From assembly GCA_017445025.1 (NCBI GenBank), contig JAFSVJ010000065.1, positions 1-41,820 of the forward strand: 41,820 nt of DNA, in the 5' to 3' direction. The position numbers and the translations under genes are program-made. The notes under the pieces are model-generated. The model was given only the letters and a program-made list of their open reading frames with translations. It did not search any database and was not told where the DNA came from. Numbering within the stretch: position 1 is the first letter of the stretch; every line of letters starts with the position of its first letter. The stretch is from Abditibacteriota bacterium (GTDB taxonomy: Bacteria > Armatimonadota > UBA5829). Positions 1 through 41,820 of this stretch are shown here, piece by piece.

Positions 1-99
1 AAGCACAATAACAATAATAACAAATAGGGTTAGAATTGAAATACACCTAAATAATCTTTTTTTCTTAACTTTATCAATAAATACATCAAATTTGTTCAT
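1..99 (-). CDS. N-terminus of a membrane protein (partial, runs off the window)
   Basis: An open frame of 33 codons runs from an ATG at 99-97 to the window edge without a stop. The first ~16 residues are charged (MNKFDVFIDKVKKKR), followed by a hydrophobic stretch rich in Ile, Val and Leu. This is the pattern of a cytoplasmic N-tail followed by a first membrane helix, or of an uncleaved signal anchor. An AGGAT Shine-Dalgarno lies 7 bases upstream of the ATG. The gene would be the next one downstream of the dGTPase on the same strand, with a ~70-base gap. The family cannot be named from so short a piece. Confidence 0.6.
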   Translation of the reverse strand, partial: MNKFDVFIDKVKKKRLFRCISILTLFVIIVIVL

Positions 100-166
100 G
101 TTTAAATCCTATCAACCTAACCGGTTGAAGCACCACATTCTGATTTCTGATTACAGATTTGAAATT

Positions 167-1183
167 TTATAGTATTCCTATACGCCTCATTTCATTTTGG
201 GCATAATTGTCAGTCATAGATGAAATGTGATCGGCTATATCTATAAGTTTATCTTTCAATGGTCTTTCGGAATTATCTTCAATCAAATAATAATCAAAGA
301 GATTCCCTATTTTTTCTTTATATAGTTTTTCCAAAAAGAGTTTTTTCTTACTAAAATAAACTCTCTCAAACATAAAATCTTTTAGTGCATTAAGAACTTC
401 AATCATATCCTCTGACAGTTTTATAGAATCAAGGTCACTTGAACTTTCTATAATATTATAAACCATACTGTTTATACGCTCGCTTGTAGTGTTTCCCAAC
501 CTGTGTGTTATATCGGAAGGGATATCTTCCAAAGTAATAATTCCGGCACTTATGGCGTCATCTATATCGTGGTTAAGATATGCCACTCTGTCGGCAACAC
601 GAACGATTTGTCCTTCCAAAGTTAGGGGTATATCTTCATTATTATGCAAATCTCCTTTTCCCTTGGAATGCTTAACTATCCCATCTCTCACTTCCGCAGT
701 CAAATTAAGCCCGGCACCGTCCTTTTCCAAAACATCCACTATTTTTAAAGAATGTTTTGCGTGAGAAAAAGACATTCCGTATTTTTTAAGATAATCATTT
801 ATGGCACTTTCTCCAGCATGTCCAAAAGGAGTATGTCCCAAATCGTGTCCTAAAGCTATGGCCCCTACCAAATCTTCGTTCAATCTCAAAGCTCTTGCAA
901 TAGTTGTTGAAACTTGAAAAACCTCAAGGGAGTGAGTAAGCCTTGTTCTAAAATGATCGTTTTCAGGAGATATAAAGACCTGAGCTTTATGCTTTAACCT
1001 TCTGAAAGCCTTAGAATGAATTATCCTGTCCCTGTCTCTTTGATAATCGGTTCTTATAGGGCAGGGTTCTTCCGGGCGTAGCCTACCACCTGTATTAATA
1101 ACCAACTGAGCCTGTGGTGCCAATATTAATTTTTCGTTTTCTTCGGTTTTTTTTCTTATATCATCATTTATCATAAAACACAT
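167..1183 (-). CDS. dgt: deoxyguanosinetriphosphate triphosphohydrolase-like HD protein
   Basis: 338 aa, the usual length of the short dGTPase-like family, which hydrolyses dNTPs to the deoxynucleoside plus triphosphate in the cytoplasm. Visible marks: an N-terminal HSKAFRRLKHKAQVF segment (residues ~56-70), the first HD-domain His in RTRLTHSLEV (H84), the metal-binding HD pair in ALGHDLGHTPFGH (H113/D114), and a distal RVADRVAYLNHDIDDAI segment with the last metal Asp. The annotated start gives MCFMINDD; the ATG three codons later (1174) is equally possible, since neither has a strong Shine-Dalgarno. It is transcribed away from nusA from a back-to-back promoter at 1253-1281. Family assignment is firm; the true substrate (dGTP or other dNTPs) is not visible. 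Confidence 0.9.
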   Translation of the reverse strand: MCFMINDDIRKKTEENEKLILAPQAQLVINTGGRLRPEEPCPIRTDYQRDRDRIIHSKAFRRLKHKAQVFISPENDHFRTRLTHSLEVFQVSTTIARALRLNEDLVGAIALGHDLGHTPFGHAGESAINDYLKKYGMSFSHAKHSLKIVDVLEKDGAGLNLTAEVRDGIVKHSKGKGDLHNNEDIPLTLEGQIVRVADRVAYLNHDIDDAISAGIITLEDIPSDITHRLGNTTSERINSMVYNIIESSSDLDSIKLSEDMIEVLNALKDFMFERVYFSKKKLFLEKLYKEKIGNLFDYYLIEDNSERPLKDKLIDIADHISSMTDNYAQNEMRRIGIL

Positions 1184-1252
1184 CTTTTTATACTTTTTAC
1201 ACTTATATTATATTATCAATAACTTGTAAATTAATTATTTCTATACACTTAT

Positions 1253-1281
1253 ATTATATCACAAAAACATAAATTCGTCAA
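1253..1281 (-). promoter_or_regulatory. sigma70-type promoter for dgt
   Basis: Read on the minus strand: -35 TTGACG (1276-1281), 17-base spacer ending TGTGA, -10 TATAAT (1253-1258). It faces away from the nusA promoter; the two -35 boxes are only 16 bases apart. The leader to the dgt start is about 65 bases. Confidence 0.65.
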
Positions 1282-1297
1282 AAAAAACTTTTTAAAA

Positions 1298-1326
1298 TTG
1301 ACATTTTTTCTTATATATGATATAAT
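1298..1326 (+). promoter_or_regulatory. consensus sigma70 promoter for the nusA operon
   Basis: TTGACA (1298-1303), exactly 17 bases, TATAAT (1321-1326). This is a perfect consensus promoter and leaves a ~150-base leader before nusA that holds a hairpin at 1375-1402. Confidence 0.85.
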
Positions 1327-1374
1327 AATAATGAATATATTATAAAAAAAATAAAGTTTAGATAAATCTTGGAC

Positions 1375-1402
1375 GAAGGAGTGGGATTTTTCTCGCTCTT
1401 TC
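1375..1402 (+). promoter_or_regulatory. leader hairpin in the nusA 5' UTR, possible attenuator
   Basis: GAAGGAGTGGGA pairs with TCTCGCTCTTTC across a TTTT loop (12 base pairs, several G-U), followed by ATTTTTAAAT. A GAGTGGG-type stem-loop followed by a T-rich run lies in the leader of the rimP/nusA operon in many bacteria and is thought to give attenuation. The placement here fits, but the T run is broken, so termination strength is uncertain. Confidence 0.45.
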
Positions 1403-1484
1403 ATTTTTAAATATAAAAAATAATCATTTTTCAAATCGTATTTTAATTATTGTTTTTCACAAACAATTATATCGGAGTAATACT

Positions 1485-2525
1485 ATGGCAACTGATGACT
1501 ACATTAAAGCCTTAAAAAATATAGAAAAAGAAAGAGGTATACCGGAAGGAACACTTCTTCCATATGTTAAAACCACCTTAGCTCAAACTTTAAAGCGAAA
1601 TCTTGGTTATGACGAGCAAGATAATGCAAAGGTTAGAGTTGAACTGACAGAAGACGGCATTCAGGTTTTCTGCAAAAAACAAATTGCCGTTTACATTGAC
1701 AACCCTCTTCTTCAAATAAGTATTGACGATGCCGAAAAAATAAATAGAAATGCCACCATTGGCGATTGGATAGAAGTTGAAGTGACACCTTCAAGCAGAG
1801 TCATTATATCCAAATTTAGACAAGCTATTAATCAAAAAATCATTGAAACCGAAAAAGACAGTGCATATAACGAATACGAAGCCAAAATCGGCAGCATAGT
1901 ATCAGGATATATTAACAGAATTGACATGAAAAAAGACGGTTCTACCGTATATATTGTTGACTTCGGTAAAGTTGACGGAGTTTTAAAACCTACAGAGCAA
2001 GTCCCGGGAGAAACCTTTAAAGTGGGAGAGATGGTTAAATTCTATCTCCTAAATGTTAAAGATGATTTTAAAGGACGAACCATAGAATTATCACGAACCC
2101 ATCCCGAACTTATAAAAAGACTCTATGAAATAGAGGCTCCGGAAATAGCAGACGGAACAGTAGAAATAATGTCTATTGTGAGAGAACCGGGCTCAAGAAC
2201 CAAAATGAGCGTCAAATCAAACGACGAAAATGTAGAAGCATTAGGCGCTTGCATTGGTATAGGGGGAACAAGAATCCAAGCTATTGTTGACCAAATAAAC
2301 GGTGAAAAAATAGATATTATAGAATACAGCGACGACCCTACAGAATATATTACCAATTCTCTATCTCCCGCTACTCCCACATCTGTTGAAATTGACGAAG
2401 AAAACCACCATGCCAAAATAGTTGTTCCCAAAAAACAGCTTTCCCTTGCCATAGGTAAAAACGGTCAAAACGTTCGACTTGCGGCAAAATTAACCACTTG
2501 GAAAATGGATATACTTTCAGACTAA
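1485..2525 (+). CDS. nusA: transcription termination/antitermination factor NusA
   Basis: 346 aa. NusA binds RNA polymerase and nascent RNA and modulates pausing, termination and antitermination. Domains in order: the N-terminal polymerase-binding domain (~1-125), an S1 domain (~132-205, starting IGSIVSGYINRID), KH1 with ACIGIGGTRIQAI (~255-270) and KH2 ending with LAIGKNGQNVRLAAKL (~322-337). There is no C-terminal acidic repeat, as in Firmicute-type NusA. A GGAG Shine-Dalgarno (1473-1476) sits upstream of the ATG. The gene normally before nusA, rimP, is absent; the divergent neighbour is dgt. The stop codon overlaps the ylxR start (TAATG), so translation is probably coupled. Confidence 0.97.
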   Translation: MATDDYIKALKNIEKERGIPEGTLLPYVKTTLAQTLKRNLGYDEQDNAKVRVELTEDGIQVFCKKQIAVYIDNPLLQISIDDAEKINRNATIGDWIEVEVTPSSRVIISKFRQAINQKIIETEKDSAYNEYEAKIGSIVSGYINRIDMKKDGSTVYIVDFGKVDGVLKPTEQVPGETFKVGEMVKFYLLNVKDDFKGRTIELSRTHPELIKRLYEIEAPEIADGTVEIMSIVREPGSRTKMSVKSNDENVEALGACIGIGGTRIQAIVDQINGEKIDIIEYSDDPTEYITNSLSPATPTSVEIDEENHHAKIVVPKKQLSLAIGKNGQNVRLAAKLTTWKMDILSD

Positions 2526-2785
2526 TGAAAACTCCCATAAGAACTTGTATCGTTTGCAGAAAATCGGCAGAAAAATCTTCTCTTTTGAGAATAAACTATA
2601 AAAATCATATTCTCTCTGTGGACAAAAAAGGCAATAAGCCCGGCAGAGGTGCTTATGTTTGTAATAATGTTTCATGCATAAAAAAAATAACATTAAAGAA
2701 TCTTAATCGTGCCATGAAAGATAATATAGACAACAAATACAATTATATAATAGAAAATTTAAGGAACGATGATATGGATAATTAA
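2525..2785 (+). CDS. ylxR: YlxR family RNA-binding protein (DUF448)
   Basis: 86 aa from the ATG at 2525, which overlaps the nusA stop. A longer reading from 2498 would begin inside nusA and is unlikely. Features typical of YlxR: an N-terminal RTCIVCRKS motif, a basic middle and GRGAYVCNNVSCIKK near residues 44-58. YlxR proteins are small nucleoid/RNA-associated proteins, nearly always encoded between nusA and infB; some affect RNase P or transcription. The position between nusA and infB agrees. The ylxQ (L7Ae-like) gene that often follows is not present; infB starts 35 bases downstream. Confidence 0.9.
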   Translation: MKTPIRTCIVCRKSAEKSSLLRINYKNHILSVDKKGNKPGRGAYVCNNVSCIKKITLKNLNRAMKDNIDNKYNYIIENLRNDDMDN

Positions 2786-2820
2786 TTTAAACATAACATT
2801 CTTCCAAAGTGAGGTGTTAA

Positions 2821-4782
2821 ATGCAGATTACAGTCAAAGATTTAGCCAAGGAACTTAAGATTTCCATAAAAGAATTGGGATCATATCTAAAGGACTTAGG
2901 GCTACCCGGAAAAGGAAGCGATATTCTTTCATCAGAGGACGCACAAGCTGTTAAAGAAATCATTGAAAAAGCCAATGCTCCCATTCAAATCCCCCAAACC
3001 ATCTCTGTCAGAGATTTAGCGGAAAAAATAGCCGTTTCAGCAAATGAAATCCAAAAAACTTTGGTTAATTTGGGAATACTTGCAACTCTAAACCAATCCT
3101 TAAACGGTGATATTGCCAAAAAAGTTGCGGAAAAATTTAACATCAAACTTGAAGTAAAACAAGATAAAGAATCAAGAGAAGAAAAACTTAGAAAAGCTAA
3201 AGAACAAGAAAAAGCAGCTCAAAAACAAGGTAAAACCGCGGGTAAACTTCTTTCCCGTCCTCCTGTTGTAACAGTTATGGGACACGTTGACCATGGTAAA
3301 ACCACTCTTCTTGACGCCTACAGACATACTCACGTTACCGAATCCGAATTCGGTGGTATTACTCAACACATAGGTGCTTACCAAGTGGAACTCGAAGACA
3401 AAAGCACAGGTGAAAAGCGTAAAATCACTTTCCTTGACACTCCCGGACACGCAGCTTTTACTCAAATGAGAGCTCGTGGTGCTTCTGTTACAGATATTGC
3501 CATTTTGGTAGTAGCCGCCGACGACGCAGTTATGCCTCAAACCATTGAAGCTATTCAACACGCAAAAGCCGCAAAAGTTCCTATCATTGTAGCCATAAAC
3601 AAAATTGATAAAGAAGGTGCCAACCCTGAAAAATGTAAACAACAACTTATGGACCATGGTCTTATGTGCGAAGAATGGGGTGGCGATACAATTTGTGTAG
3701 AAATCTCAGCCAAAAAGAAAATAAATTTAGACGAACTGTTAGAAATGGTTCTTTTGGTTGCAGATATGGCAGAGCTTAAAGCCGAAGTATCTGCAAGTAA
3801 AGTTCAAGGTGCTGTTATTGAAGCTCACATGGAACAAGGACGTGGTGTGGTTGCCACGGTTCTTATCCAAAAAGGAACCTTAAAAATAGGAACATCAGTT
3901 GTTGCAGGTGAAACCCACGGTAAAGTCCGTGCAATGTTTGACTATAAGGGTGAAAATATCCAAAAAGCAGGTCCTTCCACTCCTGTTGAAATTATAGGTC
4001 TTAACGCCGCACCAAGTGCCGGTGATATTATAGTTTCAGTTAAAAACGACAAAGAAGCAAAACAAATCGCGGAAAAAAGAGCTAAGAAAGCCAAAGATGA
4101 AAAACTTGCAGCTAAGACAGCCGTCACCCTTGAAGACTTATACGCTCAAATCCAAGCCGGTAATGTTAAGAAATTACCTGTTGTCTTGAAAGCTGACGTT
4201 CAAGGAACTCTTGAAGCGGTAAAACAATCCCTTGAACAAATCGAACATGAAGAAGTTAAGGTTGATATTATTTTCTCCGGTATTGGAAACATAACGGAAA
4301 ATGATGTTATGTTTGCCACCACAGGAGGAGCCATTATTATAGGATTTAACGTTTCCCAAGAGCCGGGAGTGTCCCAAAAAGCTGATATGGAAAATGTGGA
4401 AATCAGAAACTATAATGTTATATACGAACTAATGAAAGATGTGAAAGGTGCTATGGCCGGTCTTCTTGAGCCTGTATTTGAAGAGATTTACAACGGAAGT
4501 GCCGAGTTTAAGAAATCCTTCAGACTTCCCAACGGTTCTATTATTGCAGGTTGCTACGTAACAGACGGAAAAGTTGTCCGAAACGACAATGTTCGTATTA
4601 AGAGAGGAGATGAAATTCTCTTTGAAGGAAAATTAGATTCCTTGCGACATGTTAAAGATGAAAAATCAGAAATTATGCAAGGATATGAATGTGGTATGAT
4701 TATAAAAGGATTTGGTAACTACGAAGAGGGAGATATAATAGAATCATATTCTCAAAAGCAAATTGCAAGAGCGATAAATTAA
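2821..4782 (+). CDS. infB: translation initiation factor IF-2
   Basis: 653 aa, shorter than E. coli IF2 (890 aa) because the long N-terminal linker is missing. It is the GTPase that brings initiator tRNA to the 30S subunit and promotes subunit joining. Two IF2_N-like repeats are visible (starting MQITVKDLAKEL and ISVRDLAEKI), then a charged linker (~115-140). The G domain follows with G1 GHVDHGKT (154-161), a GGITQHIGAYQV switch, DTPGH, NKID and a SAK motif, then domains II-IV with PVVLKADVQGTLEA. The start is preceded by GAGGTG (2811-2816). The stop codon lies in T-TAA-ATTTGC, the first arm of a hairpin (4780-4801). A 575-base non-coding insert separates it from rbfA, normally its close neighbour. 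Confidence 0.97.
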   Translation: MQITVKDLAKELKISIKELGSYLKDLGLPGKGSDILSSEDAQAVKEIIEKANAPIQIPQTISVRDLAEKIAVSANEIQKTLVNLGILATLNQSLNGDIAKKVAEKFNIKLEVKQDKESREEKLRKAKEQEKAAQKQGKTAGKLLSRPPVVTVMGHVDHGKTTLLDAYRHTHVTESEFGGITQHIGAYQVELEDKSTGEKRKITFLDTPGHAAFTQMRARGASVTDIAILVVAADDAVMPQTIEAIQHAKAAKVPIIVAINKIDKEGANPEKCKQQLMDHGLMCEEWGGDTICVEISAKKKINLDELLEMVLLVADMAELKAEVSASKVQGAVIEAHMEQGRGVVATVLIQKGTLKIGTSVVAGETHGKVRAMFDYKGENIQKAGPSTPVEIIGLNAAPSAGDIIVSVKNDKEAKQIAEKRAKKAKDEKLAAKTAVTLEDLYAQIQAGNVKKLPVVLKADVQGTLEAVKQSLEQIEHEEVKVDIIFSGIGNITENDVMFATTGGAIIIGFNVSQEPGVSQKADMENVEIRNYNVIYELMKDVKGAMAGLLEPVFEEIYNGSAEFKKSFRLPNGSIIAGCYVTDGKVVRNDNVRIKRGDEILFEGKLDSLRHVKDEKSEIMQGYECGMIIKGFGNYEEGDIIESYSQKQIARAIN

Positions 4783-4801
4783 ATTTGCCGGTGGCAAATT
4801 T
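4780..4801. repeat. AAATTTGC hairpin overlapping the infB stop codon
   Basis: TAAATTTGCC pairs with GGCAAATTTA around a short GTG region. The infB TAA stop is the first three bases of the left arm. The same arm, T-TAA-ATTTGC, carries the stop codons of the DUF6067 gene (25775-25777) and the membrane-fusion gene (37227-37229). It is followed by AATAATGCACAATGC, also seen in degenerate form after the membrane-fusion gene. Confidence 0.7.
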
Positions 4802-4803
4802 AA

Positions 4804-4829
4804 TAATGCACAATGCACAATGCACAATT
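4804..4829. repeat. short tandem repeat, unit ATGCACAA x3
   Basis: Three direct copies of an 8-base unit follow the infB 3' hairpin and end in AATTATATGC. A similar but degenerate run (AATTATGCATTGCACA) occurs near 37190-37207 after the membrane-fusion gene, linked to the same hairpin. The tandem repeat is therefore part of a composite intergenic sequence. Confidence 0.6.
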
Positions 4830-4872
4830 ATATGCAAAATAGGCTATAAGCTTTTGGCTTGTCGTATCTATA

Positions 4873-4957
4873 CCCCTCCTTGAAAATCAGCTCGACGGAG
4901 CGAGCGATTTTCAATGGTCCCCTTTATCAAAAGGGGAGATGTGGTGCTTCGCACCAC
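4873..4957 (+). repeat. modular hairpin element, copy A
   Basis: Architecture: a C-rich run, hairpin with GAAAATC/GATTTTC arms, linker AATGGT, hairpin opening CCCC and closing GGGG, then AGA and a GTGGTGC hairpin. Copies B (20687-20793), C (24172-24230) and D (25676-25737) keep this order while the stem sequences change. Confidence 0.6.
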
Positions 4958-5357
4958 TTAGGTTAGCGGGCTCTTAAATTTTATAGTTGGCTATGATAGA
5001 CGCTATAGCCACGGGCAACGGTGAAGTAGGAGCACCCCCTTCACCCCCCTTGGAGATTTTAAGGCGAATGCCATTAAAATCAAGGGGGGAGATTTTTATT
5101 GACGGAAAAAATGACCGAAGGTCACTTTTTTGTGTCAATAAAAATGGGGGAGATTCAAAGCCGGGACCCCCTCAAGGCGTTGAGGGGGTAGTCATTTAGG
5201 CGTTCGCAGAGCGAACAGTCTAAATGGCGGGGGGAGTTGTCTGCGGTGAGCAACCTTTAAAAGTTAGCTTGTCATTAAGCCGGAGAGACTCTATCAATTT
5301 TCCTTAACCGCCCTATGACACAGAATCTAAAAAATTTTTAAATCAGAAAGTATAAAA

Positions 5358-5711
5358 ATGAATGTCAGACAAGAAAAAATAAATGAACTCTTTAAACAAG
5401 AGATTTCAAAAATCATATTAAAAGAAATTAAAGATCCGCGTCTTGGATTTGTCACAGTCCAAAGGGTGGAAACCTCTCGCGATATGTCCTATGCAAAAGT
5501 CTATATTACAATTTTAGGCGGTGAAAGTGATGTAAAGAAAAGCCTTTCAGTGCTTAACGGTGCCAAAGAATTTATTCGAGTGCAACTGCAAAAAAAGATA
5601 GATATGAGATATATTCCGGCTCCGGAATTTCTCATTGACACCAAAATAGACGACACCCTTAAACTCCTAAATATCATAGAAAAAGACAAAGAAGAACACG
5701 GATATGAATAG
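5358..5711 (+). CDS. rbfA: ribosome-binding factor A
   Basis: 117 aa, normal length for RbfA, a KH-like protein that binds the 30S precursor and helps mature the 5' end of 16S rRNA. Typical signature: MNVRQEKINELFKQEISKII at the N-terminus, then KDPRLGFVTVQRVETSRD (residues ~25-42), AKVYITILGG and VQLQKKIDMRYIPAPEF. The Shine-Dalgarno is weak (AGAAAG), so coupling or an unusual leader is possible after the palindromic insert. The last codons overlap the start of nrnA by 8 bases (ATGAATAG), showing one transcript with the downstream genes. Confidence 0.95.
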   Translation: MNVRQEKINELFKQEISKIILKEIKDPRLGFVTVQRVETSRDMSYAKVYITILGGESDVKKSLSVLNGAKEFIRVQLQKKIDMRYIPAPEFLIDTKIDDTLKLLNIIEKDKEEHGYE

Positions 5712-6660
5712 TATTTATTATGATTTTTGGGGAAATATCATAAAGCATAATAACATTTTAATCGGTATACACGAGCATCCCGACGGAGATTGTATTGGCA
5801 GTGCTTTGGCAATCCAAAGAGTTTTAAAAAAACAATTCGGCAAGAAAGCCACCATATACTCCCCGGAAAGCATCCCAAGTTGCACAAAATTTCTCACCGG
5901 TGTTAACAATATTCTTATAAAAGAAAAGCCTGACGACTATGACCTGTTATTATTGGTTGATGTAAACACAGTGAAAAGAACAGGTATACCCCAATCTATG
6001 CTATGTGAAAACATATATTGCATAGACCATCATGAAAGAGGAAGTATTACATATCCAAATGAAATTATTATTCCCGAGGCATCCTCTACATGTGAAATCA
6101 TATACAATCTCTTAATTGCCAACGAATGTCCCATTGACAAAGTCTGTGCAGAATATCTTCTGACCGGTATTATATGTGATACAGGAGACTACGCTCATAC
6201 AAACACTAATGAAAAGGTTTTTCTAATTAGTAGCGAATTGACCAAAATTGGTGCAAATCCAACTAAAATCAACAAATTTTACTTTAATGAAAAGTCTTTT
6301 AAATCTCTTAAACTTGTAGGTTATGTTCTAAACAATCTCTTATCTTTTGAAAGAGGAAAATTAATCCTTGGATATGTAGACTACAACTACCTCAGCAAAA
6401 ACAAAAGATATGGAATTGACAGTGACACTATAAATGGGCAGCTTCAATCTATCAAAGGATATAAACTTTCTGTTTTCTTAAGGGAATTAGAACCAAATGT
6501 TGTTAGGGTGAGTCTTCGAAGCCCGGATAAAGTCGATTGCAATCTTATTGCCAAAGAATTTGGTGGTGGCGGTCACAAAAACGCTGCCGGTTGCACCATA
6601 AAAGAACCTTTAAATAAAGCTATAGAGCTTATTGTTAATGCAGGAAAAAAACATCTATAA
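5704..6660 (+). CDS. nrnA: DHH/DHHA1 phosphoesterase, bifunctional oligoribonuclease/PAP phosphatase type
   Basis: 318 aa. NrnA degrades nanoRNAs of 2-5 nt and dephosphorylates 3'-phosphoadenosine 5'-phosphate using Mn2+. Motifs in order: GIHEHPDGDCIGS (residues 21-33, metal-binding His/Asp), LLVDVNTV (Asp at 87), CIDHHERG (~108-115, the DHH triad), LLTGIICDTGDYAHTNT and the C-terminal DHHA1 substrate loop GGGGHKNAAGC. The position between rbfA and truB is classical for this gene. It overlaps rbfA by 8 bases and its stop lies one base before the truB ATG. Confidence 0.93.
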   Translation: MNSIYYDFWGNIIKHNNILIGIHEHPDGDCIGSALAIQRVLKKQFGKKATIYSPESIPSCTKFLTGVNNILIKEKPDDYDLLLLVDVNTVKRTGIPQSMLCENIYCIDHHERGSITYPNEIIIPEASSTCEIIYNLLIANECPIDKVCAEYLLTGIICDTGDYAHTNTNEKVFLISSELTKIGANPTKINKFYFNEKSFKSLKLVGYVLNNLLSFERGKLILGYVDYNYLSKNKRYGIDSDTINGQLQSIKGYKLSVFLRELEPNVVRVSLRSPDKVDCNLIAKEFGGGGHKNAAGCTIKEPLNKAIELIVNAGKKHL

Positions 6661-6661
6661 T

Positions 6662-7543
6662 ATGACTGAAGGAATATTATTAATAGATAAACCTCTTGAT
6701 TGGACCAGCCAAGATGTGGTCAATAAGATCCGAAGATTTTTTCACACAAAAAAAGTGGGACACACGGGAACCTTAGATCCCCTTGCAACGGGAGTTTTGG
6801 TAGTCCTTATCGGAAATTCTTGTAAATTGTGTGACTACTTTCAAAGAGGCAACAAAGAATACTTAGCAACAGTCACCTTTGGTATTAAGACCCCTACTCT
6901 TGACCTTGAAAGCCAAATAACAGAAGAAGAAAACACTGAACACTTAACTGAAAGTATTCTCAAAGAAGTTTGCCATAAATTTATAGGTGAACAAGACCAA
7001 ATTCCACCTATGACTTCCGCAATTAAAATTGAAGGAAAACCTCTTTATACTCTTGCTCATCAAGGTATTGAGTTTGAATTAAACCCAAGAAAAATTATCA
7101 TAAACAATATTAACATAGAAAACACTTATTATGAAAAAGGGCATTTAATTGCCAAGATCAGAATAAATTGTTCACATGGAACATACATTAGGTCCCTTTC
7201 AAGAGATATGGGGGAAGCTTGTAATACTTTTGCCACCTTAACAGGGCTTGTGAGAGTTAAGAATCATATATTTAATTTGAGTGACTGCATATCTATGGAA
7301 GAACTCCAAACCGCCACAGACCCCCATCAATATTTGAAAGGAAACAAACTACTTAAAAACATATTTGATTATATAGATTTAAATGATAAGGATACAAAAA
7401 CCCTCTCTTATGGGCAATATGTTCCAATTAAATCCGAGGACAAACCTCTACCATATCTGGCATATCACAATGACCAATTAATAGCTATTTGCAGAATAAA
7501 AGATAATTATTTAAAACCAAAAAAAGTATTTATACTTCCCTAA
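6662..7543 (+). CDS. truB: tRNA pseudouridine(55) synthase
   Basis: 293 aa from the ATG at 6662 (MTEGILLIDKPLDWTSQD). A longer frame from 6632 exists, but TruB proteins typically begin with GILLIDKPxGxTS, so I prefer 6662. TruB makes pseudouridine 55 in the T-loop of tRNA. The catalytic Asp (D39) is in GHTGTLDPLATGVL. Further marks are the YLATVTFGIKTPTLD segment, the IPPMTSAIKIEGKPLY loop and the CSHGTYIRSLSRDMG motif. The C-terminal part (residues ~215-293) is PUA-like in position. The gene starts one base after the nrnA stop. Confidence 0.95.
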   Translation: MTEGILLIDKPLDWTSQDVVNKIRRFFHTKKVGHTGTLDPLATGVLVVLIGNSCKLCDYFQRGNKEYLATVTFGIKTPTLDLESQITEEENTEHLTESILKEVCHKFIGEQDQIPPMTSAIKIEGKPLYTLAHQGIEFELNPRKIIINNINIENTYYEKGHLIAKIRINCSHGTYIRSLSRDMGEACNTFATLTGLVRVKNHIFNLSDCISMEELQTATDPHQYLKGNKLLKNIFDYIDLNDKDTKTLSYGQYVPIKSEDKPLPYLAYHNDQLIAICRIKDNYLKPKKVFILP

Positions 7544-7555
7544 AGGATTATTATT

Positions 7556-8545
7556 TTGAAAACAGGAAAATTACCTCCAAAGCTCCTTGCTGAACTTATC
7601 AATAACCTTCCCACAAACGAAGATGTTATATGTGGATCAAAAATAGGATTTGATGCGGCAAAAATTAAAACTTCAAATAAAAATCTCATTATAGGCTCGG
7701 ACCCTATAACATTTAATACTGACAATATAGGAAAGTTTTGTATTTACATTAACGCCAATGATATAGCCGTAAGCGGTGCTGTGCCTAAATTCTTTATGGC
7801 AACAATTCTTTTTCCACCAAGCATAAATGAAAAAGAAGTCAAAACAATATTTAATCAACTTAAAGATACATGTAAAGAATTGGGAATTGCTCTTATAGGG
7901 GGACATACAGAAATTACAGATTGTGTGACGAGACCTGTTATCAGCGGAACTATGTTTGGAGAAGAGATTTATACAATTGATCCGGAAAAAACAGAGATTG
8001 GTTGTGATATAGTTCTTATAAATAAACCTGCCATAGAAGGGACATATCTGTTAGCCTATAACGCAAAGGAAAAACTCTTGTCTGCGGGAATAAAAAAGAC
8101 AAAGATAGATTATGCTTTAGGTTTGCTTGAAGCCCAAGGTATATGTGTTCTGCCCACAGTTAAAACTGTCCTTGAAAATATAACAGAGGACAACACAATA
8201 TATTATATGCATGACCCCACGGAAGGTGGAGTTGCAAGTGCTCTTTTGGAAGTATCCTATGCCATAAACAAAAGCATTGATATAGATAATATTGAGTTTA
8301 TGGAAGAAACTGAAGAGTTTTGCAAAGTTTTTGGGCTTAACCCCTTAGGTTTAATCAGTTCCGGGTCCTTATTAGTTGTGACAAAAGACGGAAATGCCAT
8401 TAAAAAATCTCTTGAAAAACAAGATATTTATTCACAAGTTATCGGAAAGGTTTCAAATAAAAAACCCTCTGTAAAATATAAAGGCAAAAAAACAGTAAAC
8501 TTTTCAAGAGATGAAATAGCAAGGTTCTTCGAAAGTTTAGAATAA
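7556..8545 (+). CDS. AIR synthase-related / HypE-like ATP-binding protein
   Basis: 329 aa, starting at a TTG (7556) with AAAGGA about 7 bases upstream; this is the only start that keeps the N-terminus MKTGKLPPKLLAELI. It belongs to the PurM/AIRS superfamily (PurM, HypE, ThiL, SelD). Seen: a glycine/aspartate-rich N-terminal half with IIGSDPITF and a YINANDIAVSGAVPKFF segment, GIALIGGHTEITDCV (as in HypE-like proteins), and the C-terminal HDPTEGGVASALLEVS motif. HypE proper ends in a PRIC-type Cys that receives a carbamoyl group; this protein ends FFESLE without it, so a hydrogenase-maturation role is unlikely. No hydrogenase genes are nearby. It is last in the nusA operon and is followed by a terminator. 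Confidence 0.85.
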   Translation: MKTGKLPPKLLAELINNLPTNEDVICGSKIGFDAAKIKTSNKNLIIGSDPITFNTDNIGKFCIYINANDIAVSGAVPKFFMATILFPPSINEKEVKTIFNQLKDTCKELGIALIGGHTEITDCVTRPVISGTMFGEEIYTIDPEKTEIGCDIVLINKPAIEGTYLLAYNAKEKLLSAGIKKTKIDYALGLLEAQGICVLPTVKTVLENITEDNTIYYMHDPTEGGVASALLEVSYAINKSIDIDNIEFMEETEEFCKVFGLNPLGLISSGSLLVVTKDGNAIKKSLEKQDIYSQVIGKVSNKKPSVKYKGKKTVNFSRDEIARFFESLE

Positions 8546-8547
8546 AA

Positions 8548-8579
8548 AAAACTCCCCTTTTAACTTAAGGGGAGTTTTT
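8548..8579. terminator. bidirectional intrinsic terminator
   Basis: AAAACTCCCCTT / AAGGGGAGTTTTT hairpin (loop TTAACTT) flanked by an A run on the left and a T run on the right. It serves both the nusA operon (plus) and the mannosidase gene (minus), which converge here. Confidence 0.88.
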
Positions 8580-8584
8580 AATAT

Positions 8585-11251
8585 TTATTCTTTAAACTTA
8601 ATTGTGATTATTTTCTTTGCACCGAAGTCTATTTTAACAGTTTCATTTTTCATTGATAATTTCTTAATGAACTCTTCATTCAAATTCACCAAGTCGGCAC
8701 TCTTTGCTTTAAAGAATTTAATCTCCACACCCTTTATATCTTCAAAGTATGGGTTATACATTCTCAAAACTACACCGTCATTATTTTCAGCTCTCTTTAA
8801 AGCAGAAAGAATAATCCTTTCGTCACTCACTGCGAGGAAATTGTTAATGGGATTCATGGTAGCCGTTTTCTTGGTTTTGCCTTTTTCCGTTTCATTTGAT
8901 TGAATTGCCACCATAGGAGCGTTAAAGTCGTGTGCCACATTTACAATATTATTAACTTTTTGTGTGCGTGACGAATACTTTTCATTTGACAGATAAACTC
9001 CATATTCAAATACATGTTTACCCAAATACCAAGCCTTTGGGGTATAAATAATATTACCCGTATCCCCTTCATTAGAAATTTTATTAATACTTCTAAAGAG
9101 AGTCAATGCCATAGTATTTTGCATATCAGGCAAAATTTCATATTCCTGTAAACCTTTGCTCAAAACACCTATAAATCTATCCCCTACTTCATCACTGTCT
9201 TCAAGGGCAAACCAAGTTTTCAAAGGTTGAACACGGGAGCTTTCATACCAATCTTTCGGCACTCTTATCTCTCTCTTAACCACATCAAGAGGCATTTCTG
9301 CCAAACAATAATCCGTATCACATTCACTTGGGAATAAGGCTCTGACTTTATGATCCTTGGCGTTATTCTCAAAAGTAGTCTTAATCTTTACCACATCACT
9401 CTTTGCTTCCACCGTATACTCAATTGTCACGGGGCAAGAAACAAGTCTGTCACTTCTCTTATTATTTTTATAATCAAAGCATTCGGGAAGTTTCAGATCA
9501 TATTTGCAAACCAAAGTAGAGAAAACAGGAGAATTATCTATAACAGACACTTCCGTCAAAGAATTGTTATTTAAAATAACTCTGTCAACAGAAGGGCTTG
9601 CATATCTGTATTCGTCACCCACATCCGCTATATCTTCAAGAATATTTGCGTTGTAAACTTCAATATCTTTTTCAAGATCGGTTATAATAATATTATTACC
9701 ATCCGTGACTGTCACGCAAACGATACCATTGGAAATACATCTGTCCACATACTCAAGAGCCAAAGAATTGTCCTTAATCTCGGTTTTTGGAGCTTTCTCT
9801 ATACTATAAGTTTTATAACCGAAAGGGGGAACCTCTTCCGCAATAAATTCCACATCAAAATGTCTGTAAATACCGGTTAAAGGTAATTCGTGAGGATCTA
9901 AAACATGTTTATTTCTGATATCTGTATTTATAATCTTAAAATCTACGGGATTACCCAAGCAGTCAGTCATGGTAAAGTTTTGGAAATCTTTTTCTCTGTC
10001 AGGATAACCGTCTTGCCATCTCAAAGGAGGAGCCAGTTCTATGTCAATCTCCGCACAAACTCGCTCTGTTCTTTGGTGATTTTGAGTGTTAAATACAACA
10101 ATATCATTATCCTTAGTCTTAATATGCTTTGTAATATCTTTTAATGCTCGCATTTGAAGGTCAAGGGCAACTTGCTTAACTTCCTCAAACCTTGTATCCA
10201 TTTGAGCGTGAACTTCGTCTATGGAACAACCGCAAATAGAATCATGAGGGTGGTTTTCCATTAAGTGTTTCCAAGCATACCTTATAAAATCATAATAGTA
10301 TTTTTCACCACAAATCATGGAAAAAGTATTGAGAGGCTCCACGTTCTTTTCAAGTAATTGTTCGCAAAAATTATTCTTCTGTTTAATAAAAGGACGACTT
10401 GAAAGAGTGCCTGCAAGGAACATATCTTGACGCAATTCGCCTTCCACTTTTTTAAGGGGGATTTTCTTATCTTTAATTTCTTCCAAAAGCTCTTTACAAT
10501 AGTTTTCCATACTGTCATGGACAAGCTTGGCACCTTTGAGTTTTTGGTTTACCTTTTTGATGATTTTACCCACTTCATGTTGAGGCTCAAGGTGATCCAC
10601 ACCGTTCATAAAGAGAAGATGACTTGTGTCGGACATTTTTTTATGTCTGTCATATATTTCCATAGTATATACAAGAGCTTCTTTTGTATCTTCCGGGAAA
10701 CACTGAGCGTTATTATACCAACAAGCCATAAGAGTTGTGGTGACGCTGCTTCCGTCGGAACCAACCCAACAAAACTCGGTTTTATCCTTTTCTCTATCTA
10801 TATTATAACCTCTTCCTATGACAGAGCTTTCTATGCCAAAACCTTGGAAAATCTGTGGCATTTGGGATATGTTTCCGAATTGATCCGGGAGATAACCTAC
10901 CTTTGACACATGACCGAAATCTTTGGCTATTTGGTGACCTATGAGAAGACTTCTTATGGTGCTTTCTCCGGACACAAGATTTTCATCGTTTAACTGATAC
11001 CAAGGGCCAACGGTTATTCTGCCTTCTTTGATGTAATCTCTGATTTTTTGTTCGTTGTAAGGCTTTATTTGAAGATAATCTTCCAAAACTATGGTTTGCC
11101 CGTCCATATTGAAAATTTTAAAGTCAGGGTCTGTATCAAGCCTGTCCAAAAGATTATCAATAAGATCCACAAGTTTCATTCGGAATTGTTGAAAAGTGAG
11201 ATACCATTCTCTGTCCCAGTGTGTGTGAGAAATAACGTGTAGTTTGTCCAT
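8585..11251 (-). CDS. GH38 alpha-mannosidase
   Basis: 888 aa, close in length to the bacterial GH38 enzymes such as MngB (877 aa). GH38 enzymes are Zn-dependent retaining alpha-mannosidases. The N-terminal motif HVISHTHWDREWYLTF (residues 5-20) supplies zinc ligands (H11, D13), and the predicted nucleophile is D123 in VGYLPDQFGNISQMP. Later, HPHDSICGCSIDEVHAQM (~340-357) carries more active-site His/Asp residues, followed by the beta-sandwich C-terminal half. There is no signal peptide, so it is probably cytoplasmic and acts on imported mannosides (inference). AAAGGTG lies just upstream of the ATG. A terminator-like hairpin (11276-11303) sits right before it, so it is likely not expressed from the tRNA promoter; I see no consensus promoter of its own. 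Confidence 0.93.
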   Translation of the reverse strand: MDKLHVISHTHWDREWYLTFQQFRMKLVDLIDNLLDRLDTDPDFKIFNMDGQTIVLEDYLQIKPYNEQKIRDYIKEGRITVGPWYQLNDENLVSGESTIRSLLIGHQIAKDFGHVSKVGYLPDQFGNISQMPQIFQGFGIESSVIGRGYNIDREKDKTEFCWVGSDGSSVTTTLMACWYNNAQCFPEDTKEALVYTMEIYDRHKKMSDTSHLLFMNGVDHLEPQHEVGKIIKKVNQKLKGAKLVHDSMENYCKELLEEIKDKKIPLKKVEGELRQDMFLAGTLSSRPFIKQKNNFCEQLLEKNVEPLNTFSMICGEKYYYDFIRYAWKHLMENHPHDSICGCSIDEVHAQMDTRFEEVKQVALDLQMRALKDITKHIKTKDNDIVVFNTQNHQRTERVCAEIDIELAPPLRWQDGYPDREKDFQNFTMTDCLGNPVDFKIINTDIRNKHVLDPHELPLTGIYRHFDVEFIAEEVPPFGYKTYSIEKAPKTEIKDNSLALEYVDRCISNGIVCVTVTDGNNIIITDLEKDIEVYNANILEDIADVGDEYRYASPSVDRVILNNNSLTEVSVIDNSPVFSTLVCKYDLKLPECFDYKNNKRSDRLVSCPVTIEYTVEAKSDVVKIKTTFENNAKDHKVRALFPSECDTDYCLAEMPLDVVKREIRVPKDWYESSRVQPLKTWFALEDSDEVGDRFIGVLSKGLQEYEILPDMQNTMALTLFRSINKISNEGDTGNIIYTPKAWYLGKHVFEYGVYLSNEKYSSRTQKVNNIVNVAHDFNAPMVAIQSNETEKGKTKKTATMNPINNFLAVSDERIILSALKRAENNDGVVLRMYNPYFEDIKGVEIKFFKAKSADLVNLNEEFIKKLSMKNETVKIDFGAKKIITIKFKE

Positions 11252-11275
11252 TATACACCTTTAATCCATGTTTTT

Positions 11276-11303
11276 TATAAAAAAAGCACTCAATAGAGTG
11301 CTT
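11276..11303 (-). terminator. intrinsic terminator, now detached from the tRNA-Glu gene
   Basis: On the minus strand AAGCACTC TATT GAGTGCTT is followed by TTTTT. It directly follows the degraded tRNA-Glu 3' remnant (11303-11332). The simplest reading is that it is the original tRNA terminator, now 250 bases from the intact tRNA. Confidence 0.75.
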
Positions 11304-11332
11304 GGTTATCCATAGAGGAATGAACCCATATT
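11303..11332 (-). pseudogene. degraded 3' end of a tRNA-Glu gene
   Basis: This 30-base stretch matches the last 31 bases of the intact tRNA-Glu (11553-11583, same strand) at 26 of 31 positions with one gap: TGGTTATCCATAGAGGAAT versus TGGTAGTCCATAGGGGAAT, then GAACCC and TATT. It covers the acceptor 3' strand and the T arm, with substitutions that break both stems. It is a duplicated, decaying tRNA end, like the distal repeat left by an element inserted at a tRNA 3' end. Confidence 0.8.
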
Positions 11333-11333
11333 G

Positions 11334-11536
11334 ATTAAAAACCAAATCACCCAAAAGCACAATTTTTTATAAGCAATTTTGAGTGTAGTCGTCGACTGTA
11401 GACTCGCAGAATAAGGTTATTTTTAAAGGCGTAAGCCATTTAAAAATGTTCTTAGGCGAGAATCGTCAAGGAGACACGAAACGAAAAAGTGCGTTAAATA
11501 AAAAATTAGGGATTTTGAGGGGAGTTGGATTTTTAT
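11334..11536 (+). repeat. ~200-bp structured intergenic element, copy 1
   Basis: Left end AAATCACCCAAAAGCACAAT and right end TTAGGGATTTTGAGGGG are shared almost exactly with copy 2 (16036-16253, opposite strand). Between them come GTAGTCGTCGACTGTA, a stem-loop TTTTTAAAGGC-gtaa-GCCATTTAAAAA inside a wider CTCGC/GCGAG pairing, and CAAGGAGACACGAAA. The inner sequence differs between copies but the pairing is kept. It lies between the tRNA remnant and the intact tRNA-Glu. No open frame of note. Confidence 0.8.
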
Positions 11537-11552
11537 CAAATATAATAAAATA

Positions 11553-11627
11553 TGGTAGTCCATAGGGGAATCGAACCCCTATTACAAGATTGAGAATCTT
11601 GCGTGCTAACCGTTGCACCAATGGACC
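11553..11627 (-). tRNA. tRNA-Glu (anticodon CTC)
   Basis: 75 nt with encoded CCA. Acceptor stem GGTCCAT/ATGGACT (first pair G-U), D arm GTGC..GCAC, anticodon stem CAAGA/TCTTG with loop TTCTCAA giving anticodon CTC, T arm AGGGG-TTCGATT-CCCCT. It is read from a strong promoter at 11640-11669. Confidence 0.93.
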
Positions 11628-11639
11628 TTATGCATATAT

Positions 11640-11669
11640 ATTATACCATATTAGACTGTTATTTGTCAA
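11640..11669 (-). promoter_or_regulatory. promoter of tRNA-Glu
   Basis: TTGACA (11664-11669), 18 bases ending ATGG, TATAAT (11640-11645) on the minus strand. The tRNA 5' end is 12 bases downstream of the -10 box. Confidence 0.85.
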
Positions 11670-11699
11670 GTATAATAAATACACCCATATTTACTAAAA

Positions 11700-13841
11700 C
11701 TACTCTACAATCAAAACCCTTGTTTCTAAGGGTCCTAAAGTTAAAGATCCTTTTATATCACCTTCGAAAACAAGTTTCTCTTCCGGATAAAATTCACTTA
11801 TTTTATATGACTTTTTATTCTTTAAACCAAGGGATTTTGCTGTGCTTTCCCATGTAATATCAATACTTTCTTTTGAGATATTGGTAAAAGTGACGGAAGC
11901 CTTTCCTTTATAATAATGTGAAATTGTTCGAACCAAAGGATATTTATTATTTGACTCCAAAGCAAAGTTTTGGAAGAATATCTCTTTTTCCGGAATGGGA
12001 CTTGTAATAGTCACTTCTCTCATCATTTCCCCAAGGTTAAAAAACTTATAAGCTTTGTGTCTTGCCTTACAAGCTTCTTTCATATACTGTGCAAAATCCG
12101 GATATTGTTTATAATCTATATAGCCAAAGCCCCAGCCTAATTGATAGCCTTTTGAAAGAGCAACAGCCGTTTTGTTTATAGCAGGTAGAGCCTTTTCTTT
12201 TTCAAATTCATTAGGATAATAGTAAAAGCCAAAACTTTGAACATATCCTGAGTATATAACATTAGAAACGGGAGAATCATTTAAAGAAGGATCACATTCA
12301 TTACAACGAAGCCAACCATCAAACAAAAATGGTTCTGAACCACCTTCAGAGGTAAATATAGCAGGCTCATTTAGGTGACTGTTAATTTCTCGGCGAACAT
12401 CTTCCATGAAAGTTTTATATCCACCTATCCAATTATTTCCTCCACCTATTGGGTGGTTATGTTCTTTATTAAAACAGTTAATAGCTTGGGAAACACATAT
12501 TTCATCTATATAGAAACCGTCTACACCTAAAATTTGAGTTATGTCTCCTAACTCTTTAAGCATAATATCTTTATAAGGAGTAATAGGACAAATAACCATA
12601 TTTTCAGCACCTAACGCTTTGGCATGCTCCCACACCTCAGGTTCAAGTTCTCCTTTTTCATTTATAACCAAAATATCGGCTCCGTATTTTTTGGCAGTTT
12701 CAGAAAGATTTATATCAACCAATCTTCCGTTGGTATAAGGCACAACCTTTATACCTGCCTCTTGCATTTTTTCTATATCATTTTTAAACCTATCTATAGC
12801 AGGCAAATAATCGGGATAATGAGTATCAAAACTGTTTTGTGACCAGTAATAAACATGGGTTGCCACAGGCACATCCAAATATTTAGCAAAATTTATAACT
12901 TTATCTCGAACTGTATCATCAAGCCCTTCCCATCTTATCCACACAGGCAATTCTTTATACCAATCCGGAATATCTTTTCTTGTTTCTGTTAAACCTTTAC
13001 TAAAAGGAATAAACTTATTCTCTATACCCCATTTTCTGTATTTCTTGGCAGCATCAAACCAATCACCCTCAATAGGAGATAAACAAAAATCATAATCTTG
13101 ATTATAATCGTGACCGGGCTCACCCATATAGAAAGGATTGTTTCTGACATAGAAAATCATTTTACCACCACCATAGTCACCACCGGAGAAATATTTATCA
13201 TATCCTTTTTTGTCATGGGTAGCCATATATAGGGTGGCATTATCTTTGGTCACAAAAAGCCATTGCATAGGCATGTAAATTGATGGATAGTGTGATTCAA
13301 AATATCCTGTAAATTTATCGTCAAATTGACCACCATATATCGGATAGGTCACACGTGAAGGTTGTGTAGCATCAATTCCTCCAACAATAGGATATTTAAT
13401 TGTCCACAGACCATATTCATTATTATGAGATTTTATGCTCAAATTCCAAAGAGTGTCTTCTCCCTTTAATCTAACTGTTGCCAAAACATCAAAACCATCT
13501 GCCATATCCCCTACTTTTACATCTTTCCAAATGATTTCAAGTTTATTTGGGGTCTTTTTCACAGTCATACTTTCAGCATTTTCAGGCTTAAGTTCTAATT
13601 TTGTAGCCTCATCAGTGCCTTTTCTTATTTGAATAGACCAAATACAATCATCATATTTAGGAGAAACTATAAAATTTTTCTTTACCTTAAGACTGGTTAT
13701 TTCAGAAAATACAACATTTTTTTCACCGGTTTCAATAAGAGATAAAGAAACATCTTTATTATTAAGAGTATAGATTTTATTCTGCGCATAACAACCTAAA
13801 GCAAAAAGACATAATAAAATTACTACCGGAATTCTTATCAT
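11700..13841 (-). CDS. secreted DUF6259-type glycoside hydrolase-like protein
   Basis: About 713 aa from the ATG at 13841, chosen because AAAGGA lies 7 bases upstream of it; the frame is open further upstream (to 13886). The N-terminus (MIRIPVVILLCLFALGCYA) is a signal peptide, so the protein is exported; the Cys is not in a good lipobox. The first ~280 residues look like beta-sandwich. The middle is barrel-like: DIPDWYKELPVWIRWEGLD, then THVYYWSQNSFDTHYPDYLP, VVPYTNGRLVDINL, VDGFYIDEICVS and a conserved-looking FTSEGGSEPFLFDGWLRC. The pattern recalls DUF6259 proteins, thought to be glycosidases. FYIDEI and TSEGG carry candidate acids. A terminator-like hairpin (13858-13893) separates it from the prepilin gene upstream, so expression may be read-through. 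Confidence 0.75.
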   Translation of the reverse strand: MIRIPVVILLCLFALGCYAQNKIYTLNNKDVSLSLIETGEKNVVFSEITSLKVKKNFIVSPKYDDCIWSIQIRKGTDEATKLELKPENAESMTVKKTPNKLEIIWKDVKVGDMADGFDVLATVRLKGEDTLWNLSIKSHNNEYGLWTIKYPIVGGIDATQPSRVTYPIYGGQFDDKFTGYFESHYPSIYMPMQWLFVTKDNATLYMATHDKKGYDKYFSGGDYGGGKMIFYVRNNPFYMGEPGHDYNQDYDFCLSPIEGDWFDAAKKYRKWGIENKFIPFSKGLTETRKDIPDWYKELPVWIRWEGLDDTVRDKVINFAKYLDVPVATHVYYWSQNSFDTHYPDYLPAIDRFKNDIEKMQEAGIKVVPYTNGRLVDINLSETAKKYGADILVINEKGELEPEVWEHAKALGAENMVICPITPYKDIMLKELGDITQILGVDGFYIDEICVSQAINCFNKEHNHPIGGGNNWIGGYKTFMEDVRREINSHLNEPAIFTSEGGSEPFLFDGWLRCNECDPSLNDSPVSNVIYSGYVQSFGFYYYPNEFEKEKALPAINKTAVALSKGYQLGWGFGYIDYKQYPDFAQYMKEACKARHKAYKFFNLGEMMREVTITSPIPEKEIFFQNFALESNNKYPLVRTISHYYKGKASVTFTNISKESIDITWESTAKSLGLKNKKSYKISEFYPEEKLVFEGDIKGSLTLGPLETRVLIVE

Positions 13842-13857
13842 TTTCATATCCTTTATT

Positions 13858-13893
13858 AAAATAAGGTGACTACAAAATGTAATCACCTTATTT
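13858..13893 (-). terminator. intrinsic terminator after the prepilin gene
   Basis: AAATAAGGTGA pairs with TCACCTTATTT (11 bp) around a 14-base loop and is followed by a T-rich stretch on the minus strand. It overlaps the leader of the DUF6259 gene, whose Shine-Dalgarno starts only a few bases downstream. It could act as a partial terminator that sets a high pilin to low enzyme ratio. Confidence 0.7.
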
Positions 13894-13905
13894 GCGTTAT
13901 AAAAT

Positions 13906-14637
13906 TTACCAACTTTCGGGAATAAATGGGTTCTTTGTTGTAAGGCTTACCCAACCGTAAACAATAGAAGATTTTTCGTAACCGGCATGACCATCTGCAT
14001 AACAAATGTTAACACCTTCACTATGACGACCATTGTTATAATCCGATAATTGTTCACCTGCCAAACTACCGTCACCGGCTATAACTGTTCCTGAACCGGG
14101 AAGATATTGACCTGCAAAACCTCTCCAACCGGTGATTAAATCAGGTTGATACCAATATGTGCTGTAATCATTAATTGCAACTACATTTGAAGGGCTCTTA
14201 ACTCTTGCGGCCTTTACAGCTTTAGCACATGCGGGGAAGTTGGTGGCGTCCATATACCCCATTAATCTTCCGTTAGCACCGTAACCACCGTTTAAGGCTG
14301 CAAGTCTTTGTTGTTCTTCGTCTTGAGTTCTGTCAAATGTGTTCCAATGTGAAGGACAATACCACATAGCATAGTTTTTGATGTATGGGTTCAACAAACT
14401 TGGGAAATGTGCGGTTGTGACCCAAGGGTTACCCGTGTAGGTTAAGGGGTATGTTTCATGGTTGTCATCCACATAAAGCATAATAGCCGTTCCTATCTGT
14501 TTTAAGTTGGATAAACAACTTGTTTGTCTTGCTTTCTCTCTTGCTTGAGCAAATACAGGGAAAAGAATGGCAGCTAAAATAGCAATGATTGCTATAACTA
14601 CCAATAACTCGATTAAGGTAAAACCTTTTTTGAACAT
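13906..14637 (-). CDS. DUF1559-type prepilin / pseudopilin
   Basis: 243 aa. A type IV prepilin leader and helix is at the very N-terminus: [20 protein letters not shown], with cleavage expected after Gly5 and the conserved Glu at +5, followed by [20 protein letters not shown]. The C-terminal part has the H-X9-DG motif ([19 protein letters not shown]). This combination marks the DUF1559-like pseudopilins that are greatly expanded in Planctomycetota, Lentisphaerota and Armatimonadota. They are surface or periplasmic proteins processed by prepilin peptidase. The gene has a perfect promoter (14734-14762), an AGGAGG Shine-Dalgarno 8 bases before the ATG and its own terminator, so it is probably made in large amounts. 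It sits between a sugar-type regulator and a secreted glycosidase-like gene. The precise role of these solitary pseudopilins is unknown. Confidence 0.9.
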
Positions 14638-14667
14638 TAGATTGTTCCTCCTAAGATATTTTTATCA

Positions 14668-14718
14668 ATTAGTATAACAACTTATGTTATATAATACATA
14701 CTAACTTGGTATACTAAG
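14668..14718. promoter_or_regulatory. candidate operator between the prepilin promoter and its gene
   Basis: Plus strand: TTAGTATAAC at 14669-14678 and GGTATACTAA at 14708-14717 form an inverted pair, with ATACTAAC between them. CTTGGTATACTAAG is itself a near-palindrome (6 of 7 pairs). The site lies just downstream of the -10 box, where a repressor would block transcription. The adjacent GntR/LacI-type gene is the obvious candidate regulator (inference). Confidence 0.5.
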
Positions 14719-14733
14719 CCGATTTACAATAAT

Positions 14734-14762
14734 ATTATACCACTTTTAAAATAATTTGTCAA
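14734..14762 (-). promoter_or_regulatory. perfect sigma70 promoter of the prepilin gene
   Basis: TTGACA (14757-14762), 17 bases, TATAAT (14734-14739). The core AAAAGTGGTATAATATTA is shared base for base with the promoter of the solute-binding protein gene at 20543-20572. Confidence 0.9.
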
Positions 14763-14833
14763 GTATTAAAGTTAATTTTATTGGTTTTCTCAAAAATTTA
14801 ATATATTTTTTTCACAAATAGAGAATTTTACCA

Positions 14834-14911
14834 AAGGAAACGAAAAATCGTTGATTTTCCGGCTCATACTAAAAACTTTCAAAGGATTCCCGGAAAATTC
14901 CGTTTACGATA
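14834..14911. repeat. long imperfect inverted repeat between GntR regulator and prepilin genes
   Basis: GGAAACG...GATTTTCCGG on the left pairs with CCGGAAAATTC..CGTTTACG on the right around a ~25-base A-rich loop. It lies after the regulator stop (14960) and before the prepilin promoter. There is no T run, so it is not a standard terminator. The rest of the 14638-14959 gap is promoter and leader. Confidence 0.5.
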
Positions 14912-14959
14912 TTTATAGGATTTGGGCAAAATTGTATTCTCAACAATCATTAAGAAAGA

Positions 14960-16003
14960 CTAACTAAAATTTTCCTTTATAATCTCAGCCGGAACATAAA
15001 TCTTTTTATATTCTTTTGAATTGGCTTTAATTAATTCTACCGTAATTTCGGCAATTTTAGAGATATTTTGTCTTCCCCAAGCCAATGTCATATTATTTTC
15101 CAAAATTATATCAGGTCTTTCATAGCAACCTATCATAACTTTCTTCTTTTCATTCAATTCTTCTTTACAAACTTCGTAAACATCTTTAAACATAAAAGAA
15201 TTTATACACAAAAACCCTACTCTTTCATATTTACATAAATCATTTTTAACATATTCTCTTATTTTGGGCAGATCATCATAATATGATCTTTCACTTGATA
15301 AAACTTCATATTTTTGATTCTTTTTTTTCAATATCTCAGCAAAACCTTTTTGTCTTTCAAAGCTCACATTGGTTTTACCCCAACCCTCTATATCAATAAC
15401 ATAAACCTTATCAAGTTTTTCTTTGCAGACTTCCATAGCCAAAGCCTTTGAAGAGGATATATTATCGGTTCCCACATAATTAGCATTAATTCCTTCAATG
15501 CATCTATCCACAAAAACCACATTGGGATTAATTTCTATGACTTTTTTATAATAAGGAATATTACTTTCATAGCCGGAATAATAAAAAATAATGCCGTAAG
15601 AGTTCTTTTGGAGCAGTCTCTCTAAAATTTGCCTTTCCAAATCTTCATTTCTTTTATAAAAAGAAATAGTCATCTCCATTTCATATTTTTCAAGAGCTGC
15701 TTCCAATTCTTCAACTAAAGGGAAATACCAACCGCTTCTGTCCATTCTACGCTTAACATCAGTTCCCTGCATAACATTATAAACTTCCAAAAACTCTTTT
15801 TTCTTGGGAGCCACAAAAGAACCTTTTCCGTGATGAGAATAGATTAATCCTTCACGCAACAGTTCCTCAAGAGCCTTACGAACTGTAATGTCACTAACCC
15901 CATACTGCTTTATTATCTCGTTTCGAGAAGGAAGCTTGTAATGAGCCTCGTGGTCATCTATAAGTTTTTTTAATACAGATTTGATTTCAATATACTTGAA
16001 CAT
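14960..16003 (-). CDS. GntR-HTH transcription regulator with LacI/periplasmic-binding sensor domain
   Basis: 347 aa. Residues ~1-70 form a GntR winged helix: KLPSRNEIIKQYGVSDITVR, then KALEELLREGLIYSHHGKGSFV. From ~80 onward the sequence looks like a LacI/GalR-type sugar-sensing domain (MDRSGWYFPLVEELEAALEK, SYGIIFYYSG, VVFVDRCIEGINANYVGTDN). This is the AraR-like architecture of repressors that respond to sugars or sugar phosphates. The Shine-Dalgarno is weak (AGAAGT). A truncated copy of its first ~52 codons lies upstream at 16255-16416, with repeat element copy 2 between them. The prepilin gene directly downstream has a palindromic operator-like site, so that gene is the likely target, but the inducer is unknown. 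Confidence 0.9.
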   Translation of the reverse strand: MFKYIEIKSVLKKLIDDHEAHYKLPSRNEIIKQYGVSDITVRKALEELLREGLIYSHHGKGSFVAPKKKEFLEVYNVMQGTDVKRRMDRSGWYFPLVEELEAALEKYEMEMTISFYKRNEDLERQILERLLQKNSYGIIFYYSGYESNIPYYKKVIEINPNVVFVDRCIEGINANYVGTDNISSSKALAMEVCKEKLDKVYVIDIEGWGKTNVSFERQKGFAEILKKKNQKYEVLSSERSYYDDLPKIREYVKNDLCKYERVGFLCINSFMFKDVYEVCKEELNEKKKVMIGCYERPDIILENNMTLAWGRQNISKIAEITVELIKANSKEYKKIYVPAEIIKENFS

Positions 16004-16035
16004 AGTTTTTTTACTTCTTTTTACTTATTTTTATA

Positions 16036-16253
16036 TTTTTTTAAAATAAAATCCCAAATCCCCTCAAAATCCCTAATTTTTTATTTAACGAAATATCTAT
16101 TTTCGTGTCTCCTTGACATTCGTTCGTATTAGAACAAAATCCATAATGGCTTATGCCTTATATCTTTTGCCCTACTACACACTCAATACAGTCGACGACT
16201 ACAAAACGATATTTCTTATAAAAAATTGTGCTTTTGGGTGATTTGTAATTTTT
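16036..16253 (-). repeat. ~200-bp structured intergenic element, copy 2
   Basis: Same element as 11334-11536 in the opposite orientation. Shared blocks on the minus strand: ACAAATCACCCAAAAGCACA, the AATTTTTTATAAG that follows, GTAGTCGTCGACTGTA, GTCAAGGAGACACGAAA and CGTTAAATAAAAAATTAGG with GATTTTGAGGGG. The central hairpin here is ATAAGGC-ataa-GCCATTAT with outer CAAAA/TTTTG, a different sequence from copy 1 but the same fold. It separates the truncated GntR copy (left, in element orientation) from the intact GntR gene (right). Confidence 0.8.
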
Positions 16254-16254
16254 T

Positions 16255-16416
16255 TTAGTACCCCTCACGCAACAGTTCCTCAAGAGCCTTTCGAACTGTA
16301 ATGTCACTAACATTATACATTTTTATTATCTCATTACGAGACGGTAGTTTATAATGTGGTTCATTATTATCTATTATTTTTTTTAATATTGATTTAATTT
16401 CAATATATTTGAACAT
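16255..16416 (-). pseudogene. truncated duplicate of the GntR regulator (N-terminal HTH only)
   Basis: 53 codons from ATG 16416 to TAA 16255. Its HTH (PHYKLPSRNEIIKMYNVSD, then ITVRKALEELLREG) matches the first ~52 residues of the intact regulator, and the upstream bases (AAAAGAAGTAAAAAAA) match too. Identity stops at LLREG, where element copy 2 begins; the frame then ends GYTAA-type within two codons. Many differences from the intact gene are synonymous or conservative, so it seems to come from a once-functional paralogue. A 53-aa HTH-only product might still bind DNA. It lies 31 bases downstream of the Gfo/Idh gene and would be co-transcribed with it. Confidence 0.8.
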
Positions 16417-16447
16417 TTTTTTTACTTCTTTTATATTATATATTTTT

Positions 16448-17542
16448 TTATTTTTTATCCTTAAGTCCTTCCAAAACCTTTGCATAAGCTTCAGGATCTA
16501 AGGGTAGATCTATTTTTTTATTCATTATGGTTGAATATATCATTGCATTGGCAAGTTCCACAGAATTTATTCCCTCTTCTGCGGGAGCTATTAAGGTTTT
16601 GCCCTCTCTTATGGCATCTATAACATTTTGAGTAATAATGGCATGCTGGAAAAGGTGAGGAACAAATTCTTCTTTATATTCATATACACCTTCGATTTCC
16701 GGATCAGCCCAAGGCTCAATGGTGGTTCTGTTAAATTCTGCAGTTCCTACTTTATTCTTAATAACCTTAATTATTCCGTCCTGAAATATCAAAAGCCCAT
16801 TATCACCGGCAATTTCCAAATGAAATATTCCCGGAGCCTCTCCTGTGGTAGTAATAATATTTCCCACAGCTCCGTTAGGATAAAAGAGAGTTGCGTTTAC
16901 ATCATCTTCCACTTCAATAGGATGATATTTTCCAAATTCGCAAAAAGCACGAATGGCACAAGGCATACCACAAAGCCATTGAACCAAATCCAAATGGTGA
17001 GGCATTTGATTTAACAAAATACCACCACCTTCCCCTGACCAAGTGGCTCTCCAAGAGCCGGATCTGTAGTAAGCGTTGGTTCTATACCAATTGGTGGCAA
17101 TTAAGGTCACTCTTTGCAATTCACCTAAAGTAGGTATTAACTCTTTTAATTTTATGTGTTGAGGAATGGTTCTTTGATTGAACATGGCTGAAAATACCAC
17201 GTTCTTATCATCGTGAGCCTTTATAAGCTTTAAGCAATCGGCTTTATGAACGGAAATAGGCTTTTCAACTATTGTATGAATTTTCTTTGAAAGAGCATAA
17301 GCACCGATATATGTATGAGAATAATGAGGAGTTGCCACTATAACAGCGTCGATATCCCCTGAATCTATAAGTTCTTTGTAATCTGTGTAAAACTTGTAAT
17401 TGGGGTGTTCTTTATGCTTTTCTTCCAATAAATCACAAATGGCAACAAGCTTTCCACCCGTCACTCTTCCCTCTTCAAAGTTTTCAATATGGCCGGTCCC
17501 CATATTACCGATACCAATTATACCAAAACGAACTTCTTGCAT
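16448..17542 (-). CDS. Gfo/Idh/MocA family NAD(P)-dependent oxidoreductase
   Basis: 364 aa, normal for the family. An N-terminal Rossmann fold has FGIIGIGNMGTGHIENF (residues 6-22), then the DAVIVATPHYSHTYI loop and the EKPIS motif (~94-98), whose Lys is catalytic. The C-terminal alpha/beta half carries GGGILLNQMPHHLDLVQWL, with a His in the usual catalytic position. Such enzymes oxidise or reduce sugars, inositols or sugar derivatives; the exact substrate cannot be read from sequence. AAAGGA lies 8 bases before the ATG. It begins a minus-strand run: dehydrogenase, truncated GntR, element, intact GntR. This suggests a sugar-responsive unit. Confidence 0.92.
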   Translation of the reverse strand: MQEVRFGIIGIGNMGTGHIENFEEGRVTGGKLVAICDLLEEKHKEHPNYKFYTDYKELIDSGDIDAVIVATPHYSHTYIGAYALSKKIHTIVEKPISVHKADCLKLIKAHDDKNVVFSAMFNQRTIPQHIKLKELIPTLGELQRVTLIATNWYRTNAYYRSGSWRATWSGEGGGILLNQMPHHLDLVQWLCGMPCAIRAFCEFGKYHPIEVEDDVNATLFYPNGAVGNIITTTGEAPGIFHLEIAGDNGLLIFQDGIIKVIKNKVGTAEFNRTTIEPWADPEIEGVYEYKEEFVPHLFQHAIITQNVIDAIREGKTLIAPAEEGINSVELANAMIYSTIMNKKIDLPLDPEAYAKVLEGLKDKK

Positions 17543-17581
17543 ACTTATTTCCTTTATTTTTATTAATATAATTCCAATATA

Positions 17582-17611
17582 ATTATATCATAAAATAATA
17601 AATAAATGCAA
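17582..17611 (-). promoter_or_regulatory. promoter of the Gfo/Idh gene at 16448-17542
   Basis: TTGCAT (17606-17611), 18 bases, TATAAT (17582-17587) on the minus strand. It starts right after the T run of the cassette terminator, so the two units are insulated. Confidence 0.6.
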
Positions 17612-17637
17612 AAAAAAGACCACACTAATGTGTGGTC
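17610..17637 (-). terminator. intrinsic terminator of the three-gene cassette
   Basis: GACCACAC-ATTA-GTGTGGTC perfect 8-bp stem followed on the minus strand by eight T. It lies ~40 bases after the stop of the 105-aa gene. Confidence 0.88.
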
Positions 17638-17678
17638 GTAGCAGATGTGCTATGTTATTCTATGTGATTATATTTTTT

Positions 17679-17996
17679 TTAATTTAATTCAGGTTTATTA
17701 TATACAACATTATTATCTTTTGTAATAATATCAAATTGTGTTAAATCTTCAATTGTTAATTTATTGCTTTTTAGTTTATCTAATAATATATAAAATTCAT
17801 CACGAGGAATTGCAATATAATCAAACAATAATGTATATATTTCTCCTGCAATATGTTCTACATGACTTTCAAAAGCAGCATTTTTAACAAGTGCGTTGTT
17901 ATTATCTATTACATAATCTCTTAATTTTAATAATATAATAGTAATGTCTTTAACTAATTCATGTGTATAAATAAAAGTATTTTTATTTGCGTCCAT
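17679..17996 (-). CDS. hypothetical protein, cassette gene 3 (105 aa)
   Basis: I do not recognise the family. The protein is predicted mostly helical and acidic, with no signal peptide, membrane segment, cysteine pair or nucleotide-binding motif. It contains ETYTLLFDY-like aromatic patches near residues 50-62 and ends DNNVVYNKPELN. The start is well supported by AAGGAG upstream and overlaps the end of the 152-aa gene by 14 bases, so the two are probably translationally coupled. It closes a three-gene transcription unit and is followed by a strong terminator. Codon use is AT-rich like the rest of the cassette. A role in a small complex with the other two products is only a guess from the overlap. 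Confidence 0.7.
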   Translation of the reverse strand: MDANKNTFIYTHELVKDITIILLKLRDYVIDNNNALVKNAAFESHVEHIAGEIYTLLFDYIAIPRDEFYILLDKLKSNKLTIEDLTQFDIITKDNNVVYNKPELN

Positions 17997-18441
17997 TTTC
18001 TTGCTCCTTGTCGTGATATTCTTTTCTCATGGCAATAATCTTTTCATTGCAAATATTTATATACTTGTTATATAAATCTTTGTTATTGTATTTAGTGACT
18101 GTATATAATATATTCAAAGCCCTAATAAGTTTATCTACCATAGAATTAACATATGCAATATCTTCTAATCCATCTATTTCTAATGCTAATAAAACTCTAT
18201 TGTGAATATTTGCATAATAATCTATCATGCTTTCGGTGTAATGAATATCTCGTTCTTCTTGAGACATGCCCGGAATCATTAAATCAAATAATGGCAGTGG
18301 GCGATGCTGCCGCCCATATATTTTTTTACACAATTCGTGATAATCATCATATGCTTCATCGTCATCACTTGGAGCCATGGCAGTAGTTATATGGTCTATA
18401 TAAGCATAATATCTTCTTATATCAATATAATACAAACTCAT
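17983..18441 (-). CDS. hypothetical protein, cassette gene 2 (152 aa)
   Basis: Unrecognised. It begins MSLYYIDIRRYYAYIDHITT, has an acidic patch (APSDDDEAYDDYHE, ~23-36), a basic GRQHRPLPLF stretch, and a long helical second half (VNSMVDKLIRALNILYTVTK) ending in charged residues. There are no signal peptide or membrane helices. The ATG shares a base with the TAA of the 76-aa gene (TAATG) and has a very strong Shine-Dalgarno, AAAGGAGAAGG. The 3' end overlaps gene 3. The charged and helical nature could suit a protein-binding role, but this is inference. Confidence 0.72.
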   Translation of the reverse strand: MSLYYIDIRRYYAYIDHITTAMAPSDDDEAYDDYHELCKKIYGRQHRPLPLFDLMIPGMSQEERDIHYTESMIDYYANIHNRVLLALEIDGLEDIAYVNSMVDKLIRALNILYTVTKYNNKDLYNKYINICNEKIIAMRKEYHDKEQENGRK

Positions 18442-18671
18442 TATTCCTTCTCCTTTCCGTTGTTAACAACAATATCAATTAATTTATTTAAGCGTTCTAA
18501 CATATAATCGTCAATGAAATAACCATTATCATAATATCTGTCATCTTTCCAATTTTGACAGACTAAACAGTTTTTGTTTTTGCACTCGTCTTTATTCCAA
18601 CATAAACCACTTTTCAATGATATTAAACATTTTTTCATTTCATTATAATCTTTTGCATAAAACTTAATCAT
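18441..18671 (-). CDS. hypothetical Cys-rich small protein, cassette gene 1 (76 aa)
   Basis: Unrecognised. Residues ~24-38 hold a cysteine cluster, C-WNKDE-C-KNKN-C-LV-C, that could bind a zinc ion; the order C-x5-C-x4-C-x2-C is not one I can match to a named finger. The rest is charged, with an acidic and aromatic middle (DDRYYDNGYFIDDYM) and a helical C-terminus. It is the first gene of the cassette, with AGGAG before the ATG and a perfect promoter (18689-18717). Its stop overlaps the next start. A small DNA- or RNA-binding regulator of the cassette is possible but unproven. Confidence 0.72.
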   Translation of the reverse strand: MIKFYAKDYNEMKKCLISLKSGLCWNKDECKNKNCLVCQNWKDDRYYDNGYFIDDYMLERLNKLIDIVVNNGKEKE

Positions 18672-18688
18672 TTATATCTCCTAATTTA

Positions 18689-18717
18689 ATTATAACATAA
18701 TAAAAATTTTTTGTCAA
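18689..18717 (-). promoter_or_regulatory. perfect sigma70 promoter of the three-gene cassette
   Basis: TTGACA (18712-18717), 17 bases, TATAAT (18689-18694) on the minus strand. The leader to the ATG is short (~12 bases from a start point 6 bases past -10). Confidence 0.9.
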
Positions 18718-18719
18718 CT

Positions 18720-18738
18720 TTGCACACTGGTTGCACAC
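18720..18738 (-). promoter_or_regulatory. direct repeats next to the cassette -35 box
   Basis: Plus strand TTGCACAC at 18720-18727 and again at 18731-18738, exactly 11 bases apart (one helical turn), and ending two bases upstream of the -35. This is the layout of a site for a tandem-binding activator or repressor. Confidence 0.55.
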
Positions 18739-19173
18739 AAATAGATAAATTTAAGCACGAAATTTGTATTTATTTATATGTTAATATTATAAATAAAAGC
18801 GGAAATAACAATTTAAATTAATGGTCTTGCTGAGGTCAATAAGTTTTTTTTAGAATTTGCGTAGCAAATTCGTGTTTTTTTAAGAATTTCCCTAAAAATC
18901 CCTAAATTTTTCCGACGAAAAACGAGCACAATCCCTCGCTTTTAAATTTTGGTGACGCATAATTGTCTTAGCTCCCATTTTCTTCATAAATGGAACTTTA
19001 ATAAATTAAAGCCCCATTTCTTTTGAAAATGGGGCTAATCCACCGGCAATTCTCCGAATTGCCTATTATTTGCTTTACAATTTTTTCTTATGCTGTTCAG
19101 TCGGAAATTCCTTTAAAAAATTGATCTTTTCGGTGCTTTGAAATTTTATGCTCTGTGCTTTATGAGTAAATTC
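18739..19173. repeat. 435-bp hairpin-rich spacer, no gene seen
   Basis: Holds four perfect or near-perfect hairpins: GAATTTGC-gta-GCAAATTC (18853-18871), CCATTTtcttcatAAATGG (18975-18993), AGCCCCATTT..AAATGGGGCT (19010-19036) and GGCAATTC-tcc-GAATTGCC (19045-19063). On the minus strand the AGCCCC hairpin is followed by TTTAATTTATT and may terminate the solute-binding protein gene. The first hairpin shares its arm with the AAATTTGC hairpins at gene ends elsewhere. GGGATTTTTAGGGA near 18889-18905 (minus strand) recalls the right end of the ~200-bp element, but I cannot align the rest. No promoter or open frame stands out. Confidence 0.55.
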
Positions 19174-20511
19174 TTAGTTAATAAAGTTAGGATTCTTAAG
19201 GTTCCTCTGAATAATTTTATCAACACGCTCGCGGATGTGGTCGGCGGCTGTATCCATAGATTGCAGATCTTGCCATACATAATCATATTCCATACCACAA
19301 ATTGAGTGAAGGTCCGTTTCATTAATATATGGAGACATTTCACGAACACCGGAACCGTCAAAATCCTTCAACAACTCCTTATTATTGTCTTCTTGAGGGT
19401 ATTTGGGATTAAACTCAGCTTTTTTGTCTATTTCCGGATTTGATATGGCACTCCAACCGTCAGCATAATCATTGACCAACATTTGATTTTCATCACTTAA
19501 GATATAAGCCAAAAACTCTGCTGCCTCTTTCTTATGCTTTGATTTTTTTGGTATACAAAAACATTTTGAATTTAGAAGATTATTTATACAAGGAGATTTT
19601 GGACAACGAACAGTCCCTATACGCACTCCCTTAGGATAATATTCTCTTAATTGCAAAAGAACATGACGACCGGAAAGCAACATTGCTACCTTACCGGCTG
19701 CTATAAGTTGACCGGCACCGCTTAAACCATTGGATGGTCCCATAACCGACAGGTCAGAAGATGTGGGCAATATCCTATCCTTTCTATGGAGATTTTCCCA
19801 TTGTCTTAAGCCCATTTTTGCGTTTTCTTTGTCAATAATGCACTTCTTTCCATCAGGAGAGAAAATTCTTCCTCCATACATACGAATATAAAACTCGGAA
19901 TCCACACCTGTGTCAAGACCTTTTGTGTTTACAACCTTTCTTCCGTTGACGGTTTTGTAAGTTGTTAAAGTCTTTGCCTTTTGATACATCTCATCCCAAG
20001 TCATATCATTGGTGGGATACTCTACTCCATATTTATCAAAAACATCTTTATTGAAATACAAAAGATAAGGACCGGCACTGTCGGGAATACCAAAAACTCT
20101 GGGATCGTCCTCTGCAATACGCATAAAGGGCCATAATTCAGGACGAACCTCTTTGACATTTATATTATACTCTTCTATGTAAGGAGTTAGGTCTTCCAAT
20201 TGATTTAACCTTTGAAGCCTTCGGAAAGTGTCTATAGTATAAGTCGTCACAATATCGGGAGCAACATTTCCGGCAAGTTGGGTTAAGATAGATTGCATAT
20301 CCGGATTAGGATCAATGACGATATGAATATTTGGATGAGTTTTCTCATAATTTTCAATAGTCAAATCTCGCAGGTCACTGGGATCCACACTCCACCTTAT
20401 TTGAACAACATCCTTAGGAATAACATTTTTTGTAGCAAACAAGTATACACCTAAAAGAACTACCACTATAGCCGCAATATAATAAAGATAAACCTTTTTA
20501 TCTGAACCCAT
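19174..20511 (-). CDS. ABC transporter extracellular solute-binding protein (family 1, sugar type)
   Basis: 445 aa. The N-terminus has a short charged stretch and one hydrophobic segment (VYLYYIAAIVVVLLGVYLFA, residues 7-26) without a lipobox Cys, so it is membrane-anchored or exported by an uncleaved signal. The mature part looks like a MalE/UgpB-type binding protein: ENYEKTHPNIHIVIDPNP, QLAGNVAPDIVTTYT, LEDLTPYIEEY, GPYLLYFNKDVFDKYGVEYP and TWDEMYQKAKTL. Family 1 proteins bind oligosaccharides or glycerol-phosphate diesters. No permease or ATPase gene is adjacent, so it is an orphan in this window. Strong promoter at 20543-20572 and AGGAGA before the ATG. Confidence 0.9.
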   Translation of the reverse strand: MGSDKKVYLYYIAAIVVVLLGVYLFATKNVIPKDVVQIRWSVDPSDLRDLTIENYEKTHPNIHIVIDPNPDMQSILTQLAGNVAPDIVTTYTIDTFRRLQRLNQLEDLTPYIEEYNINVKEVRPELWPFMRIAEDDPRVFGIPDSAGPYLLYFNKDVFDKYGVEYPTNDMTWDEMYQKAKTLTTYKTVNGRKVVNTKGLDTGVDSEFYIRMYGGRIFSPDGKKCIIDKENAKMGLRQWENLHRKDRILPTSSDLSVMGPSNGLSGAGQLIAAGKVAMLLSGRHVLLQLREYYPKGVRIGTVRCPKSPCINNLLNSKCFCIPKKSKHKKEAAEFLAYILSDENQMLVNDYADGWSAISNPEIDKKAEFNPKYPQEDNNKELLKDFDGSGVREMSPYINETDLHSICGMEYDYVWQDLQSMDTAADHIRERVDKIIQRNLKNPNFIN

Positions 20512-20542
20512 TCATTATCTCCTGTTAATCACACCTATTAAT

Positions 20543-20572
20543 ATTATACCACTTTTTAGGGAATGATGTCAA
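20543..20572 (-). promoter_or_regulatory. promoter of the solute-binding protein gene
   Basis: TTGACA (20567-20572), 18 bases, TATAAT (20543-20548). The segment AAAAGTGGTATAATATTA is identical to the prepilin promoter core at 14734-14762. Confidence 0.88.
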
Positions 20573-20603
20573 TTTAAAAAAAAAGTAAATGAATTCTAGG
20601 TAT

Positions 20604-20624
20604 AAAAAAGGAGCCAATAGCTCC
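20604..20624 (-). terminator. intrinsic terminator of the sirtuin gene
   Basis: GGAGC-tattg-GCTCC followed on the minus strand by TTTTTTATA. It lies ~230 bases downstream of the sirtuin stop; the hairpin element copy B fills the space between. Confidence 0.75.
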
Positions 20625-20639
20625 TATATCTTTGTTTTT

Positions 20640-20850
20640 CAAATCAAATTTGCAAGTATGCAAATTTGAAAAGCAGAAAGCAGACGGCCCCCCCATGGGA
20701 AAATCAAAGATTTTCCTCGTAGCCCCCCTAAAGCCCATTCCCTAAAAGTTTCGCAATTCGCAGGGCTTTTTGGGAACCCTTGGGCAGGGGGTTCATTGAG
20801 TTAAATTTGCAAGCAAATTTAATTACTGATTTCTGCTTTCAAATGAAAAA
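20640..20850. repeat. palindromic 3' region of the sirtuin gene, including element copy B
   Basis: Outer hairpins CAAATTTGC..GCAAATTTG (20645-20668) and TTAAATTTGCaaGCAAATTTAA region (20801-20822) flank copy B of the modular element (20687-20793): C-rich run, GAAAATC-aaa-GATTTTC (20699-20715), then a large hairpin CCCCC...GGGGG enclosing AAGCCC..GGGCTT. GCAGAAAGCAG on the left and its inverse CTGATTTCTGCTTTC on the right frame the unit. No gene. Confidence 0.65.
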
Positions 20851-20852
20851 TA

Positions 20853-21575
20853 TTATAACCGGGACAGTATCTCTCCGGCATTACCTTGCAGAATATAGTT
20901 TATTCTTCTGTTGGCAACGGAAACATCTCTGTTAATTAAAATAAGTTTATCGCCCTTATAATAATTTATCAAACCTGCAGCGGGATAAACTCTCAGGCTT
21001 GTTCCCGCAACTATCATTACATCGGCATTTTGAATAGCTTCCACTGATTTGGTGACAGTATAGTCGTCCAAACCTTCCTCATACAAAACTATCCCGGGAT
21101 GAATTATTCCGCTACACTTTGGACATAAACAAATACCATCTCCGGCTCTCAAATACTCAAAGTCAACAATATGACCACATTTAATACAATAATTTTTCTC
21201 ATTTCCTCCATGAAGTTCATAAACTACTTTTGAGCCGGCTCTTTGGTGAAGGTTATCTATATTTTGAGTGACCACTGCTTTGAGTTTTCCTTCCCTTTCC
21301 CACTGTGCCAACTTCAAATGACCTTTATTAGGCTCTGCCGCCAACATAGGAGCTATTATTTTTTCTCTGTAAAATCTGTAAAAAACCTCAGGATTAGCCA
21401 TAAAGAAAGAATGAGAAATAATCTCTTCAGGAGGATATTCATATTTTTGGTTGTATAATCCATCAGCAGATCTAAAATCCGGAATGCCGGACTCGGTAGA
21501 CATTCCGGCACCACCAAAAAATACTATATTATTTGAATCTTTTATAATTTGTTTAACTTGCTCTAAAGTTTCCAT
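20853..21575 (-). CDS. cobB: NAD-dependent protein deacylase, SIR2 family
   Basis: 240 aa, typical of bacterial sirtuins, which remove acyl groups from lysines using NAD+. Motifs: GAGMSTESGIPDFRS (residues 22-36, NAD binding), TQNIDNLH (103-110), catalytic H122 in ELHGG, zinc ligands C130/C133 and C151/C154, then GTSLRVYPAAGLI and LINRD. The Shine-Dalgarno is AAGGTGA. Its own promoter is at 21610-21638 and its terminator at 20604-20624. It is not linked to any known partner gene; the R-M gene on the other side is divergent. Confidence 0.95.
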   Translation of the reverse strand: METLEQVKQIIKDSNNIVFFGGAGMSTESGIPDFRSADGLYNQKYEYPPEEIISHSFFMANPEVFYRFYREKIIAPMLAAEPNKGHLKLAQWEREGKLKAVVTQNIDNLHQRAGSKVVYELHGGNEKNYCIKCGHIVDFEYLRAGDGICLCPKCSGIIHPGIVLYEEGLDDYTVTKSVEAIQNADVMIVAGTSLRVYPAAGLINYYKGDKLILINRDVSVANRRINYILQGNAGEILSRL

Positions 21576-21609
21576 AATTTCACCTTACTATTGATGTATA
21601 TCTAATTAA

Positions 21610-21638
21610 ATTATATCACATTTTAGGGTATTATTCAA
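21610..21638 (-). promoter_or_regulatory. promoter of the sirtuin gene
   Basis: TTGAAT (21633-21638), 17 bases, TATAAT (21610-21615) on the minus strand. Confidence 0.7.
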
Positions 21639-21674
21639 ATTTGAAGAGAAATGGCGATTTTTAATAATATTCAT

Positions 21675-21703
21675 TTGTATTTAATTCAAAAATATGGTAT
21701 AAT
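21675..21703 (+). promoter_or_regulatory. promoter of the restriction-modification gene
   Basis: TTGTAT (21675-21680), 17 bases ending TATGG, TATAAT (21698-21703). The -35 is weak but the extended -10 is good. It diverges from the sirtuin promoter about 40 bases away. Confidence 0.6.
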
Positions 21704-21743
21704 AAATTATAGATTGCAATAATATTATTTAATGGAGTTTACA

Positions 21744-24116
21744 ATGCCGGCTGAAGTTAATTATAAAGTAAAATTTACAGAAAAATACTTTAAATCCAAA
21801 AATTGTGATTTTGATATAGATAAAGTAGATATTGTAGTAAAGAATTCCAAAAAACAACCCATATTATATATAGAATCAAAAAACTATATATTCAATGAGC
21901 AAGATAAAAGAAAAGCTTTAGCCCAAATAATATTAACCGATAAAAAACAAACAAAACAATTAACCAAGGTTGCCCTAATATTCAAGGACAAGGAAAATAA
22001 TGACAATCTCATAGAAATAGATTGCAGTGAGGATTCCATTCTTCACAACAATGATTTTAACTGGGACAAAGAAACACCCAGCAATCCCACAAAAGATGCC
22101 ATAGACAGAATAAACGACAGAATTCATGGTCATTTAAGATATTATAAAAATGAAGAAATCAAAGATTATTTTAATGCATTACAGGCAGGGAAATCTACAG
22201 AGATTAATATCACAAAAGATAATTTTATCACCATTTATAAAGAATGGAAAAACGAGATAAAATTTAATGAAGAAATAAAGAACGAGCAAGATTTTATAAA
22301 TTTGTTTATTGTAGATATTTTAAACGGAACCAAATATGAAAACGAAGAAAAAGACAAATTAATAGATACAGGTTTAACCATATCCGGAACAAGAATTGAT
22401 AACTATGAAATAAGGAAAGATGATTCTAAAAAAGAGATTCTGTTTCTATACAAAGGAAAAACCATTTCCGGTTGGACTGTTTCCGATATTGACAAATATA
22501 ATGACTTTTGGCGAAAATACAAACGACCTCCCCAAAGAGATGAATTTATTCAAATATTGGAATTACACAGTAAACTATACAGCGATAAATACAGACGAAC
22601 CACAGGAAGTGAATATACCCCCTATTCTTTTGTGGAACTGCAAAACAAGAAATTAAAAGAATTGGGTTATAACATGGAGGATTATATAGTTTTTGACCCT
22701 TGTTGCGGTGTGGGCAATTTACAAAATGATTTTGGAAAAGACTATAAAAATAATTGTTATATGTCCACATTGGAACAGATGGATGTGGATGTGTGCAAAA
22801 CCAAAGGGTTTGAGAATGTTGTCAAATTTGATTTTTTGACAGATGACACTTATCCGGTTTTTAAATATAAGGGGACAGATAAAACCATAAATGAGATATG
22901 TGAAGCGGAAAACAAAAAACTTATAATTATTATGAATCCCCCTTATCAAAATTTAAAGGGACATAAAGACAATTTAGCCATAGAATTTTTTAATAAATGC
23001 GTCCGACTTCAGCCACAAACAATAGTTTTTTATTATATGACAGAAAGTTTTTTAAGAGATGAAGTAGATAATTATATTAAATCTAAATATAAAATTGTGT
23101 CCCATGTTTTCAGTAACGCTCAAGAAACATTTTTATTATCAAACTGGCCTATAAGTATGGTTATATTTGATAAAAACAAAGGAAAAGAAATTGATTTAAG
23201 CAATATAGAAGCAGAAAGATATGAATTAGATAAAGCAAGTGACAAATTAGTTTATGTTAAAAATTATTGTTATGATAATAAGAGACCTAATTTAATAGAC
23301 GAAATTGATAAAAAAATAAAACAATATTCTACAGGTTCTATTTTAGGAAATTATAGTTATATGGATTATACAATTAATTTAACTAATAAAGATTCTAAAA
23401 ATCCTAAAAAAATAACCTTGAAAAATTTGGAATATTGTCTTTTGTCAAAAGGGATTGATTTTAATACTCATAATAAATATTTTGAAAGAAAACAATATGT
23501 TTACAAAGGGACAATAAACAAAATACCAAAAGAATTATATTCAGATTCAATTTGTTTTGCTATATTTTATAAATGTTGTGCTTTTACAAATAAAGGACAT
23601 AAAAATTTTATAATGCCATTTACAGCTTCGGAATTGGGATGTAATACTAATGATTTAAATGTTTTGTTACCGGAAACCACAGGTGATTTATTTAATCAAG
23701 ATATAGTAGAAGAGCCTTTTGATTTTCGAGAATTTCTGAAAAAGTTTGAATTTTCACAGGAAGCGAAGGATTTATTTGAGGCAAGTTTGGAAATATTTAA
23801 ATATTATCATAATAATACGGAATATACAGACAAAGACTGGAACGATTCGTTTTATGATATTACCAATGCAATTATGGGTAAAGACGCATCTGATTTTAAA
23901 GAATTAGACACAGAAAATGATACTCGTATTAATAAAGTAAAAACCACAAAAGGAACAAAAGGGTTTAGCAGAAAAACAATAAAATATGCTGTAAATTCAA
24001 AATATCTCCCCATATTCATTGACTTTTTTGACAAAAGGGATATATTGGCAAGAAAAATCAATAAACAACTTGTAGACAATGGTCTTCTCTTATGGGAAAG
24101 AGAAAATATATATTAA
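21744..24116 (+). CDS. single-chain type IIG-like restriction endonuclease / N6-adenine methyltransferase
   Basis: 790 aa from the ATG at 21744. The frame opens at 21732, but GGAG at 21734-21737 is the Shine-Dalgarno for the second ATG. The N-terminal segment has D29...E44-S-K46 (ILYIESKNY), a PD-(D/E)xK nuclease signature. The methyltransferase core has motif I FDPCCGVGNLQ (317-327) and catalytic NPPY (398-401), i.e. adenine-N6 type. Residues ~430-790 would hold target recognition. One polypeptide that cuts and methylates is the type IIG design; no separate R, M or S gene is near. The gene is markedly AT-rich with Lys/Asn/Ile-heavy composition compared with its neighbours, which suggests horizontal gain. 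Catalytic residues look intact, so it may be active. Confidence 0.85.
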   Translation: MPAEVNYKVKFTEKYFKSKNCDFDIDKVDIVVKNSKKQPILYIESKNYIFNEQDKRKALAQIILTDKKQTKQLTKVALIFKDKENNDNLIEIDCSEDSILHNNDFNWDKETPSNPTKDAIDRINDRIHGHLRYYKNEEIKDYFNALQAGKSTEINITKDNFITIYKEWKNEIKFNEEIKNEQDFINLFIVDILNGTKYENEEKDKLIDTGLTISGTRIDNYEIRKDDSKKEILFLYKGKTISGWTVSDIDKYNDFWRKYKRPPQRDEFIQILELHSKLYSDKYRRTTGSEYTPYSFVELQNKKLKELGYNMEDYIVFDPCCGVGNLQNDFGKDYKNNCYMSTLEQMDVDVCKTKGFENVVKFDFLTDDTYPVFKYKGTDKTINEICEAENKKLIIIMNPPYQNLKGHKDNLAIEFFNKCVRLQPQTIVFYYMTESFLRDEVDNYIKSKYKIVSHVFSNAQETFLLSNWPISMVIFDKNKGKEIDLSNIEAERYELDKASDKLVYVKNYCYDNKRPNLIDEIDKKIKQYSTGSILGNYSYMDYTINLTNKDSKNPKKITLKNLEYCLLSKGIDFNTHNKYFERKQYVYKGTINKIPKELYSDSICFAIFYKCCAFTNKGHKNFIMPFTASELGCNTNDLNVLLPETTGDLFNQDIVEEPFDFREFLKKFEFSQEAKDLFEASLEIFKYYHNNTEYTDKDWNDSFYDITNAIMGKDASDFKELDTENDTRINKVKTTKGTKGFSRKTIKYAVNSKYLPIFIDFFDKRDILARKINKQLVDNGLLLWERENIY

Positions 24117-24171
24117 CTACAAAAATAAGAATATTAAAGGCTGTCAGTTGATTATTTAGTCACCGAAATAT

Positions 24172-24230
24172 CCATCCCCCTTCATATATTCAAGATGCCA
24201 CTCCCCAAGCTATCGCTTAAGGAGAACAGA
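24172..24230. repeat. modular hairpin element, copy C (degenerate)
   Basis: CCATCCCCC, a decayed first hairpin, GCCACTCCCC, then a second hairpin CTCCCCAAGC-tatc-GCTTAAGGAG and ACAGA. It lines up with copy D (25676-25737) block for block, but the first stem has been lost. Confidence 0.6.
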
Positions 24231-24242
24231 AATAAACATTTC

Positions 24243-24290
24243 AAAAAAAACTCCCCCTAAAACCTAAGGCTTAGGGGGGGTATTTTCTTT
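24243..24290. terminator. terminator between the R-M gene and the second Gfo/Idh gene
   Basis: CCCCCTAA pairs with TTAGGGGG around AACCTAAGGC. On the minus strand it is followed by GTTTTTTTT (end of the Gfo/Idh gene); on the plus strand it is followed by TATTTTCTTTTTTT. Probably bidirectional. Confidence 0.8.
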
Positions 24291-24295
24291 TTTTA

Positions 24296-25348
24296 TCAGT
24301 AAATAACCGCTTCCTCGTGACCTGTTTCTGCGGATTTGTAAATAGCGTCAATGATTCTCATCATTTCAACACCGTCTTCTATTGTAGTGGAACATTGCTC
24401 GCCCTTATCAACACACTCAAGGAAGTGTTTAAGTTCATTATAATGACCGTGAGGACACTTTATGCTCGTAGATGAATATAGGTGAGTATCACCGTCCATA
24501 GTAAAGAGCTTTATGGTATTTTCCTTAGAAAGATCCCATATAAAACCACCTTTATCACCAAGAACTTTTATATCAAAAGTATCATCTGTTTGAGCTGCCC
24601 AGCTATTTTCAAAAGCCATAATTGTTCCGTCTTCGTATCGAAGCTGACCAGCAACCAAATCATCAACATCAAACTTTCCGTTTTCATAATCAGGACATCC
24701 CCAGGTAGAAGTGCATAATTTTTGCTTTCCCCAGCAATCATTAACATATCCGCTTACAGTTTTAACTTTTTTTAAACCCGTTAACCAGTGTGTCACATCT
24801 ATAATGTGAACACCACAGTCAGCCAAAGTTCCCCCACCGGCAAATTCCTTTTGAGTAAACCAAGATCCCCAACCGGGAATACCATGTTGTCTAAAGAGAG
24901 ATGCTTTAGAATAAATCACATTTCCTATAACACCGGTGTCTACCTGTTTTTTAAGCCACATAATATCATCTCTGAATCTGTAGCAAAAAGCCATAAGGAC
25001 AGTTTTCTTAGCTTCCTTTTGAACATCTATGACCTTGGCAGCTTCTGTTCCGTTAACACTCATGGGCTTTTCGCAAACCACATGTTTTCCGGCTTTTAGA
25101 GCATCAATCATCATAGGAACATGAAGATAGTTAGGTGTGCAAATATCAACAGCCTCAATTTCAGGATCCTTTAACATATCCACAAAATTCTTATAAAACT
25201 TTTTTACACCATATTTTTCTTGATGTGCTTTTCCTTTTGGTATGTCTATATCACAAATAGCGATAGGCAAATTATTTAACTTTTCATAACATTCCGTGTG
25301 GCACTGACCAATACCACTTCCTACAACACAAACATTGGTCTTTTTCAT
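24296..25348 (-). CDS. Gfo/Idh/MocA family oxidoreductase (second copy)
   Basis: 350 aa from the ATG at 25348, chosen because AAGGAG lies 6 bases upstream; an in-frame ATG at 25369 lacks a site. The Rossmann fold begins MKKTNVCVVGSGIGQCHTEC. VDICTPNYLHVPMMIDAL precedes the catalytic EKPMS motif, and GGGTLADCGVHIIDVTHWL carries the conserved His. It is only distantly like the enzyme at 16448-17542: the C-terminal halves differ in length and content. Likely a sugar or inositol-type dehydrogenase; substrate unknown. It has its own promoter (25377-25406) and terminator, so it is monocistronic. Confidence 0.92.
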   Translation of the reverse strand: MKKTNVCVVGSGIGQCHTECYEKLNNLPIAICDIDIPKGKAHQEKYGVKKFYKNFVDMLKDPEIEAVDICTPNYLHVPMMIDALKAGKHVVCEKPMSVNGTEAAKVIDVQKEAKKTVLMAFCYRFRDDIMWLKKQVDTGVIGNVIYSKASLFRQHGIPGWGSWFTQKEFAGGGTLADCGVHIIDVTHWLTGLKKVKTVSGYVNDCWGKQKLCTSTWGCPDYENGKFDVDDLVAGQLRYEDGTIMAFENSWAAQTDDTFDIKVLGDKGGFIWDLSKENTIKLFTMDGDTHLYSSTSIKCPHGHYNELKHFLECVDKGEQCSTTIEDGVEMMRIIDAIYKSAETGHEEAVIY

Positions 25349-25376
25349 AAAGAACTCCTTAATTATCACTATTTAT

Positions 25377-25406
25377 ATTATATTACAATTAAACTATAAA
25401 TAGCAA
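25377..25406 (-). promoter_or_regulatory. promoter of the second Gfo/Idh gene
   Basis: TTGCTA (25401-25406), 18 bases, TATAAT (25377-25382) on the minus strand. Confidence 0.55.
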
Positions 25407-25419
25407 ATTTATAAAACAC

Positions 25420-25774
25420 TGTCTAAGAAATGCATAATATTTCTACCAGCGTCTTAATTTTAAGGGATGTATACAAAATTTAGGCTACAGGCCCCCCGTC
25501 TTTATTATAATCAAAAATAGAAAATCAAAAATCAAAAAAAATATGTGCTAACTTTTAGGAGCAACTGAAAAGTTTAGAGCCAGATAATTTGATTATTGAT
25601 TATTTATTATTGATTTTAAAATAGGGGGCAAAGCGGCGTCAAGATATTTTAGTGACGTCTACAAGATTTAAAATTCCATCCCCCCGTCATTTTCTACGAA
25701 AATGCCACCCCCCAAGCCTACGGCTTAGGGGGACAGATTCTGCTTTCTGTTTTTAAATTTGCATAGTTGCAAAT
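25420..25774. repeat. 355-bp palindromic spacer with modular element copy D
   Basis: No gene. Holds an AT-rich direct-repeat tract (AATCAAAAATAG/AAAATCAAAAATC, ~25510-25540), the hairpin GGCGTCA-agatattttag-TGACGTC (25635-25659), and copy D (25676-25737): CCATCCCCCC, CATTTTC-tac-GAAAATG, GCCAC, CCCCCAAGCC-tac-GGCTTAGGGGG, ACAGA. CAGAAAGCAGAA (minus strand, ~25736-25747) links it to a TTAAATTTGC hairpin (25753-25778) at the end of the DUF6067 gene. D is the clearest copy of the family. Confidence 0.7.
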
Positions 25775-25778
25775 TTAA
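25753..25778. repeat. AAATTTGC hairpin overlapping the stop codon of the DUF6067 gene
   Basis: TTAAATTTGC-atagtt-GCAAATTTAA is a perfect 10-bp inverted repeat. The TAA stop of the gene (25777-25775, minus strand) is inside the arm, in the same phase (T-TAA-ATTTGC) as in infB and the membrane-fusion gene. Confidence 0.75.
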
Positions 25779-28700
25779 GGATTAACTCCGCACTGATAAT
25801 TAAGTATAACCAAAATCACTCCATCTGCAGGTTTAATTTTCAGAGATTTAATATCAACATTTCGCTCTTCTTCTTGGAAACAGTCAATATTAGGCTTTAT
25901 GATTTGAACATAGTTTTCACAAAGTCCCAAGGCACCAAAATCTATATCCAAAGCCACAATTTCTTCATTTTCAGCCCAAGATGCGACAGAAATTATGGTA
26001 TACCCCTTGCCTTTGTAAGCTGTGGCATAGATATGTTCTTTATTGGTTTTCACCACCGGGTTATCTTCCCAATAGCCTTTGATTTCAGTTTCTTCAAGCT
26101 TATAATCGTCCCAAAACTTTAGCATAGGCATATAGGAATCATTTTGTCTTCCGGTCATGGAATAAAGCATTCCTCTATACTTATTTCCACCGGTTTCATA
26201 ATTTAGCATTTCACTATACACACCAAAAGGAATTCCGCTTATTTCCGTAAACCAATAATCGCTTGGCAAATCATAATCAAACATCTCCCCTATCCACAAA
26301 GTTGTCATATAAGGCAAATGCTCCTGTGTATTATTGAGAACATTACTTTTCCAATTTTCATAGTCATAATTATTTCCTGAGTGATAATTAATTCTGTAAT
26401 CTTTGGAGTTTTTTGCCATAACCTTGGCAATTCTTTTCATAGTTTCTCTGTTATATCCGATTCCGTCCAAATAAAGTCCGTCAATGCCTGTTTTTTTCAT
26501 TATGTAATCCATTCCGTTTACATAATAATTCATCCATCTGGATATATATTTGGTGCTTATAGCTTGACAATGGTCCTCTCCTAAATTACAATACCAAGCA
26601 GGAACATAATCACTTTTGCAATGTTCATAAACCCAAGGGTGCCCTCCCCCCGATCCGTCTTTTAACACGGCAGCTCCTGTGGCATCATAGATAATTCCGC
26701 TTTTAGAATATATTTCATCCCCTAATGACCTAAGAGCCCATATCTCATAACAGTGATTACTCATTTCTCTGCATGTATAATAGAGGTTTATCTTATAATC
26801 AGTTGTTCCTTCACCCTTAAACCATTCATCTTTAGGTGCAAATCTTCCCAAAAGATTACCTTCAAATGTAGGGTCAAGGCTTGCCATACGTTCTTTTGAA
26901 GAAGGGGTGTTAGGCACATCTTTTAACCCTTCTTGAATTTGTTTAAGTTTTGAAACGGATCGGAAGGGATAATTGATATAAGGGTTCACATCTCCTGTTG
27001 CATGATGAATATGAACAATATTTGTTCTCGGTTGACCGGGAAGCCCTATTCTGTCTTCATAATGATGCTTGTTATCAAGATCTTTAAAAGGAGTTATCAA
27101 TAATCTAAAATCAAAATCGCAAGTTTCCCCTGTTTTTAAGGTCATCTCCCCGGCTTTAGCTTCCAAAATAAAATGATTATTTTCTTTATATGCTTTAAAT
27201 TGGCCCTTGTCTTCATTCCACCAACCTTGAGGATAATCTTCTTTAGGTATGGGTGGAGCTACATAATAATTATCACCTTTTGTGTTTAATCTCAATTGAA
27301 GCCCGGCATTATAGGTTCCTGCCCAAGCCATGTGGGCGGCGTCCTTACCGGTCCATTTCCACTCTACACTATCGGGAGCAAAACCTCCCCTTTGAGCAAG
27401 TCCCATAAAATACTTTGCCACATCAGGGCAAATTGACACTTTTAAAGTAGCATCTGCTATTGTATCGCATTTTGCACTCAAAGAAAGTTTATAATTCAAA
27501 TATCCGTCAAACTCTAATCTTGGGTTAACTTTCAAAATAAACCTATCATTTTCAAGAGCCCAAAGAGTTTCATAAGCACCCTCATTTACAACTATAACTT
27601 TTTTATCTTTACATTCCCAAGGCAAAGAGTCATTTGAAGGGGTAAATATAATAGGTTCTGCCAAAATATCTCTTCCGTGAGATTTTATTTGAGAAGGAAA
27701 ACCTATAGAATTAAATTCAATTTCTCTGTTAAGAATAAAAGCCTTATTGCCTGTAACCTTGATGGGTGTGTAAGGGGGAATAAGAGTATCATCAATGGCA
27801 AGGGATGAGTCAAGCCAAGAAAGTCTGCTCATTCTCCACAGATCCCCTACTCCCTTATCTTCTAAATACTCACCTTGAATATTTATGGTTAAGTTGATTA
27901 TCTTATCGGGTATATTTTTACCGAAAACCTTAATTATTCCTTTATATGAAGAAGTAGGATTAGGCGGAATTTGAACATAAACCCATAAAGGCTGAACCTC
28001 TCCTTTGGGAACATTTATGGTTTTGGTAAAAGGACGACCTAAATAATCCTTTCCACCCATATTTATACAGTGAAAATCAGAAGCTTTAATGTTTCCGAAA
28101 TCCCCAAACTCAAGCTTTAAATCTTCAATATCTTTAAGTGCCAAGACACCTACCTGAAAAGTCCAAATTTCATTGGGCTGAGCTGTGCCTGTAAAATCCA
28201 AAACTTCCCCTGACTGATACCACATATAAGGCACAGTATCTCTCATTTTTATATGGTTAATTCTATCTGTGGCAAAAACCATATAACCAGAATGACCTTT
28301 GGTTAAAGAAGCATATTCTTCACTCGTTACAGGCACTTCCATAGGATACATAGAGTCAAATTCACTCCTTGCCTCTATGCCTATAACTTGAGCCTTAGGA
28401 TATTTATCAAAATCTTTTTCATCAATTAAAACCGGTTCCGGAACTAAAACTTCTTCAAAAACAGGTCTTTCATCTTTCAATAAAATAGGATTGGGACTGT
28501 TATCATCAATAGGTTTTAAGTGGTCGTTGTATCCTGCTCTAAAATAAGAAGTTTTAGGAATAAAGAAATCTCGAGGCTGATTGAAAGGCAAGTAATATAC
28601 ATAATAAAAGCCACACTCTTTGGCTTCAAATGCTATTTTTCCATATTCTTTGCCTACAAATATAGACTGAACAGGAACTCGCTCTCCTTGCTCATTTTCC

Positions 28701-28858
28701 ACAATAACCATTTTAATTTCAGGATTTTCGTCATGCCTTCTCCAAGGGATAAAAGCAGTGACAATATTATCACCTGTGTCTAATACTTTTAAAACAGCCC
28801 TGTGGTTTCCGTGTCCGTCCACTTTCCATGATCCCACAGAATAATTTAGTATTTCCAT
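25775..28858 (-). CDS. DUF6067 glycoside hydrolase-domain protein
   Basis: 1027 aa without a signal peptide. The start HRAVLKVLDTGDNIVTAFIP followed by WRRHDENPEIKMVIVENEQG and YYVYYLPF is the pattern I know from DUF6067 N-terminal domains (residues ~18-100). After beta-sandwich domains with a conserved WEWTGKDAAHMAWAG-type stretch (here WKWTGKDAAHMAWAGTYNAG, ~500-520), a barrel-like domain follows: DGLYLDGIGYNRETMKRIAK, then DYRINYHSGNNYDYENW and TTLWIGEMFDYDLPSDYWFTE. Asp and Glu there could be catalytic, but the family's reaction is not established to my knowledge. AAGGAAATATT precedes the ATG. It starts 10 bases after the upstream 1395-aa glycosidase, so the two form an operon. Confidence 0.82.
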   Translation of the reverse strand: MEILNYSVGSWKVDGHGNHRAVLKVLDTGDNIVTAFIPWRRHDENPEIKMVIVENEQGERVPVQSIFVGKEYGKIAFEAKECGFYYVYYLPFNQPRDFFIPKTSYFRAGYNDHLKPIDDNSPNPILLKDERPVFEEVLVPEPVLIDEKDFDKYPKAQVIGIEARSEFDSMYPMEVPVTSEEYASLTKGHSGYMVFATDRINHIKMRDTVPYMWYQSGEVLDFTGTAQPNEIWTFQVGVLALKDIEDLKLEFGDFGNIKASDFHCINMGGKDYLGRPFTKTINVPKGEVQPLWVYVQIPPNPTSSYKGIIKVFGKNIPDKIINLTINIQGEYLEDKGVGDLWRMSRLSWLDSSLAIDDTLIPPYTPIKVTGNKAFILNREIEFNSIGFPSQIKSHGRDILAEPIIFTPSNDSLPWECKDKKVIVVNEGAYETLWALENDRFILKVNPRLEFDGYLNYKLSLSAKCDTIADATLKVSICPDVAKYFMGLAQRGGFAPDSVEWKWTGKDAAHMAWAGTYNAGLQLRLNTKGDNYYVAPPIPKEDYPQGWWNEDKGQFKAYKENNHFILEAKAGEMTLKTGETCDFDFRLLITPFKDLDNKHHYEDRIGLPGQPRTNIVHIHHATGDVNPYINYPFRSVSKLKQIQEGLKDVPNTPSSKERMASLDPTFEGNLLGRFAPKDEWFKGEGTTDYKINLYYTCREMSNHCYEIWALRSLGDEIYSKSGIIYDATGAAVLKDGSGGGHPWVYEHCKSDYVPAWYCNLGEDHCQAISTKYISRWMNYYVNGMDYIMKKTGIDGLYLDGIGYNRETMKRIAKVMAKNSKDYRINYHSGNNYDYENWKSNVLNNTQEHLPYMTTLWIGEMFDYDLPSDYWFTEISGIPFGVYSEMLNYETGGNKYRGMLYSMTGRQNDSYMPMLKFWDDYKLEETEIKGYWEDNPVVKTNKEHIYATAYKGKGYTIISVASWAENEEIVALDIDFGALGLCENYVQIIKPNIDCFQEEERNVDIKSLKIKPADGVILVILNYQCGVNP

Positions 28859-28868
28859 AATATTTCCT

Positions 28869-31800
28869 TTATCTTACTTTTGAGACCTTTATATCATCCA
28901 CCAAAACGTCCAAAACAACACCGTTTCTTATAATAATATTCTTTGTGCTGATACCTGATGTGAATCTGAATTTAATCTCGGTCCAGTCAGGATATTCCCC
29001 TTTTGCGTCAATGTATGACATATCTTGGTTTCCCCACTGATCGGAGCAAACACCGAAAACAGCATCACCTTTAACGGAACCCTTTATTTTCATAGAAAGT
29101 TCATACTCGGCGCCGGGCTCCACATCTACAGTTTTAGTCATAAGGGAGTATGTGTCAGGGATTTCGGAATCGGAGTATAGGTAGAGAGCGTTGGAATTAT
29201 TAATTCCGTAGCCTTCCGCAACTTTCAGTATGGGAGCCCCCTTGTGAATAACCTTCCACAAATCCGGGTCTCCTTCACGCATAGAGTCAAAGTTCTCCCT
29301 AAGAATAACCTTTTCGTCGGAGAGCTTAAGGCTCTCTGCTTGGTCAATAAGCTTCAAAACTCCCAAGTTATGAGTGCCTTTGTCATGAACAATATTTATG
29401 GTAAATCTTTCCATATATCGCCTTGGTGTGACAGCATCATCATCATTAAGAAGAATATCATAGAACATTTCCTTTCCCGGGAAAGGCTTTCCGAATTCGG
29501 CTTCATACTTAGCCCAAGGTATGGCAAGCTCATAGACAGCTTCTCCTTGACTGAGTTTAATACTCAAAGGAATATCCTCTTTAAGTCCTTCACGAGAGGG
29601 ATCAGATGCCATATCCATATAAATTTGAGGACCTTCAGGAGTGTATGCCATACAATATTCATAGAATTTCTTGGGAGTTTCAGTAGGAACGAGAGCAAAC
29701 TGAAGGGAGTCCTGCATCCAAGTGGAAGCTCCTGTAAGACCTTGGTTAAAGGTTTGGTCCTTAACTTTGGCAGCCATGTAGAGATTGTCTTCGTCCCATT
29801 TATAGTAGACCGTTCCGCTTAAGTCTTCCGGGCTCCATGCACCACCGAAGGAATTGTTTGTATAATCAATTTTATTAAGATGGAGAGGGAGAGCGTCAGC
29901 CCAGTCGGACAGATCTCCGTCTATGTTAATGGGAGAGATAGCTTTTGTTGCGACAGAAAAATCACAGGAGAAGTCCACCCTGCCGGTCATACCGTTGTCA
30001 AGCCTTATTTCCGCATACATATCATAGTTTTGGATATTGGAAATATTCTCGTTTACGGACATTTGACAATTAACAGTCTCATCGGGACCTAAATTCTCAA
30101 AGCCAAAGGAGCCTAATATGCTTTTATCACTTGTAAGACATATAATAACCTCTCCACTGTGGGTTTTGGAATCCACATTTTTAAGGTTAAAGGACATAGG
30201 CGTATCTGTTATAAGTCCTGTCATGGGTATTTGTGTTAAGATAACGGGAGCGAGAAGGGTGATCTCATTCATTACTGCATAACCCACACGAGAAGGCTTT
30301 CCGCCTATGTCGGTTTTGGTTATTATTTCAAAATCTTTTGAAGTGCTTGAGGCAGCAGTTATCTCAAAATATGTAGTTTCACTCTTGCCGGGTTTGAGAC
30401 TGACCTTTTGCACCTGAGGCTCACAAGTCCAACCCTCAGGCAGTTTAAGAGAAACATTAGCAACAGTGGCTTTATTGGCATAGTTGTTTACACGAGCCTC
30501 TACTCCGGTTGCCTTGCCGGGAACGAAGGATAGTTTCTCGCTGAAACTCTTTCCATCCTTGTCCTTCGTGTAAAGATATGTCCAAACCTGCTTCTGCTCC
30601 TCAAAGAGTTTTTTATTGGTCTTTGTGTCTGAAGTGATAAAATTATCTGTAGCCCAAAAAGCCAATATTTTTTGAGCGTTTCTGATATTTTTCTCAAAAG
30701 GAGATTTCTCCTCAATGGCAAAAAGCCTTTCATATTCAAGGTTTTCAAATTGGTGAAGAGCCCATCGCAGACGAGGGTTATCTGTATCGTTAAGACGAGC
30801 ATCCTCGAGAGCTTTTTTAGCTTTGGTAATAAAAGCTTTTGCCACAGACTCCTTGTCAGCATCCTTGGGAATATCTTCATATCTTGCAGATACCATAAGA
30901 GCCTTGAGCAAATGGAACTGTGCCGCAGAATCATCACTATACCTGTTAAGAAGTAAAAACATCTCTTCTGCACCGGTGTCATCCCCAAAATTAAATCCCG
31001 TCAATTTTTCATATCTTGCAAGTTCTTTTAATACAGAATCTTTGTAAGCTTCTTTTAAAATATTATTGTCTGCCCCATAGATATAAATAGGACTGTCAGA
31101 AAGGACAACAGAGTCTCCGTCAGTATTCACAGGATTTCCGTAAAGATCTAACACTTTGGAATGTTTTATGGGATAATTTACTTGTCCATTCAAATTCCAA
31201 GCTATGACAATAGGATCGGCACCCAATTTTTCGTAAACAACTGCCCAAGTATATCCCTCTTTTGTCAAAAATCCCGCATATCTGTAGCCTTCGAGAAGTT
31301 TTGTCATATTGTGAACAGCTACAAGAGAAGAAGTCCCCTGCTCGTTGGCATAGATACCAAAATGTCCGTCCCAAGAGTAGAGACCGGGTTTAAGGTAACC
31401 GGCAGCAATTTGAATAAGGAAATGACGAACTAAGTATTTGGCACGAGTGGTGTCAGGAATAATATATCCGTCCCCACCTATAGAATAACCAAACTCTGTG
31501 GACCAAAGCTCTTTGAACCCACCTATACTGTCTATGAAATTAATCATATTTTGACCTTGGTCGTATACACCCCACTCTTCAGGTGAAGATGTGACAGTGT
31601 AAGGGTGAGTGATAATAAGGTCAAAATATTTGAATAAATCTCTTTTTTTCTGGAGCTCAAACCAGGACACGTCCACGAAGGCTGTTCCCGAGTTTCCTAT
31701 AAGAGCGGTGCTGTCGTTCTTTCTGATACCCGCCGCCCCGTTTCTGGCAACTTCCGTGTATAATAGTTTATTGGCACCGTTGTCCTCGTTTCCAAGCTCA

Positions 31801-33056
31801 TACCAATGGAGAATATCCTTACACCCCTTGGAAATGTTATCAAATAAGGCTCCGTAAGAAGTAGCAAAGTCAAGGTTCATTATGTCTCGGAACGATGGCT
31901 TTGGCTCATAAAGCGTCATGAGAAGAAGAGTCTCAATGCCTTTGTCAAGGTATGACTGAGTATAATCTCGAAGTGTTTTGACATCATATTTTCCTTTTTC
32001 AATTTCTATGTTTTCCCAATTTCCACCAAAACCTCGTATCCATCTTGCTCCCGCATCTCTTCCTTGCTCCGGTGTGCATTGCCAGAACACTCCACCCCAA
32101 TATCCTGTCTTGGTGAGATATTTTTCAAGAGCGGGAGAAAGTCCCACACCGGCGCGTTCGGAAAGATGAGTAAAACTCTGAGATTTGGACATTATAGGTC
32201 CTTCACCATCAGAAAGAGTCCAATCCACTCTGTATTGACCATAAGGCACATTAAAGGTGACAGATTTCTTTTCCGTCTGCCCGGCTGCCACTTGTCCCAT
32301 ATCTAAAGTTTTTTCGTCTGTAAGTTTATCAAAACCATCATAAACTTTAAAATGATATAAGAGTCCCGGGACATCAGTTTGGGAAAGATTATTGGCATAA
32401 ACCTCCATCTCAGGAAGAATACCCCAAGATTTATTATATATATCATCTTTTATATGTAGAGTGTTTAGTATCGATTCCCTTGGAGTAGCTTCCACAGTGA
32501 CAGATATGTCATCAATATACATCTCCCCTACTAAAGGCGAACTATTCCCTTCTACAGCTATGCCAAAAAGTGACATAGGCATATCCTTTTTCCGATTTTT
32601 GTCCCCACTTTCCCAAGCAGGACCTTCACTGATAGGAACATTTATGTGTTGCCACCCGTTATTGAAATTATTAAGTTTAATTCCCCCCATATATATTTCA
32701 CCGGATGTGTCTTCTGTCCATATATTAAGGTATGTATCTTTGTTTTCAACAGTGATATAAGCCCAAAAATCCACAGCCTTGATTGTTCCAATAGTTTCTT
32801 TATGACAAAAGAAATTGGCAAAACCTGAAGCCGGTTCATCCTGTTTGGTAAAGTCCCAAACCCACTTCATAGCCCCTTTCCCTTGGTGAACCGTAGAAGT
32901 ATCAAGCCCCACATCAGATGAAATCTTATTATTGGAGTTCCACCAATAGAACCCCAACGAATCCCCCTCGAATTCAAATAATTTGTAGTTAATTTCTTCA
33001 GCAAACAAAGGCATTACACTCAGTATAACAACAAATAATAAAATGATTTTTCTCAT
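28869..33056 (-). CDS. secreted multidomain clan GH-A glycosidase with carbohydrate-binding modules
   Basis: 1395 aa with a clear signal peptide (MRKIILLFVVILSVMPLFAE). Order: an N-terminal jelly-roll module (~25-190, KLFEFEGDSLGFYWWNSNNK, ends MYIDDISVTVE); a linker sandwich; a TIM barrel (~310-640) with predicted acid/base E424 in WYELGNEDN and nucleophile E521 in LWSTEFGYS, the GH-A layout (GH5/GH39-like spacing); a helical segment; Ig-like repeats (~830-1060); a CBM9-like domain beginning INIDGDLSDWADALPLHLNK (~1080-1230); and a C-terminal jelly roll ending FDSMREGD...VLVDDIKVSKVR. It should bind and cut a plant or host glycan outside the cell; substrate unknown. Shine-Dalgarno GAGGTAA. 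Its leader is ~390 bases and contains element copy 3. Confidence 0.85.
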   Translation of the reverse strand: MRKIILLFVVILSVMPLFAEEINYKLFEFEGDSLGFYWWNSNNKISSDVGLDTSTVHQGKGAMKWVWDFTKQDEPASGFANFFCHKETIGTIKAVDFWAYITVENKDTYLNIWTEDTSGEIYMGGIKLNNFNNGWQHINVPISEGPAWESGDKNRKKDMPMSLFGIAVEGNSSPLVGEMYIDDISVTVEATPRESILNTLHIKDDIYNKSWGILPEMEVYANNLSQTDVPGLLYHFKVYDGFDKLTDEKTLDMGQVAAGQTEKKSVTFNVPYGQYRVDWTLSDGEGPIMSKSQSFTHLSERAGVGLSPALEKYLTKTGYWGGVFWQCTPEQGRDAGARWIRGFGGNWENIEIEKGKYDVKTLRDYTQSYLDKGIETLLLMTLYEPKPSFRDIMNLDFATSYGALFDNISKGCKDILHWYELGNEDNGANKLLYTEVARNGAAGIRKNDSTALIGNSGTAFVDVSWFELQKKRDLFKYFDLIITHPYTVTSSPEEWGVYDQGQNMINFIDSIGGFKELWSTEFGYSIGGDGYIIPDTTRAKYLVRHFLIQIAAGYLKPGLYSWDGHFGIYANEQGTSSLVAVHNMTKLLEGYRYAGFLTKEGYTWAVVYEKLGADPIVIAWNLNGQVNYPIKHSKVLDLYGNPVNTDGDSVVLSDSPIYIYGADNNILKEAYKDSVLKELARYEKLTGFNFGDDTGAEEMFLLLNRYSDDSAAQFHLLKALMVSARYEDIPKDADKESVAKAFITKAKKALEDARLNDTDNPRLRWALHQFENLEYERLFAIEEKSPFEKNIRNAQKILAFWATDNFITSDTKTNKKLFEEQKQVWTYLYTKDKDGKSFSEKLSFVPGKATGVEARVNNYANKATVANVSLKLPEGWTCEPQVQKVSLKPGKSETTYFEITAASSTSKDFEIITKTDIGGKPSRVGYAVMNEITLLAPVILTQIPMTGLITDTPMSFNLKNVDSKTHSGEVIICLTSDKSILGSFGFENLGPDETVNCQMSVNENISNIQNYDMYAEIRLDNGMTGRVDFSCDFSVATKAISPINIDGDLSDWADALPLHLNKIDYTNNSFGGAWSPEDLSGTVYYKWDEDNLYMAAKVKDQTFNQGLTGASTWMQDSLQFALVPTETPKKFYEYCMAYTPEGPQIYMDMASDPSREGLKEDIPLSIKLSQGEAVYELAIPWAKYEAEFGKPFPGKEMFYDILLNDDDAVTPRRYMERFTINIVHDKGTHNLGVLKLIDQAESLKLSDEKVILRENFDSMREGDPDLWKVIHKGAPILKVAEGYGINNSNALYLYSDSEIPDTYSLMTKTVDVEPGAEYELSMKIKGSVKGDAVFGVCSDQWGNQDMSYIDAKGEYPDWTEIKFRFTSGISTKNIIIRNGVVLDVLVDDIKVSKVR

Positions 33057-33187
33057 ACTTACCTCATAATAGATGAAAATATATATATTTCCAAAATATA
33101 GTGTTAAATATCAGTCACTCTATATACAGAGTAGACATTATTTTTTTAGTGGTTTTTATTACCACTAATTATATATCATAAATATAA

Positions 33188-33387
33188 AATTACAAAGGAC
33201 CAAAAATATCAATTTTTCGCAAGAAATTGCGAATGCAGTTGTGGACCGTAGACGCGGAGCAAAATGTCATTTTTCAATGCATTAATCATTAATAAGATAT
33301 TATTTTGTAAGAATCGCCTGGAAGATACAAAAGGAGACATTTCATTAAGTAAAAAAATACTTTTGGGCATTTGAGATTTTATTTTAA
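33188..33387 (+). repeat. ~200-bp structured intergenic element, copy 3 (divergent)
   Basis: Matches copies 1 and 2 at the ends (ATTACAAA..CC.AAAA...CAATTTTT on the left; TTTGAGATTTTATTTTA on the right) and in the order GTTGTGGACCGTAGACGCGG, CAAAAT...ATTTTG pairing, GAATCGCC, then AAAAGGAGACAT. The central loop sequence is different. It lies between the promoter at 33447-33475 and the glycosidase gene, so it would be transcribed, reversed, in that leader. The rest of the 33057-33592 gap holds two small hairpins (ACTCTATATACAGAGT near 33117; AGTGGTTTTTATTACCACT near 33150), the promoter and the RND terminator. Confidence 0.6.
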
Positions 33388-33446
33388 GCAATAATCACTT
33401 AAATATAAGATTTAACAATCAATAATAATTTTAAATACCCATAATT

Positions 33447-33475
33447 AATATACCATAAACTATCATATTTGTCAA
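33447..33475 (-). promoter_or_regulatory. promoter of the glycosidase / DUF6067 operon
   Basis: TTGACA (33470-33475), 17 bases ending TATGG, TATATT (33447-33452) on the minus strand. It implies a leader of about 390 bases. Confidence 0.7.
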
Positions 33476-33557
33476 ACTTTTAAATTAGTGCACAATTCTC
33501 TAAATCACAAAAATGTAGTAATTTATGCAACTATTTTGATTTTCTATTTTTGAATAT

Positions 33558-33584
33558 AAAAAAAACGCTCCCATGTTGGGAGCG
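33558..33584 (-). terminator. intrinsic terminator of the efflux operon
   Basis: CGCTCCC-AACAT-GGGAGCG followed on the minus strand by eight T, a few bases after the RND stop codon. Confidence 0.92.
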
Positions 33585-33592
33585 TATACAAA

Positions 33593-36500
33593 CTAAGCAA
33601 TATCTGTTGGGTCAAAGTCTTCGGAACGGTTAGCTGACCATTCGTCCTCTTTCTCATCATCGGCTTTCTTAAGTCCTTTCAAGAACGGTGCCTTCAATAC
33701 CCACTTCCATATTGCGTCTACTATATCATATACCACCGGAATAACCAGCAAGGTTAGGAACATAGATACACACAAACCACCGATAACCGCTATAGCCATA
33801 CCACTTCTAAGCTCTGAACCCGGAGCTTGACTTATAGCCATAGGCATCATACCACCAATCATAGCTATGGTGGTCATCATAATAGGCCTCAATCTTGCAC
33901 ATCCCGCATTTATAAGGGCCTCGTGTTTTGTAAGTCCCCTCTGCCTACAGGTATTGGTATAGTCACACATCAAGATGGCATTCTTAGTTACCAGTCCGAT
34001 AAGCATTATCATACCTATCATGGAAATCATATTAAGCTGAGTTCCCGTTATATACAGTGCCAGCAGAGCACCAACCATAGCTTGAGGAATGGTAAAGAAT
34101 ATAACAAGTGGCGTCAGCAATGATTCAAACAGAGCACACATCAAGAAGTATGTTAAGAACAAAGCTATTGTCAGAGAAGTAAGCATATATCCAAAGTTCT
34201 CTGCCATATCCTCTGAGGAACCCGTTGTGGAAATGGTCACACCAACAGGGAGTTTTATTTTAGCTATCTCCTCATCACATCTTGTCTGCAAGTTACCTAA
34301 GGAATATCCCTTACCAACGTTACTTGAAATAGTGATCTTTCTAAGTCTTGATTCTCTTTCAATCTTGTTTGGAGCATAACCGTCAACTATATCCGCAATA
34401 TCTTTGGCATATATAGGTCTACCATCTTTATTTGTGATAATTACATCGGATATTTGCTCAACGGTTGATCTATCCTCTTTCCTATATCTGATATTAATAT
34501 CATATTCGGAACCGTCTTCTCTGAACTTGGTATCAGTATTACCTGTATAGGCTGTTCTCAAAGCACTACCTATACCGGAAACAGACAATCCCATATCTGC
34601 AATTTTATCTCTTCTTATCTTTAACTGCTTTTCAGGAGTTCCCGGTTTGTAAGAAATATCTACGTCAGTCACACCTTCAATCTTTCCCATAGCATCGGAG
34701 ACTTGCTCTGCAATTGCGTAAAGGTTATCCATATTAGTGCTTCCTTGAACCTTATAGGCTACACCATTTCCTTCGGATCCTCCACCACCCATACCTTGAG
34801 CGGTTATTGTCACATTAACAGGACCGGAAATGGCCGCCACCTTCGCATATAAACCATTTATAACATCTGCTATAGAAACACCCGGTCTAAATCTCTTATC
34901 CCACATATAGCAGTTTATGGCGGCATAGTTATCACCGGTTTCACCACCAACACTTCTTGTAGAAGTAGAACCCACTGTGGTCACGTATGCCGGGTTAAGT
35001 TTTACCTTTTCTTTCTTAAACCAAGAAATAGGGTTATAAATCAAGAATTCCTTATGTTCCACCTCTTTAGGTTGCAAATAAGGAATATCTGCCACAACCT
35101 TTTCGAAATCTCTCATAACTCTGTCGGTTTCATCCAAAGAAGTTCCTTCGGGAGTTCTAACGGTTATACTAAACTGACCTTGGTCCAAATCCGGGAAGAA
35201 GGAAACTTGCAAAGGAAATCGAACAGTGAGCAAAATTGCCACAGCCACAATTGTATATATAACCGGGGCAAACTTATCCGGTTGGGTAAAGATAGCTATA
35301 ACACAACAAACTATGGTTATAATACCTAAAGCTATTCTTCCCGGTGTCAGGAAGGGGCTTGTCAATTGTGTCACAATAAAAAGCATACCCATACCAATCA
35401 TTAAAGTGGTAAACTTATTGCTCAAGGTCCATTCCACAACTCCTCTATATGCGTTGGTTATGGCTTCAATAGCATATTTAAACAAGTCCATAAACTTGTT
35501 AAATCCATAGTTTACTCTATCTAAAAATCCCGCTTTGCCTGACTTAACTCTACTCTCAAGTTCTTCAAGCTCTTTCTCTGTTTCTGATTCTTTCTTCATC
35601 CACTTAGAAGCAAGCATAGGGGTCAAGGTGAAGGACATCAACAGTGAGAAACCTACAGCTATGGCAATGGTTACACCAAATTGTCTCATAACTCTTCCTA
35701 CCAAACCACCCATAAAGGCAATAGGCAAGAACACCACTATATCTACAAGAGATATGGCAACAGCGGCAAAACCAATCTCAGATCTACCATTAACCGCAGC
35801 ATCCACAACTTCCTCACCCTTTCGAAGGTGTCTTTCAATGTTTTCCAAAACAACGATGGAGTCATCCACCAAGATACCGATTACCAATGCCAAAGCCAAA
35901 AGTGACATGGTATTTAGTGAAAACTTCATTGCACTGATAGGTCCGTAAGTAGCAAAAAGGGATGTAGGAATAGCAATGGAAACAATAAAGGTTCCTCTTA
36001 TGGAGTGCAAGAACAACAGAACTATGATAACAACTATAACAATAGCTTCTCCTAAGGTCTTGTTAACCTCAAAAATAGAGGTATCAATAAATTCAGAAGA
36101 GTCGTTTATCATAACCAGCTGCGCACCGGAGGGAAGAGATTCCTTATTCATTTCTTCCATCATCTTTCGCACATCTTTAGCTACAGCAACAGTGTTACCT
36201 TCAGTAGACTTGGTTATAGAAAGCATAACACAGTCTTTTCCGTTAACTCTGGTATACTTAGTCTTTTCTTTTATATCATCAGTAATAGTCGCAAGGTCTT
36301 TAAGGTAGAAAGATTGACCTTGACGATTGGAAATTTTAACCTGTTTAATATCGTCTATATTGGTAAACTCACCTGTAGATCTGATCGCGTAGGAGAACTT
36401 GTCTCCTCGCAAAGTTCCCGCAGGCACATTCAATGTGGCAAGGGACAAAGCTGTGCTTAATTCGCTCATACTGAGGTTGTAAGCGGTCAATCTGTTGGCA

Positions 36501-37063
36501 TCAACATCAATGTGAATCTCTCTTTCATCACCACCGTTTACGGAAACTTCAGTTACACCGTTAATGGTAGCAAGCTCATCTTTTATTACCTTATCCGCAA
36601 GTCTTCGAAGTTCCTTTGAAGGGAGAGTTCCATTCAAAGCCAAGTTCATAATCGGGAACGAAGAAGTGTTTACCTTCATAATAACAGGTTCATCCGCATC
36701 GTCCGGAAGAGACCTTTTGGCAACGGCTACCTTATCACGAACATCCGCCGCAGCGTCTGCTGTGTTGGTTCCCAGCCTAAACTCCAACATAATCATACCC
36801 ATACCTTCAATAGCTGTTGAAGATAGAGTTTTAAGGTTTTCAACACCGGCTACATTTTGTTCAATAACCTGGTTGATTTGTTGTTCAATTTCATCAGGAC
36901 CTGCACCAACGTATGAAATGGTTACAACTACATAAGGAACATCAATGTTAGGAATAAGTTCCTTACTCATATTTCTCTGGCCCATAACACCAAAGAAAAT
37001 AAGAGCCAACACAAACATACATATAAAGATTGGTCGCCTGATAGCAGTAATGGTTAAACCCAT
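33593..37063 (-). CDS. RND efflux pump inner-membrane permease (AcrB/HAE1 type)
   Basis: 1156 aa, about 110 longer than AcrB. It uses the proton gradient to drive drugs, lipids or other compounds from the periplasm through a TolC channel. Seen: the first helix (RRPIFICMFVLALIFFGVMG), porter signatures (DEIEQQINQVIEQNVAGVENL), the helix-4 proton-relay pair D400/D401 in IGILVDDSIVVLEN, and the repeat in the second half (MIGLVTKNAILMCDYTNTCRQRG). Residues ~490-620 hold an acidic, coiled stretch (KKESETEKELEELESRVKSG) and extra hydrophobic segments before FFPDLDQGQ, longer than in AcrB. GGAGA is upstream of the ATG. Its cognate adaptor and channel genes lie upstream in the same operon, with a 163-base gap after the adaptor gene. 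Confidence 0.95.
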   Translation of the reverse strand: MGLTITAIRRPIFICMFVLALIFFGVMGQRNMSKELIPNIDVPYVVVTISYVGAGPDEIEQQINQVIEQNVAGVENLKTLSSTAIEGMGMIMLEFRLGTNTADAAADVRDKVAVAKRSLPDDADEPVIMKVNTSSFPIMNLALNGTLPSKELRRLADKVIKDELATINGVTEVSVNGGDEREIHIDVDANRLTAYNLSMSELSTALSLATLNVPAGTLRGDKFSYAIRSTGEFTNIDDIKQVKISNRQGQSFYLKDLATITDDIKEKTKYTRVNGKDCVMLSITKSTEGNTVAVAKDVRKMMEEMNKESLPSGAQLVMINDSSEFIDTSIFEVNKTLGEAIVIVVIIVLLFLHSIRGTFIVSIAIPTSLFATYGPISAMKFSLNTMSLLALALVIGILVDDSIVVLENIERHLRKGEEVVDAAVNGRSEIGFAAVAISLVDIVVFLPIAFMGGLVGRVMRQFGVTIAIAVGFSLLMSFTLTPMLASKWMKKESETEKELEELESRVKSGKAGFLDRVNYGFNKFMDLFKYAIEAITNAYRGVVEWTLSNKFTTLMIGMGMLFIVTQLTSPFLTPGRIALGIITIVCCVIAIFTQPDKFAPVIYTIVAVAILLTVRFPLQVSFFPDLDQGQFSITVRTPEGTSLDETDRVMRDFEKVVADIPYLQPKEVEHKEFLIYNPISWFKKEKVKLNPAYVTTVGSTSTRSVGGETGDNYAAINCYMWDKRFRPGVSIADVINGLYAKVAAISGPVNVTITAQGMGGGGSEGNGVAYKVQGSTNMDNLYAIAEQVSDAMGKIEGVTDVDISYKPGTPEKQLKIRRDKIADMGLSVSGIGSALRTAYTGNTDTKFREDGSEYDINIRYRKEDRSTVEQISDVIITNKDGRPIYAKDIADIVDGYAPNKIERESRLRKITISSNVGKGYSLGNLQTRCDEEIAKIKLPVGVTISTTGSSEDMAENFGYMLTSLTIALFLTYFLMCALFESLLTPLVIFFTIPQAMVGALLALYITGTQLNMISMIGMIMLIGLVTKNAILMCDYTNTCRQRGLTKHEALINAGCARLRPIMMTTIAMIGGMMPMAISQAPGSELRSGMAIAVIGGLCVSMFLTLLVIPVVYDIVDAIWKWVLKAPFLKGLKKADDEKEDEWSANRSEDFDPTDIA

Positions 37064-37226
37064 AAATATCTCCTATATAAACACACAAAGAAAACTACAT
37101 TAATAAAAAGCAAAACTTGTTGACTATAACCACCAAAGCCAACCTTAAAAATCAAAACCGGTCAACATAAGTGGTGAAAATCAACACATAATTATGCATT
37201 GCACATTATTAAATCAATCTGCAAAT
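37064..37226. repeat. spacer with degenerate AAATTTGC 3' module after the membrane-fusion gene
   Basis: On the minus strand the adaptor gene ends AAT-TAA-ATTTGC, followed by AGATTGATTTAATAATGTGC and AATGCATAATTATG. This repeats, in order, the infB 3' end (AAT-TAA-ATTTGC, hairpin, AATTTAATAATGCACAATG). The right arm has decayed. The remainder carries the RND Shine-Dalgarno; no promoter is clear. Confidence 0.6.
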
Positions 37227-38714
37227 TTAATTTCCGCTTTCCTTAGCTATCTCTTCAGCTGATTCTATCTTAATCTTAGTTCCGTCGGAAAGTGAAGCTA
37301 TACCGGAGGTGGCTATTTCTTCATTTCCTTTCAGTTCACCTGCCTTCAAAGGCACGATTTCAGCGTTTTCAAGATATTTTGAAACGATTTCTATATTAAC
37401 TTGTTTTACTTTATCACCATCAACCACAAATATGGAAGTAATACCTTGGGAAACTTTAATAGCAGCTTGAGGAGCAATAATAACACCATCATGTCTGTTA
37501 GTATTAAGCAAACCATCGGCAAACATTCCCGCTTTTATGGCGGTAGTGGCATTTGTTAGTTTTATCTTTACGGAGTATCCTCTTGTGGAAGCATCAGCCA
37601 CAGGATAAATAGCAGCTACCTTTCCTGTAAAGTCCTGACCTTTAATACCGTCCAGGGTCACATCCACGACTTGACCTATCTTAACATTATCAATATCAAT
37701 TTCTGATACATTGGCAAGGTAATACATATCCTTAACAGAAACTATCTCACCTAAGGAAGTGCCGGCAGAAACAGTCTGTCCGGGATCCACGGTTCTGGTA
37801 GAAACTATACCGTCCACTTTTGAAGTTATAAGTGTATTTTTGAGATTATCTCTTGCTATATCAACTTGGGCTTGAGCGGAATCTATGGATGCCTTAATCA
37901 TTTTTATACTTTCATCTTTCATGGCAACCTGAAGAGCATTAGACTTGGCTTGTCTCAAATTCTCTTGTGCAGTTTGAACACCTAACTCAGCCTTTCGGAT
38001 TTCTTCATCTCTACCTTGGTCTTTTAAGAGAGAGAGTTGTTCCTTTGCAGAGTCAAGAGCCTTTTTATTCACGTCAGCTGCAAGTTTCATGTTTTCATAA
38101 TCACTAAGGGATACGGCACCTTTTTCGTAAAGACCTTTATATCTTTCCGCATCCTTTTGAGATTTATCATAATTATATTGGGCAGAATTAACTGCATTCT
38201 CCTGTTGAACTATCTGTTGGTTTCTGTATGGCAATTTTGCCAGTTTTAAACTTTCCTCTGCGGACTTAAGAGCTAACTTGGCATTTTGAACTCCCGCATC
38301 CGTTTGAACAACTGTGTTTTGTTTATCAACAATAGCTTGTGAAAGAGAAGCCTTTTGTTGGTTAAGAGCCATTTGAGCTTGTTTTAGGGCATCTCGATAA
38401 GTATCTTGTTCCAGTTTTACAAGAGCTTGTCCTTTGCGAACCGTATCACCTTCACGAACATATACAGCTTCAACTTTACCGGCGACCTTTCCGGTTATAA
38501 TCTGTTTATCAAGGGGTTTAATGTTACCCGTCAATTCTACAGTCTGTTGAATATCTCCCACGGTCAAATTTCCCACTTCAATAGGGAAACCTTCCGCCTC
38601 CTGAACTTGATCGATGGTCTTTACCGGATCCACTTTACTTCTGTAAAAACCAAAACCTGCCAATATACCTACAGCTACCACAATAGCTATTATGGCAATT
38701 ATCTTTTTCTTCAT
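37227..38714 (-). CDS. RND efflux membrane-fusion (periplasmic adaptor) protein
   Basis: 495 aa, HlyD/AcrA family. An N-terminal membrane segment (IIAIIAIVVAVGILAGFGFY, residues 4-23) anchors it; it links the RND pump to TolC across the periplasm. The barrel-sandwich half-motif GKVAGKVEAVYVREGDTV is near 75-92 and pairs with TLITSKVDGIVSTRTVDPGQTV after a long helical hairpin (~105-280) rich in Gln/Ala/Lys (coiled coil). A beta-barrel domain follows (IDIDNVKIGQVVDVTLDGIK). The hairpin is long, as in MacA-type adaptors. The start has GGAGG upstream and overlaps the tolC stop by 4 bases (ATGA), so translation is coupled. Confidence 0.94.
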   Translation of the reverse strand: MKKKIIAIIAIVVAVGILAGFGFYRSKVDPVKTIDQVQEAEGFPIEVGNLTVGDIQQTVELTGNIKPLDKQIITGKVAGKVEAVYVREGDTVRKGQALVKLEQDTYRDALKQAQMALNQQKASLSQAIVDKQNTVVQTDAGVQNAKLALKSAEESLKLAKLPYRNQQIVQQENAVNSAQYNYDKSQKDAERYKGLYEKGAVSLSDYENMKLAADVNKKALDSAKEQLSLLKDQGRDEEIRKAELGVQTAQENLRQAKSNALQVAMKDESIKMIKASIDSAQAQVDIARDNLKNTLITSKVDGIVSTRTVDPGQTVSAGTSLGEIVSVKDMYYLANVSEIDIDNVKIGQVVDVTLDGIKGQDFTGKVAAIYPVADASTRGYSVKIKLTNATTAIKAGMFADGLLNTNRHDGVIIAPQAAIKVSQGITSIFVVDGDKVKQVNIEIVSKYLENAEIVPLKAGELKGNEEIATSGIASLSDGTKIKIESAEEIAKESGN

Positions 38715-40063
38715 TTATTTCCTCCGGTTTCTGCTTTCTTAATCTTCACAGGCTTTTTGTTCACATCTTCTATTATTGAATTTGCATAATCATTAACTTT
38801 TAAAGTAGTGGCAATCTCTCTTTCAAGAGCAACCAAACTTATAGCATAACTATATTTTGCAACAGAAAGAGCATTTTGAGCTGCCACAAGCTGATCCAAA
38901 CTGTTAGATACATCGAGATATGTTCCTAAGTTTTCTTCATAACGAACTTGTGAGATTTCATAAGCTTCCTGAGCAAGTTTTACAGCTGATTCACAGGTTG
39001 TTATCTGAGCCTTGGCTGTTTCACAAGCAAGCTTGGCATTTAAAACACCTGTTATAATACCTTGTTTAATGGCCTCTATTTGATCCTTTTGGGCATCTGC
39101 CTTACTCTGGGCTATTTCTGTATTATATTTTTGAATTCCACCATCAAAAATGGGAATAGAGAGATTTGCCGTAGCTGACCAAGTGGTATCCTTTGATTCA
39201 GTTTGGTTTACCAAAAGTTGATCCACATTACCTACAAGTGCAAGAGAAGGATTATTAACCTTTTTCTCAGCCAAAACACTCAAGTTTGCTGTTTCAAGGT
39301 CTTGATAAGCTTTCTTAAGCTCAGGACGATTTTCAAAAGCGATTTTCAATAAATCGTCGTCCATATTAACATTGGCAACGTTTAAATCAATAATCTTAGT
39401 CGGATAAACAAAATCACTTTCCTTTCCGAGAACATAATTAAATGTGTTTACTGTCTGAGAATAAACTCCTTCAGCATTGATAACATCATTCTTTCTTGTA
39501 GAAAGATCGTATTCCTGACGAGTAATATCAAATTTTGCCTTTACTCCGGCTTCCACTTCTTGGTTGATTTTGATTAAATAATCTTCAGAAAGTTTTTCAG
39601 CTGACTTAGCTGTGGCAACATTCTCTTCATATAATAAACATTGAAGATAACTTGTTTTTACATTTTTAATAAGATCCAAAATAGTGGTAGTCAAGCCTAT
39701 TTCACTTGACTTGTAAAGAGATTTGCTACCTTTTACATAAGTTCCCATGGTGTCCCCAATATCAATGGGGAAAGTAATCGTCACTTGAGCATCGGACATC
39801 CTTGAGGGGGAGGTGACTATACCTTCCGTTTCCACCTTAGGACCTCTTTCTGTATAAGCAACTGCTCCTTTTACAGTGGGATTATAATATGAATTAGCCA
39901 AATCAATGGTTTTCTTTGCTTGGTTAAGACTCTCTGTGTAAATCTTTACAGAAGGAGCATTTTCCAAAGCAATGTCAATAGACTGATCCATATTAACCGG
40001 CTCTAAAGCATAAACAGAAGAGATTAATGCCAAGAGCAATAGAATCTTTAGACCTAATTTCAT
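38711..40063 (-). CDS. TolC family outer-membrane channel protein
   Basis: 450 aa with a signal peptide (MKLGLKILLLLALISSVYA). TolC-type repeats are visible as two halves, each starting with a conserved pattern: MDQSIDIALENAPSVKIYTE and, in the second half, DDDLLKIAFENRPELKKAYQD. Long Gln/Ala/Glu-rich helices follow in each. It forms the trimeric outer-membrane exit duct for the RND pump and so shows that the cell is diderm. AGGAGA before the ATG. It heads the operon; a possible leader hairpin at 40119-40169 lies upstream, but no consensus promoter was found. Confidence 0.93.
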   Translation of the reverse strand: MKLGLKILLLLALISSVYALEPVNMDQSIDIALENAPSVKIYTESLNQAKKTIDLANSYYNPTVKGAVAYTERGPKVETEGIVTSPSRMSDAQVTITFPIDIGDTMGTYVKGSKSLYKSSEIGLTTTILDLIKNVKTSYLQCLLYEENVATAKSAEKLSEDYLIKINQEVEAGVKAKFDITRQEYDLSTRKNDVINAEGVYSQTVNTFNYVLGKESDFVYPTKIIDLNVANVNMDDDLLKIAFENRPELKKAYQDLETANLSVLAEKKVNNPSLALVGNVDQLLVNQTESKDTTWSATANLSIPIFDGGIQKYNTEIAQSKADAQKDQIEAIKQGIITGVLNAKLACETAKAQITTCESAVKLAQEAYEISQVRYEENLGTYLDVSNSLDQLVAAQNALSVAKYSYAISLVALEREIATTLKVNDYANSIIEDVNKKPVKIKKAETGGNK

Positions 40064-40118
40064 TAACTTCTCCTAACTAAAATGTTTCAAACAATCAACT
40101 TCTAATAATCAAATATAC

Positions 40119-40169
40119 TTAAGCCCCTAAGGACAAAATAAAGATAACTTCACCATCTTTAAAGGCTTA
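40119..40169 (-). promoter_or_regulatory. nested hairpin upstream of tolC (terminator or attenuator)
   Basis: On the minus strand AAAGAT-ggtgaagtt-ATCTTT is followed by ATTTTG, all enclosed by an outer AAGCC/GGCTT pair. It could end the PPC-protein transcript or attenuate tolC. The stem is weak (6 bp). Confidence 0.4.
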
Positions 40170-40211
40170 ATTACTGCCACTCATAATCAATAGCACTAAT
40201 GCTTTAATACC

Positions 40212-40661
40212 CTACTTCTTAGAATATTGGCTTCCGCCAAAGGCACCTTTCATTTGAGTTTCTTCTTTTCCGTCGGAACCCGGTCCCACAATGGTTAAGA
40301 CATCAGTTCCAAGTTTCTCGTCAAAGGCTCTCATAGCATCAACTCCGCCAAGTTCTACAACTATTGCCTCAACTATCTGATCGGCTTGGATAGAGGGGTC
40401 AGACTGTCCTACAAATGAACCATCCTTATTTCCTATGCTTGCGTGGAATGAAAAGTTATGCTTTTTGTTTTTTTGCAAAACAATACCCGTTCCCAAAAGC
40501 TTTCCTTCTCTTTTATCATCTCGCAATCCACCCATAAGAAAAACTATTGCATTCCTTAAACCTTCTCGAATACAAATGCTTTCTATGACTTCTTCAATGG
40601 ACTCCCCATCGTCAAGTCTGGCAATAAAAACTTTACCAAAAAAACCTTGTGTATACTTCAT
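40212..40661 (-). CDS. PPC/DUF296 domain protein
   Basis: 149 aa. The PPC (plants and prokaryotes conserved) domain is a small trimeric fold; in plants it is linked to AT-hooks, while bacterial single-domain versions are of unclear function, some binding DNA. Recognised by the N-terminal FFGKVFIARLDDGESIEEVI, then an IVFLMGGLRDD turn, the FHASIGNKDGSFVGQSDP motif (with the characteristic His) and VEAIVVELGGVDAMRAFDEK. No AT-hook and no signal peptide. AAGGAG lies 8 bases before the ATG. It follows a secreted protein gene on the same strand. Confidence 0.8.
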   Translation of the reverse strand: MKYTQGFFGKVFIARLDDGESIEEVIESICIREGLRNAIVFLMGGLRDDKREGKLLGTGIVLQKNKKHNFSFHASIGNKDGSFVGQSDPSIQADQIVEAIVVELGGVDAMRAFDEKLGTDVLTIVGPGSDGKEETQMKGAFGGSQYSKK

Positions 40662-40859
40662 TTTCCAAAACTCCTTTTTATTTTAAATATTAATAACATC
40701 CATAGTCGAACCAAGTTCAACGTTAAGCTTTCTGCTTTGTCCACCCTGAGTAGTTGATATACCCTTTCCTCAAAACTCGCAAGTTCGTTTTTAGGAATTC
40801 TTTGTGACATATGCAAAATCAAATAACAGGAAAAAGAATTTAAAATCAGTAAGGTAAAT
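40662..40859 (-). other. 200-bp gap with coding-like but frame-broken sequence
   Basis: An open frame reads MSQRIPKNELASFEERVY from 40810; after a GAAAG run near 40733, the next frame gives KLNVELGSTMDVINI then a stop at 40683-40685. A single missing base would join them into one ~42-aa product. There is no Shine-Dalgarno, and the GCAGAAAGC run also resembles the repeat motif seen in intergenic elements, so this may be non-coding. Confidence 0.25.
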
Positions 40860-41633
40860 TTACTTATATCTCCAATAGGTATATTCATAGGTAGTTTTCA
40901 GTGAAGCGTCACCTATAAATTCATCTGATTGGCTTTCCATGTGAGTTTCAAAATCTATATTATAAGAAATATACAAATCATTACCATAGTTTACGGCATA
41001 ATAAAACTCCCCTGTGCCTTTGACTGTGGTTTCCGGAGAATCCCCACCATCTTCAATATTTTCTTTTATAACATCATCAAAGACAAGTTTAATCTTGGCT
41101 ATATCCACTCCTTCTTTAGAATAAAGCTTTTCAAGAGTGCATTTAGCTTTAACCTTTACACCGTCCACATTTCTCTTCCATTCCCAAGTGTCCCCTACTT
41201 TCACTTTCTTATCAGGGAATATGGAAGTCTCTTCCGCAGCCACAAAACCGGGGAAAGTTTCACCTTTTTCATCCACAATATTTAAAGTCTTTCCTCTCTT
41301 ATCCATTTCGTAAGTGACTGTGGTTTTTCTGTCCTCTTCAGGTATATTTTCCAAATTATTAGTATCGTCCATAACACTTTCAATTACTTCAGATACTTGC
41401 CTCACTTTTCCCGTATCACCACCTATAAGGACATTTTCATCTATATCAATAAGAGTTCTGCTGACACTGTTAATGGATTCACCCATAACTTCGGCAGTCA
41501 AAGTGATTTTGGTTCTCTCTTTAAACTTATGATTGGCATTTTCTTTGAATTTGTATACCAAATCAACTTCCTCGTCGGCAAAGACCAGAGAAGCAATCAT
41601 CATTAAAACAATCAATAAAACAATCTTTTTCAT
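40860..41633 (-). CDS. exported protein of unknown function (257 aa)
   Basis: The N-terminus (MKKIVLLIVLMMIASLVFAD) is a clear signal peptide. The mature part is charged and beta-rich, with alternating Lys/Glu and Thr/Val strands (HKFKERTKITLTAEVMGESI, TTVTYEMDKRGKTLNIVDEK), a DKKVKVGDTWEWKRNVDGVK segment, and the ending TTYEYTYWRYK. The VGDTWEW and late Tyr-rich strand are like DUF6263-type lipocalin-like exported proteins, but I am not sure of the family. GAGGGG is 7 bases before the ATG. The partial gene just upstream (41650-41820) ends in a similar way (MHYNYEFTY), so the two may be paralogues in tandem. Confidence 0.75.
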   Translation of the reverse strand: MKKIVLLIVLMMIASLVFADEEVDLVYKFKENANHKFKERTKITLTAEVMGESINSVSRTLIDIDENVLIGGDTGKVRQVSEVIESVMDDTNNLENIPEEDRKTTVTYEMDKRGKTLNIVDEKGETFPGFVAAEETSIFPDKKVKVGDTWEWKRNVDGVKVKAKCTLEKLYSKEGVDIAKIKLVFDDVIKENIEDGGDSPETTVKGTGEFYYAVNYGNDLYISYNIDFETHMESQSDEFIGDASLKTTYEYTYWRYK

Positions 41634-41649
41634 AGAAGCCCCTCAGAAA

Positions 41650-41820
41650 TTAATAAGTGAATTCATAATTATAATGCATAGTCACATCAACATATATAAA
41701 ATCTTCTACAGACTTTATATCAGCTCTGTCATCAACTCTCATAAGAGAAGTCACCTTATAAAATTGATCTGAACCTAACAAAGTTCCGTTTTTAAGATCA
41801 AATATCCACAATCCGCTTCC
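41650..41820 (-). CDS. C-terminus of an exported-type protein (partial, runs off the window)
   Basis: 56 codons open from the window edge to a TAA at 41650-41652. The reading SGLWIFDLKNGTLLGSDQFY, then SLMRVDDRADIKSVEDFIYV and DVTMHYNYEFTY, is beta-strand-like and ends in an aromatic Thr/Tyr strand resembling the end of the next gene (TTYEYTYWRYK). The stop is only 16 bases before that gene's start, so they are co-transcribed. No domain can be named. Confidence 0.7.
   Translation of the reverse strand, partial: GSGLWIFDLKNGTLLGSDQFYKVTSLMRVDDRADIKSVEDFIYVDVTMHYNYEFTY

Follow-up and report, generated by a model that had tools for sequence, protein, structure and literature searches.

The window, that is the whole stretch of 41,820 nucleotides that was analysed (contig JAFSVJ010000065.1), comes from an Abditibacteriota bacterium whose assembly (GCA_017445025.1) comprises 2.85 Mb in 122 contigs and is 91.6% complete. 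Read on the minus strand, the locus presents a promoter, an intact tRNA-Glu(CTC), a copy of a palindromic element, a remnant of the tRNA 3' end and a terminator (Table 1), and this order, which had been proposed from the letters of the DNA, was confirmed by ARAGORN, Rfam, direct reading and alignment. The left copy of the duplicated target is formed by the last 31 bases of the gene, and local alignment of the 30-base remnant with these bases gave 26 matches with one gap. The predicted match at 26 positions was thus recovered with a local score of 20, far above the 9.0 +/- 1.4 (maximum 15) obtained in 2000 dinucleotide shuffles. The inserted piece was also said to be tiny and devoid of an integrase, which was borne out by its length of ~200 bp with no coding capacity for such an enzyme. 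A hairpin with a T run is found downstream of the remnant only and not of the intact tRNA-Glu, and is presumably the original terminator of this gene. No synteny of the locus was found in the nearest genomes, where the closest GH38 homologues are ~47% identical at most and have no tRNA nearby. The direct repeat at tRNA-Glu is short and old, its score of 17.5 lying below the survey threshold of 20, and the conclusion for this single locus leans on the element family.

The window contains further members of this family. A second full-length copy lies between direct repeats of 193/195 bp that are 82% identical and represent the 5' end of the gene for a GntR-type regulator. The third, diverged copy has no flanking direct repeat above the threshold (score 16.5), and none was found around the long variant, which shares the ends of the element and differs in its core.

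Table 1. Features at the tRNA-Glu locus and at the other element copies of the window
Feature	Position	Strand	Basis
tRNA-Glu promoter	11640..11669	-	TTGACA 11669-11664 and TATAAT 11645-11640, read from sequence
Intact tRNA-Glu(CTC)	11553..11627	-	ARAGORN and Rfam RF00005, 68.4 bits
Element copy 1, palindromic, full length (model positions 1-201)	11336..11536	-	BLAST family of 44 matches; covariance model R1, 215.7 bits
Right target copy, decayed tRNA-Glu 3' end	11303..11332	-	26/31 positions; same layout in 51/58 element copies
Rho-independent-type terminator, AGCACTC-TATT-GAGTGCT-T run	11279..11302 (about)	-	Read from sequence
GntR-type regulator gene	14960..16003	-	Pfam GntR
Left (functional) target copy of element copy 2, 5' end of GntR-type regulator gene	15849..16041	.	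Direct repeat
Element copy 2, palindromic, full length	16046..16252	+	Covariance model R1, 192.8 bits
Right (decaying) target copy of element copy 2, same GntR-type 5' gene end	16262..16456	.	Direct repeat
Long variant, ~261 bp, same ends and different core	18885..19145	+	Terminal-profile matches 18885-18912 and 19098-19145
Third element copy, diverged	33186..33382	-	Covariance model R1, 113 bits

Distribution of the element family

A BLAST search with the element identified 44 related places in the same genome. The covariance model, built from 26 element copies, gave 101 genome matches, part of which are opposite-strand second matches of the same copies, and these resolve into about 70 distinct copies of ~200 bp and some 20 longer ones of ~265-280 bp. 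Being shorter than 500 bp, AT-rich, intergenic, multi-copy and bounded by terminal inverted repeats, the element has the layout of miniature inverted-repeat transposable elements (MITEs) described in a review (PMC10969869). The same model detected no copy in 120 other genomes ranging from genus to phylum level. Viral contigs, phages and plasmids held no element by pattern or BLAST search, one pattern match on a viral contig being without a model match, and the contigs of named relatives gave two pattern matches that both look like chance (the records of the window's own genome were excluded from these collections). The one of these two in Clostridia proved to be GC-rich DNA that lacks the element, and Rfam offered no known RNA family for it even with a relaxed threshold. 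A longer autonomous relative with the same ends was absent from the 441 kb searched, in which the long variants reach only ~322 bp.

The family is variable in length. Long variants of 261-322 bp combine the same ends with another structured core (C103:1423, 69102, 96662 and 97748; the one in the window; and many more), and several of them share the extended terminal repeat TTGAGTATAAAAA/TTTTTATACTCGC. Variants of ~82 bp consist of the terminal stem only (C45:14644-14725, C70:20105-20186 and L051) and are nevertheless flanked by direct repeats, of 60-84 bp at C45 and C70; insertion may therefore not depend on the core. Other copies exceed the usual length by ~55 bp (C87:13596-13850, C46:20393-20647, C30:2987-3247 and C93:35928-36182), the excess being a second, smaller hairpin (of the AAGTTTTGCAAGCTCAACTTTTCGGGAACCC type in C93) that interrupts the element, so that one hairpin element is nested in another. 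Copies on contig C103 occur in mixed orientation, with no simple replication-direction bias. Besides, the genome G001, labelled as the same genus and with a GC content of 57% versus 35% in the window's genome, carries GC-rich hairpin mosaics of its own but only one clear case of long flanking repeats (L157 226-319/515-611), where direct repeats of 85-95 bp are 92% identical over 85 bp.

Hairpin structure

The whole element forms one long imperfect hairpin. Both sides of 23 of the 46 consensus pairs change with pairing kept (143 cells versus 47 in shuffles), and this covariation signal is lost when the partners are slid by one to three columns. As RNA, the opposite strand folds better in 26/26 copies (mean -58 vs -44 kcal/mol), a difference that may partly reflect base composition, and among the 37 pairs common to both folds the transition mismatches appear as G.U on the opposite strand in 24 cases and in the reverse sense in 2, the copies being related so that these are not 24 independent events. 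This suggests that the hairpin acts as a single strand of opposite-strand polarity. If it does, the 3' end of such an RNA would fall at the left end of the element, i.e. at the AT-rich junction that target-primed reverse transcription would be expected to use as its primary one.

Direct repeats around the element

Direct repeats that are specific to the locus and measure about 22-233 bp (median ~90) enclose 51 of the 58 copies with readable flanks, and the remaining 7/58 have no direct repeat above threshold. The threshold was a score of at least 20; when 3000 positions were drawn at random from the same DNA, 0.63% passed it. Within the first set, 34/36 copies reached this score with duplications of 22 to 193 bp (median 90), and in a blind test 17 of 22 further ~200-bp copies, fetched afterwards through the covariance model, passed as well with duplications of up to 233 bp. 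Among the long variants, 7/15 have a direct repeat above threshold and 8/15 none. An unbiased self-scan of 441 kb returned 14 pairs of direct repeats lying close together, separated by an insert of 40-600 bp; nine pairs flank a copy of the ~200-bp class (one a double copy) and two more the 82-bp variants. Most duplicated targets are the ends of protein genes, and tRNA 3' ends only stand out most readily. In the freshest case (C43:23862), a duplication identical at 100/100 bp spans the last codons of the gene and its stop codon. The left target copy stays joined to its gene, which remains intact, and the right copy decays; from this layout we infer that the duplication arises at the moment of insertion. 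At C76:221 (L107) and L051 the terminators of the two target copies differ in stem sequence with each stem still paired, a hint that palindromes are corrected rapidly in this genome.

The size, AT-richness, terminal inverted repeats and intergenic position would all suit an ordinary MITE of a DDE transposase that has lost its parent, the long direct repeats then being older duplications or coincidences. DDE transposases produce short target duplications of nearly fixed length, however, whereas those seen here are specific to each locus, directly adjoin the element and range in length from 22 to 233 bp, and the control rate at random positions is only 0.6%. Moreover, domain searches of the whole assembly found no DDE_Tnp_1, no Cas12f1-like_TNB (TnpB) and no Y1 (RAYT) transposase domain (PF01797 / Y1_Tnp), the last with a positive E. 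coli control. We therefore hold an ordinary MITE to be very improbable.

tRNA genes as targets

All tRNA genes found were checked for the same layout. Their 3' part is duplicated downstream around the element at Glu-CTC, Gly-TCC, Arg-TCG, Gln-TTG, Gln-CTG and initiator Met, and around other hairpin bodies at elongator Met and Arg-TCT; at the loci with this layout the tRNA always lies left of the element. The Gly-TCC duplicate agrees at 45/45 bases from the anticodon arm onward, its 5' half being absent. The point at which the duplicate starts lies in the D-arm in Arg-TCG, in the anticodon arm in Gly and Met and in the variable/T-arm in Glu and Gln, and several duplicates run on through the terminator. 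In the initial set of elements, five copies have a tRNA within 400 bp where 0.5 would be expected, so that tRNA ends serve as targets more often than chance allows.

Arrays are found at two of the tRNA genes. On C115 from 27040 (L046), tRNA-Arg(TCT) is followed by head-to-tail units of ~190 bp, each of which ends with a decayed tRNA-Arg 3' end, and the hairpin body of these units is unrelated to the main element; this may be a second family inserting in the same way. The initiator tRNA-Met heads an array of units made of element and tRNA 3' end, which breaks the assembly between two contigs (the end of C93, L057 and L239, and C47, L124).

If a tyrosine recombinase integrated DNA site-specifically at tRNA 3' ends and the small piece were a satellite or deletion remnant, the several tRNA ends duplicated around the element would be accounted for, and the genome does encode five tyrosine-recombinase genes (Phage_integrase matches, two of them Xer-like in size and score), the only classical recombinases among the families searched. 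Such integration is at odds, however, with a duplication start that varies between tRNAs and thus leaves no common att core, with the majority of copies at protein genes, and with duplications of 22-233 bp that have no conserved sequence and misfit a crossover at a fixed core, and we judge it the most improbable of the explanations considered. The tRNA 3'-end duplication, which the original prediction had taken as a hallmark of integration, loses that meaning here, since the duplications are ~22 to 233 bp long, often pass through the terminator and lie mostly at non-tRNA sites. Its view of the remnant as a tRNA 3'-end duplication caused by an inserted foreign piece stands, whereas the att-type site specificity attached to it falls with the varying start of the duplication. 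Likewise, a small non-autonomous element, the 'new type' among the options that it named, is retained, and its main reading is abandoned because most copies lie away from tRNAs.

The remnant could also descend from a former tandem pair of full tRNA-Glu genes, of which the second decayed and between or into which the repeat was inserted. In favour of this, the remnant resembles a tRNA 3' end, and at Gln-CTG (C93) a nearly full second tRNA copy is present that is itself split by a second element. Yet at Gly, Arg-TCG, Met and Gln-TTG the copy starts abruptly inside the tRNA with the downstream sequence highly similar, and dozens of protein genes show the same abruptly truncated layout, which makes a tandem origin highly improbable.

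Polarity of insertion and its possible mechanism

The layout would be explained if a target U-D-V were converted to U-D-[element]-D-V, in which D is about 22 to 233 bp long (median ~90) and specific to the site; at tRNA-Glu, D would be the last ~31 bp of the gene. We examined, in the element's own orientation, open frames of at least 210 nt that cross one border of the duplicated piece D only. The border between U and D alone was crossed in 30 copies and that between D and V alone in 3 (p = 1.4e-6), i.e. the duplicated piece is almost always taken from the left flank of the element, where the gene body lies; one of the three right-border exceptions (C105) has a tRNA on its left. As the gene strands in this set are divided into 13 plus and 17 minus, the direction of transcription does not explain the polarity. 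Selection for intact genes alone would be symmetrical, and the polarity should thus belong to the insertion mechanism.

The two junctions differ as well. The right gap, between the element and the second target copy, is tight (median 6 bases, interquartile range 2.5-7), whereas the left gap varies widely (median 9, interquartile range -2 to 41), and the AT content is 77% at the left target and 62% at the right target against 65% in a genome sample. A rule that the target must itself be a hairpin (X...X') was considered; it seemed to hold at Arg-TCG, Met and C76 and failed as a general rule. The site-specific inverted-repeat extension amounts to 4.85 versus 3.10 bases (p<0.001) within about 15 bases of the element and is absent beyond this distance (z = 0).

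Taken together, it is probable that the element at tRNA-Glu belongs to a non-autonomous, palindromic, mobile-like repeat of ~200 bp that is present in about 70 copies and whose insertion is coupled to duplication of the left flank. The most likely form of this is a MITE-like non-autonomous element that inserts in two steps with widely separated junctions. The left end of the element would first join an AT-rich intergenic site, and the right end would then join further back, at a point within the neighbouring gene whose distance varies, and the stretch between the two junctions would thereby be copied twice. Variable length combined with polarity makes both an integrase and a DDE transposase of fixed stagger poor candidates, and two routes fit this combination best. 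In the first, a hairpin RNA, its 3' end corresponding to the left end of the element, would be copied by target-primed reverse transcription with a widely offset second nick, and we give this route somewhat less than an even chance. The variable-length target duplication with a polar primary junction is what this chemistry would leave; against it, no reverse transcriptase domain (RVT_1, PF00078) was found in the 91.6%-complete assembly, from which 8% of the genome may be missing (the E. coli control was positive), and there is no clear 5'-truncation series. The second, a more tentative proposal, is template switching by DNA synthesis that would pass across the hairpin and resume upstream. The chances appear about balanced that the element is a bacterial SINE-like or template-switching hairpin element with polar two-step insertion and junctions 20-230 bp apart.

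The order of events could also be reversed, the element inserting first with no long duplication and its hairpin later provoking the copying of the left flank to the right side, for instance by replication slippage or template switching. This would suit C64:8554, where the right D copy passes directly into the initial ~30 bp of an element in the manner of a partial tandem unit, the initiator-tRNA locus with its repeated D-element units, and the element copies that have no duplications. However, in nearly all copies the right D copy begins a few bases from the element's right end (median gap 6), simple slippage would copy D together with the element to give D-E-D-E, and the duplication is near-universal (51/58), and we consider such a later duplication unlikely.

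Comparison with known systems

The prokaryotic MITEs RUP, Correia/NEMIS and ERIC (PMC10969869) share with the element a short length (<500 bp), AT-richness, terminal inverted repeats and many copies, as well as AT-rich intergenic positions and flanking direct repeats that decay with age. Their direct repeats span a few bases, whereas those of the element span 22-233 bp; unlike them, the element is over nearly its whole length one covarying hairpin with a strong polarity towards the neighbouring gene, and its parental transposase was not found in the assembly (91.6% complete). REP sequences and REPINs with their RAYT (TnpA-REP) transposases (PMC2817692, PMC3116915) are similar in being palindromic intergenic repeats that are moved in trans. 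They differ in that the window's genome has no Y1 transposase domain. To our knowledge, duplication of about 100 bp of target does not accompany REP insertion. Integrative and conjugative elements (ICEs), IMEs and prophages at tRNA 3' ends likewise leave a duplicate of the tRNA 3' end beyond the insert, but the element has no integrase and no common core, uses protein-gene sites too, and its duplication may start anywhere in the tRNA. Rickettsia palindromic elements are located within reading frames, and we know of no long target duplications associated with them. Like the element, these sequences, which are named in the MITE review (PMC10969869), are palindromic, multi-copy and restricted to few species.

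The closest parallels in variable-length target duplication, polar insertion and one defined primary junction are with eukaryotic non-LTR retrotransposons and SINEs, which insert by target-primed reverse transcription, and as in SINEs a small structured RNA could be the passenger. Unlike these, the element is mostly full length at both ends, has no A-tail, and no reverse transcriptase domain was found. We know of no bacterial SINE of such a kind, and the bacterial insertion elements known to us duplicate only a few bases of their target. The open-access literature that we searched held no bacterial description of duplications this long, which is not proof of absence.

Significance

A duplication of ~100 bp in a fixed direction points to a chemistry closer to retrotransposition or to template switching during replication. 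As a tRNA 3'-end duplication is explained here with no need of an integrase, it is by itself no proof of an integrative element. The genome can tolerate insertions in genes because the duplicated end keeps the gene whole; if insertion is indeed polar and in two steps, each event near a gene end would leave the gene intact and deposit a duplicate of that end on the far side of the element. The family would then represent a class of mobile DNA in prokaryotes whose insertion chemistry has not been described so far.
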